Shown here: positions 1 through 50,785 of the stretch, piece by piece | How positions within the stretch are numbered: the first letter of the stretch is position 1 | Layout of the letters: the number at the start of each line of letters is the position of its first letter | Assembly (NCBI GenBank): GCA_016213015.1 | Contig: JACRCE010000031.1 | Location: forward strand, 1 to 50,785 | Reading direction: 5' to 3' | Length of the DNA stretch: 50,785 bases | DNA from: Deltaproteobacteria bacterium | GTDB taxonomy: Bacteria; Desulfobacterota; GWC2-55-46 | Position numbers and translations under genes: made by a program | The notes under the pieces: model-generated | What the model was told of the DNA's origin: nothing | The model's database searches: none | Seen by the model: the letters and a program-made list of their open reading frames with translations, nothing else

Positions 1-140
1 GAAGCTCTGATTAATTCGTCTAAGCCGTCATTGCGAGCGAAGCGAAGCAATCTCGTCTTCAAGGAAATCAACAACTTAGAGATTGCCGCGCCGCAAAAGC
101 GCGGCTCGCAATGACAGAAAAGAAAATTAATCAGAGCTTC
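1..140. repeat. Palindromic MITE-like repeat, family A (copy 1)
   Basis: The ends are a perfect 16-bp inverted repeat (GAAGCTCTGATTAATT at 1-16, its complement at 125-140). The inner arms carry the 'cattgcgagcgaagcgaagcaatct' type motif seen in many intergenic repeats, and the centre is a small GC-rich hairpin (about 90-105). A second copy lies at 39200-39394 with a different insert at the centre. The window may cut off the first base of this copy. There is no coding capacity. Confidence 0.85.
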
Positions 141-152
141 CCTGATTTTTAG

Positions 153-209
153 AGGCAGCGAGACGTTTTGTTCGACGGCATGAGAGGCTTGAGAAGGGGT
201 ATCAGTTAA
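153..209 (+). pseudogene. Possible 3' remnant of an upstream gene
   Basis: A 19-codon open stretch ends in TAA at 207-209, directly next to the TTG start of alr. This is the spacing expected of the last codons of an upstream operon gene. It is preceded by a TAG and by repeat A. It may be the tail of a gene cut off by the repeat, or chance. There is too little sequence to name it. Confidence 0.2.
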
Positions 210-1328
210 TTGGAGACAAGGCCGACCGTTGCGCTGATAGACCTCGGCGCGCTTAAGTTTAATTATGCCCGGGTACGGGAGGCGCTTGCCGCTGATATTG
301 CCGTCATGGCCATAGTCAAGGCCAATGCCTACGGCCACGGCGATATTGAAGCGGGACGCGCACTGGAGTCCGTTGGGTGCGCCATGTTCGGCGTCGCCGT
401 TGTGGAGGAGGGGATACGGCTCAGGCAAGCCGGCATAAAGTCCGATATAGTAATCCTTGGCGGCATATACCGCGGCCAGATACAAGAGGTCTTTGACTAT
501 TCCCTTACGCCTGTTGTCTTTGACATCGGCATGGCAACCGCGCTTGACGGATACGCCAAAGGCCGAGGTGAGAGGAAAAAGGTTCATCTCAAGATTGACA
601 CGGGCATGGGCAGGCTCGGCATATTGCCCGGAGAGATGAGCGGGTTTCTTGACGGATACGTTGGACTGACGAATCTCGACACGCAGGCCATCCTGTCCCA
701 CTTTGCCCAAGCCGAATCCGAGGATGGGTCGTTTACCGATACTCAGCTTAAACTTTTCATCGGTTCAACCGATAGGATGAAAAGAGCCGGTATAACGCCG
801 GAGTTCATGGACATGGCAAACAGCGCGGCCGCGATAGGCAACGCGCCGGCACGGTTTAACCTCGTAAGGCCTGGCATCATGCTCTATGGCGCATATCCGG
901 CGCCGCGTTTCAGGAAGATAGTGGATCTGAAGCCCGTGATGAGCATAAAGACGCGGATACTGCACCTGAAAACCGTGAGCGCAGGGACGCCGATAAGCTA
1001 TGGCGGGAGGTTCGTTGCCAAGCGGGAAAGTTTGATAGCGACTCTGCCCATCGGGTACGCCGACGGACTGCCGAGGAGACTTTCAAACGTCGGTGAGGCG
1101 CTTATACGCGGGCATCGCGCGCCAATGATCGGCGCGGTCTGCATGGACATTACGATGTGCGACGTAACCGACATTCCCGGCGCACAACATGGCGATGAGG
1201 CGGTTATCCTCGGCGCTCAAGGGACTGAGCGCATAACCGTTGAGGAGATCGCTGAAAAGGCCGGGACCATAAGCTACGAGATATTTTGCAATATAAGTTC
1301 CCGCGTGCCGAGGGTCTACGCCGGTTAA
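210..1328 (+). CDS. alr: Alanine racemase
   Basis: PLP-dependent interconversion of L- and D-alanine in the cytoplasm, supplying D-Ala for peptidoglycan. The 372 residues match the usual family length. The PLP lysine lies in VKANAYGHG (Lys37), and the catalytic tyrosine is in ISYGGRF near residue 265, followed by the conserved PIGYADGLPR segment. The frame begins with TTG at 210; a purine-rich GAGAAGGGG sits 11-18 nt upstream, and no in-frame ATG fits the N-terminal PTVALIDLGAL motif better. It is followed 18 nt later by mlaE, so the two are probably cotranscribed. Family assignment is firm; the start codon less so. Confidence 0.96.
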   Translation: METRPTVALIDLGALKFNYARVREALAADIAVMAIVKANAYGHGDIEAGRALESVGCAMFGVAVVEEGIRLRQAGIKSDIVILGGIYRGQIQEVFDYSLTPVVFDIGMATALDGYAKGRGERKKVHLKIDTGMGRLGILPGEMSGFLDGYVGLTNLDTQAILSHFAQAESEDGSFTDTQLKLFIGSTDRMKRAGITPEFMDMANSAAAIGNAPARFNLVRPGIMLYGAYPAPRFRKIVDLKPVMSIKTRILHLKTVSAGTPISYGGRFVAKRESLIATLPIGYADGLPRRLSNVGEALIRGHRAPMIGAVCMDITMCDVTDIPGAQHGDEAVILGAQGTERITVEEIAEKAGTISYEIFCNISSRVPRVYAG

Positions 1329-1346
1329 CCGGGCCGTCTTCAATCT

Positions 1347-2120
1347 ATGCTCAAAAAAAATCTCGAACAACTTGGCAGAAACGTCGGCGGCTTTGTAACC
1401 ACCGCCGGACGCATAACCATGCTGTTGGGCTGGACATGCGTCTACGCCTTCGTGCCTCCGGTAAAGTTTAAGAACATCTTCAAGCAGATGGAGTTCGTAG
1501 GCGTACAAAGCCTTTTCGTCGTCATCCTGACCGGCATGTTTACCGGCATGGTTTTAGCCCTCCAAGGCTACAACGCCCTTAAAAGGTTCGGAGCCGAGAG
1601 CCTCGTGGGCCCTACCGTGGCCCTCAGCATGGCGCGGGAGTTGGGTCCAGTGCTCACCGGCCTCATGGTAACTGGCAGGGCCGGGAGCGCGATGGCAACC
1701 GAGCTTGGCACTATGAGGGTAACGGAGCAGATTGACGCGCTGTTTACGATGGGCGTCAACCCGGTCAAGTACCTCGTGTCCCCAAGGGTCATAGCCGGGA
1801 TATGTATGTTTCCGCTCCTTACCGTCATAACGGACTTCGTAGGCGTGGTCGGCGGATACCTCGTGGGGGTCAAGCTCCTTGGGATAAATCAGGGCGTTTA
1901 CATAGGCCGCACTATTGACTTCGTTCAGATAAACGACATATTCACAGGGCTTACCAAGTCGTTGATGTTCGGCCTGATTACGACGCTCGTGGCCTGCTAC
2001 TACGGCTTTTACACCACCGGCGGAGCCGAGGGCGTGGGCAGGGCCGCGACAAGCTCTGTGGTGCTCTCGAGCGTGTTGATACTGGTGTCGGACTATCTCA
2101 TGTCGTCAATGATGGCTTAA
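1347..2120 (+). CDS. mlaE: MlaE-type lipid ABC transporter permease
   Basis: Inner-membrane permease of the Mla/MCE system, which moves phospholipids between inner and outer membrane. The 257 residues form several hydrophobic segments. They carry the family core MARELGPVLTGLMVTGRAGS and an EQIDAL motif (about residues 90-130), which contact the ATPase. The gene ends MSSMMA-TAA. In related genomes mlaE, mlaF and mlaD are contiguous; here a 620-bp insertion (repeat plus a four-helix-bundle gene) separates mlaE from mlaF. The stop codon abuts a palindromic repeat, and the last codons are duplicated at 2283-2309. Confidence 0.94.
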   Translation: MLKKNLEQLGRNVGGFVTTAGRITMLLGWTCVYAFVPPVKFKNIFKQMEFVGVQSLFVVILTGMFTGMVLALQGYNALKRFGAESLVGPTVALSMARELGPVLTGLMVTGRAGSAMATELGTMRVTEQIDALFTMGVNPVKYLVSPRVIAGICMFPLLTVITDFVGVVGGYLVGVKLLGINQGVYIGRTIDFVQINDIFTGLTKSLMFGLITTLVACYYGFYTTGGAEGVGRAATSSVVLSSVLILVSDYLMSSMMA

Positions 2121-2241
2121 AAATTGCTAGTTTTCCCGATTTCTTTGTCAGGGCGAAAATAAAAATGCTCACATATTGACGTATATGCTACGCTTTTTAT
2201 TTTCGCCCTTCCTCGAACTCGGAAAAACTATCTAATTTTTA
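2118..2241. repeat. Palindromic repeat, family I
   Basis: An imperfect palindrome of about 124 bp. The left arm (from 2119, AAAATTGCTAGTTTTCCCGA) pairs with the right arm ending at 2241. The inner parts, GGGCGAAAATAAAAA and its complement, match perfectly. It begins on the mlaE stop codon. Only one copy is seen in the window. There is no poly-T tail, so it is not a standard terminator, although the hairpin could still affect readthrough into the downstream operon. Confidence 0.75.
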
Positions 2242-2282
2242 GAGGGAATCTTCATACGACTCACGTAGTTATACGGTTCACC

Positions 2283-2309
2283 GGACTATGTCGTCAATGA
2301 TGGCGTAAA
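2283..2309 (+). repeat. Partial duplication of the mlaE 3' end
   Basis: The stretch GGACT-ATGTCGTCAATGATGGC-GTAA repeats the end of mlaE (2091-2120) with one 5-bp gap and one substitution in the last sense codon. It again encodes MSSMMA and a stop. The two copies flank repeat I, so the insertion event apparently duplicated the gene end. Confidence 0.75.
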
Positions 2310-2310
2310 T

Positions 2311-2341
2311 ACCGTGAACCGTGACCGTTGACCGTGACCGG
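2311..2341 (+). repeat. Family E repeat, left flank of the four-helix-bundle gene
   Basis: Short units of the type CCGTGAACCGTGACC are repeated in tandem. The array is the approximate inverted complement of 2707-2739 on the other side of the gene. Related arrays without a gene lie at 28287-28358 and 38669-38737. Confidence 0.75.
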
Positions 2342-2348
2342 AGAAACA

Positions 2349-2708
2349 ATGAATAAAGTCAAGAGCGTTGAAGAGTTGGACGTTTTTAAGTTGGCGCATG
2401 AGTTGACGTTGGATATTTACAGAGTAACAAACGATTTTCCAAAAGAAGAGATATACGGTCTTGTTTCGCAATTAAGAAGGGCGGCAGGGAGTGTTCCCGC
2501 GAATCTAACCGAAGGCGGCAATAGAAATACAAAAGCCGAGTTTAGGCATTTTGCGGGGATTGCAAAAGGTTCGGCTGGAGAAGCGCGTTACCAGCTTTTG
2601 TTGGCAAAAGATTTGGGATATTTGGAAGAAGAAAGATATGAGACGTTAGCGGACGGTTATGGCAGGGTTCTCCAAATGCTTCAAAAGTTAGTACGGTCTC
2701 TGTCTTAA
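2349..2708 (+). CDS. Four-helix-bundle protein, 23S rRNA intervening-sequence type
   Basis: This 119-residue helical protein resembles the family first found inside 23S rRNA intervening sequences (PF05635) and the related Avd proteins of diversity-generating retroelements. Matching features are the N-terminal VFKLAHELTLDIY, LVSQLRRAAGSVPANLTEG in the middle, and AKGSAGEARYQLLLAKDLGYL. The biochemical role of the family is not established. I chose the ATG at 2349, with GGAGA 7 nt upstream, over an in-frame TTG at 2328 that lies inside the repeat. The gene is bracketed by inverted family E repeats and sits between mlaE and mlaF, where it does not belong, so it looks like mobile cargo. Confidence 0.85.
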   Translation: MNKVKSVEELDVFKLAHELTLDIYRVTNDFPKEEIYGLVSQLRRAAGSVPANLTEGGNRNTKAEFRHFAGIAKGSAGEARYQLLLAKDLGYLEEERYETLADGYGRVLQMLQKLVRSLS

Positions 2709-2739
2709 CGGTCACGGTCACGGTTCACGGACACGGTTT
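2707..2739 (+). repeat. Family E repeat, right flank of the four-helix-bundle gene
   Basis: GGTCACGG and GGTTCACGG units are inverted relative to 2311-2341. The array begins at the stop codon of the four-helix-bundle gene and ends immediately before the mlaF ATG at 2741. It therefore occupies the place where the mlaF ribosome-binding site should be. Confidence 0.75.
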
Positions 2740-2740
2740 T

Positions 2741-3487
2741 ATGATAAAGATTATCGACCTTAAAAAAACTTTCAACCACAAGCAGGTGCTTGACGGCGTA
2801 AATCTTGAGATCGAGAAGGGCAAGATAACCGTCATCATAGGCCGAAGCGGCGAGGGCAAGAGCGTACTTATAAAACACATCATCGGGCTTTTGAAGCCGG
2901 ATTCCGGCAGGATTATGTTCGAGGACATGGACCTGACCGCCATGAGAGAAAGAGATTTCAACGAAATCCTCAAGCGCTTCGGGATGCTCTTTCAAGGCGC
3001 GGCGCTTTTCGACTCGATGACCGTTGCCGAGAACGTCGGCTTTCCGTTAAAGGAACATACCGACCTTCAAAGCGCGGACATATTGAAGACCGTAAGCGAG
3101 AAGCTCAACAGGGTCGGGCTTCACGGGGTCGAGGAGATGATGCCGTCGGACCTTTCAGGCGGCATGAAAAAACGTGTCGGACTTGCGCGGGCCATAGTCA
3201 TGTCCCCTGAGATAGTCCTGTTCGACGAGCCGACCACAGGGCTTGACCCGGTTATGAGCGATTCCGTGGGCACGTTGATACTTGAGACGCAAAAAGCGCT
3301 CCAGACGACTTATGCCGTAATCACGCACGATATAACGCTCACATACAAGATAGCCGATAAGATAGCCATGCTGCACGAGGGCAGGATAATAGCCGAGGGC
3401 ACGGTCGACGAGATGAAGGCGAGCGACAATCCCGTGGTGAGGCAGTTTCTCGAAGGCAGGGCCGAAGGGCCTATAAAGGTTTATTGA
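2741..3487 (+). CDS. mlaF: MlaF-type ABC transporter ATP-binding protein
   Basis: Cytoplasmic ATPase of the Mla phospholipid transporter, partner of MlaE. Its 248 residues carry Walker A GRSGEGKS (about 35-42), signature LSGGMKKRV (about 140) and Walker B IVLFDEPTTGLDP. The start ATG at 2741 is supported by the MIKIIDLKKTF N-terminus. It has no recognisable Shine-Dalgarno sequence, because repeat E runs up to the start. mlaD follows 4 nt after the stop. Confidence 0.95.
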   Translation: MIKIIDLKKTFNHKQVLDGVNLEIEKGKITVIIGRSGEGKSVLIKHIIGLLKPDSGRIMFEDMDLTAMRERDFNEILKRFGMLFQGAALFDSMTVAENVGFPLKEHTDLQSADILKTVSEKLNRVGLHGVEEMMPSDLSGGMKKRVGLARAIVMSPEIVLFDEPTTGLDPVMSDSVGTLILETQKALQTTYAVITHDITLTYKIADKIAMLHEGRIIAEGTVDEMKASDNPVVRQFLEGRAEGPIKVY

Positions 3488-3491
3488 TTCT

Positions 3492-5042
3492 ATGACCGAC
3501 AAAACCGCATCCCTATTGAAACTCTCCGCCGAGGCAAAGGTAGGTCTGTTTGTCCTCCTCGGCATAGCGCTCCTCGTGTACATGTCCCTTCGTCTCGGCG
3601 GCATCCAGTTCGGCAGGTCAGAGGGGTACTTGCTGCACGTTGAGTTTGCCAGCGCCGCGGGCGTTGACAAGGACGCGGCCGTGCGCGTCGCCGGCGTGGA
3701 GGTGGGCAAGGTCAAGGAGATAAAACTCAAGGATTCAAGGGCGCACCTTGTGCTACAGATACAGCCCGACGTCCTCATAAACAAGGACTTCATGGCCGTG
3801 CTTACCACAAAGGGGCTCCTTGGAGAAAAGTATCTTGAGCTTGTGCCCGGCTCACCGAACGCCCCAGCGCTAAAGGACGGGGACACGATAACGCGCACCA
3901 CCTCCTACGCGGACATGGATAAGCTCATAACCATACTCTCGGACGTGTCCAACGACATAAAGAGCGTAACCGAGTCGCTCAGCAAGGCCCTTGGAGGCAA
4001 GGAGGGCGAGCAAAGCCTTAAAAACATCGTAAAGAACATAGAGGAGATATCCTACAGGCTCAACAAGGTGATCGACAAAAACGACGCGCGGTTCGCGAGC
4101 ATCCTTAAAAACCTCGACGACTTCTCAACGGTCTTGAAAAACGACGGCCCGCTCATCACGCAAGAGATACGCACCGCCGCCAAGAACCTGAACGAGGCCA
4201 TCGAGAAGACCTCCGGCAACCTGAACGGCCTTATAGACGAAAACAGGGGGAATCTCAAGGAGGGGGTCGAGAACCTGCGTCTTGCCGCGGTAAGGATGCA
4301 GGAGGCGATGGACTCCATAAACAAGATCGCCAAGGAGGCCGGGCCTGAGATAACCACTACCGTGGCTTCGGCGAGCAGTATCGCAAAAAAGCTCGACAAG
4401 GGCGAGGGCACCCTCGGGAAGCTCATAAACGACCCGACCGTGCACGACAACCTCAACAAGACCATAACCGGCATAAACAACTACATAGACAAGACCGAGA
4501 GTTTCCATACCTACCTCGGATACAGGACAGAGTACCTCAATCAGTCGAGCAAGGCAAAGAGCTACTTTTCGTTGAGGATACAGCCCAGCGTCGACAAGCA
4601 GTACATGATAGACCTCGTAAGCGACCCGGTGGGCAAGAGGAAGAAGGAGACCAAGGAAACGACGGTTGGCGGGACTACGACCACGACCAACGAGACCACG
4701 ATGACCGACGCCTTCAAATTCTCGGTGCAGATCGCCAAGCGCTTCAGCGATCTCATGCTGAGAGGCGGCATCATAGAGTCAACCGGCGGCGCCGGGGTTG
4801 AATATTACATGCTCAAGGACAGGGTAAGGCTCTCTCTGGAGGCGTTTGATTTCACCAGAAAGGGCAAGGCGCACGCAAAGGCCGGGGCAACTGTGCGCTT
4901 CTACAAATACTTCTATCTCACCGCCGGGTACGACGACTTCCTCAACAAGAACTACAAGTCCTCCTACGCCGGATTAGGTCTCGAATTCAACGACGACGAC
5001 GTAAAGTATCTCCTCTCGAGCGCGCCTCCGGTGAGCTTCTAG
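3492..5042 (+). CDS. mlaD: MlaD/MCE-domain protein with C-terminal beta-rich extension
   Basis: Substrate-binding MCE subunit of the lipid transporter, anchored in the inner membrane and facing the periplasm. One transmembrane helix (about residues 16-36) is followed by an MCE domain (about 40-118, with VRVAGVEVGKVKEI and GLLGEKYLEL). A long helical region (about 140-345) comes next. The last 165 residues alternate polar and hydrophobic positions and end in F, as in an outer-membrane beta-barrel. At 516 residues it is about three times E. coli MlaD. I infer that it may span the periplasm and reach or enter the outer membrane. No separate mlaB, mlaC or mlaA follows. Confidence 0.9.
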   Translation: MTDKTASLLKLSAEAKVGLFVLLGIALLVYMSLRLGGIQFGRSEGYLLHVEFASAAGVDKDAAVRVAGVEVGKVKEIKLKDSRAHLVLQIQPDVLINKDFMAVLTTKGLLGEKYLELVPGSPNAPALKDGDTITRTTSYADMDKLITILSDVSNDIKSVTESLSKALGGKEGEQSLKNIVKNIEEISYRLNKVIDKNDARFASILKNLDDFSTVLKNDGPLITQEIRTAAKNLNEAIEKTSGNLNGLIDENRGNLKEGVENLRLAAVRMQEAMDSINKIAKEAGPEITTTVASASSIAKKLDKGEGTLGKLINDPTVHDNLNKTITGINNYIDKTESFHTYLGYRTEYLNQSSKAKSYFSLRIQPSVDKQYMIDLVSDPVGKRKKETKETTVGGTTTTTNETTMTDAFKFSVQIAKRFSDLMLRGGIIESTGGAGVEYYMLKDRVRLSLEAFDFTRKGKAHAKAGATVRFYKYFYLTAGYDDFLNKNYKSSYAGLGLEFNDDDVKYLLSSAPPVSF

Positions 5043-5066
5043 AGGACGCGGAGAATATATATCACC

Positions 5067-5711
5067 ATGCTTGAAAAAGACCTCTTGATCTTCGACCTTG
5101 ACGGCACGCTTATCGACTCCAGCGCCGACATCGCGGCCGCGGCGAACAGGACTATCGAATCAATGGGTTACGCCCGGCGCGCCGTTGACGAGATAAAGGC
5201 GGATATAGGCTGGGGCGTAAAGACGCTCCTTGAAAGGCTCATGCCGAATGAGCCGCCGGATCGGATTGAGGCCGGAAGGCGGATGTTCCTCGACTTCTAC
5301 GGCGCTCATCTCGTGGTTGACACGTATGTTTACCCGGGCGTACAGGATACGCTTGAGCACTTCAAACGACTCGGCAAGAAGATGGCCGTCGTTACCAACA
5401 AACCGGTTAAACTGTCGGAACGTGTATTGACCCGGTTCGCACTGCGCGATTATTTTTTGACGGTCATAGGCGGCGACTCGTTTGCCAACAGAAAGCCGCA
5501 CCCGGAGCCTGTCGAGGCCGCGCTCAAGGCCGCCGGAGCGTCTTCCCACGAGGCGGTGCTCATAGGCGACAGCCCCATAGACTGCGAGGCCGGGGCAGCG
5601 GCGCTCGTCTCAACGATAGGCGTCAGCTACGGCTTCAGGGCAAAGGATGAGTTGAACGGGTGCATTGTCGTCATTGACGGATTCGATGAGTTGAAAAATA
5701 TCGTGCGATGA
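5067..5711 (+). CDS. gph: HAD-family phosphatase, phosphoglycolate phosphatase-like
   Basis: Cytoplasmic HAD hydrolase of 214 residues. The nucleophile motif is DLDGTLIDS (about residues 9-17), followed by a helical cap, motif II VVTNKP, the lysine in RKPHPEP and motif IV IGDSPIDCEAG. The overall pattern fits phosphoglycolate phosphatase (Gph) or pyrophosphatase PpaX; the substrate cannot be decided from sequence. It lies 24 nt after mlaD and 10 nt before the next gene, so it is probably in the same operon. Confidence 0.85.
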   Translation: MLEKDLLIFDLDGTLIDSSADIAAAANRTIESMGYARRAVDEIKADIGWGVKTLLERLMPNEPPDRIEAGRRMFLDFYGAHLVVDTYVYPGVQDTLEHFKRLGKKMAVVTNKPVKLSERVLTRFALRDYFLTVIGGDSFANRKPHPEPVEAALKAAGASSHEAVLIGDSPIDCEAGAAALVSTIGVSYGFRAKDELNGCIVVIDGFDELKNIVR

Positions 5712-5721
5712 AGGTTTCCCG

Positions 5722-8445
5722 ATGACCAACTATGTAAGCGCCAGACTCGGCATATTCGACGCGCTTGTAAAAAAACGCCTCGATATATTGGACGGAAGGC
5801 CGTGGCTGCTGGAACCTAGCCAACTGCGCTTCAGGCACGGGGACACGCTTGCCGATCTCAAGATACCGTACCATCTCGGCGGCGAGGACGATGCCGTTAT
5901 CGAAAAGGCGGTGCTGAGCCTCATCGCCCTGTTCATGAAACGCTACGAATACGCGGGCAAAGAACGAAGGAGCGAGCCGGATTCCCGCCAGCCGCTTGCC
6001 GGCTTTTCTCCGACGCTCAGGGACAGGACTTATCGGACGGACATGTTCATAGCCGATTCGCTTGAGAAAAGAACGGCTGAGGAGATACTTGCTCTAACGC
6101 CTTACGCGGACAGCGCCATGCTCAGCGTATGGCTCAGCGGCGACGGACACGGCAGGAGGTTCCTTAAATGGGCCTCCGGCATGTTCGACAAGGCGCTCAA
6201 GGACGAGGCGAGGGCGGGCTCCGGAGAACCGACGTCATACCTTGCCATGCTGGCTATGGTCGTCGCCATAAGGAAGAAAAAGGACAAGGCCAAGGAGTTC
6301 AAGATTAAAGGGCTTTCATATGATAAAGCCGAGCTTGCAATCGGCCTCATCATGTTCGCTTCGCTCAGAAGCACGGTATTGAACCTGTTCGAGACCCTTG
6401 CCGCGTCCCATGTGGCCTACCATAACCCCTCAAGCATGATGCTGATGTTGAGCGCCTTGTCGCCCAAGTCGTTCATCGCCATACCGTCGAATCTGACTTC
6501 AACCTCCTTAAACCCTTACGGCGTGGGCGCCGACGCCATCGAGGCGGTGGCAACGGTTATGCCGCCATTGAGCGGCACGGCGGAACAATCCGTGGTCGTT
6601 GAATCGACGTATCAAAAGATAATAAACACCCCTGCCGTAATGGACGCCGTAAAGCAACAGTGCGAGATATCCGTGTTTCGCGCCGAGGCATCCAGATACC
6701 TGTGCGAGGTGGACTGCCCCGGCTCGGAGGCGCACGCGCAGCTTTTCGACATATACTATGACGACCGGCTCATCAAGCAGTTCCTCAGCGACTCAAAGAC
6801 GCCTTTGAGCTTCGCAAAGGCGCTTGACGACGTAAAAAGACAGTTCATAAAGGACTTGCGACGAACCGAGATAATTGCGTCTTTCCAGAAATATCTGACC
6901 TCCTTTAAGAAGACGATGTTCGACGTGCTGCTTGGAGGCGACAAGAAAGATTCATCCGAGGCGATAGAGCAGGTCATCGCAGGCGTCCTTGCGGCAAGGT
7001 TTGACGACCACGTCGAGGTATTCCAGAACCTCATGCGCGGTTATACGGCGGACAGGCGCGAGGAGTTCGACAATAACACCCTTCTCGAGGAGTACAACAA
7101 CGGCAGGCTCTACCGTTTTTCATCCGATGACAGGCCGATATTGAAGGTCCTTTCAATCGAGGCCGAAGGCCAACTCTTCATCGACATGAAGGACTTTACG
7201 CGCAGGACCTTCAAGGTGAAAGAGATTGCCATGGCGGATTTCATGAAGGAATACTTCTACAAGCCCATACTCAAGGCGGCCAGCAGATACAAGATCGGCT
7301 CAGACTTTGTGTCGGATGAAAACGGCATAAGGCTGACCAACATGCCGGGGGATGCGGCCATATTCTCAGGCGGGATCGAAAACCTCGTTAACCTTGCCAA
7401 AGACATTCAGCATATCATACGCGGATATCGCCAGCAGCTCTTGAGAAAACTCCCCCCCGGAAGCGACAGCGGCATCATAGAGGCCGTTCACCAGAACTTC
7501 GAGGCCAAAAGGGCCGCCTTCAAAAAAAGGCATGATGAACTGAACATGGCCGCGGATAGGAAGGAGGCCGGTATAGAGGCCAAGATCATAGCCCTTGGCG
7601 AAGAGGAGCACAGGCTTGAGAACACCTATAGGGACGAGCTTGAGGCCGCGGTAAAGAACGAGCTTGAGGCCGGACTGTACATATCCTTCGGATCGAAGTC
7701 CGAAACCGCCATTATCGAAGGGGTAGAGGAGTTCGCGGGCACTGTGAAGGTGGCCATAGGAGAGAAGATAAACGAGGCCGCGCGCGGCACGTTCAGACAC
7801 CCGCTGGTACGGGCAAAGCTCGAGCTGCTGCTTGAAAACGAAAGGCTTGTCAGGGACGATAAGACGCTCGCCTACCCGTTCGACATATACATCGACAGGA
7901 TATACTCGTTGAGGATGCCGCCGGAGCTCGACCGCGCCTTTGAAAGACTGGTATTGACAAGGAAGCAGCCCGCGGCCGAGGCCATGTACCGCATAATGGC
8001 CAACGAATATATGAGCGATCTCAAAAAGATAGTGGCCGGAGACACGTTCGCCTCGCTAAGGCTCATCAGCTCTACAACGGACTTATATAACAAGGGGCAG
8101 GCCATTAGCGCCGCCGCGCTCGACGCCTATATGAAAGAGACCAGGGCGACGAAGCGGTTCTTCAAGAAGGTTGTCCAGCCGGCCGCGCTCGCGCCTGAGA
8201 TACGAAATGCCTTTTTCTTTCCGGTTACCCCTCTTGAATTCATCTTCGCCGTGGAAAAGGCCAAGGGCATGGAGAGAATAGAGGGTTTTTACAAGGCAGG
8301 GGAGGTCGTGTTCAAGGGCTTTGAGGCAACCGGGCCCGTAACCGTCTACGAAATGCTTTACGGCGATTCCTCCTTTATGCGCGAATTTCTGAATCACCAT
8401 GTAAGGCAGTGGGCAAAGGATGCGGAAGGGGAGGCGGTTGAATAG
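5722..8445 (+). CDS. Large protein of unknown function with a relic class III cyclase-like domain
   Basis: A 907-residue soluble protein that I do not recognise as a whole. The N-terminal 470 residues are largely helical. Around residues 484-550, LFIDMKDFTRRTF and later MPGDAAIFSGG align with the two metal-binding blocks of class III adenylate/guanylate cyclases. The block in between is shorter, and the usual C-terminal substrate motifs are not seen, so activity is doubtful. A charged coiled-coil stretch follows (about 595-650), then more helical sequence. There is no signal peptide or transmembrane segment. It follows gph by 10 nt. Confidence 0.75.
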   Translation: MTNYVSARLGIFDALVKKRLDILDGRPWLLEPSQLRFRHGDTLADLKIPYHLGGEDDAVIEKAVLSLIALFMKRYEYAGKERRSEPDSRQPLAGFSPTLRDRTYRTDMFIADSLEKRTAEEILALTPYADSAMLSVWLSGDGHGRRFLKWASGMFDKALKDEARAGSGEPTSYLAMLAMVVAIRKKKDKAKEFKIKGLSYDKAELAIGLIMFASLRSTVLNLFETLAASHVAYHNPSSMMLMLSALSPKSFIAIPSNLTSTSLNPYGVGADAIEAVATVMPPLSGTAEQSVVVESTYQKIINTPAVMDAVKQQCEISVFRAEASRYLCEVDCPGSEAHAQLFDIYYDDRLIKQFLSDSKTPLSFAKALDDVKRQFIKDLRRTEIIASFQKYLTSFKKTMFDVLLGGDKKDSSEAIEQVIAGVLAARFDDHVEVFQNLMRGYTADRREEFDNNTLLEEYNNGRLYRFSSDDRPILKVLSIEAEGQLFIDMKDFTRRTFKVKEIAMADFMKEYFYKPILKAASRYKIGSDFVSDENGIRLTNMPGDAAIFSGGIENLVNLAKDIQHIIRGYRQQLLRKLPPGSDSGIIEAVHQNFEAKRAAFKKRHDELNMAADRKEAGIEAKIIALGEEEHRLENTYRDELEAAVKNELEAGLYISFGSKSETAIIEGVEEFAGTVKVAIGEKINEAARGTFRHPLVRAKLELLLENERLVRDDKTLAYPFDIYIDRIYSLRMPPELDRAFERLVLTRKQPAAEAMYRIMANEYMSDLKKIVAGDTFASLRLISSTTDLYNKGQAISAAALDAYMKETRATKRFFKKVVQPAALAPEIRNAFFFPVTPLEFIFAVEKAKGMERIEGFYKAGEVVFKGFEATGPVTVYEMLYGDSSFMREFLNHHVRQWAKDAEGEAVE

Positions 8446-8448
8446 AAC

Positions 8449-8670
8449 ATGAAGATATATACATATTCACAGGCGAGAGAGAAACTGGCGGACATCATGG
8501 AAGAGTCCAAGAACGAAGAGGTTGTCATTCGCCGGAGGAAAGGCGATCTGTTTTCCATTGCGCCTAAGACGCCGTCTCGCCGCTCTCCCTTTGACGTGCC
8601 ATGCTTGAGTAAAAAGATTGCACGGAAAGATATATTAGCGGCGATACGCGAATCCAGAAAACGGGCATAG
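8449..8670 (+). CDS. Phd/YefM-like antitoxin, no toxin partner
   Basis: A 73-residue protein beginning MKIYTYSQAREKLADIMEES, the N-terminal pattern of Phd/YefM-type antitoxins, which bind DNA and neutralise a toxin. The motif VVIRRRKGDLFSI continues the fold, and the C-terminal part would be the toxin-binding tail. It starts 3 nt after the upstream gene. No toxin gene follows: the next 40 nt lead to the convergent larE. It is probably an orphan antitoxin or the remainder of a lost pair. Confidence 0.75.
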   Translation: MKIYTYSQAREKLADIMEESKNEEVVIRRRKGDLFSIAPKTPSRRSPFDVPCLSKKIARKDILAAIRESRKRA

Positions 8671-8712
8671 CCGATGTAACGCGCCGCCGCCCGATTCATC
8701 AATCCATCCGCC

Positions 8713-9591
8713 TCAGCCGCCCTTGGCCTTGAGCGCCTCGTTCATGCTCCCTGATCGGAAGCCTTGAAGGTCGAGGGTTACATAGATAAAGCCTATCTTC
8801 TTGAAGCCGTCCACCACCTTCTCTCTCACGGCCTCGTCGAGGAAGGACCTCATGGAGATCAAGTCGGCCTCTATCCGCGCCACGTCGTTGTGATACCTTA
8901 CCCTGAACTGATAAAACCCGAGCGAGCGCAAGAGGTCTTCGGCCTTGCCGACCTTGCCCAACCGCTCCTCCGTAATGGCCGTTCCATACGGAAAGCGGCT
9001 CGACAGGCAGGCCGCGCTCGGCTTGTTCCACGTCGGCAGTCCAAGCTCCCTGCTGAGGAACCGTATCTCGTCTTTAGTAAGTCCAACGTCGAGCAACGGG
9101 CTTCTTACCCCAAGCTCGACAGCGGCGGCCTTGCCGGGTCGATAGTCCATTGCGTCGTCCGCGTTAGAGCCGTCCACAACGGTCTCGAAACCAAGGGATG
9201 CGGCCTGTTCAAAGGAAATCTTGAAGAGTTCGCTCTTGCAGTAGTAGCATCGTTTGTCGGTATTGTCGGCAAAGTTGGGTATCTCAAGCTCGTTTGACTC
9301 TACTATTATATGGCGCGCGCCGATCTGAACGGCAAGCCTTTTTGCGGCCTCGAACTCATGCTCAGGATAGGTGGGCGACGTCGCGGTAATAGCCCCAGCC
9401 TTTGCGCCGAGCACGTCCACAACGGTTTTAAGGAGGAATGTCGAGTCAACGCCGCCTGAAAAGGCCGCGAGCACCGAACGCATGGAGCGAATAAGGACTA
9501 TGAGCTTGGTCTGTTTTTCATGAGCTGAGGCCGATATATCCGCGTCAAAGACGAAGCCCCCGTGAATCACCTCTTGAACCCCTTTCAGCAT
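8713..9591 (-). CDS. larE: LarE-type ATP-dependent sulfur transferase
   Basis: PP-loop enzyme related to LarE, which activates a pyridinium carboxylate with ATP and inserts sulfur during synthesis of the nickel-pincer cofactor of lactate racemase. Its 292 residues carry the PP-loop SGGVDST (45-51), TSPTYPEHEF, RCYYCKSELF, DGSNADD and AACLSSRFPYG. The cysteine in ACLSSR corresponds to the sulfur-donor or cluster position in known LarE. No larB, larC or larA is in the window, so the end product is uncertain. It overlaps the upstream PP-loop gene by 7 nt, implying translational coupling. Confidence 0.88.
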   Translation of the reverse strand: MLKGVQEVIHGGFVFDADISASAHEKQTKLIVLIRSMRSVLAAFSGGVDSTFLLKTVVDVLGAKAGAITATSPTYPEHEFEAAKRLAVQIGARHIIVESNELEIPNFADNTDKRCYYCKSELFKISFEQAASLGFETVVDGSNADDAMDYRPGKAAAVELGVRSPLLDVGLTKDEIRFLSRELGLPTWNKPSAACLSSRFPYGTAITEERLGKVGKAEDLLRSLGFYQFRVRYHNDVARIEADLISMRSFLDEAVREKVVDGFKKIGFIYVTLDLQGFRSGSMNEALKAKGG

Positions 9592-10604
9592 ACCCGCGCC
9601 CCTTCAGCCGACTCGTCGCTTATCGGCGTGTTCACCTCGAATGAGAACGTTTCTCCTCCGTCCACGGTTGCCCTGATCATGCCCTTTGCAATACCCTTGC
9701 CGGAGGAGTATTTGAGTATCAACCCTGCGGCAAACTGCAAAGCCCCGTTCCCTTGCGTTGAGGCCACGATCGCCACAGGCCCCGGAAAATCGTCCGGTTC
9801 CACAAGGGTTTGACCGGACTGGATAAGGGATTTAAGCCTTTCGTTGTCGGATGCGTCCCTGCCGACGATCACCTTGACGCCGTTGAAGCGGAAGTGCCTG
9901 CCCGCGCGCAGTATCGAGAGATCTTTTTTCGTAAGGGTAAACTCCGGTTTGTTGTCGAGAAGGTCTTTGACCTTCTTGGAAAATATCTTGTCCGTAAGAA
10001 GACATCCGCCTGAGGGACACGGGTAGTCGTTTACGCCAAGGTCATCGGCAAGCGCCATCTGCTCTTTCCTGCTCCTACCCTCAATTGCCGGAAGCCTTGA
10101 GCGGTCGACAAGACCTTCAATCTCAGGTTTTGTAGGCTCAAGGTGTTGGGCGCAAAGTGGTCTCAGGATAAGCCCCTCGAGGCCGCTCTCGCGCTCTATG
10201 ACCCTGAAGGCGTCCTTCCTCTGGCTCATGGGTCTCTGGCCTAAGACCTCGCCGGTTATGATGAAGGATGCGCCTATCTCTTCCATGTACTTCTTTGCGG
10301 CCCTGAACATGTAGATGCGGCAGTCAACGCACGGGTTTATGCCCTTGCCGTAACCGTGGCGCGGCCTTCTTACTATCTCCATGTAATCGAGGCCCTTTAC
10401 CAGCGTCTTGATGGGTATGCCGAACTCAACGGCAACCCTTCCTGCCTCGCTCTTACAGCCGCCTTCCTTTGCGCCGTTGCTCGTGCAGGTGCAAAAGGCG
10501 GACGTGAAGTTGAGCGCATGCACCTCTATACCCTGCTCGATCATCAATTTCACGGCAAGCGTCGAGTCAAGCCCGCCTGATAAAAGTGCGATTGCCTTTG
10601 TCAT
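9585..10604 (-). CDS. PP-loop tRNA thiolation-like protein with C-terminal NFACT-R-like domain
   Basis: A 339-residue cytoplasmic protein. The ATP pyrophosphatase loop SGGLDST is at 9-15, followed by cysteine-rich segments (AFCTCTSNG, NPCVDCRIYMFRAAK, DYPCPSGGCLLTD) and FIITGEVLGQRPMSQ. This pattern is found in MnmA/ThiI-like tRNA thiouridine enzymes. Around residues 230-265, LRAGRHFRFNGVKVIVGRDASDNERL resembles an NFACT-R (DUF814) domain. The substrate is not determined by sequence. It forms a two-gene operon with larE, suggesting shared sulfur-transfer chemistry. Confidence 0.78.
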   Translation of the reverse strand: MTKAIALLSGGLDSTLAVKLMIEQGIEVHALNFTSAFCTCTSNGAKEGGCKSEAGRVAVEFGIPIKTLVKGLDYMEIVRRPRHGYGKGINPCVDCRIYMFRAAKKYMEEIGASFIITGEVLGQRPMSQRKDAFRVIERESGLEGLILRPLCAQHLEPTKPEIEGLVDRSRLPAIEGRSRKEQMALADDLGVNDYPCPSGGCLLTDKIFSKKVKDLLDNKPEFTLTKKDLSILRAGRHFRFNGVKVIVGRDASDNERLKSLIQSGQTLVEPDDFPGPVAIVASTQGNGALQFAAGLILKYSSGKGIAKGMIRATVDGGETFSFEVNTPISDESAEGARVC

Positions 10605-10700
10605 AGTCCTTCGACTCCCGTTCTTCAGTTAAGGTATACATCCTTATACTTCCACAATATGATATTATACCGATTGCAGACCAAGGAGGCAAGTTGCTTG

Positions 10701-11651
10701 ATGCGCCGCATGTTTTTCAGGATATGTCTTGCCGTGTTTTTCATTGCCGCGTCGTTTTCCGGCTGTATTGCCTTTGCCGCGGACGGCATAACGGGATTGA
10801 AGGCGATATTCGAGCCGATTACGGATAAGGCAGAGGCTCGCCGCGTGCTCATCGCCATCAGGGAGTTTGAGCGCTCGTCGAAAAAATGGCGTCTTGCGGT
10901 AGACCCTGAGACCTTTGAGACGATCATCCTGCCTGTCCACGACACGGCAAGAACGGACGACTCGGCATGGAAGGATACGCCTTTCATCAGGGCGCTTGAG
11001 ATATACAATGCGCGGCCTCAAGGGATCACCAACAACGGCGTTATCGCGGGAAACGCGGATGGCGTTTTTCTTACAGTGGACCTGTGCCCGTCAAAAAAGG
11101 CGTTCGACCGCGAGATGTTCACGAGGACGATCAAGGCCGCTGGAGGGCATGGCGCGCCCGTAGCCATAGCGATAAGCGGGTTATGGATCGAAAGGCACAA
11201 GGCTCAATTCGATTGGCTCATGGACAAGGCAAGGGAAGGGGCGCTCAGGATAACATGGGTCAATCATTCCTTTACCCATCCGTTCGACCCTGAAAGGCCG
11301 CTTGAGGAAAACTTCCTTCTGACCGACGGCGTTGACTTTGAAAAGGAGGTCCTTGAAACAGAGAGGTTGCTGCTTGAACGCGGCCTCATGCCTTCGCCGT
11401 TCTTCAGATTTCCAGGGCTTGTCTCGGACGAGAGACTGCACTCGCGCCTTAAAGCCATGTCCCTTATCCCGATAGGCGCGAACGCTTGGCTGGCAAAGGG
11501 CGAGAGACCCAAAACCGGCTCGATCATCCTCGTGCACGGCAACGGCAACGAGCCGGACGGGATAAAAAGGCTGTATGAATATTACGACGCGAGCACGGGC
11601 AAGGCGAGGCTCCTGCCGTTAAGAGAGGCGTTTACCGGTGTCGTTGATTAA
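10701..11651 (+). CDS. Exported polysaccharide deacetylase-like (NodB fold) protein
   Basis: The protein begins MRRMFFRICLAVFFIAASFS, a clear signal peptide with a possible cleavage after AFA. The mature part contains VFLTVDLCPSKK, NHSFTHPF and FFRFPGL, which correspond to the metal-binding Asp, the His-x-x-x-His motif and the Arg-Pro motif of NodB-like deacetylases. It has 316 residues if started at ATG 10701; the frame also contains upstream starts from 10659. AGGAGG lies 11 nt before the ATG. Expected to act on a surface or cell-wall glycan in the periplasm. The substrate is unknown. Confidence 0.8.
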   Translation: MRRMFFRICLAVFFIAASFSGCIAFAADGITGLKAIFEPITDKAEARRVLIAIREFERSSKKWRLAVDPETFETIILPVHDTARTDDSAWKDTPFIRALEIYNARPQGITNNGVIAGNADGVFLTVDLCPSKKAFDREMFTRTIKAAGGHGAPVAIAISGLWIERHKAQFDWLMDKAREGALRITWVNHSFTHPFDPERPLEENFLLTDGVDFEKEVLETERLLLERGLMPSPFFRFPGLVSDERLHSRLKAMSLIPIGANAWLAKGERPKTGSIILVHGNGNEPDGIKRLYEYYDASTGKARLLPLREAFTGVVD

Positions 11652-11678
11652 CCGCTTTTATTCTGATACGATTAAATA

Positions 11679-12107
11679 ATGGAAGAAACAGGCGTCGTGA
11701 TCGAGGAGCACAAAAATACCGTCATCATCAAGGCGTCAAGGAGTTCGTCGTGCGACAGTTGCGCCTCCAAAAAGTCATGCCACGGCGGAGGCGGCGAGGA
11801 CGTGCTCATCGAGGCCGATAACTTCGTCGGCGCACACACAGGGGATCATGTGGTGTTCAGCGTCAGCGCATCAAGCGTGATGAAGGCGGGCGTGCTCATC
11901 TACCTTGTGCCGATACTGAGTTTTATCGCAGGCGTGGTAATCGGGCAGGTCGTCGCTGCTCGCCTGTTTCCCGGATATAACGCGGACCTCGTCGCGGGCG
12001 TATCCGGCGCGATATTCCTCGCCGTCGCATTCATCGGCCTCAAGCTCTACAACAGGAGCGTTGAAAGGGGCGGCGCATTGAGACCGCGCGTCATGCGGGT
12101 GGTCTGA
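11679..12107 (+). CDS. rseC: RseC/MucC-family membrane protein
   Basis: A 142-residue inner-membrane protein of the SoxR-reducing/RseC family (PF04246). A short N-terminal cytoplasmic domain has the cysteine motif SCDSCASKKSCHGG (about 24-37), which may bind an iron-sulfur cluster. Two transmembrane helices follow (about 68-90 and 100-122). Family members act in sigma-E control or as partners of Rnf-type complexes; the role here is not shown by context. The next gene, smpB, starts 1 nt after the stop. Confidence 0.86.
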   Translation: MEETGVVIEEHKNTVIIKASRSSSCDSCASKKSCHGGGGEDVLIEADNFVGAHTGDHVVFSVSASSVMKAGVLIYLVPILSFIAGVVIGQVVAARLFPGYNADLVAGVSGAIFLAVAFIGLKLYNRSVERGGALRPRVMRVV

Positions 12108-12108
12108 G

Positions 12109-12567
12109 GTGGAGTCCATCTGCCGGAACAAAAAGGCTTACCACGATTATTTCATCCTTGAGACGGTCGAGGCCGGCATCATGCTTAACGGCTCCGAGGT
12201 GAAATCCTTAAGGGACGGCAAGGCGAATCTCAAGGACAGCTACGCAAGGGTAAAGGACGACGAGGTCTTTCTCGTCAACTTCCACATCAGCCAATACGCC
12301 AGAGCCGACGGCTTCACGCGCGACGCCCCGGACAGGACCCGTAAACTCCTCCTCCATAAAAGAGAGATCATCAAGCTTGCCGGAAAGGCGCGCGAAAAGG
12401 GCTGCACCATCGTGCCGACGAAGGTCTATTTCAAGAACGGCAGGGCCAAGGTCGAGCTTGCGCTTGCCAAGGGCAAGACCTTCTACGACAAACGCGAGTC
12501 GGAAAAGAAAAAGGACGTCCAGCGCGAGATGGGGAAGGCGATCAAGTCGAGAAAGACGTCGGGTTGA
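12109..12567 (+). CDS. smpB: SsrA-binding protein SmpB
   Basis: tmRNA-binding protein of trans-translation, which rescues stalled ribosomes. At 152 residues it matches the family, with AYHDYFILE, the core GIMLNGSEVKSLRDGKANLKD and the C-terminal KTFYDKRESEKKKD tail that enters the decoding centre. The start is GTG at 12109, right after the rseC stop; the N-terminus MESICRNKKAYHDY supports it. The tmRNA gene itself is not visible nearby. Confidence 0.96.
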   Translation: MESICRNKKAYHDYFILETVEAGIMLNGSEVKSLRDGKANLKDSYARVKDDEVFLVNFHISQYARADGFTRDAPDRTRKLLLHKREIIKLAGKAREKGCTIVPTKVYFKNGRAKVELALAKGKTFYDKRESEKKKDVQREMGKAIKSRKTSG

Positions 12568-12660
12568 GCGTTCTTGCCTTACGTTCAACGTCCCCTGAGC
12601 CGCCCTCCTTGACATGGATGGCAGCAAAAAAGCTCCTCCCCTTTTTTCAAGCCTGCCTAA

Positions 12661-12688
12661 GCCTGCCCTCGAATGTCTCTATCGAGGG
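12661..12688. repeat. Family G hairpin (copy 3)
   Basis: A 28-bp unit GCCTGC-CCTCGA-ATGTCTCTA-TCGAGGG. The stem CCCTCGA/TCGAGGG encloses a loop of about nine bases. It matches two copies at 15967-15994 and 16021-16048, with paired base changes in the stem. A second, partial TATCGAGGGG follows directly. It lies in the 190-bp gap between smpB and fprA. Confidence 0.75.
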
Positions 12689-12722
12689 AATGTTTATATC
12701 GAGGGGTACGGTAAGGGTGGGG

Positions 12723-12750
12723 TTGCATACCGCTGTTTTCGGGCTATACT
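12723..12750 (+). promoter_or_regulatory. Sigma-70-type promoter of fprA, possibly leaderless
   Basis: TTGCAT (12723-12728) and TATACT (12745-12750) are separated by 16 bp. The expected transcription start falls at about 12757-12758, which is the A of the fprA ATG. No ribosome-binding site lies between, so the message may be leaderless. Confidence 0.5.
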
Positions 12751-12757
12751 CTACTCC

Positions 12758-13933
12758 ATGACACTACGCAAGATAACGGATGGCGTTTTTTGGGCAGGGG
12801 CGATCGACTGGTCGAGGCGGCTCTTCGATTCGCTGATACCGTTGCCGGACGGAACGAGCTACAACGCCTATCTCGTGAATGGAGAGGAAAAGACCGCGCT
12901 CATAGACACGGTTGACCCTTCCAAGACGCATATACTCATGGAGTATCTTGAGGATGTGCCGACGCTTGATTTTATAGTCTCTCAGCACGCCGAACAGGAC
13001 CATTCAGGCGCGATACCGGCGGTGCTTGAGAAGTATCCGTCCGCAGAGCTTCTGGCATCTCAAAGGGCAATCCCCCTGCTTTCAAGCCATCTTGGCATAT
13101 CCGAAGACCGCATACATGCGGTAGGCGACAAGGAGAGGCTCTCCCTCGGCTCAAAGACCCTTGAGTTCATCAACACGCCGTGGGTGCACTGGCCTGAAAC
13201 CATGTCAACGTATCTCATCGAGGATAAGATACTGTTCACCTGCGACCTTTTCGGTTCGCACCTTGCGGTATCGGGGCTGGATGAGCCGGATTTTTCCAAG
13301 GTCTCAGAGGCGGCCAAGCGGTACTACGCCGAGGTGATGATGCCCTTTCGCGGCCAGATACGAAAACATATCGAAAGGTTCGCCGGATACGAAGTCAAGA
13401 TTATCGCTCCGAGCCACGGCCCCATACACTTCGACACCGAGCGCATCATGCGGAGCCACTTGGAATGGATATCGGATGGCAACGCCGATTCGGTTGTCAT
13501 TGCGTATGCCTCCATGCACGGCTCAACCGAGACGATGGCGCTGCGCCTTACAGAGGCGCTGTCAACAAGGGGAGTCAAGGTTGAACTGTTCAACCTCGCC
13601 GTCGCCGATACCGGCAAGTTCGCCATGTCGCTCGTTGACGCGGCGACGCTCGTCATCGGCTCTCCCATAGTCCTTACCGGCGCTCATCCGCTCGTCATGG
13701 GAGCCGCGTTCATGGCGAACGCATTGAAGCCAAAGGTCAAAAACGCCTGCGTCATCGGCTCTTACGGCTGGGGCGGCAAGATGGCGGAACAGATAACCGG
13801 GGCGCTCTCAGGCTTGTCCCTCGACTGGCTTCCTCCTGTTCTCATTAAAGGCAAACCAACCGAGGCCGATTATAAGGCCCTTGATGAGCTTGCCGTTGCA
13901 ATTGAGGCAAGACATAGGCGGGCGCGTTCCTGA
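12758..13933 (+). CDS. fprA: FprA-type flavodiiron protein
   Basis: Cytoplasmic oxygen or nitric oxide reductase that protects anaerobes. The N-terminal metallo-beta-lactamase-like domain has the diiron ligands in HAEQDHSG, TPWVHWPET, CDLFGSHL and APSHGPIHF. The C-terminal flavodoxin domain binds FMN through ASMHGSTETMA. The 391 residues are typical of a two-domain FprA; there is no rubredoxin fusion. The frame is open back to 12614, but MTLRKITDGVFWAG at 12758 is the conserved N-terminus, and it coincides with the predicted transcription start. Confidence 0.95.
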   Translation: MTLRKITDGVFWAGAIDWSRRLFDSLIPLPDGTSYNAYLVNGEEKTALIDTVDPSKTHILMEYLEDVPTLDFIVSQHAEQDHSGAIPAVLEKYPSAELLASQRAIPLLSSHLGISEDRIHAVGDKERLSLGSKTLEFINTPWVHWPETMSTYLIEDKILFTCDLFGSHLAVSGLDEPDFSKVSEAAKRYYAEVMMPFRGQIRKHIERFAGYEVKIIAPSHGPIHFDTERIMRSHLEWISDGNADSVVIAYASMHGSTETMALRLTEALSTRGVKVELFNLAVADTGKFAMSLVDAATLVIGSPIVLTGAHPLVMGAAFMANALKPKVKNACVIGSYGWGGKMAEQITGALSGLSLDWLPPVLIKGKPTEADYKALDELAVAIEARHRRARS

Positions 13934-13983
13934 AACGTTTCTAAAAAACCATCCCATTGCCGCCGCATAAACGCAAAAACATC

Positions 13984-14012
13984 TTGCAGACTCTTTCTTA
14001 TGATGATAGTAT
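13984..14012 (+). promoter_or_regulatory. Promoter of tRNA-Phe
   Basis: TTGCAG at 13984-13989 and TAGTAT at 14007-14012, spacing 17 bp. The implied start near 14019 leaves a leader of about 20 nt before the tRNA. Confidence 0.6.
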
Positions 14013-14040
14013 GCACAGTGCGTTTGGCTCGGATTCTTAC

Positions 14041-14116
<76 letters not shown>

Positions 14117-14124
14117 GTAAAATC

Positions 14125-14170
14125 AAGGGGTTTGTCGCCTATCCATGTTCGGCGCCAAACCCCTTTTGTT
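14125..14170 (+). terminator. Rho-independent terminator after tRNA-Phe
   Basis: The stem AAGGGGTTTG (14125-14134) pairs with CAAACCCCTT (14156-14165). The T-rich tail TTTTGTTTT follows. It lies between two converging units and may also end the minus-strand transcript. Confidence 0.7.
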
Positions 14171-14185
14171 TTCATAGATACCGAT

Positions 14186-15139
14186 TTATCCCGCTGCTGC
14201 CGCGCCCCTTTTCACCCTCGCCTCGAAGTAGGCAACGGTTTTTTTCAGCCCCTCTTCAAGTTGTATCGTCGGGGCCCAGCCCAGCGCCTTCTTTGCAATC
14301 GAGATGTCGGGGCAGCGTTGCGTCGGGTCGTCTTGCGGCAGGGGATTATATGAGAGTTTCGAGCGGCTCTTGGTAAGTCTTATGACCGTCTCGGCAAGCT
14401 CCAAGACCGTAAACTCGCCCGGATTGCCGAGGTTCACCGGGCCAGTGAGTCCGTCGGCGTTCATCAGCCGTATCATGCCTTCGACAAGGTCGTCCACGTA
14501 GCAAAACGACCTCGTCTGAGAGCCTTTCCCGTAAATAGTAATGTCGCGGCCGCATAGCGCCTGCACGATGAAATTGGAGACCACCCTGCCGTCGTTTTCC
14601 AGCATCCTCGGCCCGTAGGTGTTGAATATCCTGACAACCCGTATGTCAACGTCGTTCTGATTGTGGTAGGCGAACATCAGGGTCTCAGCGCACCTCTTGC
14701 CCTCGTCATAACAGGCGCGCGGCCCTATGGGGTTGGCGTTGCCCCAGTAGTCCTCGGTCTGCGGATGCACCTTGGGGTCTCCGTAGACCTCGGAGGTGGA
14801 GGCTTGCAATATCCTCGCCCTCACGCGCTTGGCAAGGCCGAGCATGTTCAGGCTTCCCATGATGTTTGTCTTGATCGTCTTTACGGGATTGTACTGGTAG
14901 TGAACCGGAGAGGCCGGACAGGCCAGGTTGTAAATCTGGTCTACTTCAAGCAGGATCGGCTCTGTAACGTCATGCCGCACAAGCTCGAAACAGCGGTTGT
15001 CAATGAGGTGCGCGATGTTTTCCCTTCGTCCGGTGAAAAAATTATCAAGGCAAATCACCTCGTTGCCGTCATCAAGGAGCCTTTCGCACAGATGCGAACC
15101 TATAAAACCAGCCCCGCCGGTAACGAGCACACGTTTCAT
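14186..15139 (-). CDS. uxs: UDP-glucuronate decarboxylase (UDP-xylose synthase)
   Basis: Extended short-chain dehydrogenase that converts UDP-glucuronate to UDP-xylose with bound NAD. The nucleotide fold is GGAGFIGSH (about 8-16). UXS-typical segments follow: [29 protein letters not shown], the catalytic Tyr/Lys in YDEGKR, and [12 protein letters not shown]. The 317 residues match bacterial and cytosolic UXS length. GGAGG lies just upstream of the ATG. It follows korC by 113 nt with a family K hairpin between, so it may have its own transcript. Probable role in glycan or LPS precursors. Confidence 0.9.
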
Positions 15140-15150
15140 AGCCCTCCTTC

Positions 15151-15188
15151 CCTGCCTTTTTTGAAAAAAAGGCAGGCCAAAAAACTTT
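15151..15188. repeat. Family K hairpin (copy 1)
   Basis: CCTGCCTTTTTT and AAAAAAAGGCAGG form a near-perfect hairpin, followed by CCAAAAAACTTT. A second copy with a compensated stem (CTCACC/GGTGAG) and the same tail lies at 18535-18577. On the minus strand no T-tract follows the stem, so it is not a normal terminator. Confidence 0.65.
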
Positions 15189-15252
15189 ACTTGGGAATGA
15201 ACACCAAGGATAACGAATATTATTTATTGCCCACGCGGCAGAACTTTAGCGT

Positions 15253-15798
15253 TTACTTCAACGCCGCCGCCCTCTCAAAGCCGATTGCAAGCGCCTTCTT
15301 GTTGAGATCGAGGAAGGCCGCGGGCACGCGGGAGAGCACCGACTTTTCAATGGACTCCCTGCTGACTATGCCGGTAAGCTCGGTTATCATTCCAAGGGAG
15401 ATGATGTTGGCGACGATGGTCTTTCCAAGCTCCTTCCTCGCCGTCTCTATGATGGGGAAGCTCAGGAGTCTGAAGCCGCCCTTGGGCAGGGTCTTGACCT
15501 CGTCCGTGTCAACGAGGAGTATGCCGCCCGCCTTAACGTCCTTATAGTACTTGGTGCACGCCTCCTGCGTCATGGCCAACATGCAGTCGATGGAGGTGGA
15601 CTTCGGGTAGTCGATGGGCTGATTGCTGATTATGACCTCTGCCTTTGACGCCCCGCCGCGTGATTCCGGCCCATAGGACTGGCTCTGCACCGCGTTCTTA
15701 TCCTCGTAGATCGACGCGGCCTCGGCCATGATGATGCCCGCAAGTATCATGCCCTGCCCGCCTGAACCGCTGAAACGTATCTCGTATCTTGCGCCCAT
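15253..15798 (-). CDS. korC: 2-oxoglutarate:ferredoxin oxidoreductase, gamma subunit
   Basis: Gamma subunit of a CoA-dependent 2-oxoacid:ferredoxin oxidoreductase; 181 residues with the family start MGARYEIRFSGSGGQGMILAG and the segment YGPESRGGASKAEVIIS. I take the ATG at 15798 because GGAGG stands just upstream and the conserved N-terminus begins there; the longer frame to 15870 adds unconserved residues. It belongs to korDABC but is separated from korB by 387 nt of repeats. In the reductive TCA cycle the enzyme carboxylates succinyl-CoA to 2-oxoglutarate using reduced ferredoxin. Confidence 0.92.
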   Translation of the reverse strand: MGARYEIRFSGSGGQGMILAGIIMAEAASIYEDKNAVQSQSYGPESRGGASKAEVIISNQPIDYPKSTSIDCMLAMTQEACTKYYKDVKAGGILLVDTDEVKTLPKGGFRLLSFPIIETARKELGKTIVANIISLGMITELTGIVSRESIEKSVLSRVPAAFLDLNKKALAIGFERAAALK

Positions 15799-15966
15799 CT
15801 GATGCGGCCTCCTTTGCTTTAACGATAAAATAACGACCTGCTTTGATGTTAAAAAAACCAATATTGACAAAGGCTGTTCAAAAAGTCGCAGATGCGAGGC
15901 GGCAGGGTTCCCATTGCGTCTTTTCTTCTATTGCAATGGGAAGTTGCGACGAATGAGGCGCACGGA

Positions 15967-15994
15967 GCCTGCGCCCGAATGTTTCTATCGGGGG
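15967..15994. repeat. Family G hairpin (copy 1)
   Basis: A 28-bp GCCTGC-stem unit with loop AATGTTTCTAT, nested in repeat B copy 1. Its stem is CCCGA/TCGGG. Confidence 0.7.
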
Positions 15995-16020
15995 TTGTGC
16001 GCCGCTAGTTGAGGAGCACA

Positions 16021-16048
16021 GCCTGCCCCCGAATGTTTTTATCGGGGG
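16021..16048. repeat. Family G hairpin (copy 2)
   Basis: A 28-bp unit with the stem CCCCCGA/TCGGGGG around AATGTTTTTA-type loop bases. It is nested in repeat B copy 1, 26 nt after copy 1 of family G. Confidence 0.7.
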
Positions 16049-16073
16049 AGACAACAAAGCAGATGCGGCTTTT

Positions 16074-16108
16074 GTAATACCAATCGTCTTTATGACGATT
16101 GGTATTAC
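16074..16108. repeat. Perfect 15-bp hairpin between korC and korB
   Basis: GTAATACCAATCGTC (16074-16088) is followed by the loop TTTAT and then the exact complement (16094-16108). There is no T-tract on either side. It is the fourth palindrome stacked in this gap. Confidence 0.75.
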
Positions 16109-16136
16109 CGGTATGGAACAAAGATATCTTTTTAAG

Positions 16137-16188
16137 AGTTCGCCTTATCGCTTCGCGAGCCGGCGAACAACCGGTCAACAGCCTGCTA
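16137..16188. repeat. Family D repeat (copy 1), overlaps korB stop
   Basis: It contains GTTCGCC ... GGCGAAC arms around TTATCGCTTCGCGAGCC, then AACCGGTCAACAGCCTGCTA. Other copies are at 41135-41186 and 44093-44144. The terminal CTA is the korB stop codon (TAG on the minus strand). Confidence 0.8.
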
Positions 16189-17049
16189 CTTTGCCTTTGC
16201 CTTCTCCATGACAAGGTTTTCATACTGCTCGCAGTACTCGGGCCTGTCCACCTTATGGAGCAGTCCCCTCAGGAACTTGCCCTCAAGTTTTTCAGGCGGC
16301 AGTTTGTCGGCCTGTTTTACATTGACCGTGCCATCCTTCTCAACGACATCCATCAGGTGCGTGGTGCTCTTAAACTTATTGGCCCTGCCGAAGTAGGTCG
16401 GGCAGGCGTCTATCACGTCAACGACGGACGTGCCCTTGTGCATTATGGCGTCATGGAGCGTCTTTTCAAGCTCAAGCGTATGATAGGCCGTGCCGCGCGC
16501 CACGAAGCTCGCGCCCGCGGCCTTTGCCATCTCGCAGGTGTCGAAGGGCGGCTCGATGTTGCCGTACCGCGACGTGGTTGCAACGGTCTCAAGCGGCGAG
16601 GTCGGCGAATACTGTCCGCCGGTCATGCCGTAGGTGGCATTGGTCATAACCACTACGGTCATGTCAATGTTCCTTCTGCAAGTATGGATGAAGTGGTTGC
16701 CGCCGATGGCGAGCGCGTCTCCGTCTCCGGTTACCACGATGACCTTGAGCCTCGGGTTTGCGAACTTTACGCCCGTCGCAAAGGAGAGCGCCCTGCCGTG
16801 CAGTGTGTGCATGGTGTTGAAGTCAACGTAGCCCGGGGTACGGCTTGAGCAGCCTATGCCTGAGATCATGCAGATTTCGTCCTTTGAAAACCCGGTCTTG
16901 TCAATGGCCCTCAACATGGCCTTGAGCACTATGCCGTGCCCGCACCCGGGACACCAGATGTGCGGAAGTTTGTTCGGCCTCAGGTACTTATTATAGTCGA
17001 AAGGTACGCTTACCCTTTCCTTCTTTTCAACGACCGCCGTGCCTGACAT
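16186..17049 (-). CDS. korB: 2-oxoglutarate:ferredoxin oxidoreductase, beta subunit
   Basis: Thiamine-diphosphate-binding subunit, 287 residues. WCPGCGHG (about 32-39) and a further cysteine, SGIGCSSR, supply iron-sulfur ligands. GDGDALAIGGNH with the downstream asparagine NATYGMTGGQ is the ThDP/Mg motif. The gene lies 10 nt after korA. The stop codon TAG lies in the last bases of repeat D, so the final residues may have been altered by the insertion. Confidence 0.95.
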   Translation of the reverse strand: MSGTAVVEKKERVSVPFDYNKYLRPNKLPHIWCPGCGHGIVLKAMLRAIDKTGFSKDEICMISGIGCSSRTPGYVDFNTMHTLHGRALSFATGVKFANPRLKVIVVTGDGDALAIGGNHFIHTCRRNIDMTVVVMTNATYGMTGGQYSPTSPLETVATTSRYGNIEPPFDTCEMAKAAGASFVARGTAYHTLELEKTLHDAIMHKGTSVVDVIDACPTYFGRANKFKSTTHLMDVVEKDGTVNVKQADKLPPEKLEGKFLRGLLHKVDRPEYCEQYENLVMEKAKAK

Positions 17050-17059
17050 GTTCGCTCCT

Positions 17060-18190
17060 TTATTTGTGCTTCCTTATCGCTTCCAGTATCTGAGCTGGAG
17101 TAATCGGTTCACCGTCAACGCGATGGATGCCCGTTACCTGCGCCTTCTTACTGCAACGCTCCACCTCGTGCACCATCTGCCCAAGGTTTAACTCCGGCAC
17201 GATTATGGCCTTGACCCTGCTGCCAAGCTCCTTTACTGCCTTGTCGGGGAACGGCCACATCGTAATGGGCCTTAGAAGACCGGCCTTTATTCCGGCGGCC
17301 CTCGCCTCCTTAACGGCGTAGCGCGCCGAGCGGGCGGTCGAGCCTATAGCAACCACGGCTATCTCGGCGTCGTCAAGGTCAATTGCCTCGTTCAAGCATA
17401 TCTCGTCCTTGTGATTTTCAATCTTGTTCATTATCCGCTCGTTGTTTGCGCGGATTATATTCGAGTCGTTGGTCGGAAAACCATCCTGCTTATGGTTCAA
17501 ACCCGTAACGTGAAACCTGTACCCTGCCCCGAACGGCGCAAGCGGTGCAACCTCGTATCTGTCGTCATACGGAAAGTACTCCTCCGGCCTGCACGCAGCC
17601 TTTGCCCTGTCAATAACCTCAAGTTCACCGGGAAGCGGCAGGGTAATCGGCTCCCTCATGTGGCCGACTATCTCGTCATAGAGCACCATGACCGGCGTCC
17701 TGAACCGCTCGGCAAGGTTAAACGCCCTGACCGTCTCGGTGAGTATCTCCTGCACCGACTGCGGCGCCAAGGAGATCGCCGGATGGTCCCCGTGTGCGCC
17801 CCACTTGGCGGCCATGAGGTCCGACTGCGACGGGCCCGTCGGGTAGCCGGTCGAAGGGCCGCCCCTCATGACGTTGACTATCACCAGCGGGACCTCGGTC
17901 AGACAGGCGTAGCCGATGCACTCCTGCTTGAGGGACAGTCCCGGCCCGCTCGTGGCGGTAAGAGACTTCAAGCCGGTAAGAGATGCGCCTATGGCCGCGG
18001 CGATCGAGGCTATCTCGTCCTCCATCTGTATGAACTTGCCGCCGAGCTTGGGAAGCCTTACCGACATGCCCTCGGCAATCTCGGTTGAAGGCGTTATCGG
18101 GTAACCTGCATAGAACCTGCATCCGGCGTAAAGCGCGCCCTCTACGCACGCGTCGTTTCCCTGAAGAAGCTTCTTTTTTCTCTCGGCCAT
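17060..18190 (-). CDS. korA: 2-oxoglutarate:ferredoxin oxidoreductase, alpha subunit
   Basis: Alpha subunit (pyruvate:ferredoxin oxidoreductase domains I/II), 376 residues. N-terminal GNDACVEGALYAGCRFYAGYPITPSTE is followed by MEDEIASIAAAIGAS and TATSGPGLSLKQE, which contact ThDP and substrate. The C-terminal transketolase-like domain holds VVAIGSTARSARYAV. In operon with korD (50 nt upstream) and korB (10 nt downstream). Assigned to 2-oxoglutarate rather than pyruvate mainly because sucCD are adjacent. Confidence 0.94.
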   Translation of the reverse strand: MAERKKKLLQGNDACVEGALYAGCRFYAGYPITPSTEIAEGMSVRLPKLGGKFIQMEDEIASIAAAIGASLTGLKSLTATSGPGLSLKQECIGYACLTEVPLVIVNVMRGGPSTGYPTGPSQSDLMAAKWGAHGDHPAISLAPQSVQEILTETVRAFNLAERFRTPVMVLYDEIVGHMREPITLPLPGELEVIDRAKAACRPEEYFPYDDRYEVAPLAPFGAGYRFHVTGLNHKQDGFPTNDSNIIRANNERIMNKIENHKDEICLNEAIDLDDAEIAVVAIGSTARSARYAVKEARAAGIKAGLLRPITMWPFPDKAVKELGSRVKAIIVPELNLGQMVHEVERCSKKAQVTGIHRVDGEPITPAQILEAIRKHK

Positions 18191-18240
18191 TTTTCACCCC
18201 TTGGATGACAATATATGATCTTAAACCGTCCTCACGACGT

Positions 18241-18444
18241 TCAATCGAACACCTGTATCGCGAAGTCAGGACACCTCAGGTCGCAAAGCTGGCACCTCGT
18301 GCACGCCCCAAGGTCCTTTACCGCGACGGTCGAGCCCTTCATCTCAAGCACGTTGGTCGGACAAAAATCAACGCAGATGCTGCAACCCTTGCAGAACTTC
18401 TCGTTTATGACTATCCTCGGCAATTTCTTGGCGGCCTCGCCCAT
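18241..18444 (-). CDS. korD: 2-oxoglutarate:ferredoxin oxidoreductase, delta (ferredoxin) subunit
   Basis: A 67-residue dicluster ferredoxin. CKGCSICVDFCP and CTRCQLCDLRCP bind two [4Fe-4S] clusters. It passes electrons between the KorAB catalytic core and soluble ferredoxin. First gene of korDABC, 184 nt after sucD. Confidence 0.94.
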   Translation of the reverse strand: MGEAAKKLPRIVINEKFCKGCSICVDFCPTNVLEMKGSTVAVKDLGACTRCQLCDLRCPDFAIQVFD

Positions 18445-18534
18445 GTCATACTCTCCCCATGTCCGATTAATACGCTATGAACAACCGGTCAAACACAGAT
18501 TCATCTTATACCACACGCTCAAGACTAAGGTCAA

Positions 18535-18577
18535 CTCACCTTTTTTGTAAAAAAGGTGAGCCAAAAAACTTTTAATT
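18535..18577. repeat. Family K hairpin (copy 2)
   Basis: CTCACCTTTTTT / AAAAAAGGTGAG hairpin followed by CCAAAAAACTTTTAATT, the same tail as copy 1. Just right of korD, at 18478-18491, stands GAACAACCGGTCA, a fragment of family D. The 184-bp gap between sucD and korD holds nothing else I can identify. Confidence 0.65.
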
Positions 18578-18628
18578 CGTAACAAACATAGGGGCTGACG
18601 ATTACCGTCTGTTGCCCCTCTGCTTGAG

Positions 18629-19504
18629 TTAAACTTTCTGTAGCGCCTCAAGCATGGTCTTGCCTATCTCGGCGGTGCTGTTGGTTACGCGGATGCCCGC
18701 GCTCCTCATGGCCTCCATCTTCTCCTCGGCCGTGCCCTTCCCGCCTGAGATGATGGCCCCGGCGTGCCCCATCCTCTTGCCCTTGGGCGCGGTGGCCCCT
18801 GCGATGTAGCCCACGACCGGCTTTGTAACGTTCTTCTTTATGAAGTCCGCGGCCTCCTCCTCGGCGCTGCCGCCTATCTCGCCGATCATCACTATGGCGG
18901 AGGTATCCGGGTCTTTCTGGTACAACTCCAGCACGTCAACGAAGTTGGTGCCGTTTACCGGGTCCCCGCCGATGCCCACGCAGGTGGACTGCCCAAGCCC
19001 AAGCCTTGTCAATTGATCAACGGCCTCATAGGTAAGCGTGCCGCTGCGCGATACGACGCCTATGTTGCCTTTCTTGTGTATGTGTCCCGGCATGATGCCG
19101 ATCTTACATTCGTCAGGGGTTATGACCCCCGGGCAGTTAGGCCCGACGAGACGCGACGGCTTTCCGGCGATGAACCTCTTGACCTTTACCATGTCCAGAA
19201 CCGGTATGCCCTCGGTTATGCAGATGACGAGCTTTATCCCGGCGTCAACGGCCTCCATGATGGCATCGCCTGCAAAGGCCGCAGGCACGTATATGACCGA
19301 TGCATCGGCCCCGGCAGCGCGTCTGGCCTCGTCAACCGTATCGAACACAGGTACAGAGTCCATCTGAGAGCCGCCCTTGCCCGGGGTTACGCCGCCGACC
19401 ATCTTGGTGCCGTAGGCGATCATCTGGCGCGTATGAAAGGCGCCCTGCTCTCCGGTTATGCCCTGACAGATTACCTTGGTGTTTTTGTCTACCAGTATGC
19501 TCAT
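18629..19504 (-). CDS. sucD: Succinyl-CoA synthetase, alpha subunit
   Basis: ADP/GDP-forming succinate-CoA ligase alpha subunit, 291 residues. It has the CoA-binding Rossmann fold at the N-terminus ([15 protein letters not shown]), [10 protein letters not shown], and the phosphorylated histidine in GHAGAIISG. Makes succinyl-CoA for KorABCD in the reductive direction. Its Shine-Dalgarno GGAGG lies inside the last codons of the PIN-like gene upstream, and the start is 4 nt after that stop. It is separated from sucC by about 2.2 kb of foreign genes, which is unusual. Confidence 0.96.
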
Positions 19505-19508
19505 CCGG

Positions 19509-20282
19509 TTAAACCTCCGTATATACTTTTCGATTTTCTATAACGTCGCAAATCGGCTCGAAATGCTTCCTGTTGGTGGTATATATTTGACCGCCTTCAG
19601 GCGCTTCTATCGCAATGACCGCATCGCTAAGAACGACATGACAATTATTTCCGTAAGGCATGTCTTTGCCATCTTTAATCACAGCGGCAACACGCGGGAT
19701 TTCACTCAGCTCTTTATCCTTACTTAATGAAGTCGCGGACGCCAAAGCATGCAACTCCTTTTTATGCTTCTTCCAAAAAATTTCTATAGCACACGAAGGA
19801 GGGTTATCTTTTGCACATGCAATTTTAAGCTCATATTTATTGCCCTGCCTCACCGGTTCGGCATCTACCCTGCAACAAGCGGTTTTGTTCACAACCTCCC
19901 CTTCGATATTTGCATGGAATTCCATCATCAAATCATCTTCAATCCATGACTCCAACCACTCTAAAACGGCCGCCTTATCATGTCCGACCTCATCGCAGAT
20001 TTTTACATAAACTTTCGTTATCCGCTTATGCAATCTATTTTGATATTTGTCAGCCCTCCTGAGCGCCGTATGCGTATCCGGCGAGTCAACAAGCAGATTG
20101 TAGTAAAGGATCACCGCATTCAAAAAGGTTTTCTTGAATTCGTTAAGAACAAAGATGGATGAGCAGACTCTCTTGCCTTTTAAGTTCCGCCGTATTCTTT
20201 CGGCGCAGACCCGTTCGCCAAAGATTGAGTCGGCTTGAATCGTAGTTTCCAGAAAAAGAACTTCTTCATCGTTATTACTCAT
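19509..20282 (-). CDS. PIN-like nuclease domain protein (third gene of sucC-sucD insert)
   Basis: A 257-residue protein of unknown role. The C-terminal end, [29 protein letters not shown], has the pattern of the PIN-domain closing motif (acidic residue, hydrophobic helix, TxNxxxF). The N-terminal [15 protein letters not shown] could supply the first acidic position. VapC-type PIN proteins cleave RNA, but this one is twice VapC length, so a toxin role is only inferred. It starts 8 nt inside the previous gene and ends 4 nt before sucD. Base composition is lower in GC than its neighbours. Confidence 0.55.
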
Positions 20283-20886
20283 CTTCTTTCACTGTATCCG
20301 GCTCAGGGATGATTCGGAATCCGACGGAACGCAGTTTCTTATATATTTCTCTATACCTTGCTCTATCTATAATTTCACCACTTATAGCCTTGGAAACATC
20401 TCTGATTACGCCGCGTTGCCGTTCGTCAATATCTTCCGCATTCACGTGCCTTATCGAAGCATAAAACGCCACTATGGAACGCAACAGATAAACATTCCCG
20501 CATTTCCGGGCTTCCTTGTTCAAATCAGCCAAAACAGCCTTGAGTCCCATGAAGCTACTGAGCCTATCCGCCAAATCTTCAAAATCAGATAAAAACGTAT
20601 CTACGCTTTCATGCAGTCGTTTGAACAGAATGTCCTTATTGTCGGCAACCGGTTCCGCGTGAGGGCGGGTAAGCGTAAGAGAGTTTTCTAACCTTATTAT
20701 TCTTTTCTCTGAAGCGTTAATACGCTCTCTCATCGAAAAAAGTTCCTGCCCGAATAGAACTTCATTCCCACGCCTCTCGTCCGGAAATTGCGCCTGCGCC
20801 TGCGAGGTTCTAAACAATTCATCTATAAAGGCCGCACTTGCCGCTTTTAGACTATGAGTAATTTGATGAGCTTTAGGTTTTTCCAT
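20275..20886 (-). CDS. Hypothetical helical protein (second gene of sucC-sucD insert)
   Basis: 203 residues, no family recognised. It is predicted mostly helical, with a heptad-like stretch around residues 45-70 (ELFSMRERINASEKRIIRLENSL is part of it) and a second around 85-125. There is no signal peptide or membrane segment. The start is 7 nt after the first gene and the end overlaps the third by 8 nt, so the three are translationally linked. Confidence 0.7.
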   Translation of the reverse strand: MEKPKAHQITHSLKAASAAFIDELFRTSQAQAQFPDERRGNEVLFGQELFSMRERINASEKRIIRLENSLTLTRPHAEPVADNKDILFKRLHESVDTFLSDFEDLADRLSSFMGLKAVLADLNKEARKCGNVYLLRSIVAFYASIRHVNAEDIDERQRGVIRDVSKAISGEIIDRARYREIYKKLRSVGFRIIPEPDTVKEDE

Positions 20887-20892
20887 AACATC

Positions 20893-21558
20893 TCACCCCT
20901 TCAGTTCCTTCTTCAGAGTATCTTTCAAGACGCTAAGGTCATCTATCAACTGTTCCAAGTCTTCAAGATGCACATCAATGGTCATGCTTTTTTGTTCTTT
21001 ATCTGAAAACACACCTACCATCCATGCGGACGGTGTTGTGCGGCTTTTATTGCAAATAAATTGCAAGGTGGCAAATGGCAGACGCTCAATCGGTCCCTTT
21101 TCAAGATCGTGAGACTTATAGCCAATATCCCATTCGAGCTTATCCAGAATATCGTTTTTACTAACTACTCTTAAAAGATACCTTTGCTTTAATGGTGGCG
21201 TGATAAGTTCTTGTTTTACAAATTCTATTTTCTCATCAAACGCTTTTCTGATCTCTTTTCTGATCTCCTCTGTCATGTCATGGAGAAAAATATAAAAGTC
21301 TATCATGTTGAACTTCCCATGTAGAGTGGCGGCAATAACCGCAGGGATTTCGATACCCAGTAATTCTTTTAACCTATCCTTTTCTATCCCCTGAAAATCC
21401 TTCTTTTCAAAGCTTTGTTCATCAAGACTGATACCCACAAACTGTCCAACGCTACTAATACGCACTTTGGCGATATTTTCTGCAATCAATTGCTTGGCAG
21501 CCAAGACAGCCTTCTTAAATTCTTCAACGGACGCATAAGTTTTTTCTTTTTTAGCCAT
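20893..21558 (-). CDS. Hypothetical protein (first gene of sucC-sucD insert)
   Basis: 221 residues, no family recognised. It contains SVGQFVGISLDEQSFEKKD, a central helical region (DMTEEIRKEIRKAFDEK) and an acidic C-terminus rich in D, E and L, compatible with a protein-binding role. I chose the ATG at 21558, with AAGGAG 6 nt upstream, over an in-frame TTG at 21573. It follows sucC by 132 nt. That gap carries an inverted repeat that could control this unit. Confidence 0.7.
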   Translation of the reverse strand: MAKKEKTYASVEEFKKAVLAAKQLIAENIAKVRISSVGQFVGISLDEQSFEKKDFQGIEKDRLKELLGIEIPAVIAATLHGKFNMIDFYIFLHDMTEEIRKEIRKAFDEKIEFVKQELITPPLKQRYLLRVVSKNDILDKLEWDIGYKSHDLEKGPIERLPFATLQFICNKSRTTPSAWMVGVFSDKEQKSMTIDVHLEDLEQLIDDLSVLKDTLKKELKG

Positions 21559-21615
21559 GTCCTTCTCCTTCAAGTAAGCCCCGGCAGACCTAAAACACGC
21601 CGTGGGGTTCGGTAA

Positions 21616-21651
21616 TCCGGCATAATCCGACCATGTTCAGATTATGCCGGA
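21616..21651. promoter_or_regulatory. Inverted repeat ahead of the three-gene insert
   Basis: TCCGGCATAATC (21616-21627) and its exact complement GATTATGCCGGA (21640-21651) are separated by 12 nt. A third, near-identical half-site, GATTACGCCGGA, follows at about 21661-21672. There is no T-tract, so a terminator is unlikely; an operator or RNA leader structure is possible. Confidence 0.45.
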
Positions 21652-21690
21652 CTTTTCCCGATTACGCCGGATATTGAAACCATACTCCAC

Positions 21691-22866
21691 TTATCCCTTT
21701 GCCGCCTTAACCGCCTTCTGGGCCGCCTCGTCCATATTCTCGGCGGTGATGATGTTGAGGCCGGAGCCGGCGAGCAGTTTTCTGCCCTGCTCCACGTTCG
21801 TGCCCTGAAGCCTCACGATGAGCGGAACCCTCAAGCCCACCTCTTTGGCCGCGGCCATGATGCCATCCGCTATGATGTCGCAACGCATTATGCCGCCGAA
21901 GATATTGACGAGCACGGCCTTGACGTTGGGATCGGACATAAGGAGCTTGAAGGCCGCGGTAACCTGATCCTTGTTTGCGCCGCCGCCAACGTCGAGGAAG
22001 TTGGCCGGAGAGCCGCCGGAGAGCTTTATCATATCCATCGTGGCCATTGCAAGCCCGGCGCCGTTGACCATGCACCCGATGGACCCGTCGAGCGTAACAT
22101 AGTTGAGTCCGTGCCGAGACGCCTCTATCTCCTTGGGGTCTTCCTCGTCCAAGTCCCTCATGCCTTCTATATCCTTGTGCCTGAAAAGGGCGTTGTCGTC
22201 AAAGGCCATCTTCGCGTCAAGGGCGATAAGCTCGTTGTTCTTGGTTACCACGAGCGGGTTTATCTCAAGCATGGCGCAGTCTGAATTTATAAAGGCGTTG
22301 TAAAGGCCGGTCATGAACTTCACGGCCTTGTTGACGAGCGTTTTGTCCATCTTATCGAGGCCGAGGCCAAAGGCGAGTTTTCTGCACTGGAATGGAATAA
22401 GCCCAACCGCCGGGTCAACGTACTCCTTCAATATCTTTTCAGGGGTTTTTGCCGCGACCTCCTCTATCTCGACCCCGCCCTCGCTTGAGGCCATTATCGC
22501 CGCGCGCTGTGTGCCCCTGTCAACCACTATGCCAAGGTACAACTCCCGCACAATCTGACAACCCTCCTCCACGTACACCTTCTTAACTTCCTTGCCTGCC
22601 GGGCCGGTCTGGTGCGTTACGAGCGCCTTGCCGAGGAGTTCGCCGGTAAAGGCCGAGACCTCCTCCCTGCTCCTTGCGAGTTTCACGCCTCCGGCCTTGC
22701 CCCTGCCGCCCGCGTGTATCTGCGCCTTGACGACGCACACGCCGGAAGAGAGGAACTCCTTTGCCGCCTCCTCAGCCTCGGCCGGCGTGAAGGCGATCCT
22801 GCCCTTCGGCACGGCTACGCCGTATCTTCCGAGGATCTGCTTTGCCTGATACTCATGGATGTTCAT
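21691..22866 (-). CDS. sucC: Succinyl-CoA synthetase, beta subunit
   Basis: ADP-forming succinate-CoA ligase beta subunit. The 391 residues open [17 protein letters not shown], the ATP-grasp domain includes [19 protein letters not shown], and the C-terminal domain has [12 protein letters not shown] and [16 protein letters not shown]. Partner of SucD. Its ATG overlaps the final TGA of the upstream HEPN remnant (ATGA). Confidence 0.97.
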
Positions 22867-23266
22867 TTATTGGAAGCCTCCGTGTGCTTTGTAATCATTG
22901 CTAAGAACGCTTTTGCGTCTTCGACATAACGAACGGCTTCTTCGGCTGAAACTTGAACGAACTCCTTATAATCAGCCATCTGCCTCGCTTCAAATAATTT
23001 ACGCATTACCCTGAATACGAACTGTCAATTGCGCCCGTATGAATGAAATATTTATTAAAGGCCGACATAACGCCTGAATGTTTCGATGTCTTGAGAAGAA
23101 TATCGTCCTTGATAAAAAGCGCAAGGATCGAGTAAAAGACCGCGTAATATGCCCTGTTTACTATTGACTTACCGCTTACTTCTTCCTTCAACATCTTCAC
23201 GGCGTCGAACAGCGTCTCATACGCCTGTCCAATACGATACTGGAATAATGCCTCCTTATCCGTCAT
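22863..23266 (-). pseudogene. HEPN-domain (UPF0332) protein, frameshifted
   Basis: The first 86 residues (to TAA at 23006) contain NRAYYAVFYSILALF and KHSGVMSAFNKYFIHTG, typical of UPF0332 HEPN proteins. The family's C-terminal part, MRKLFEARQMADYKEFVQVS and onward, continues in another frame to TGA at 22863. One added base in the GGG run (23009-23011) would restore a single frame through the junction. It is either a disabling mutation or a sequencing error. It overlaps its MNT partner by 4 nt and the sucC start by 3 nt. Confidence 0.8.
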
Positions 23267-23580
23267 ATCGTAATCCCGTCTGCAAAGATATTTTTTATTA
23301 TGGACGACGACCTTATAGGAGTATTTTCAATCTCCTCTTTCGTAAATACAAGCGAAGAAATAAACGTATAATTCTCAAAACCTACCTCCCAAACTATCTT
23401 GCTTATCTTTTCCTTTAAGCCTTTATCGAGCGAGACCACCTCTATAAACACGTCCATATCCGAATATTCGTCGCCATCGCCGCGTGCGCGCGAACCAAAG
23501 ACCTTGAAATCAACGAGACTAACGACGCTGCCGAGCCGTTGCTTCAAAGCGGACGCGGTCTTATAGTCTGTCTCGTTCAT
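23263..23580 (-). CDS. MNT-type nucleotidyltransferase antitoxin
   Basis: 105-residue minimal nucleotidyltransferase. The signature GSRARGDGDEYSDMDVFIE supplies the GS and paired Asp catalytic residues. In MNT/HEPN modules the nucleotidyltransferase can neutralise the HEPN ribonuclease by nucleotidyl transfer. Here the HEPN partner downstream is frameshifted. The pair sits between frdA and sucC in the same orientation. Confidence 0.85.
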   Translation of the reverse strand: MNETDYKTASALKQRLGSVVSLVDFKVFGSRARGDGDEYSDMDVFIEVVSLDKGLKEKISKIVWEVGFENYTFISSLVFTKEEIENTPIRSSSIIKNIFADGITI

Positions 23581-23609
23581 GGCTAACCTGTGACCCCTGA
23601 AAAACCCTT

Positions 23610-23782
23610 GAGACCGCTCAAAACGGTGCAGATGCGAGGCGGTGAGGAGCGAAGAACGAGCCCAGCACCACTTTGCGTACGATGAAATTTGTCAAGCAAC
23701 TTGCTTTTGTAATCCAAAGTGGTGCTGGGCGCAGTTCTGAGCGACGAGACAACAAAGCAGATGCGCCTTTTTCAGCGGTCTC
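23610..23782. repeat. Family B palindromic repeat (copy 2) containing a C cassette
   Basis: Terminal inverted repeat GAGACCGCT (23610-23618) / AGCGGTCTC (23774-23782). The backbone motifs GCAGATGCGAGGCGG and GACAACAAAGCAGATGCG match copies 1 and 3. The last two bases lie in the frdA stop codon. Confidence 0.8.
23661..23729. repeat. Family C hairpin cassette (copy 1)
   Basis: 69 bp with perfect 14-bp terminal inverted repeats CCCAGCACCACTTT/AAAGTGGTGCTGGG. Nearly identical to 50690-50758 and related to 39290-39359. It is nested in repeat B. Confidence 0.85.
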
Positions 23783-25430
23783 AACCTCTCTGTCTTGCCT
23801 TCACATGATCCGGCGCATAATCAGGGAGTAATACCGGCGATAAAGATTCGGACTTGATTCCCGCCTCGTCTATCTCTTTATTATACTTCTCAACGTGAGA
23901 AAGCGTCATCTTACCCTGCGCCTTCGCCTTAGCCGCGTACTCAACGGCGTTTATACCGGCCCTCCTCCCGAAGACGAGCACGTCAAGGAGGGAGTTGCCC
24001 ATGAGCCTGTTCCTTCCGTGCACCCCGCCCGTCACCTCTCCTGCGCTGTAAAGACCCGGGATGGTCGTCCGAGAGCGGTCGTCAATGGCTATGCCGCCGT
24101 TCTGATAGTGGAGCGTGGGATATATCAGCATCGGGAGCTTGCTGATGTCTATGTCGTAGCGTTTGAACTGGATGTACTTGGCCGGAAGCTCCTTCCTTAC
24201 CGTGCCCTCACCGTGCAGGGCGTCTATCATGGGCGAGTCCAGCCACACGCCGTGCCTGCCCGTAGGCGTAACCACGCCCTTGCCTATATCAAGACACTCC
24301 CTCAATATGCAGGCGCTCTCCACGTCCCTCGGCTCAAGCGGGAAGCAGAACTGAGCGCCGTCCACGTTCAATATCTGCGCGCCGAGTCCCCTCACCTTTT
24401 CCGTGATGAGAAGGCCCACGTTCTGCTCCGGGAATATCGCGCCTGTCGGATGGTACTGGGTCGAGTCCATGTCATTCAGCTTGACCCCGGCCCTGTATGC
24501 CATGACAACGCCGTCGGCGGTTGCGCCGTAATGGTTCGTCGTCGGGAAACCTTGTATATGAAGCCTGCCGAAGCCGCCGGTCGCTATGACCACGGCCTTT
24601 GCGGCTACGACGTAATACTCATGGGTCTCAAGATTATACAAGACCGCTCCGGCGGCGCGGCCTTCCTCGTCCATGATGATTTCAACTGCCGGAGAAAACT
24701 CAAGGACTTTTATCCTCTCCGTCCTGTTCCTTACCTCGTCCCTCAAAACCCTCATTATCTCCGCGCCGGTCATGTCTCCTGCCGAGTGCATCCTTTTTCT
24801 CGACGTGCCGCCGCCGTGCCTGACCATCATCCTGCCATCCGGCCGCTTGTCGAACATCATGCCGAGCGATTCCAGCCAATGTATGATGAGCGGCGCATCG
24901 TTGGTCATGGCCGCGACCAAGTCCGGCTGGTTGCTGAAATGCCCGCCGCCTATGACGTCAAGGTAATGATAATAAGGAGAGTCGCCCTCCTGATCCGCGC
25001 CCTGTATGCCGCCCTCGGCCATGACCGTGTTGGAATCCCCGTGCCTGAGTTTGGTTGACACGAGCACCGAAAGTCCGGCCTCCTCGGCGACAAGCGCCGC
25101 GGCGGAACCCGCCCCGCCTGCGCCTATGACGAGAAGGTCAACGGTATAATCGGCCTTGCCGAGGGAAATGGCGGACGTATCCAGCCTGCTCTTGGACTCA
25201 AGCAGGGAGGCAACCTCATCCGGCAGTTCAAGCCCCTTGTTGGGGCCTACCCTTATTGCCCGCCTTCCCTCGCTCTTGTAGTCCGGGTGGTATTTTTTGA
25301 GCCATTCGCTCCGCTCGTTCATGGTGAGCGCCGGGAAGTGTTCACCCTTCCTCGCCTTCTCAACCCTCGCGGGCCGCGTGGCCTCCACCTTTTTAATCAG
25401 CTCCATCAGAGCCGGCGTATATCCGCTCAT
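23781..25430 (-). CDS. frdA: Fumarate reductase/succinate dehydrogenase flavoprotein subunit
   Basis: Soluble-type flavoprotein, 549 residues. About 95 N-terminal residues precede the FAD fold DLLVIGAGGAGSAAAL (103-108 glycines). Catalytic-type residues are present: YHPTG, TEKVRGLG, RDVESA, and HGRNRLMGNSLLD near the C-terminus. The position that carries the FAD-linking histidine in membrane Frd/Sdh (SHT) is Asn134 here (SNT), so FAD is probably not covalently bound. There are no membrane anchors nearby. It pairs with FrdB and the Flx/Hdr genes upstream to reduce fumarate to succinate. The gene ends at a family B repeat. Confidence 0.93.
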   Translation of the reverse strand: MSGYTPALMELIKKVEATRPARVEKARKGEHFPALTMNERSEWLKKYHPDYKSEGRRAIRVGPNKGLELPDEVASLLESKSRLDTSAISLGKADYTVDLLVIGAGGAGSAAALVAEEAGLSVLVSTKLRHGDSNTVMAEGGIQGADQEGDSPYYHYLDVIGGGHFSNQPDLVAAMTNDAPLIIHWLESLGMMFDKRPDGRMMVRHGGGTSRKRMHSAGDMTGAEIMRVLRDEVRNRTERIKVLEFSPAVEIIMDEEGRAAGAVLYNLETHEYYVVAAKAVVIATGGFGRLHIQGFPTTNHYGATADGVVMAYRAGVKLNDMDSTQYHPTGAIFPEQNVGLLITEKVRGLGAQILNVDGAQFCFPLEPRDVESACILRECLDIGKGVVTPTGRHGVWLDSPMIDALHGEGTVRKELPAKYIQFKRYDIDISKLPMLIYPTLHYQNGGIAIDDRSRTTIPGLYSAGEVTGGVHGRNRLMGNSLLDVLVFGRRAGINAVEYAAKAKAQGKMTLSHVEKYNKEIDEAGIKSESLSPVLLPDYAPDHVKARQRG

Positions 25431-25498
25431 GGCATTCTCCTTGTATGAACGACAACAAAACTAAAAATTCTCGACCAATCAATCGGCAACGGAATATC

Positions 25499-25876
25499 CT
25501 ATTTGATATCTTTCAATTTCTTCAAATAGTAAGATAGTATCAATATTTCCGACACTATTTCCGAAACTATCACAATAAATGCTATCCACATCGCTATATC
25601 GCTGCTAATTTTAGATTTGTGCAAATGAAAAATTAGAACTACAACTTGGACAACTACGAACATGACAAAAAAAACTGTATAAAAATCTGGCATCCAGCAA
25701 TACCAAGCCAGGTTACTCTTTTTTGCACTAAAATCGAAACTTTTCGGGAACACCAAGGCGTCTCCAATCAAGTTAAAATGTTTTCTGATATTATTGCTTG
25801 ATATGAAGTACCCTTTGTTTGCGTTCTGATTCTCTGCAAATTGCCGATGAAAATCCTTCAGGATATCCTTTTCGGT
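25499..25876 (-). pseudogene. Two-helix membrane protein, apparently 5'-truncated
   Basis: The frame is open from about 25876 to the stop at 25499 without an ATG or GTG near its beginning. The only common start is a TTG at 25771 (90 residues). The upstream part (EKDILKDFHRQFAENQN) looks coding, so the gene has probably lost its start where it joins the HEPN gene. The C-terminal half has two transmembrane segments (FFVMFVVVQVVVLIFHL and IAMWIAFIVIVSEIVSEIL). No family recognised. It is AT-rich compared with frdA and frdB. Confidence 0.5.
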
Positions 25877-25880
25877 CTCA

Positions 25881-26282
25881 TTAACCGCTCAATCCGCAAA
25901 GCGCGTCCTCGATATGCCGCACAAACTCTTTTGCCTTGACAAGTTGATCCTCTGCCTCAAACCGGCTGAATTCAACGTAATCCTCGTATTCCGCCCGTTC
26001 TCTTTTTGCCTTGGCACCGCTTATAATCCGATAGACATCCTTGGACAGCAGACCGGTCTTGATATAATGCTCATTGAACAGCGCGATTACTCCGGAATGC
26101 CTCTTGCTGTCCACTCCTTGTATCGCCAAAACGGCCCTCGCGGACGTAAAAACCGCATAATACGAACGGCCTATCGAATCAGCATAGTCGCCTGCCGCAA
26201 GCAGGGATTCGGACGAATGGAGCCTTTCCTTTGCTTTAGACAACCTGTATAGCGCAAGGATTTTCCGTGGGTCCTCACTCAA
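25881..26282 (-). CDS. HEPN-domain (UPF0332) protein
   Basis: 133-residue helical protein with IGRSYYAVFTSARAVLAI and KRHSGVIALFNEHYIKTGLL, the UPF0332 signature, then a helical tail (EDYVEFSRFEAEDQLVKAKEFV). Proteins of this class are candidate ribonuclease toxins paired with MNT proteins. The start overlaps the MNT gene by 8 nt. The module lies between frdB and frdA. Confidence 0.85.
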   Translation of the reverse strand: MSEDPRKILALYRLSKAKERLHSSESLLAAGDYADSIGRSYYAVFTSARAVLAIQGVDSKRHSGVIALFNEHYIKTGLLSKDVYRIISGAKAKRERAEYEDYVEFSRFEAEDQLVKAKEFVRHIEDALCGLSG

Positions 26283-26628
26283 GAGGTATTCCTTCCTTTT
26301 CTATCTCTTGTATAAAGAGCGTCCCGAAATACCTATTCTTCTCATGTTCGCGCCTGCTGTAGATGACCGGCGATATATTGCAGTCGTATTCGACATTGAT
26401 GTCCGCGGCTATATTGCTTACCTCATGCCGGACACGCCAGTCATCGGAATCCATCACTATCAATATGTCTATATCCGACTCCTCGTCAAAGTCGCCCCGC
26501 ACTTTAGAACCGAAGATACACGCTTGCACAAGGGTATCGCCAAGGAGCGCACAAACCTTCTCATGGAACAAGCTGACGCCTTTTCTTTCGGAAGGATTTA
26601 AGTACCGTTCGTAATTAAGCATAGGCAT
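26275..26628 (-). CDS. MNT-type nucleotidyltransferase antitoxin
   Basis: 117 residues. The nucleotidyltransferase motif is GSKVRGDFDEESDIDILIV, with a third acidic position in NVEYDCN. It is the partner of the HEPN gene it overlaps. It starts 21 nt after frdB; ATGs at 26628 and 26622 both follow GGAG. Two codons of uncertainty remain in the start. Confidence 0.85.
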   Translation of the reverse strand: MPMLNYERYLNPSERKGVSLFHEKVCALLGDTLVQACIFGSKVRGDFDEESDIDILIVMDSDDWRVRHEVSNIAADINVEYDCNISPVIYSRREHEKNRYFGTLFIQEIEKEGIPLE

Positions 26629-26649
26629 ATCTCCGTAGACACTCCGTCC

Positions 26650-27435
26650 TTACAGTTTCGTCGTGTCCTTAGGCATCCACTTGCCGGCCTCGGCCATGTC
26701 AGGCTCTCTTTCGCGCTCGACGTAGAGCTTTTTTACGTCATCCTGTTTCATGGCAAGAAGTTCCTTGAGCATGGCCTCGTATTTCCCGGCCTTTACGTCA
26801 GAGACCCTCTTTTCCAGATGCCCGGCCTTCGGCAGTATGTACCTGCCGCATACCCGCCGGACAAACATGGCCGCCGTGAACTGCGATATCTGCGCCGGAC
26901 AGCGCGAGGCGCAAAGCCCGCACATCACGCAGTCAAAGCTCTTTTCAGCGGCGGCCTTCAAGTCCCCGCGCTTCATCAGGGCAATGTAGTCCATCACGTC
27001 AATGTCCATTGGGCAGGTGCGCGTGCATGTGCCGCAGCCCACGCACCTGAACACCTCAGGGTAGAGTCTCCTTAGTTCCTCATGCGGATCCTTTGCCACA
27101 TTCTCAAGGTCGTAGCCGGGCCTGTTGGCCGGAAAGAACGGCAGTTGCACGACGACCATATTCGGCGCCACAACGGTCTGGCAGGCGAGGCCGGAGTAGA
27201 GCCTGTAGTCCCCTATGAAACGATAGAAAGAACCGCATGCGCCGCATATACCGCCCCTGCATCCGCAGCCACGGGTGTAAGAGTAACCGGCGTACTCGAT
27301 GGCCTTCATTATGGTAAGCGACTCGGGCACCTCGTACTCGCGCCCCATGATGTATATGGGTATCATCTTCGCGCCCACGGGGGGGATGGTCCTGTCGCCG
27401 GTGGCAAGGGTCTTGATCTTTTTGTGGTCGGTCAT
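26650..27435 (-). CDS. frdB: Fumarate reductase iron-sulfur subunit (TfrB/FrdB-like)
   Basis: 261 residues. An N-terminal [2Fe-2S] domain has Cys57, 59, 64, 67 and 85 (CGCRGGICGACG, then C). Two cluster motifs follow, CVGCGTCTRTCP and CVMCGLCASRCP. There is no C-terminal CCG domain as in archaeal TfrB; that function is provided by the separate HdrB. It should carry electrons to FrdA. AAGGAG lies just upstream, 12 nt after flxA. FrdA is downstream beyond the MNT/HEPN insert. Confidence 0.92.
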   Translation of the reverse strand: MTDHKKIKTLATGDRTIPPVGAKMIPIYIMGREYEVPESLTIMKAIEYAGYSYTRGCGCRGGICGACGSFYRFIGDYRLYSGLACQTVVAPNMVVVQLPFFPANRPGYDLENVAKDPHEELRRLYPEVFRCVGCGTCTRTCPMDIDVMDYIALMKRGDLKAAAEKSFDCVMCGLCASRCPAQISQFTAAMFVRRVCGRYILPKAGHLEKRVSDVKAGKYEAMLKELLAMKQDDVKKLYVEREREPDMAEAGKWMPKDTTKL

Positions 27436-27447
27436 TTGGACGTCTCC

Positions 27448-28281
27448 TTAAAAATCGTCATACATCTTCTTTATTTCAGCGGCGGTATACACCGGGCCTT
27501 CCTTGCAGATATATACGTCGCCCACGTTGCACCTGCCGCACTTGCCGACCCCGCACTTCATCTTGTTCTCCAAGGTCGTGTATATGGCCTCGTCGGCAAA
27601 GCCCAATTTGCCAAGCGCCTTGATGACGAACTTTATCATTATAGGCGGGCCGCAGGTTACGGCAACCGCGTTGACCGGCGATGGCGCGGCCTCCTCGAGC
27701 ACCGTCGGCACGAAACCGATCTTGCCCTTCCAATCAGGAGACTCGCCGCCCGGATCAACCGTCTGCACGAGCGTTACGTCGCCCCTTTCATCCCAAAGCG
27801 CAAGCTCTGATTTATACACGAGGTCGGCCACGGTCTTTGCGCCGTATACGATCGTTATCTTGCCGAACTCATCTCTCCTGTCAAGCACGTTCCATATAAC
27901 GGAGCGCACAGGCGGAAGCCCGATGCCCCCGGCTATGAACACTATGTCTTTTCCCTTCCACTCATCCAACGGGAACCAGTTGCCGTAAGGTCCGCGAAAG
28001 CCCATCGTATCCCCGATGGACAGCCCGGCAAGGCCGCCCGTAACGCGCCCGCTCTTTCTGAAGGTGCATTGAATGCCGTGCTTGCGCGTCGGAGGCGAGG
28101 CGATGCAAAAGGTTGACTCCCCGAGACCGAACGCCGAGTACAGGCCAAACTGGCCGGTCTTGAACGCGAACGAGTCGGCAAGCGCCCTGTCCTTGAACGC
28201 AAGGCTGAAGGTCCTTACGTCAGGCGCCTCCTCGTATATATCCTCAATCGTCATAAGATGCGGCAGATAGATGTTGTTCAT
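27448..28281 (-). CDS. flxA: FlxA-like FAD/NAD(P)H-binding oxidoreductase subunit
   Basis: 277 residues of the ferredoxin-reductase fold. An FAD domain (RTFSLAF, GRVTGGLAG) is followed by an NAD(P) domain (VFIAGGIGLPPVRSVI, CGPPIMIKFVIKAL). A C-terminal cysteine cluster, MKCGVGKCGRCNVGDVYICKEGP, binds [2Fe-2S]. It is similar to the NADH-oxidising subunit of FlxABCD-HdrABC complexes and to AsrB/PyrK. Expected to feed NADH electrons into the Hdr module. The ATG is only 5 nt from repeat E, with no clear ribosome-binding site. Confidence 0.85.
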   Translation of the reverse strand: MNNIYLPHLMTIEDIYEEAPDVRTFSLAFKDRALADSFAFKTGQFGLYSAFGLGESTFCIASPPTRKHGIQCTFRKSGRVTGGLAGLSIGDTMGFRGPYGNWFPLDEWKGKDIVFIAGGIGLPPVRSVIWNVLDRRDEFGKITIVYGAKTVADLVYKSELALWDERGDVTLVQTVDPGGESPDWKGKIGFVPTVLEEAAPSPVNAVAVTCGPPIMIKFVIKALGKLGFADEAIYTTLENKMKCGVGKCGRCNVGDVYICKEGPVYTAAEIKKMYDDF

Positions 28282-28286
28282 AAATT

Positions 28287-28358
28287 CCGTGAACCGTGAC
28301 CGTGAACCGTGACCGTAAAAGAGAAATCCTTTACACGGTCACGGACACGATTCACGGT
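28287..28358. repeat. Family E repeat without a gene (copy 2)
   Basis: CCGTGAACCGTGACC units on the left and the inverted form (GGTCACGGACACGATTCACGG) on the right flank a short centre with GAAATCCTTTA. The centre resembles that of 38669-38737. It fills the gap between flxB and flxA, contains the flxB stop codon, and reaches to 5 nt from the flxA start. Confidence 0.8.
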
Positions 28359-29365
28359 AGTTTCGACATCTCCTCCATTACCTCGGTAATATCAAGCCTT
28401 ACTGGGCACACGCGGATGCACCTGCCGCAACCTACACATCCCTTTGACGAAAACTTGTCGGGATAGAACTTGAACTTGCACATGAAGCGATTTCTCCACC
28501 TCTTGTACTGGGTATCCCGCGGGTTATGGCCGCTCGCGTGCAGGGTGAAGTGGTCGAACTGACATGCGTCCCAGTTCTTCCTCCTCTCGCCCTCGTAAGC
28601 CGTGCCCTCGTCTATTATGTCGAAGCAGTGGCAGGTCGGGCATGTGAAGGTGCATGCCCCGCACCCTATGCACTTACGCGCAAGCTCAGGCCAGACCGGG
28701 TCTTCGTAATGTCCCTTGTTCGAGAGCCGCTCCTTTATCTTCTCCACGTCAACGCCCTTTATCTTTTCAGGATAAAAGAGCGGCTTTGGCGCGCAGGCCG
28801 TCTTTTCAAAAACGTCTTTATGCTTTTCAACGAACGTGCTTCCCTTGTCGGTCAGCCGGGCAACGGCCCAGCCGCCATCCGCCTCCTTGAACATCACATC
28901 AACCCCAGCCGTTGCATCGGGCGAAAGACCAACGGTAGTGCAAAAACAGGCGTCGTCGCCCCTTGTGCAGGCAACGGCTATTACAACCGTGTCGGCCTCC
29001 CGCTTCGTGTAGAACTCGTCAACAAAATCCCAAGTGAACACGGCGCCAAGCGCCGCAAGAGAAGCCGCCTCGCACGGACGCGCCCCGAAGATGACCGTGC
29101 CCTGCGCCTCCAACTCCACGCCCTTCAACTCAACCGAGTCCTTCATAACCTTGTGCGTGCTTATGACCTCGGTCTGAGGGAACAAAAACTCCTTATAAGA
29201 GTTCGTCGCCAGTATATAATCGCTCACTACCTCGTCCGCGCCGGATACCTCTTTGAACGCGGTCTGCCGCGCATCCGTAGATGGCGCGATGAAGCGCGCG
29301 CCGCCGTCTCTTACCGAAGCGATGAGCCTGCCCAAATCTTCCGTCTTTAAGAATAAATCGGTCAT
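28352..29365 (-). CDS. flxB: FlxB-like dicluster iron-sulfur protein
   Basis: 337 residues, related to anaerobic sulfite reductase subunit A and to FlxB. The N-terminal 200 residues form the AsrA/HydB-like domain (GARPCEAASLAALG, CTRGDDACFC). Two [4Fe-4S] motifs follow, CIGCGACTFTCPTCHC and CVGCGRCIRVCP. Transfers electrons between FlxA and the rest of the complex. It ends SKLP-TGA, and the TGA is part of repeat E. Confidence 0.82.
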   Translation of the reverse strand: MTDLFLKTEDLGRLIASVRDGGARFIAPSTDARQTAFKEVSGADEVVSDYILATNSYKEFLFPQTEVISTHKVMKDSVELKGVELEAQGTVIFGARPCEAASLAALGAVFTWDFVDEFYTKREADTVVIAVACTRGDDACFCTTVGLSPDATAGVDVMFKEADGGWAVARLTDKGSTFVEKHKDVFEKTACAPKPLFYPEKIKGVDVEKIKERLSNKGHYEDPVWPELARKCIGCGACTFTCPTCHCFDIIDEGTAYEGERRKNWDACQFDHFTLHASGHNPRDTQYKRWRNRFMCKFKFYPDKFSSKGCVGCGRCIRVCPVRLDITEVMEEMSKLP

Positions 29366-29373
29366 GCCTTTAC

Positions 29374-30267
29374 CTATTTGATGAAGTTCTCTTTATCGTC
29401 GGGGCTGAACACGATCATGGGAGGGTGCGCCTTTTCATCGTACCCGGAACGGAAGTCGAACGCCTCTTCAGTAACCTGTATGAGCTTCTTGTTCACGAGG
29501 TTCAACGGTATGTTCACCGGACAAGACCTTTCACACTCCCCGCAAAAGGTGCATCTGCCCGCAAGGTGCATGGCCCTCGTAAGGTTCCATGAAAGATTGC
29601 CCTTAGGGTGCGCGCTCGTCTCTATCCACTGCGGCATGTTCTTTTCAGTGATGCACCGCTCGCAATAACAAAGGGAGCATACCTGCCGACATGCGTAACA
29701 CTTTATGCAACGCGAAAACTCCTCGACCCAGAACGCCCATCTTCCTGAGGAGTCCATCTTGTCAAGCGCCTTTATCTTGTCAAAGACCATGCCCACAGGC
29801 TTGTCCGGCGGGACAAAGGCCGGTTTGTCGCCTATCACGCAGTCGTATAGATGCGGGTATCTCACGTCGCAGTTATGACACTTGGTCGGCATTATCTCAG
29901 GCTTCAACTCACCCTTCCAAAGCTCTTGCCTGTAGACCATGCCGTTGCAGGCCATGCCGATAATATATACGTCCTCTCTTTTAAGCTGGGCCTCGGCTAT
30001 GAGCACGACGATATTTTTAATATCGCAGCCCTTTGCAACGATTGCAGGACGCCCGATGGCGCGAATGTCTTTGAACTTGCGCGTAAGGTAAACCGAGAGG
30101 TTGTTGACGCACCGCGGGTTGAACACGAGCCTGTCCACGTCCTCCGGCTTTGTGATGAAGACAGGGGTTACATGCGTACCTCGCCTGTTAAAGCCGTAGC
30201 CGATGACGACCTTGACCTCGCCGTTCTGCAAAAGCTCTCTGGCCTTTTTTCTTAATGCGTTTTCCAT
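29374..30267 (-). CDS. flxC: FlxC-like iron-sulfur protein
   Basis: 297 residues with CIKCYACRQVCSLCYCERC (about 187-205) and CTFCGECERSCP (about 237-248) as cluster motifs. An N-terminal domain reads VVIGYGFNRRG and contains AIVAKGCDIKN, as in F420-hydrogenase beta-like proteins. I start it at the ATG 30267 rather than the overlapping GTG 30270. The ATG overlaps the YgiT-like gene's TGA. The first 80 bp are an exact duplicate of 30833-30912, so the gene was rebuilt when the DUF4258/YgiT pair inserted. Confidence 0.82.
   Translation of the reverse strand: MENALRKKARELLQNGEVKVVIGYGFNRRGTHVTPVFITKPEDVDRLVFNPRCVNNLSVYLTRKFKDIRAIGRPAIVAKGCDIKNIVVLIAEAQLKREDVYIIGMACNGMVYRQELWKGELKPEIMPTKCHNCDVRYPHLYDCVIGDKPAFVPPDKPVGMVFDKIKALDKMDSSGRWAFWVEEFSRCIKCYACRQVCSLCYCERCITEKNMPQWIETSAHPKGNLSWNLTRAMHLAGRCTFCGECERSCPVNIPLNLVNKKLIQVTEEAFDFRSGYDEKAHPPMIVFSPDDKENFIK
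30188..30267. repeat. 80-bp direct repeat, copy in intact flxC
   Basis: Identical to 30833-30912 over 80 bp, same orientation. It covers the first 26 codons of flxC. The two copies bracket the DUF4258/YgiT gene pair. Confidence 0.95.
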
Positions 30268-30512
30268 CACGCCACCTTAAAGCTCTTTCCAATCACCTTG
30301 AGCCCTTTTACGTCCTCGTTCTCCAATTTTTTTCTAATCTCCTCAAAGGTCCTGATTATAGCGGATGAATACAATCTTTCGCCGCAATGCAAACAAACCT
30401 CGGCCTTTACTACTATGGCAGCGGTATTGTCTCCGCCCCGCAAAAGCTTTTCCACGGCCTTATCAGCAATCTGGCCGCCACAAACCGGGCACTTGGGGAA
30501 AAGTTTTTTCAT
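30267..30512 (-). CDS. YgiT-type zinc-finger protein (antitoxin-like)
   Basis: 81 residues with CPVCGG and a second pair CLHCGE, the YgiT/MqsA-type N-terminal zinc finger, followed by a helical segment (AIIRTFEEIRKKLE). Such proteins act as antitoxins of small toxins. I prefer the ATG at 30512, which overlaps the DUF4258 stop (ATGA) with GGAGG directly before it; in-frame starts at 30530 and 30539 exist. The TGA at its end overlaps the flxC start. Confidence 0.82.
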   Translation of the reverse strand: MKKLFPKCPVCGGQIADKAVEKLLRGGDNTAAIVVKAEVCLHCGERLYSSAIIRTFEEIRKKLENEDVKGLKVIGKSFKVA

Positions 30513-30820
30513 TTCCTCCTCTTTTTCCATTCGACCCACCGCTTCGGGTCCGGCCTGTAAGCCGTAATCAATACGCTTGCCTTTGTTGTTTTATTATATG
30601 CCCAAACGCTATGAACCGGTTCGTTCCTAAAGTTACTTCCGAAAATCAAACAACTCGGATACGGCCTATCTTCCGGGTAGCTCTCGATAATCTCCCCGCT
30701 CAAAATCGAAACAAAAACCTCTTCAAAACTCAAATCATCGTTATATATTTCTTCGTCTGCATGATCCGTAATGCGTATTCTATCGCTCTTAATACTCGCA
30801 ATAATATCTTCTATCTTCAT
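30509..30820 (-). CDS. DUF4258-family putative toxin
   Basis: 103 residues. IRITDHADEEIYNDDLSFEEVFVSILSG, then SCLIFGSNFRNEPVHSVWAYN and ITAYRPDPKRW, match the DUF4258 pattern, a small RelE-like fold commonly encoded next to YgiT-type zinc fingers. A ribonuclease-toxin role is inferred from this pairing. It starts 12 nt after the truncated flxC copy. Confidence 0.82.
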   Translation of the reverse strand: MKIEDIIASIKSDRIRITDHADEEIYNDDLSFEEVFVSILSGEIIESYPEDRPYPSCLIFGSNFRNEPVHSVWAYNKTTKASVLITAYRPDPKRWVEWKKRRK

Positions 30821-30832
30821 GCATAAAGGCTC

Positions 30833-30912
30833 TTAAAGCCGTAGCCGATGACGACCTTGACCTCGCCGTTCTGCAAAAGCTCTCTGGCCTTTTTTCTTAA
30901 TGCGTTTTCCAT
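30833..30912 (-). pseudogene. Truncated flxC 5' fragment (80-bp direct repeat copy)
   Basis: The ATG at 30912 and the next 26 codons match flxC exactly; the frame then diverges and meets a stop near the DUF4258 start. This is probably the original flxC start, since flxD ends 34 nt upstream. The intact gene now begins at 30267. Confidence 0.9.
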
Positions 30913-30946
30913 GTAAACTACATCTCCAGACAACGTCTTTAAGTAT

Positions 30947-31408
30947 TTACGGCTTCAACCCCTTATACTCCATGAACGGCCCAAGCCGTTTTACCTCGTC
31001 CGTTACATTGTTTATCAGGTCAACCCACTTTATGGCCTCTGAGGCCGATACCCACGAAAAATGCAGGCGCCTCATGTCAATGCCGGTAAACTCCAAAAGG
31101 CTCTTGAATCCTATCCACCTTCTCCTTGCGTGGTAGTTGCCGGTCGTGTAATGACAGTCCCCGGGATGACATCCTGAGACCAGCACGCCGTCCGCGCCGT
31201 TCTCGAACGCCTTTATGATAAACAGCGGGTCTATCCTGCCCGTGCATGGAAGTTTCACTATCCGCACGTTAGGCCTGTACTCCATCCTGCTTGTACCCGC
31301 CAAGTCCGCCCCTGCGTAGGTGCACCAGTTGCAGACAAAGGCCATGATCTTAGGCTCGAAGGCGCCGCTTACGGTTTCTTCCATTTTATGTTCAATCTGT
31401 CCCGACAT
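30947..31408 (-). CDS. flxD: FlxD/MvhD-family electron-transfer subunit
   Basis: 153 residues with the MvhD hallmark CNWCTYAGADLAG, LPCTGRIDP and SGCHPGDCHY, which bind a [2Fe-2S] cluster. In MvhADG-HdrABC and FlxABCD-HdrABC this subunit hands electrons to HdrA. I use the ATG at 31408; an in-frame TTG at 31432 lies in a repeat. It is followed by the truncated flxC copy. Confidence 0.9.
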   Translation of the reverse strand: MSGQIEHKMEETVSGAFEPKIMAFVCNWCTYAGADLAGTSRMEYRPNVRIVKLPCTGRIDPLFIIKAFENGADGVLVSGCHPGDCHYTTGNYHARRRWIGFKSLLEFTGIDMRRLHFSWVSASEAIKWVDLINNVTDEVKRLGPFMEYKGLKP

Positions 31409-31431
31409 TCTTAAAAACTTCTCCCTATTCA

Positions 31432-31600
31432 AGCCCGCGGTTATGACAACACAGACGGTGCATTATCAAGCTTCCTGAGTTCGCGCTTCAGAATGCCCCG
31501 GATGATAGGAAGGACAAGGGCTTGAACCGGAGCATACTCTTTTGTATGTGAGGATTCAAGCCCGCAGTCCTGACAACACAGACGGGGCATTATCAAGCGC
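31432..31600. repeat. Family L repeat between hdrA and flxD
   Basis: Two 42-bp direct copies (31432-31473 and 31559-31600) differ at about five positions and share GACAACACAGACGG and GCATTATCAAGC. Between them GGGCTTGAA and TTCAAGCCC form an inverted repeat around CATAC/GTATG. From about 31485 to 31600 the whole reads as an imperfect palindrome. Confidence 0.7.
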
Positions 31601-31605
31601 GAACA

Positions 31606-33579
31606 TCAAAACGCATTTATCGCCGCATAAACCTGCTCATCCGTATATCCCTTCAAGTCAATGGACTTGCTTCTGCACGCGGCCACGCACACGCCGCAAC
31701 CCTGACACAGGCCGTCGTTGACCTTGGCAAGAAGCCTTACAACCTCGCCCTGCCTGTTCTTTACCGACTCCTTCTCTATGGCCGTGTACGGGCAGGCCGT
31801 AACGCAGTCCCAGCAGGCGTTGCAGGTGGCCTTGTTCACGACCGAGGTTATCGGCTCTCTGGCCATTTCCGAGGCCGAGAACAGCGCCTGCACCTTGCTT
31901 GCAACGGCGCTCCCCTGTGCCACGGACTCCGGTATGTCCATTGGGCCCATGCAGGTTCCCGCAAGGTATATCCCTGCGGTAACGGTCTCGACCGGCCTCA
32001 ACTTGGGATGATACTCGTTGTAGAACTTGTGCTTGTCGTATCCTATGCCGAGCTTTTGCGCCAGAGTATCCGCCCCCGGCCTTGACACGAGCGCGGTTGC
32101 GAGCACCACCATGTCGGCCTCTATCTCGACCTGAGAGGCGCTGAGCGTATCCGCGCCCTGAACAATTACCTTGCCGCCTTTTTCGTAGACCCTCGACACC
32201 CTGCCGCGCAGATACATTGCGCCGTCCGCCTCTATGGCCTTTCTTACAAACTCCTCATAACGCTTGCCGCCAGAGCGGATGTCCATGTAAAAGACGTAGG
32301 GCTTGCCGCCATGCACCTTGTGGCTGTAGAGCATGGTGTGCTTTGCCGTGTACATGCAGCATATCTTGGAGCAGTAGGATACGCCTTTTTTCTCGTCCCT
32401 TGATCCGGCGCACTGGATGAAGACCACGCTCTTGGGGGTCTTCCCATCCGAGGGCCTTCGTATCTCGCCGCCGGTTGGGCCTGAGGCCGAGGCCAGCCTT
32501 TCAAACTGCATCCCGCTTATCACGTCCTTTATCCTGCCGTAGCCGTACTCGCCGAAATGCTCGTTGGGCATAAGATCATAACCGGTCGCAACTACTATTG
32601 CCCCGAACTCCTCGGTAACAATCTTATCCTCCTGCTTGAAGTCAATGCACTTTGGGCCGCACACGAGCGCGCACGCCCCGCACTTGTCCTTTTGTATCTT
32701 GGGGCAATTCTTCGCGTCTATCACCGGCACATTCGGCACGGCCTGAGGAAACGGCGTGTATATGACCTTTCTTTTTGAAAGCTTCAGCTCGAACTCGCTT
32801 TCGGCCTTGAACGGGCACTTTTCAACACACTCGCCGCAACCGGTGCACTTGTCCTCGTCAACGTACCGCGCCTTCCTGCGTATCTGCACGGTGAAGTTGC
32901 CGATATAGCCGTCTACCTTTTCCACCTCGGAATAGGTATAGAGCGTGATGCGCTCGTTCAGTTCAGCCTCGACCATCTTGGGCGTCATGATGCACTGGGA
33001 GCAGTCCATCGTGGGAAAGGTCTCGGATAAGCGCGCCATGTTCCCGCCTATCGAAGGCTCTCTTTCAACCAGCGCCACGTCTATGCCGCCGTCGGCTATG
33101 TCAAGCGCGGCCTGTATGCCCGCGACCCCGCCGCCGATTACAAGCGCCCGTTTCTTTACCGGTATCTTTATCTTCTTAAGCGGGCTGTTCTTCTTGAGCC
33201 GCTCTATGGTCATGCGCGTTAAATCAATGCTCTTTGCCGTGCCCGTTGCCTTTGTCTCGTCGTGATGCACCCATGAGCACTGCTCGCGTATGTTCGTTAT
33301 CTCGCACTGATACGGATTAAGACCGGCGGCTTCGCTCGCCTTCCTGAAGGTCTTCTCGTGCATGTGCGGAGAGCAGGCCGAAACAATAACGCCGTCAAGC
33401 CTGTTGTCCTTTATGGCCTGCCTGAGCATCTCCTGCCCCGGGGACGAGCACATGAACTTATAGTCGCAGGTGTAGACCACGCCGGGGAGAGCGGCCATCT
33501 CCTCGGTAACCTTTTTCGTGTCAACCGTCGCGGCGATGTTATTCCCGCACTGGCATACGAAAACGCCTATACGCGGCAT
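31606..33579 (-). CDS. hdrA: HdrA, electron-bifurcating flavoprotein subunit
   Basis: 657 residues, a full-length HdrA. The N-terminal domain has MPRIGVFVCQCGNNI and the CSPHMHEKTF segment. The FAD domain is VIGGGVAGIQAALD (about 149-160) with SETFPTMDCSQCIMTPKM. An inserted ferredoxin part has CTGCGECVEKCP and CGACALVCGPKC. The C-terminal dicluster ferredoxin has CNACWDCVTACP and CQGCGVCVAACR. The FAD of HdrA is the bifurcation site in characterised complexes. It is in order with hdrB and hdrC upstream and flxDCBA downstream. No selenocysteine is needed. Confidence 0.95.
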   Translation of the reverse strand: MPRIGVFVCQCGNNIAATVDTKKVTEEMAALPGVVYTCDYKFMCSSPGQEMLRQAIKDNRLDGVIVSACSPHMHEKTFRKASEAAGLNPYQCEITNIREQCSWVHHDETKATGTAKSIDLTRMTIERLKKNSPLKKIKIPVKKRALVIGGGVAGIQAALDIADGGIDVALVEREPSIGGNMARLSETFPTMDCSQCIMTPKMVEAELNERITLYTYSEVEKVDGYIGNFTVQIRRKARYVDEDKCTGCGECVEKCPFKAESEFELKLSKRKVIYTPFPQAVPNVPVIDAKNCPKIQKDKCGACALVCGPKCIDFKQEDKIVTEEFGAIVVATGYDLMPNEHFGEYGYGRIKDVISGMQFERLASASGPTGGEIRRPSDGKTPKSVVFIQCAGSRDEKKGVSYCSKICCMYTAKHTMLYSHKVHGGKPYVFYMDIRSGGKRYEEFVRKAIEADGAMYLRGRVSRVYEKGGKVIVQGADTLSASQVEIEADMVVLATALVSRPGADTLAQKLGIGYDKHKFYNEYHPKLRPVETVTAGIYLAGTCMGPMDIPESVAQGSAVASKVQALFSASEMAREPITSVVNKATCNACWDCVTACPYTAIEKESVKNRQGEVVRLLAKVNDGLCQGCGVCVAACRSKSIDLKGYTDEQVYAAINAF

Positions 33580-33591
33580 AAAGACCTTACC

Positions 33592-33933
33592 TCATATTGC
33601 CTGATCATAAACCACAACGCCCTTTTCCTGTATCTCTCCGCCGACCTTAAAGTAATCGGCGGCCTCAAGCTCTTCTTCAGTAAACCCAAGCGGGTCAATG
33701 TCCACCGCAATGTCTATCTTTCTGGAGCAATCCGACAGGAGCATTATCCTCTTGATGTCGTCCATCCGCTTGAACGAATCCGAGACGATCGCAAGGTCTA
33801 TATCGCTACCCTTACCTGGCCTGCCGTAGGCATAAGAACCGAAAAGGATGATCTTCCTGATATGTATCCTCTTGCTAAGTTCCCTTGCGTAGGCCGCCAC
33901 TATGTCTTTAACTTCTGATTCTTTGTAAACCAT
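33592..33933 (-). CDS. MNT-type nucleotidyltransferase antitoxin
   Basis: 113 residues with GSYAYGRPGKGSDIDLAIV, and a third acidic residue in KIDIAVDID. It overlaps the 3' end of the HEPN gene by 34 nt. In this pair HEPN comes first, the reverse of the two other MNT/HEPN pairs in the window, so it is a separate acquisition. It ends 12 nt before hdrA. Confidence 0.87.
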   Translation of the reverse strand: MVYKESEVKDIVAAYARELSKRIHIRKIILFGSYAYGRPGKGSDIDLAIVSDSFKRMDDIKRIMLLSDCSRKIDIAVDIDPLGFTEEELEAADYFKVGGEIQEKGVVVYDQAI

Positions 33934-34301
33934 GCGATTACGTCCTGTGTGTCTTTGAACAACCGCGCCGCGTTACGTTTGTTGTAAATCTTCTTATTGA
34001 ACCTGTCTTCCTTATATCTTGCCTTGATATAGTGGGCGTCTATCTTTAGAATCTTCTTGTCGATCGCCTTGGGGACGTCAATGCCCGTCAACTCGACCAA
34101 ACGCGGAAGTTTGTGTATGTATTCCGGCCTGTCGTTCTTTTGAATTATGAAGACCGCCTTAAGCAAAGCCTCTACCGCTTGCTGACACATGAACATCGCA
34201 AAATTATAACGACCCGCCTTAAGCATGGCGTATGCCGTCTCATGGTTGTCCTGTGAGGACATGAGCCAAAAACCGATCGCCTTATTGGAGTTTTTGGTCA
34301 T
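33900..34301 (-). CDS. HEPN-domain protein (PF05168 type)
   Basis: 133 residues beginning around a W-x-x-SSQDNHETAYAMLKAGRY segment, then AMFMCQQAVEALLKAVFI and HKLPRLVEL, the classical HEPN pattern. RYKEDRFNKKIYN near the end is also typical. It is a putative ribonuclease or RNA-binding toxin partner of the following MNT gene. It starts 14 nt after hdrB. Confidence 0.86.
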   Translation of the reverse strand: MTKNSNKAIGFWLMSSQDNHETAYAMLKAGRYNFAMFMCQQAVEALLKAVFIIQKNDRPEYIHKLPRLVELTGIDVPKAIDKKILKIDAHYIKARYKEDRFNKKIYNKRNAARLFKDTQDVIAWFTKNQKLKT

Positions 34302-34315
34302 AAGCCGCTAACATT

Positions 34316-35182
34316 CTATATCCCCTTGCCCTTCAACAGCCCCCTCGCGTCCCATTTGTTTGCCTCAAACGACAAAGACGCCTCGGCCTGACCGAGCGCA
34401 AGCCCGAGAAGCTGGGTAAAATAAACTATCGGCATCGGCTTATACCCTGTAGTATCAGCAATGACAACGGACTGGCTCTTTTCGAGGTTATACTGGCACA
34501 ATGGACAGCTCGTTACTATTATCTCTGCCCCGTTTGACGCGGCTGACTCCAGCACGCTCCCTGAAAGCCTCTCCACGATCGGTTCGTTGTTCATGGCAAG
34601 ATGCGCGCCGCAACACTCTATCTTATTTGGAAATTCAACAGGCTCGGCGCCAAGCGCCTTCAACAGGTCTTCCATTATCACCGGGGATTCCGGCCTGTCT
34701 ATGCCCATGTCTTCAAACGGCCTCAATAGCATACAGCCGTAATACGCCCCTGTCTTTAATCCCTTGAGCGGCCTTTTCACCGTGTCCTTGACCTTTGAAA
34801 AGCCGACCCTGTCGCGGATTACCTCAAGATAATGAAGGACATTGACGCTTCCGTCGTAATCCGCCTCGATAAAGCCGTTTACGGTATCGCGCTTTTCCTT
34901 GTTCTCCTTGAGCGTCCTGTTCGTCCTTTTGAGCACGTTGTAGCAGACGGAACAGAGCGTGGTGAGCGTGTCCCCTTGCTTACCGGCAATGGACAATACC
35001 TTTGCCGGAGCCGTCAAGCCCATGACGTTGTCCTTTGTGAGCGGATAGGCGGCCCCGCAACAGTTCCACTGGCCAAGCTCATCCAACTCAAAGCCCAAGA
35101 GAGACGCGGATGCGCGGGCAGAGGAGTCGAACGGCTTTGCAACGGTATTTAGCGTGCATCCGGGGTAGTATGGTATCTTCAT
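34316..35182 (-). CDS. hdrB: HdrB, CCG-domain heterodisulfide reductase subunit
   Basis: 288 residues with two CCG cysteine-rich domains: C9, NCCGAAYP, CSVC; then GCMLL, ECCGAHLA, CPLC. In characterised HdrB these hold non-cubane [4Fe-4S] clusters for disulfide reduction. Here it may pass electrons on to FrdAB, because no methanogen-type disulfide is expected. The ATG overlaps the stop of the RelE-like toxin (ATGA), showing tight insertion of that pair. Confidence 0.93.
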   Translation of the reverse strand: MKIPYYPGCTLNTVAKPFDSSARASASLLGFELDELGQWNCCGAAYPLTKDNVMGLTAPAKVLSIAGKQGDTLTTLCSVCYNVLKRTNRTLKENKEKRDTVNGFIEADYDGSVNVLHYLEVIRDRVGFSKVKDTVKRPLKGLKTGAYYGCMLLRPFEDMGIDRPESPVIMEDLLKALGAEPVEFPNKIECCGAHLAMNNEPIVERLSGSVLESAASNGAEIIVTSCPLCQYNLEKSQSVVIADTTGYKPMPIVYFTQLLGLALGQAEASLSFEANKWDARGLLKGKGI

Positions 35183-35493
35183 TTTTTATCAGGGATTTCT
35201 TCGAGCATCCTGTCTATCCAATATCGCGGTTCCCTATGCAGGTGCGCTGCCGCAACGACGATAATCGTATCGGCATCTATACCATAAATAATCCCGTATG
35301 GAAACCGTGAGAACAAACAACGCCTAAGACCATGCTCAACTTCCGCATATGCATAAGGATACGTTGCGACTCTTCTAACCGCATTATCCAGATTATCAAG
35401 AAATCGCAGTTCCAAGCCCGCGCCGAGAGAACCATACCACGCAACAGCGGCGTCAACCTCGATCTGCGCGGCTTTCAGGAAGCTGACCTTCAT
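35179..35493 (-). CDS. RelE/ParE-family toxin
   Basis: 104 residues. FLKAAQIEVDAAVAWYGSLG, then RRCLFSRFPYGIIYGIDADTI and AAAHLHREPRYW, is the RelE/ParE fold sequence pattern. Toxins of this superfamily cleave mRNA or block gyrase; which applies cannot be told. It overlaps its antitoxin by 4 nt upstream and hdrB by 4 nt downstream. Confidence 0.9.
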   Translation of the reverse strand: MKVSFLKAAQIEVDAAVAWYGSLGAGLELRFLDNLDNAVRRVATYPYAYAEVEHGLRRCLFSRFPYGIIYGIDADTIIVVAAAHLHREPRYWIDRMLEEIPDKK

Positions 35494-35711
35494 CTGTTGC
35501 GATATCTATCCATTATCCGTTCATAAGGCACAGTCTCGGATTTGCCCGACTTATACGAGAGCCAGCGCTTGTACGCCTCGTCCGCCCATATGCCGTCAAT
35601 TGCAGGGTCCGGCCTATCGAGTTGCATCAAGATTGCGTCAACCAATTCAATCTTCTCAACGTCAGGCAATGATCTAATCTTTATTGCAAGTTCTTCGCTG
35701 ATGGTTCCCAT
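35490..35711 (-). CDS. Addiction-module antitoxin (TIGR02574-like)
   Basis: 73 residues from the ATG at 35711 (GGAGG 7 nt upstream; a GTG at 35717 is also in frame). ISEELAIKIRSLPDVEKIELVDAILMQLD and WADEAYKRWLSYKSG match the short addiction-module component family that precedes RelE/ParE toxins. It lies 39 nt after hdrC. Confidence 0.86.
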   Translation of the reverse strand: MGTISEELAIKIRSLPDVEKIELVDAILMQLDRPDPAIDGIWADEAYKRWLSYKSGKSETVPYERIMDRYRNR

Positions 35712-35750
35712 AATCACGCCTCCTTGACTCGCTATCGGGAATAACGGCTT

Positions 35751-36158
35751 TTACCCCACCAACTTCCTAAAGCCGGCCACGATAGCCTGTTGCGGGGCGG
35801 TCTTGAGAAACGGCAGACCGACTTCCTTTATCTCGATGCGTCCCTCGCCGTGTCTTAGATTGACCTGTCTCAGCGCCTCAAGGGTATTGGCAACGCTCAC
35901 GCCCTTTGGGCATCTTGAGTAGCACTGAAGACACCCGACGCAAACCCACATGGAGTTGGCCTTTTGAAGCTCCTCGACCCTGCCGAGTTGCAAGAGCCTC
36001 ATAACCTGCGTCGGCTGAACCTCCATCTCATAAGACACGGGGCATCCGGCTGAACAGTTGCCGCACTGGTAGCACTTTTTGAACTCCTCGCCGCTTATGC
36101 GCTCAAGGCGGCCTATAATCTCGCTTTCGATGTCTTTCCGATCAAGCGTAATCTTCAC
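35751..36158 (-). CDS. hdrC: HdrC, iron-sulfur subunit
   Basis: 135 residues with CYQCGNCSAGCP and CVGCLQCYSRCP, two [4Fe-4S] motifs, and VANTLEALRQ, as in HdrC. It links HdrA to HdrB. Its ATG overlaps the fumB stop by 4 nt. In most genomes hdrB follows directly; here the antitoxin/toxin pair lies between. Confidence 0.92.
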   Translation of the reverse strand: MKITLDRKDIESEIIGRLERISGEEFKKCYQCGNCSAGCPVSYEMEVQPTQVMRLLQLGRVEELQKANSMWVCVGCLQCYSRCPKGVSVANTLEALRQVNLRHGEGRIEIKEVGLPFLKTAPQQAIVAGFRKLVG

Positions 36159-36715
36159 GCAACTCTCCTGTACTTTTCGACCCCTTGCTTAAAAAGGTCT
36201 CCGCCTGATGCGTCATTTACGACTATGGCCGGAAAGTCAACCACCTCAAGCCTTCTTATGGCCTCTGGGCCAAGGTCTTCATAAGCTATTATCTCGGCCT
36301 TTTTTATGCTCCGCGCAATGAGCGCCGCGGCCCCGCCAACGGCCGCAAGGTATACTGCCTTGTTTCGGTTCATGGCGTCCAATACTTCCTTGCTCCGGGC
36401 GCCCTTGCCGACCATGCCCTTCAAGCCGAGGTCAAGAAGGCGCGGGGTATAGGCGTCCATCCTGCCGCTCGTGGTCGGACCCGCAGAACCTATAATTGCC
36501 CCGGGTTTGGCCGGAGTCGGCCCGACGTAATAAACTATCTGCCCCTTTATATCAAACGGCAGTTTTTCTCCCCTGTCAAGAAGCTCTATAAGACGCTTGT
36601 GCGCCGCGTCCCGCGCCGTATACATCACGCCGCTTATGAGCACCTTATCCCCTGCCTTGAGACTAAGAACGTCAGCGTCTGAAAGCGGGAGCGTTATCCT
36701 GATCGGTTCGGTCAT
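36155..36715 (-). CDS. fumB: Class I fumarase, beta (C-terminal) subunit
   Basis: 186 residues of the Fe-S hydro-lyase C-terminal domain: VLISGVMYTARDAAHKR, YVGPTPAKPG, GSAGPTTSGRMD. With the alpha subunit it interconverts malate and fumarate. It directly abuts fumA and overlaps hdrC by 4 nt. Tartrate dehydratase has the same fold; the metabolic context favours fumarase. Confidence 0.93.
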   Translation of the reverse strand: MTEPIRITLPLSDADVLSLKAGDKVLISGVMYTARDAAHKRLIELLDRGEKLPFDIKGQIVYYVGPTPAKPGAIIGSAGPTTSGRMDAYTPRLLDLGLKGMVGKGARSKEVLDAMNRNKAVYLAAVGGAAALIARSIKKAEIIAYEDLGPEAIRRLEVVDFPAIVVNDASGGDLFKQGVEKYRRVA

Positions 36716-37552
36716 TTATAAAACAGCCTCTTTGTGCCTTCCAGCGTGGCACTGTATGTTTATAGCAACCGGCAGGCTTGCGATGTGGCACGGATAGGTC
36801 TCTATATGAACGGCAAGGGCCGTAACCACGCCGCCAAAGCCCATTGGCCCGATGCCAAGATCATTAATTGACTTTAACAGCTCAGCCTCAAGCGCAGCGA
36901 CCTCCGCATCCGTGTGCTTGCTCCCTATGGACCTCAACAACGCCTTTTTTGCCAGTATAGCCGACTTTTCAAAACTGCCGCCGATGCCGACCCCTACCAC
37001 TATAGGAGGACAGGGATTACCCCCTGCTGAGCGCACCGTGTCGAGAACGAAAGCCTTGATGCCGTTTACCCCCTCAGCCGGCTTTAGCATTTTAAGGGCG
37101 CTCATATTCTCGCTGCCCGCGCCCTTTGGGGCTATCTTTATCTTTACCCTGTCGCCCTCGACAATTGTCGTATGTATAATGGCAGGGGTGTTGTCCCCGG
37201 TGTTGACGCGCTTTAACGGATGGCAAACGGACTTTCTCAGGTAACCGTCCTTATAACCCTGACGCACCCCCTCGTTTACCGCGTCCTCAAGAGAGCCGTC
37301 AAGCTCCACAAGCCTGCCAACCTCTATGAAGAACACGGCAATGCCCGTGTCCTGACACATAGGCAAAGACTCTTTATCAGCTATCTCGAAGTTGGTTATT
37401 ATCTGGGAAAGCACGTCCCTGCCGAGAGGGGATTGCTCCCTTGCCAAAGAAGTACGCAGAGCGCCCGCGACGTCCGGCTCAAGGTTGCAGGCCGCGCTTA
37501 TGCAGAGCGCCCTGACAGCCTTTGTTATTTCGCTTGAGAGAACCTTTTTCAA
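36716..37552 (-). CDS. fumA: Class I fumarase, alpha (N-terminal) subunit
   Basis: 278 residues. The cysteines in PMCQDTG, GGNPCPP and IQCHAGRH are the [4Fe-4S] ligands of the two-subunit, oxygen-sensitive fumarase. GVGIGGSFEKSA is also conserved. It starts 11 nt after mdh and ends right at the fumB start. Confidence 0.94.
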   Translation of the reverse strand: MKKVLSSEITKAVRALCISAACNLEPDVAGALRTSLAREQSPLGRDVLSQIITNFEIADKESLPMCQDTGIAVFFIEVGRLVELDGSLEDAVNEGVRQGYKDGYLRKSVCHPLKRVNTGDNTPAIIHTTIVEGDRVKIKIAPKGAGSENMSALKMLKPAEGVNGIKAFVLDTVRSAGGNPCPPIVVGVGIGGSFEKSAILAKKALLRSIGSKHTDAEVAALEAELLKSINDLGIGPMGFGGVVTALAVHIETYPCHIASLPVAINIQCHAGRHKEAVL

Positions 37553-37563
37553 CGTAATGCTCC

Positions 37564-38505
<942 letters not shown>

Positions 38506-38629
38506 TTAAGCGTCTATCTAATACCGTAAACAAACGCACAGCTTTCATGTTACCATAAGTCTGGTTGAACAGGTATACCGGAATATCCTCAACAGAGGGA
38601 TAAACGTAAAACCAGAGGATATGCTTTCT

Positions 38630-38662
38630 GTATACAGTATACAAAAACAACCCTGCTGTCAA
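38630..38662 (-). promoter_or_regulatory. Promoter of the mdh-fum-hdr-frd-suc-kor cluster with overlapping operator
   Basis: On the minus strand TTGACA (38662-38657) is followed at 17 bp by TACTGT, or at 15 bp by TATACT. The -10 region is embedded in a perfect 13-bp palindrome GTATACAGTATAC (38630-38642), of the kind bound by GntR/FadR-type repressors. A leader of about 130 nt precedes mdh. Confidence 0.6.
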
Positions 38663-38668
38663 GGTCAA

Positions 38669-38737
38669 ATACCGTGAACCGTGACCGTTGACCGTGTGAA
38701 AACGAATCCTTTCACGGACACGGTATCTACACGGTAT
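38669..38737. repeat. Family E repeat without a gene (copy 3)
   Basis: ATACCGTGAACCGTGACC on the left, inverted CACGGACACGGTATC and CACGGTAT on the right, with a short centre containing GAATCCTTTC. It lies between the divergent mdh and tRNA-Arg promoters. Confidence 0.8.
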
Positions 38738-38743
38738 TTAACC

Positions 38744-38772
38744 TTGACAAGCTTTTTATTTTTCTGTATTGT
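38744..38772 (+). promoter_or_regulatory. Promoter of tRNA-Arg/tRNA-Lys
   Basis: TTGACA at 38744-38749 and TATTGT at 38767-38772, spacing 17 bp. The predicted start is about 12 nt before tRNA-Arg. Confidence 0.65.
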
Positions 38773-38790
38773 AATAAGCCTGCCTCTTGA

Positions 38791-38866
38791 GCGCCTGTAG
38801 CTCAGCGGATAGAGCATCGGCCTCCGAAGCCGAGGGCCGGAGGTTCAAATCCTCTCAGGCGCGCCA
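38791..38866 (+). tRNA. tRNA-Arg (CCG)
   Basis: 76 nt with CCA encoded. The acceptor GCGCCTG pairs with CAGGCGC. The anticodon stem TCGGC/GCCGA carries the loop CTCCGAA, with anticodon CCG at 38824-38826. Confidence 0.96.
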
Positions 38867-38918
38867 AACTATAAGCGGCGCCGGCAGGGTTTGAAAGCCG
38901 CATTACAGATAATATACC

Positions 38919-38994
<76 letters not shown>

Positions 38995-39026
38995 AATAAA
39001 TCAACCATATCGCGACGCGACAACGG

Positions 39027-39060
39027 GGTTACGTCTCAAGACGCAGCCTTTTTCTTTTTT
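39027..39060 (+). terminator. Rho-independent terminator after tRNA-Lys
   Basis: The stem GGTTACGTC/GACGCAGCC, with one mismatch and the loop TCAA, is followed by TTTTTCTTTTTT. Confidence 0.65.
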
Positions 39061-39199
39061 CGACAGGATACTTGCGTTGACGCGCGAGGAAAATGAAAAA
39101 GGGGACGACGAAAAAAGGACGAAAAAAGAGGACAGATTTATTTTCTACTATCCTTGACATGAAAACATTTTATCCAAAATACTCTCCTATGCCAATTAA

Positions 39200-39394
39200 G
39201 GAAGCTCTGATTAATTCGCCAATCCGTCATTCTCGCTCCGCGAAGCAATCTCGTCTTCAAGGAAATCAATAAGTTACGAGATTGCCGCGCCCAGCACCAC
39301 TTTCGATTACGAAAGCATGTTGCTTAACAAATTTCCTCCTGCAATAAAGTGGTGCTGGGCTCGCAATGACAAATAAGAATTAATCAGAGCTTCC
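39200..39394. repeat. Family A MITE-like repeat (copy 2)
   Basis: Ends GGAAGCTCTGATTAATT / AATTAATCAGAGCTTCC, with the same inner arms as 1-140. At the centre the small hairpin of copy 1 is replaced by a family C cassette. Confidence 0.88.
39290..39359. repeat. Family C hairpin cassette (copy 3)
   Basis: 70 bp with CCCAGCACCACTTT/AAAGTGGTGCTGGG ends and an interior diverged from copies 1 and 2. It sits at the apex of repeat A copy 2. Confidence 0.85.
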
Positions 39395-39563
39395 TTAAAT
39401 AAATCTGTCCCCTTTTTCCTTTTTCTTTTTTTCTTCCCTTTTTCTTCTTTTTCCTTTCTTTTTCCTTTTTCCCCTTTTATGGTTGACTTTTGCCGGTTCC
39501 GGCCATAGAATTATCATATAGAAGGTTTTTTTGTTGCTGTGAACAAACGGAGGTCTCCTTAAA

Positions 39564-39824
39564 ATGCCTATCTACGAATATCAATGCGTTGACTGCTCTC
39601 ACGCCTTTGAAACGATGCAGAAGTTCTCGGACGAGCCGATAAAGGTCTGTCCGAAATGCTCAGGCAAGAACGTATCAAAGCTCATCTCTCAGTCGTCCTT
39701 CACGCTCAAGGGCGGAGGCTGGTTCAAGAGCGGCTATTCCTCGTGCGAAAAAAAGGAAGAGGTCAAGGCAAAGGCCGACGAGGCCGGCACTAAGCCGCCT
39801 TGCTCCGGCTGTCCGTCCTGCTGA
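39564..39824 (+). CDS. FmdB-family zinc-ribbon protein
   Basis: 86 residues. MPIYEYQCVDCSHAFETMQK and KVCPKCSGKNVSKLISQSSF form the FmdB/CxxC zinc-ribbon regulatory-protein domain. The C-terminus is cysteine-rich (PPCSGCPSC), a second possible metal site. The function of the family is poorly known. AGGT-type ribosome-binding sequence (GGAGG) lies 12 nt upstream. The next gene follows 11 nt later. Confidence 0.88.
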   Translation: MPIYEYQCVDCSHAFETMQKFSDEPIKVCPKCSGKNVSKLISQSSFTLKGGGWFKSGYSSCEKKEEVKAKADEAGTKPPCSGCPSC

Positions 39825-39835
39825 AGCCCTTTATA

Positions 39836-40612
39836 ATGGATATAAAAAATACCGCTCTCCATGCGGCAAAAACGGCCGGACTTTTGCTCAGGGAAAAGAT
39901 CGGAGCAAAACGGCGCATAGAGCACAAGGGCGCTATCGACCTCGTAACCGAGATGGACAAGCGGAGCGAGGCCCTTATCATAAGGGAGATAAAAAAGAAG
40001 TACCCGGATCATGGCATCATGGCCGAGGAGAGCGCGTCCCTAACGGCAACGGCAAAACACGGATGCCGCTGGATAATAGACCCCCTCGACGGAACCACCA
40101 ACTACGCCCACGGCCTTCCGGTTTTTTGCGTGTCAATCGGCTTTGAAAAGGCCGGGAAGATCATCTTTGGCGTGGTCTACAACCCCATGCTTGACGAGAT
40201 GTTCGTCGCCGAAAAAGGGCGCGGCGCGCGTCTTAACGGAAAAAAGATAAAGGTGTCCGCCATCGGCTCCCTTGACTCTTCCCTCCTCGCAACCGGCTTT
40301 CCCTACGACATACGCACCACGAAGAAAAACAACTTGGACCACTTCAAGGCGTTTGCCGTAAGGGCGCAGGCCATACGCAGGGCCGGGGCCGCCGCGCTCG
40401 ACCTCTGTTACGTGGCGTGTTCAAGGTTCGACGGCTTCTGGGAGTTGAAGCTAAAACCATGGGACACGGCCGCGGCGTCCATGATTGTAAAAGAGGCAGG
40501 AGGGCGGGTTACGGGCTTTGCCGGCGGCAGATTCTCCATATACGGCGACGAATGTCTTGCCTCCAACGGACTAATCCACCACGACATGATGAACGTGCTG
40601 AAAAACGGTTGA
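39836..40612 (+). CDS. suhB: Inositol monophosphatase family protein
   Basis: 258 residues from ATG 39836; the frame extends upstream into fmdB but MDIKNTALHAAKTAG is the family start. Metal-binding motifs are MAEESA, IIDPLDGTTNYAHG and KPWDTAAASMIVKEAGG. Mg-dependent phosphatase of inositol phosphates or FBPase/NADP phosphatase type; the substrate is not resolved. The C-terminal codons LKNG-TGA lie inside an 18-bp inverted repeat, so the original C-terminus may have been changed. Confidence 0.92.
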   Translation: MDIKNTALHAAKTAGLLLREKIGAKRRIEHKGAIDLVTEMDKRSEALIIREIKKKYPDHGIMAEESASLTATAKHGCRWIIDPLDGTTNYAHGLPVFCVSIGFEKAGKIIFGVVYNPMLDEMFVAEKGRGARLNGKKIKVSAIGSLDSSLLATGFPYDIRTTKKNNLDHFKAFAVRAQAIRRAGAAALDLCYVACSRFDGFWELKLKPWDTAAASMIVKEAGGRVTGFAGGRFSIYGDECLASNGLIHHDMMNVLKNG

Positions 40613-40740
40613 AAGACGTTGAAGACGGTTCGGGGTTGCGAGACGGTTCAGGGTTATCTTTCAACCGTCTCCTAACCGTCTTTCAACCGTTTTTACAGCC
40701 GTCTTCCAACCGTCTTTAACCCTGAGCCGTCTTTTAACCC
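40601..40740. repeat. Family F repeat cluster
   Basis: AAAAACGGTTGAAAGACG (40601-40618) and its exact complement (40677-40694) enclose further AGACGGTT units. More inverted units, AACCGTCTTTAACCC and GCCGTCTTTTAACCC, follow up to 40740. It overlaps the suhB stop and ends 3 nt before the next start. About ten copies of the AACCGTC-type unit are seen. Confidence 0.8.
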
Positions 40741-40742
40741 TC

Positions 40743-41099
40743 ATGATATTCGTAAGGATTTTATTCCGTCTGTGTGTGCTTATCGGCGGGGTGTTGCTGG
40801 CCTCGTACCTCGTGCCGGGCATTACGTGGGGCAACTGGGACGCGCCTCTAAAGGTTGCGCTCGTGCTGGCAGTCCTCAACATATTCATAAAACCGCTGGC
40901 GCTTATCGTCACGCTTCCGGTCAACGTCGTAACGCTCGGCCTCTTTACGCTGGTTATAAACGCCGCGCTGTTCTGGACAGCGGGACGTCTCGTGGACGGC
41001 TTCAATCTGTCCGGTTTTTGGCCCGCGTTTACCGGCGGGATTGTAATCAGCGTCGTAAGCCTCTCGCTTAACTGGCTGGCCAAAAAACCAAAGGGCTGA
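40743..41099 (+). CDS. YvlD/phage-holin-family membrane protein
   Basis: 118 residues with four hydrophobic segments: VLIGGVLLASYLV, LVLAVLNIFIKPLALIVTLPVN, TLGLFTLVINAALFW and FTGGIVISVVSLSL. NIFIKPLALIVTLP is the hallmark of the PF04020 family (YvlD). An inner-membrane protein of unknown function. The upstream repeat reaches the ATG and leaves no clear ribosome-binding site. Confidence 0.88.
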   Translation: MIFVRILFRLCVLIGGVLLASYLVPGITWGNWDAPLKVALVLAVLNIFIKPLALIVTLPVNVVTLGLFTLVINAALFWTAGRLVDGFNLSGFWPAFTGGIVISVVSLSLNWLAKKPKG

Positions 41100-41134
41100 G
41101 CCGCCTAATAGGTTGCTGAAAAACCACATGCTAT

Positions 41135-41186
41135 AGTTCGCCTTGTCGCTTCGCGAGCCGGCGAACAACCGGTCAGCGGCCTGCTA
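41135..41186. repeat. Family D repeat (copy 2), overlaps a stop codon
   Basis: AGTTCGCCTTGTCGCTTCGC and GAGCCGGCGAACAACCGGTC, then AGCGGCCTGCTA. The last CTA is the stop of the minus-strand gene at 41184, as in korB. The left side, GGTTGCTGAAAAA (41111-41123), may belong to the same element. Confidence 0.78.
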
Positions 41187-41558
41187 AAACCTCAACTGAT
41201 AAAAGGCCCACTTTATGCACTCATAGTCGTTCTGATACCTGTAGATTATCCCGCATACTTTGTGTAAAAGAGAGTGTTTGACGAACGCCCAGTCGTCGTC
41301 CAGCGCCTTGACGTCGGAGGCGAACTTCTCCTTGAGCGCCTCGATGGCAAGCGCCTTGTCTTCTTTCGTGATGCGCCGCCTGAACGTTATCTTCTTTTCT
41401 ATCTTGCCTACCCGAGATACGGCGTTCGGCGCATTCGGAAAGTCGTCAACGAAGCAGAGGTTATCGGGCCCAAGCCCGTGCCGATCAAGCGCCTTGAGCA
41501 TCTCGCTCAGGTAAGCCTCAACCTCGATATAATCCTGTCCAATCGTTTCCATCGGCAT
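41184..41558 (-). CDS. Hypothetical protein downstream of galT
   Basis: 124 residues from ATG 41558, which overlaps the galT stop (TAATG). The frame is open upstream, but that part is antisense-like sequence within galT. It contains NLCFVDDFPNAPNAVSRVGKIEKK and a helical, aromatic C-terminus (HKVCGIIYRYQNDYECIKWAF). No family recognised. It is translationally coupled to galT. The stop codon lies in repeat D. Confidence 0.65.
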   Translation of the reverse strand: MPMETIGQDYIEVEAYLSEMLKALDRHGLGPDNLCFVDDFPNAPNAVSRVGKIEKKITFRRRITKEDKALAIEALKEKFASDVKALDDDWAFVKHSLLHKVCGIIYRYQNDYECIKWAFYQLRF

Positions 41559-42556
41559 TATTCGGCGCGCACGGCCCTCAGAAACGCGGCGCTCTCCTCC
41601 GGTATCACGGAATTTATAAACATGCCGCTTCCAAGCTCGAACCCGGCGGCCTTTGAAAGCCTCGGCACCACTGAAATATACCAATGGCAATACTCGTTGC
41701 CCTCGTCAAGCGGCCTTGAGGAGCGTATGGAATAGTTGAAATCCGGGTCGTCAAGGCCGTGATGAAACCTTGTAAACAGCGACTTTATATGCATGGCCAA
41801 ATCCTTGACCTCCTCGGCCGTTATGCCCGCGAAAGACGCGCCGTGCCTCTTGGGGAATATCCACGTGTGGAAAGGCGAGAGCGCCGCGTATGGGATGAAG
41901 GTCATGAAGCCTGCCGTGTCCATGATGACCCTTACGCCCTCCCGTCTTTCGCGCTTCAACATGGCGCACTGGAGGCACTCGCCAGTGTCGTCGAAGTAGT
42001 GCATGGCGCTTCGCACCCTGTCCCTGAACTGATACGGCACGACCGGCGTGGCTATCAACTGCGAATGGGGATGGGCTATCGCGGTGCCCGCGCCCTCCCC
42101 GTGATTCTTGAAGATGATGACGTGCTCCACGCGCTCGTCCTTGTACGCCTCGTTAAACCTCTCCCTGTAGGTCTCAAGAAGCCCTTCAAGGTGGCCGAGC
42201 GTGTAAAAGGCCGTTGCCTTGTCGTGAGCGGGGGACTCGATGATGACCTCGTGCCTGCCTACGCCGCTGACCGAACGCATGATCGGGTCAATGGACCTCG
42301 TCCTTTCGCCGCTCGATGAGAGCGCCGGATATTTATTGCCTACCACGCGGATGAGCCAACCGTTGCCGTCATTTATCCTGAAATGCTCATCCCCTGTCTT
42401 CCCCTCGTTTCCTACACAGAACGGACAGGTCGCCTCAAAGGCTGGTCTGACCGGCCTTTGAGGCCGCGACAATTTGAACTCGGCCGGACGCCTTGCCCGC
42501 TCTGCGGCTATCACGACCCATTCGCGCGTGAGAAGATTGAGCCTGAGTTCGGACAT
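41558..42556 (-). CDS. galT: Galactose-1-phosphate uridylyltransferase family
   Basis: 332 residues of the HIT-superfamily GalT. The active-site HPHSQ follows GTAIA. Zinc-type cysteines occur in CPFCVGNEGKTG and CLQCAML, and the C-terminal segment is HWYISVVPRLSK. Transfers UMP between UDP-glucose and galactose-1-phosphate; relatives use other hexose phosphates. It forms a two-gene unit with the following hypothetical gene. Confidence 0.9.
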   Translation of the reverse strand: MSELRLNLLTREWVVIAAERARRPAEFKLSRPQRPVRPAFEATCPFCVGNEGKTGDEHFRINDGNGWLIRVVGNKYPALSSSGERTRSIDPIMRSVSGVGRHEVIIESPAHDKATAFYTLGHLEGLLETYRERFNEAYKDERVEHVIIFKNHGEGAGTAIAHPHSQLIATPVVPYQFRDRVRSAMHYFDDTGECLQCAMLKRERREGVRVIMDTAGFMTFIPYAALSPFHTWIFPKRHGASFAGITAEEVKDLAMHIKSLFTRFHHGLDDPDFNYSIRSSRPLDEGNEYCHWYISVVPRLSKAAGFELGSGMFINSVIPEESAAFLRAVRAE

Positions 42557-42700
42557 GGCGATCCCTTCCGTGTCGTTTGATCTTTCCTCCGTAATCTATC
42601 AGAATATCGCTTAAAGCGCAACTTACCTAATAGGTTGCAGTATGCGCCCGAATCATGTTACAAGAAGAGTCTGTGCGCCGTAAACGATAAGGAGACGATC

Positions 42701-43471
42701 ATGGGCATACTTGACGGGAAAAAAGGCATAATCTTCGGGGTCGCCAACGACAAGAGCATCGCATGGGCCATAGCCAAGGCGCTATCGGCCGAGGGCATGG
42801 AACTTGCCTTCACCTACGCTGGAGAGGCCTTTGAGTCGAGGGTAAAACCCCTTGCCGAGACGCTGGGCGCGAAGATGGTTCTCCCCTGCGACGTAACAAA
42901 GGACGACCAGATAGCCGCTGTCTTCGAGAAGATAAAAAATGAATGGGGCGCTCTTGACGGCCTTGTCCACTCCCTTGCCTTCGCAAAAAAGGAGGAGCTG
43001 AAGGGCGAATTCCTGAACACCTCAAGGGATGGCTTCGCCCTTGCGCTCGACGTAAGCGCCTTTTCGCTCGTGGCCTTGGCAAAAGGGGCAGCCCCCCTGA
43101 TGGAGGCAAACGGCGGGAGCATAATAACCCTTACCTATTACGGAAGCGAAAAGGTCGTTGCCAACTACAACGTCATGGGCGTGGCAAAGGCGGCCCTTGA
43201 GACGAGCGCCAAATATCTTGCCGCGGACCTTGGGCCTAAAAACATCCGCGTCAACGCCATCTCGGCCGGGCCTGTAAAGACGCTTGCGGCAATGGGTATA
43301 ACCGGTTTTAAGGCCATACTCGACGTGGTGGAGGCAAAGGCGCCGCTCAAACGGAACGTGTCTCTGGATGACGTGGCCAAAACGGCGCTGTATCTGATGA
43401 GCGGACTTTCAAGCGGCGTAACCGGAGAGGTCATTCACGTGGACGCCGGTTTCAGCATCGTCGGGATATAA
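42701..43471 (+). CDS. fabI: Enoyl-[acyl-carrier-protein] reductase FabI
   Basis: 256 residues. Reduces trans-2-enoyl-ACP with NADH in fatty-acid synthesis. MGILDGKKGIIFGVANDKSIAW is the FabI N-terminus. The catalytic pair lies in the Y-x6-K motif YNVMGVAK, followed by GPKNIRVNAISAGPVKTLAA. AAGGAG stands 8 nt before the ATG at 42701; the longer frame from 42635 is not conserved. Confidence 0.95.
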   Translation: MGILDGKKGIIFGVANDKSIAWAIAKALSAEGMELAFTYAGEAFESRVKPLAETLGAKMVLPCDVTKDDQIAAVFEKIKNEWGALDGLVHSLAFAKKEELKGEFLNTSRDGFALALDVSAFSLVALAKGAAPLMEANGGSIITLTYYGSEKVVANYNVMGVAKAALETSAKYLAADLGPKNIRVNAISAGPVKTLAAMGITGFKAILDVVEAKAPLKRNVSLDDVAKTALYLMSGLSSGVTGEVIHVDAGFSIVGI

Positions 43472-43561
43472 ACGGAGGTTTCATAACTCGTTCACGACAT
43501 TTTCCCTTGTAATTTTTATAAGTTGTTATTAAGATATACAAACAAGAGGGAGTATGCGTAT

Positions 43562-43762
43562 ATGACAAGAATCGAACAACTCGAACATGAAATCCAGAAG
43601 CTTAATCGTGCCGACCTCGCAAATTTTCGGAACTGGTTCCGCGAGTATGACGCAAATGAATGGGATCGGCAGATTGAAGAGGATGTTCAGGCTGGGAAGC
43701 TTGATAATCTCGCAAAAAAAGCCCTCGCCGCGCACAAAGCCGGAAATACAAAAAAGCTTTGA
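43562..43762 (+). CDS. Small antitoxin-like protein
   Basis: 66 residues, MTRIEQLEHEIQKLNRADLA, then FRNWFREYDANEWDRQIEEDVQAGKL. This is typical of short antitoxins preceding RelE-type toxins (the DANEWDxQIExD pattern). GAGGGAG lies upstream. Its stop overlaps the TTG start of the toxin. Confidence 0.83.
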   Translation: MTRIEQLEHEIQKLNRADLANFRNWFREYDANEWDRQIEEDVQAGKLDNLAKKALAAHKAGNTKKL

Positions 43763-44013
43763 AGCATTTTGCTTCTACAGATTTCTGGGCCTGCTACCGG
43801 CAACTTCCCGCGGTTGTGAGGAAACAGGCGGATAAGAGTTTTGATCTTTTGAAAGCAGACCCATTACACCCATCACTTCATTTCAAAAGAATTGGCAAAT
43901 ACATATCTGTTCGAGTAGGTCTCCACTATAGAGCATTGGCTATCGAGATTCCAGAGGGAGCGCTCTGGATTTGGATTGGAAGTCACGCCGATTACGATAA
44001 ACTTTTGGGCTAA
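43759..44013 (+). CDS. RelE/ParE-like toxin
   Basis: 84 residues starting at TTG 43759 inside the antitoxin stop. The sequence HFASTDFWACYRQLPAVVRKQADKSF is followed by HPSLHFKRIGKYISVRVGLHYRALA and a WIGSHADYDKLL end. It is a recognisable RelE-like family of compact toxins, probably mRNA interferases. It is the only intact type II pair outside the supercluster. Confidence 0.84.
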   Translation: MKHFASTDFWACYRQLPAVVRKQADKSFDLLKADPLHPSLHFKRIGKYISVRVGLHYRALAIEIPEGALWIWIGSHADYDKLLG

Positions 44014-44092
44014 CAAGCCGCTCCGCCGCATTTTGAGCCGAAAAAAAGCAAAGACGTAATTCGGCTAATAAAGGAATAAAAATCATTCGGAT

Positions 44093-44144
44093 AGCTCGCC
44101 TTATTGCTTCGCAAGTCGGCGAACAACCGGTCAACAGCCTGCTA
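44093..44144. repeat. Family D repeat (copy 3)
   Basis: AGCTCGCCTTATTGCTTCGC and AAGTCGGCGAACAACCGGTC, then AACAGCCTGCTA. It ends 4 nt before the EndoQ start codon. Unlike copies 1 and 2 it does not provide a stop codon. Confidence 0.78.
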
Positions 44145-44148
44145 AACC

Positions 44149-45414
44149 ATGCGTATAATTGCCGACCTCCACGTCCACAGCAAATACTCCCGCGCAACGA
44201 GCAGGGACATGACCATCCCTCGCATAGCCGAATGGGCCGTCCGGAAGGGTATCGGTCTCGTCGGCACCGGGGACTTCACTCACCCGGCTCACTTCGCCTC
44301 TATCAAGGAACTGCTTGAGCCTGACTCCAACGGCCTTCTCAAGCTCAAGGGCAAAGACTTATCCGTTCGCTTCATGCTCACGGCCGAGGTAAGCAACATC
44401 TACACGCAGGGGGGCAAGGTCAGGAAGATTCACAGCCTGATATTTGCCCCGTCTATCGAGGCCGCAGGCAGGATGAACGCGGCCTTTGCCCGTCTCGGCA
44501 ACGTCGCCTCGGACGGCAGGCCCATATTCGGCTTCTCGGCCATTGACCTTTTAAGAATAGTCCTCGACTCTTCGCCTGACGCCATGCTCGTGCCGGCCCA
44601 CGCATGGACCCCGTGGTTTTCCATATTCGGCAGCAAATCAGGCTTCGATTCCATAGGAGAGTGCTTCGGCGAATATGCAAGGCATATCCACGCGCTTGAG
44701 ACAGGACTGTCGTCCAATCCCGCTATGAACAGAAGGCTCTCCTGCCTTGACAACATAACGCTCATATCGAACTCGGACGCGCATTCTCCGTCGAAACTCG
44801 GCAGGGAGGCCAACGTATTCGACTGCAACATGGACTACGCGGAGATAATGAGCGTTATAAAGACCAACGATCGCAAACGCTTTCTATACACCGTTGAGTT
44901 CTACCCGGAAGAGGGCAAATATCACCACGACGGCCACAGGGACTGCGGCATTGCCTTTTCGCCGGATGAGACGAAAAAGGCGGGCGGCGTATGCCCCGTG
45001 TGCAACAAACCTTTGACCGTCGGCGTACTGCACAGGGTATCGGACCTTGCGGACAGGCCGCCGGGATTTGAATCTACAAGGGCCGTCCCTGCAAGGCACC
45101 TCGTGCCGCTTGAGGAGATAGTGGCGCAATCATTTGACATGGGCGTGAGTTCAAAAAAGGTTCAGCATGAGTACGCAAGGCTTGTGAAGGAGGCTGGCAG
45201 CGAATTTGCAATCCTGCTCGACGCATCCGAGGACGAACTTGTCAGGCTGGCCGGAGGAAAAACGGCGCATGGAATAATCTGCGCGAGGAACGGCCGACTC
45301 AGCATTGCCCCGGGCTTTGACGGCGAATTCGGAAAGATACGGATATTCGACAAGGCCGAGACCCCGACGCCGACCACAGAGTCAACCGGAGCGCGGCAGG
45401 AGAGGTTGTTTTAA
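44149..45414 (+). CDS. Endonuclease Q-like PHP-domain protein
   Basis: 421 residues. The N-terminal PHP metallo-phosphoesterase domain shows ADLHVHSKYS, GTGDFTH, PAHAWTPW and SNSDAHSPSKLGREAN. A central zinc finger has DCGIAFSP and CPVCNKPLTVGVLHRV. The C-terminus is smaller. This layout matches EndoQ, which cuts DNA at deaminated bases (uracil, hypoxanthine). EndoQ is best known from Thermococcales and some bacteria. The ATG follows repeat D directly without an obvious ribosome-binding site. Confidence 0.83.
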   Translation: MRIIADLHVHSKYSRATSRDMTIPRIAEWAVRKGIGLVGTGDFTHPAHFASIKELLEPDSNGLLKLKGKDLSVRFMLTAEVSNIYTQGGKVRKIHSLIFAPSIEAAGRMNAAFARLGNVASDGRPIFGFSAIDLLRIVLDSSPDAMLVPAHAWTPWFSIFGSKSGFDSIGECFGEYARHIHALETGLSSNPAMNRRLSCLDNITLISNSDAHSPSKLGREANVFDCNMDYAEIMSVIKTNDRKRFLYTVEFYPEEGKYHHDGHRDCGIAFSPDETKKAGGVCPVCNKPLTVGVLHRVSDLADRPPGFESTRAVPARHLVPLEEIVAQSFDMGVSSKKVQHEYARLVKEAGSEFAILLDASEDELVRLAGGKTAHGIICARNGRLSIAPGFDGEFGKIRIFDKAETPTPTTESTGARQERLF

Positions 45415-45426
45415 GGGATCGTCGTA

Positions 45427-45444
45427 GCGGGACACCCGCCTTTT
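45427..45444 (+). terminator. Likely terminator after the EndoQ gene
   Basis: GCGGG, loop ACA, CCCGC, then CTTTT. A short stem directly before the promoter of the next gene. Confidence 0.45.
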
Positions 45445-45448
45445 CTGC

Positions 45449-45476
45449 TTGACTATGGCGAGCGAGTTACTATAAT
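45449..45476 (+). promoter_or_regulatory. Promoter of lipoprotein-cyclase operon, possibly leaderless
   Basis: TTGACT (45449-45454) and a perfect TATAAT (45471-45476), 16 bp apart. The expected start coincides with the first ATG at 45484, with no room for a ribosome-binding site. Confidence 0.6.
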
Positions 45477-45483
45477 TAAAACC

Positions 45484-45879
45484 ATGCGATTCAATCATGC
45501 CTTGACGACCTATGCGTTTATGGTTAATCTCATGTCTATAGCCTTCAAAAAATCAATATTATGCCTTCTATTGGCGGCATTCATATCCTCCTGCGCTTCA
45601 ACACGGGAAAAATCGCCGGCAGTCCAAGAACCCAAAGCGCCAACGGCGCATAAGCCCGTCGTAGCGCCGCGACCAAGACCCGTTGATACGGAGGCCCAGC
45701 AATCCTACTACGATTCGGGTCTTCAACACTATTTGAAAGAAGACTATGACGAAGCAAAGAAGGCTTTTCAGCAGGCCGTGCAGATCGGGCCTGACACCGC
45801 ATTGGGGTTGAAGGCGAAGGAAAATCTCAAAAAGATAGCGCAGATACTGAAAACACTTTATGAGATTGAATCCAAATGA
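45484..45879 (+). CDS. Small lipoprotein with a TPR-like repeat
   Basis: 131 residues from ATG 45484; internal ATGs at 45520 and 45532 are alternatives. A signal peptide ends in the lipobox FISSC (Cys37). A proline-rich linker (PKAPTAHKPVVAPRPRP) follows, then one TPR-like helix pair (SYYDSGLQHYLKEDYDEAKKAFQQAV). Predicted to be anchored to a membrane, facing the periplasm. It overlaps the cyclase gene by 4 nt, so the two probably work together. Confidence 0.78.
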   Translation: MRFNHALTTYAFMVNLMSIAFKKSILCLLLAAFISSCASTREKSPAVQEPKAPTAHKPVVAPRPRPVDTEAQQSYYDSGLQHYLKEDYDEAKKAFQQAVQIGPDTALGLKAKENLKKIAQILKTLYEIESK

Positions 45880-47660
45880 GCGAGGCCGCCAAGGATACTG
45901 ATAATGAGCAAAGCGGCGTCACCGGCCGGCGCTCCCTCCTTTCTCGTCTGTATAACGGCATCACCTCGCTTGGCGTGCGTTACAAGATCGCCGGCAGTTT
46001 CATCGTTATTTTGAGCCTGGCCATCGCCTCCCTTGCCGTCGTCACCTTTTCCCGTCAAAAAGAAGTCCTGCAACATGAATTGAGGAATCGCGCAGAGATC
46101 CTTGCCCGACAGCTTGCAATTGTCGGCAAGGACGGCTTGCTGACGAAACAGGAACTACCGGTTCTTTCCACCATCATGGACATCCAAAAGGGCGAGGACG
46201 TCGTGTATGCCATGATCATAGACGACAAGGGCAGGGTATTCGCTCACAGCGAACTGTCGAAGAAAGGGTCTCTTCCAGCCGACGAAGCGGATAGATTGGC
46301 CAGCCAGGCCGACGACCTTTTCGTTCAAGAGACGGTCTTAAAAGACGCAGCCGTTCTCGATGCCGCGTTCCCTATTATCCTGAAAGCAAAAAAAATAAAG
46401 ATAGGCGTTGCGCGAATAGGGCTTTCACAAAGGGCGCTGAATGAGGCGATCTACAGGCAGAAAATCTCCTTTTTATGGATAGGCGCCGCGTTTGTCGCGG
46501 CCGGGTTTTTGATCTCTTATGCCATCGCCGGGATCATTACCAAACCGATAGATTCGCTGGTCAACGCCATCCAGACCGTGGCCGACGGGAACCTGAGCGT
46601 CCAAGCCCCGATCCATTATCAGGACGAGATAGGAAAACTGACGGGCGTCTTCAATCAGATGATCTTGAGCCTTCGTGAAAAATTCCACATGGAAAAGTAC
46701 CTCTCCGGGGCAACGGTGCAGAACATAAAAAAGAACCGGGACTTAAGCTCCATGAATCTGGGAGGCGAGAGAAAATATATTACCGCGTTGTTTTCCGACG
46801 TTCGCGGATTTACTTCCATGTCCGAGAAGATGGGGCCCGAGCAGGTGGTCGGTCTTTTGAATATCTATTTGAATTTGCAGGCAACGGTCATCCGGCAACG
46901 CGGAGGAAGCATAGACAAATTCGTGGGCGATGAGGTCATGGCCATCTTTGAAGGCCGCGGGAATGAGGTCAACGCGGTGCGGGCGGCCCTCGACATCCAG
47001 CGATACTGTAAGGCAATGAACACGATACGGAGCGAGGCCGGCGAACTACAGATGTTCGTCGGGATCGGCTTGAACAGCGGCGAGGCCGTCTGCGGCAATA
47101 TGGGGTCCGAAGATTACATGGACTATACGGTAATCGGCGACAATATAAATATCGCGGCAAGGCTCTGCAATCTTGCCCAACCCGGACAGGTTTTGATCAG
47201 CAAGGCCATTGCCGACGAAATCGCCGATTGCGCCACGTGGAAAGAACTGTCTCCGGTTACGGTAAAGGGGAAAGACCGGCAGATGCCGATATATGAGGTG
47301 GCCGGCATCAAAGGCGTTGACAGACAATACCTGAGACGCATGACGGATGCGCCGATGTCCTATCGTATCGAAGGACTTTCAAACGAATATAGAACCGCCG
47401 TGGTCAAAAATATCAGCCCTTCCGGTTGTCTCGTTGAGGCGTCATCCCACGTCGGCGTCGGCTCCATATTGATCATGGAGATGAACCACCACGCCCTCGG
47501 CGGCTTTAATGCCCGCGCCGTCGTTAAGCATGTGAGAGAACACGATTCAACGTCCTATATCGGAATATATTTTGAAGATATGCGGGAAGAAACAAAACAA
47601 CGCATTACTCACTGGATATACGGGGTGGAATCGAAGATTGCAGAAGGTCCGTCCGCATAG
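45876..47660 (+). CDS. Membrane-bound class III nucleotidyl cyclase with HAMP and PilZ-like domains
   Basis: 594 residues. Domain order: transmembrane helix (about 37-58), periplasmic sensor region (about 60-200), second helix (about 204-224), HAMP (about 225-278), cyclase domain (about 300-470), C-terminal PilZ-like domain (about 488-585). The cyclase has LFSDVRGFT, DKFVGDEVMAIF and DYTVIGDNINIAARL, so the metal and catalytic residues appear intact. PilZ domains often bind cyclic di-GMP; here YRTAVVKNISPSGCLVEA fits that fold, but the RxxxR binding motif is not obvious. Probably makes cAMP or cGMP in response to a periplasmic signal. Confidence 0.88.
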   Translation: MSEAAKDTDNEQSGVTGRRSLLSRLYNGITSLGVRYKIAGSFIVILSLAIASLAVVTFSRQKEVLQHELRNRAEILARQLAIVGKDGLLTKQELPVLSTIMDIQKGEDVVYAMIIDDKGRVFAHSELSKKGSLPADEADRLASQADDLFVQETVLKDAAVLDAAFPIILKAKKIKIGVARIGLSQRALNEAIYRQKISFLWIGAAFVAAGFLISYAIAGIITKPIDSLVNAIQTVADGNLSVQAPIHYQDEIGKLTGVFNQMILSLREKFHMEKYLSGATVQNIKKNRDLSSMNLGGERKYITALFSDVRGFTSMSEKMGPEQVVGLLNIYLNLQATVIRQRGGSIDKFVGDEVMAIFEGRGNEVNAVRAALDIQRYCKAMNTIRSEAGELQMFVGIGLNSGEAVCGNMGSEDYMDYTVIGDNINIAARLCNLAQPGQVLISKAIADEIADCATWKELSPVTVKGKDRQMPIYEVAGIKGVDRQYLRRMTDAPMSYRIEGLSNEYRTAVVKNISPSGCLVEASSHVGVGSILIMEMNHHALGGFNARAVVKHVREHDSTSYIGIYFEDMREETKQRITHWIYGVESKIAEGPSA

Positions 47661-47684
47661 GATAATTATCTTCGTTGACGGCGG

Positions 47685-48125
47685 CTATCCGCTGATCAAC
47701 CAGCTCTTCCTTAAAAGACCGTAAAGCTCCGCCTCCTTTATCTTCATCTTTCTTGCCTGATGGCCGCCTTTTACGTGGTCGAATCCAACGAGGTGCAAGA
47801 CGCCGTGTATGACGAGACGCGCCATCTCCTCGTCAAGGCCGCATCCGGCCTCCTCGGCCTGGGCGCGCGCCCTTTCGATCGAGATGACCACGTCTCCGAG
47901 CAAAACCTCATCAGCCATGCAAAAACTCAAGACGTCGGTGGATTTGTCCTTACCGCGGTATTTTTTGTTAAGCGCCCGGATGCCCTCGTCGTCAATAAGA
48001 CACAGGCTCAGCTCTTTATCTCTCAAGCCGAGTCCGCCGAGCGTTGCCAGCGCCGTCTTCTTTACCATTGCAATCATGGCGCGCCCGGCCTTTCCACCGG
48101 ATATGTCGCTGATGAGCGCCTTCAA
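47685..48125 (-). CDS. ybeY: Endoribonuclease YbeY
   Basis: 146 residues. The zinc-binding motif HGVLHLVGFDH is near residue 110, and LNKKYRGKDKSTDVLSF is the conserved upstream segment. Acts in 16S rRNA maturation and ribosome quality control. It starts 1 nt after phoH, the usual partner. Confidence 0.95.
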   Translation of the reverse strand: MKALISDISGGKAGRAMIAMVKKTALATLGGLGLRDKELSLCLIDDEGIRALNKKYRGKDKSTDVLSFCMADEVLLGDVVISIERARAQAEEAGCGLDEEMARLVIHGVLHLVGFDHVKGGHQARKMKIKEAELYGLLRKSWLISG

Positions 48126-48126
48126 T

Positions 48127-49122
48127 TCATGCCTCCGTAGGCGCTATTTTTTTGCGCTTGGACTCCGCCTTTTCGTAAGCCCTTATGACCTCCTGAACGA
48201 GCGGGTGTCTTACGACGTCCGTCTCGGAAAAGAACGCGAAGGCTATGCCCTCGGACGCTTGCAGAATCTTTTGCGCCTCAACGAGGCCGGACGGCCTTGC
48301 AAGCGGCAGGTCTATCTGCGTTATGTCGCCGGTAACGACGGCCTTTGAGCCGAAACCGAGGCGCGTCAGAAACATCTTCATCTGCTCGTTCGTGGTATTT
48401 TGCGCCTCGTCGAGTATGACGAAGGAGTCGTTCAACGTCCTGCCGCGCATGAACGCAAGCGGGGCCACCTCTATAGTCCCGCGCTCCATGAGTTTTTGCA
48501 CACGCTCAAAGTCCATCATGTCGTGAAGCGCGTCGTAGAGCGGCCTCAGATACGGGTCTACCTTTGCCACGATGTCGCCCGGAAGAAAGCCGAGCTTTTC
48601 CCCTGCCTCAACCGCAGGGCGCGTGAGGATTATCCTGTCCACCTGCTTGTTCATCAGGGCCGCAATCGCCATTGCCATTGCAAGGTATGTCTTCCCCGTG
48701 CCGGCCGGGCCTATGCCGAAGACCACGTCGTATCTGCGTATGGCGTCAACGTATCTCTTCTGCGCTCTGCTCTTGGGGGCGATTGTTTTCTTACGGAAGG
48801 AGACGTAGACCGTGTCCATGAACACGTCCGCAACGGAGAGAGCATCGTCGGATGCAAGCATCCTTATGGCATAGTCGAGGTCGTTGGGATAAAACTGATA
48901 GCCTCCAGAAAGGAGTTTATACAACTCTTTGAGAAGGCGCTCGGCCAGATCGGCCTTGTCGGCCTCGCCCTGTATGAATGCCTGCGCGCCCCTCGTGTCT
49001 ATCTTGACGGCAAGCTTTTTTTCAATCCTGCGGACATTGTCGCCGGTCTCGCCGAAAAGACGCGCCGCCAATCCGTTGTCCTCAAAGGTTATCTGGCGTT
49101 TTGACCCGCTGTTTTTTTCCAA
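48127..49122 (-). CDS. phoH: PhoH-family ATPase
   Basis: 331 residues. An N-terminal KH-like domain (about 1-110) is followed by an AAA/helicase-like ATPase. Walker A is GPAGTGKTYLA; further motifs are LTRPAVEAGEKLGFLPGD and the Walker B region FVILDEAQNTTNEQMKMFLTR. It occurs with ybeY in many bacteria and is linked to RNA metabolism. Confidence 0.95.
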   Translation of the reverse strand: MEKNSGSKRQITFEDNGLAARLFGETGDNVRRIEKKLAVKIDTRGAQAFIQGEADKADLAERLLKELYKLLSGGYQFYPNDLDYAIRMLASDDALSVADVFMDTVYVSFRKKTIAPKSRAQKRYVDAIRRYDVVFGIGPAGTGKTYLAMAMAIAALMNKQVDRIILTRPAVEAGEKLGFLPGDIVAKVDPYLRPLYDALHDMMDFERVQKLMERGTIEVAPLAFMRGRTLNDSFVILDEAQNTTNEQMKMFLTRLGFGSKAVVTGDITQIDLPLARPSGLVEAQKILQASEGIAFAFFSETDVVRHPLVQEVIRAYEKAESKRKKIAPTEA

Positions 49123-49154
49123 ATCGATACCTCTGTAAGTAAATCATATCACAA

Positions 49155-50588
49155 TCATTGCAAGCCTGCCAAATAATGCAGCGCCTTTTTTGCGACTATC
49201 TCGGAGCGCCTTACGCTGTCGCTTATGCCGATGCCGTGGTATGCGTTGCCGGTTAAAAAAAGACCGGGGCGCGCGCTACACAACTCCTCGATGCGCTCGA
49301 CGCGCTCTTGGTGCCCTATCGTGTATTGCGGCATGGACTCAGGCCATCTGAATATGCGGCACATGACCGGCGCGGCCCCTATGCCCATGATTGACTTGAG
49401 TTCCTCAAGCACGACCTTCTCCATCTCAGCGTCGCTCAAGTCGAGAAGCCCGATGTTTTGCGCCCCTCCGATAAAACACCTTATGAGTACGCCGTCATCC
49501 GGGGCGCGATGAGCGAACTTGATTGAAGTCCACGAGGCCGCCATTATCCGCCGACCTTCCGCCCTCGGCACGACAAAACCGAAACCGTTCATCGGATGCC
49601 TTGGGTTGATATCGGTCTTCTTGAACCCAAGGGAGATCGTTGCCGTTGATGCATAAGGTATCTCTCTCAAGAGCGTAGCAAGCGGCTTATCAAGCGCGTC
49701 AAGAAGGTTTGCCGCGGCATATGCGGGAGAGGCGATAATCACGGCGTCGGCCTCGATTGACGGCGCGCCGTCAATATGTATCTCATACCCTTTGTCTTTT
49801 TCAACGACGGCTTTTGCCTGAACCGACGTTTTTATCGAAACAATCCCGCTCGCGGTAAGCCGGTCTTTGAGCGTTGAGACGAGGGAACCAAGGCCGTCCT
49901 TGAGCGTCATAAACATGGTGATGCGCGGGCCTTGCGCTCCGGTCGTAGCCCGGCGCATCTGCCCCATCCTCTTTATCATGCCGCGAATGAGGCTCCCGTG
50001 CTCCTGCTCCATCTGGACGAACTTTGGAAAACTGCTCTTTACGCTCATGGTCTCTGGGTCCGCGGCATGGACTCCGGCCACAAGCGGCTCGGCAATCTTG
50101 TCAAGCGCCTCGTTTCCGAGCCTACGACGCACGAAGGCGGCAAGCGATTCATCCCCGAGCCCCAAGCCCCTTGGGATGAAAAGCTCCATGCCCATGCGTA
50201 TCTTGCCGGGCATGGATATGAGAGAGGACAGGATGAACGGCAGTATCCGCGTCGGGACCATGAGGATGACGCCTTCCGGCAATTCATGGAGCCGCCCGTT
50301 GGACAGAACGAATGTTTTGCGGTTGGTCTCGTTGGTCGGCAGTAGTCGGTCTTCAAGGCCGATCCGCCTGCAAAGCTCCATTGCCCACGGCTTTTCGGAA
50401 AGAAAGCAGTCAGGCCCGCCTTCTATCAAATACCCGTCATGGCGCTCGGTGCGGATGTTGCCGCCGACAAGAGGGTTCTTTTCAAGGGCGATTATTTCTA
50501 TACCGGCCTGACAAGCGCCATGCTCAATAAGACTATACGCGGCGCTCAGGCCGGCGATGCCCGCGCCTATGATGACTATTCGTTTCAT
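49155..50588 (-). CDS. hemG: Protoporphyrinogen oxidase (HemY/HemG flavoprotein type)
   Basis: 477 residues. FAD fold VIIGAGIAGLSAAYSLI, then LVGGNIRTERHDGYLIEGGPDCFL and the C-terminal GNAYHGIGISDSVRRS. Oxidises protoporphyrinogen (or coproporphyrinogen in the HemY/CgoX branch) in heme synthesis. The sequence does not separate these two substrates; the oxygen-dependent chemistry of the family is notable in an apparent anaerobe. Upstream lies repeat B copy 3. Confidence 0.92.
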   Translation of the reverse strand: MKRIVIIGAGIAGLSAAYSLIEHGACQAGIEIIALEKNPLVGGNIRTERHDGYLIEGGPDCFLSEKPWAMELCRRIGLEDRLLPTNETNRKTFVLSNGRLHELPEGVILMVPTRILPFILSSLISMPGKIRMGMELFIPRGLGLGDESLAAFVRRRLGNEALDKIAEPLVAGVHAADPETMSVKSSFPKFVQMEQEHGSLIRGMIKRMGQMRRATTGAQGPRITMFMTLKDGLGSLVSTLKDRLTASGIVSIKTSVQAKAVVEKDKGYEIHIDGAPSIEADAVIIASPAYAAANLLDALDKPLATLLREIPYASTATISLGFKKTDINPRHPMNGFGFVVPRAEGRRIMAASWTSIKFAHRAPDDGVLIRCFIGGAQNIGLLDLSDAEMEKVVLEELKSIMGIGAAPVMCRIFRWPESMPQYTIGHQERVERIEELCSARPGLFLTGNAYHGIGISDSVRRSEIVAKKALHYLAGLQ

Positions 50589-50603
50589 TGGCAGGATAAC
50601 GAA

Positions 50604-50785
50604 GGCTGCTCAAAAAGCCGCAGACGCGAGGCGGCAGGGTTCCTATTGCGTCTTTTCTTCTATTGCAATGGGAAGTTGCGACGAATGAGCCCAGCACCAC
50701 TTTGCGTACGATGAAATTTGTCAAGCAACTTGCTTTCGTAATCCAAAGTGGTGCTGGGCGCAGTTCCAAGCGACGAGACAACAAA
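50604..50785. repeat. Family B palindromic repeat (copy 3, cut by window end)
   Basis: GGCTGCTCAAAAAGCCGCAG start, the same TTGCAATGGGAAGTTGCGAC interior as copy 1, and a family C cassette at the site where copy 1 has family G. It runs off the window within the right arm. Confidence 0.82.
50690..50758. repeat. Family C hairpin cassette (copy 2)
   Basis: 69 bp, differing from copy 1 (23661-23729) at a single interior position. Perfect 14-bp terminal inverted repeats. Confidence 0.85.

Follow-up and report, generated by a model that had tools for sequence, protein, structure and literature searches.

A three-gene insert between sucC and sucD that encodes a PIN-superfamily protein: a candidate mobile toxin–antitoxin-like module

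In the 50,785-nt stretch of DNA analyzed here (the window), three genes, designated A, B, and C, separate sucC from sucD. From comparison of their sequences with homologous sets in distant genomes, we proposed that the unit is probably a mobile, toxin–antitoxin (TA)-like module, possibly one for abortive phage defense, which consists of a B–C core and a swappable A and which landed in the gap between the two host genes.

The insert between sucC and sucD

The genes and sequence elements of the locus are arranged as follows:

21691-22866, minus strand: sucC, host gene 5' of the insert
21660-21671, minus strand: third copy of the half-site TCCGGC(A/G)TAATC, in the sucC–A leader
21616-21651, no strand assigned: inverted repeat with 18-nt arms, 89% complementary; possible operator or hairpin
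20893-21558, minus strand: gene A, 221 aa from ATG or 226 aa with an upstream TTG; no family found
20275-20886, minus strand: gene B, 203 aa; helical-looking; candidate antitoxin
19509-20282, minus strand: gene C, 257 aa; PIN-superfamily protein
19514-19518, minus strand: sucD Shine-Dalgarno sequence GGAGG, within the final codons of C
18629-19504, minus strand: sucD, host gene 3' of the insert

As the earlier note had described, the three genes overlap or nearly overlap and encode 221, 203, and 257 residues; all three reading frames are intact and tightly spaced, in that 6 nt separate A from B, the ends of B and C share 8 nt, and the stop codon of C lies 4 nt from the ATG of sucD. The other features reported for the unit were also confirmed, namely the inverted repeat at its start, just before A, the ribosome-binding site of sucD inside the last codons of C, and an AT-richer composition (42.4% GC compared with 53.5% for the whole window, which is below 99.8% of same-size windows).

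The statement that sucC and sucD normally adjoin also held among the relatives. A clear sucD orthologue was identified in 26 of the 29 relatives searched, and sucC was directly adjacent in every one of these 26 genomes, with less than ~0.4 kb between the two genes. The operon hdr-hdr-fad-sdhB-sdhA-sucC-sucD-ferredoxin-kor was complete and unbroken in all eight family members inspected. Apart from the window's own genome, no match was found for C alone in 59 relatives, for A alone in 395 genomes of the phylum, or for A, B, and C queried together across all 63 genomes of the class; moreover, no second copy of the window's own A was found in any public collection searched. Because sucC and sucD adjoin in relatives and the unit is absent from the relatives searched, we concluded that the A–B–C unit is an acquired insertion.

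Further TA-like genes were observed in the same operon. A HEPN-MNT pair is located between sdhB and sdhA (window 25881-26628) and is absent from this position in eight family members, and a second nucleotidyltransferase (MNT) gene lies with a truncated-looking HEPN frame between sdhA and sucC (window 23006-23580). Together with A–B–C, one operon has thus taken three TA-like inserts, all of which have a lower GC content than the measured operon genes. In addition, a 90-aa hydrophobic, membrane-like open reading frame without a known family is present between the HEPN gene and sdhA (window 25499-25771). The A–B–C unit resembles the two HEPN-MNT TA modules in its insertion into this operon; however, no HEPN or nucleotidyltransferase domain was found in A, B, or C.

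The leader between sucC and A contains three copies of TCCGGC(A/G)TAATC, two of which make up the inverted repeat and are predicted to fold as a 16-bp RNA stem. As the whole genome has just six such sites, three of them in this leader, we rejected the idea that the repeat is a dispersed genomic element; it was not seen upstream of the other loci, and an operator shared by them was likewise rejected. The repeat may be an operator or a hairpin of the sucC–A locus. An autoregulatory role is possible by analogy, since VapBC antitoxins are reported to bind operators in their own promoter regions (PMC3384007).

Protein C and the two genes preceding it

None of the window's A, B, and C proteins is covered by a Pfam, NCBIfam, PADLOC, or PHROG family, which agrees with the earlier observation that A and B match nothing known. 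Window C alone had no match in the family libraries searched, Pfam included, and no known defense or TA family was matched in PADLOC, NCBIfam, or Pfam; with the PADLOC 2.0.0 models, neither A, B, and C nor the set at the Verrucomicrobial locus L005 was matched. The PIN-type closing motif noticed earlier in the third gene, 28 residues long, is indeed present at the end of C, and the wider features of the PIN superfamily accompany it. The first relative of C, in a Verrucomicrobial metagenome-assembled genome (L005), was found by a scan of genome contigs and shows 55% identity over the closing motif. A two-row profile subsequently recovered four more relatives in the window's own phylum (E values from 2e-34 to 1e-10), and a tblastn search with one of these reached cyanobacterial plasmids (best-ranked E value 4e-11; eight plasmid records, two of them mere remnants). 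With leave-one-out profiles from which close relatives were omitted, each C member scored 48–120 bits, compared with 12.2 bits at most among 300 shuffles of each.

The four positions characteristic of PIN proteins are E12, E48, and D220, which are acidic, and N237, which is polar, in window C, and the order D/E, E, D, D/N is kept in all eight complete members (window C and seven others). Motifs 2 and 3 are separated by a long insertion with four cysteines (136, 156, 164, and 214 in window C), and these cysteines are kept in nine of nine sequences; both the PIN positions and the cysteines are conserved across three phyla. In two phylum-wide searches with C profiles, covering 388 and 395 genomes, four short proteins were the only non-family matches at E ≤ 1e-3; all of them are Pfam PIN proteins of the VapC type, and each aligned in the correct register with either the N-terminal or the C-terminal motif of C. 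The Verrucomicrobial member (P0006) alone reached Pfam PIN at 6e-4, just under the cut-off, and hhalign matched the first ~50 columns of the C alignment to a VapC alignment with an E value of 3.9e-5. An AlphaFold model of C from a two-row alignment was far below usable confidence (pLDDT 43.9, pTM 0.29). Since the four PIN positions are kept and the only profile matches outside the family are PIN proteins, these sequence comparisons place C in the PIN superfamily, with a long insertion that carries cysteines and separates the second acid from the third, and identify it as a coherent, previously unclassified family related to toxin-type PIN enzymes. C is predicted to be an RNase, and its conserved cysteines suggest that it binds zinc. 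At two positions where D is usual in VapC, window C has E and N, and it could be weak or inactive; the same variants also occur in the intact member at L045.

B precedes C and touches or overlaps it wherever both are intact, with junctions that range over all loci from a 23-nt overlap to a 6-nt gap. The B sequences are barely alike (leave-one-out scores of 1–13 bits), and their apparent homology across loci is judged from where the gene lies, from its length, and from a short motif at the C terminus, L..(V/L)GF..(I)P, with a similar end in most members. B is acidic in eight of nine cases (pI 4.1–5.3), the exception being the near-neutral window B (pI 7.0), and six of the nine C sequences have a pI above 8. 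B is probably the antitoxin of the pair.

The pair thus resembles VapBC type II TA modules in the PIN catalytic acids of C, in a small upstream gene that overlaps or abuts the PIN gene, and in its mobile or plasmid setting. However, C is 257–301 aa long, whereas the PIN toxin of VapBC is a short, single-domain protein of about 130 aa; ~170 residues lie between the second and third acids of C, compared with ~50 in VapC; C has four conserved cysteines; B gave no match to a VapB-type DNA-binding domain or to any family; and a third gene, A, is often present.

The A proteins outside the window form one family in the five loci that carry them (L005, L045, L046, L047, and L048; leave-one-out scores of 13–57 bits), and the A of L047 passes the curated cut-off of TIGR04255 (NCBIfam "sporadTIGR04255"; 38.7 vs 30 bits), which links the other four to TIGR04255 through their common family. 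Window A, in contrast, has no similarity to this five-locus family and no match to TIGR04255 at the 30-bit curated cut-off. A diverged TIGR04255 origin for it was rejected (hhalign probability 0.2%, with 105 of 1000 shuffles scoring as high), and a resemblance to COMM domains, suspected by eye, was dropped without Pfam or PDB support; a single-sequence AlphaFold model reached a pLDDT of 39, far below usable confidence. The A slot is accordingly TIGR04255-like in five loci, occupied by an unrelated protein in the window, and empty on cyanobacterial plasmids. We read the A position as exchangeable and B–C as the probable core; because the gene at this position elsewhere belongs to a different family from window A, the conserved core would be B plus C and not the exact triplet. 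A is probably a sensor or regulator, as we would guess from this pattern of exchange. No description of the function of TIGR04255 was found in the literature searched.

Homologous loci and their neighborhoods

The possibility that the three genes never co-occur elsewhere, raised in the earlier note, was contradicted by a survey of homologous triplets: profile searches recovered the A–B–C order in five other genomes, one Verrucomicrobial (L005) and four from the window's phylum (L045–L048), with gaps or overlaps of at most ~20 bases between the genes. A B–C pair without A is present on plasmids of Scytonema, Nostoc, Tolypothrix, and Trichormus, where several copies adjoin parA/parB or an integrase. 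The survey also placed the homologous sets in TA, defense, and mobile-element regions. At L047 the set comes after genes for a DpdE/DrmD-like helicase and a DrmMI-like methylase (4e-104 and 6e-78; DISARM/Dpd-like), and at L053 it comes after an MkoB-like (Mokosh-like) gene (3e-88). The L046 set is flanked by a Fic protein on its upstream side and by a DnaB-type helicase on its downstream side, VapBC lies immediately past the set at L045, and genes for an excisionase and a tyrosine integrase are present at L005. None of the C loci other than the window is linked to sucCD. Searches of phage and viral contigs with several members found nothing.

On the plasmids, dN/dS values of 0.10–0.30 for B and C indicated purifying selection on both genes. 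The C tree interleaves the window's phylum, Verrucomicrobia, and Cyanobacteria, with long branches and several modest supports, and this mixture of phyla is consistent with the spread of C by horizontal transfer. In L048, C is split over two frames (L048:6120-6891), through either a frameshift or an assembly error. Remnants of C were observed on two further cyanobacterial plasmids, NZ_AP017297.1 (71815-72021, 27% of the query) and AP025022.1 (26624-26737, 13%), which suggests turnover of the module there.

Interpretation and alternatives

The earlier proposal of a new three-gene TA or phage-defense module was therefore sustained in part: the PIN features of C, the distant recurrence of the set, and its TA, defense, and mobile neighbors support such a module, but the exact triplet did not hold, with B and C as the core and other A families elsewhere. 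Under the module we propose, the genes would be read from the host operon, and the ribosome-binding site within the last codons of C would maintain sucD translation. C would act as a metal-dependent endoribonuclease, with its cysteines binding zinc and shaping substrate choice; B, which would be translated together with C and is acidic in most loci whereas C is basic in most, would keep C inactive; and A would sense a trigger or tune release, such that swapping A would change the trigger. Upon infection or loss of the element, RNA would ultimately be cleaved and growth arrested.

A rival reading is phage defense proper rather than addiction, with A as infection sensor, C as abortive effector, and B as adaptor or inhibitor. 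In two loci the set comes straight after defense genes (L047, DISARM/Dpd-like; L053, Mokosh-like), and a swappable A resembles the expected trigger-recognition part; however, the cyanobacterial plasmid forms without A, several of them beside partition genes, fit plasmid maintenance better, few genomes carry the set, and PADLOC found no match. We regard this reading as conceivable rather than probable. Alternatively, C could be a PIN RNase that serves ordinary RNA processing or regulates the suc operon, and not a toxin. PIN proteins also have processing roles, C is by its position co-transcribed with sucCD, and the ribosome-binding site of sucD lies within it. Yet this explanation is difficult to reconcile with the absence of C from every relative searched, with the other loci and their missing sucCD link, and with a mobile, low-GC setting among TA and defense neighbors, and we consider it unlikely.

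It is also unlikely that the insert is a decaying passenger, a formerly working module that is now inert and kept since the operon stays unbroken. The first acid of window C is E and its fourth position is N, window A is unlike any partner, C is broken in two frames in L048, and the nearby HEPN gene of the same operon is truncated, all of which would fit decay. On the other hand, the three window frames are intact and tightly spaced, the intact C of L045 has E and N variants as well, and the plasmid homologues are under purifying selection. In literature on PIN domains combined with three-gene, anti-phage, and toxin–antitoxin terms, the matching work, according to its abstract, concerns RelE/ParE toxins.

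Returning to the TA-like module with a B–C core, we tentatively suggest that it may represent a new defense or TA class: a fixed B–C pair, comprising a probable inhibitor and a PIN RNase with a cysteine-containing, probably zinc-binding insertion, and a plug-in first gene that would set the trigger, TIGR04255-type in most loci, unrelated in the window, and missing on the cyanobacterial plasmids. C defines a PIN effector family missed by current annotation libraries, which is rare in the sampled genomes and spans at least three phyla, and the loci provide a first genomic context for TIGR04255-like proteins. Test cases are available in cultured Nostoc, Trichormus, Tolypothrix, and Scytonema strains that carry the minimal B–C pair. 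If the first gene is indeed a swappable sensor, the family would offer a simple system for studying how different triggers are coupled to a single nuclease.
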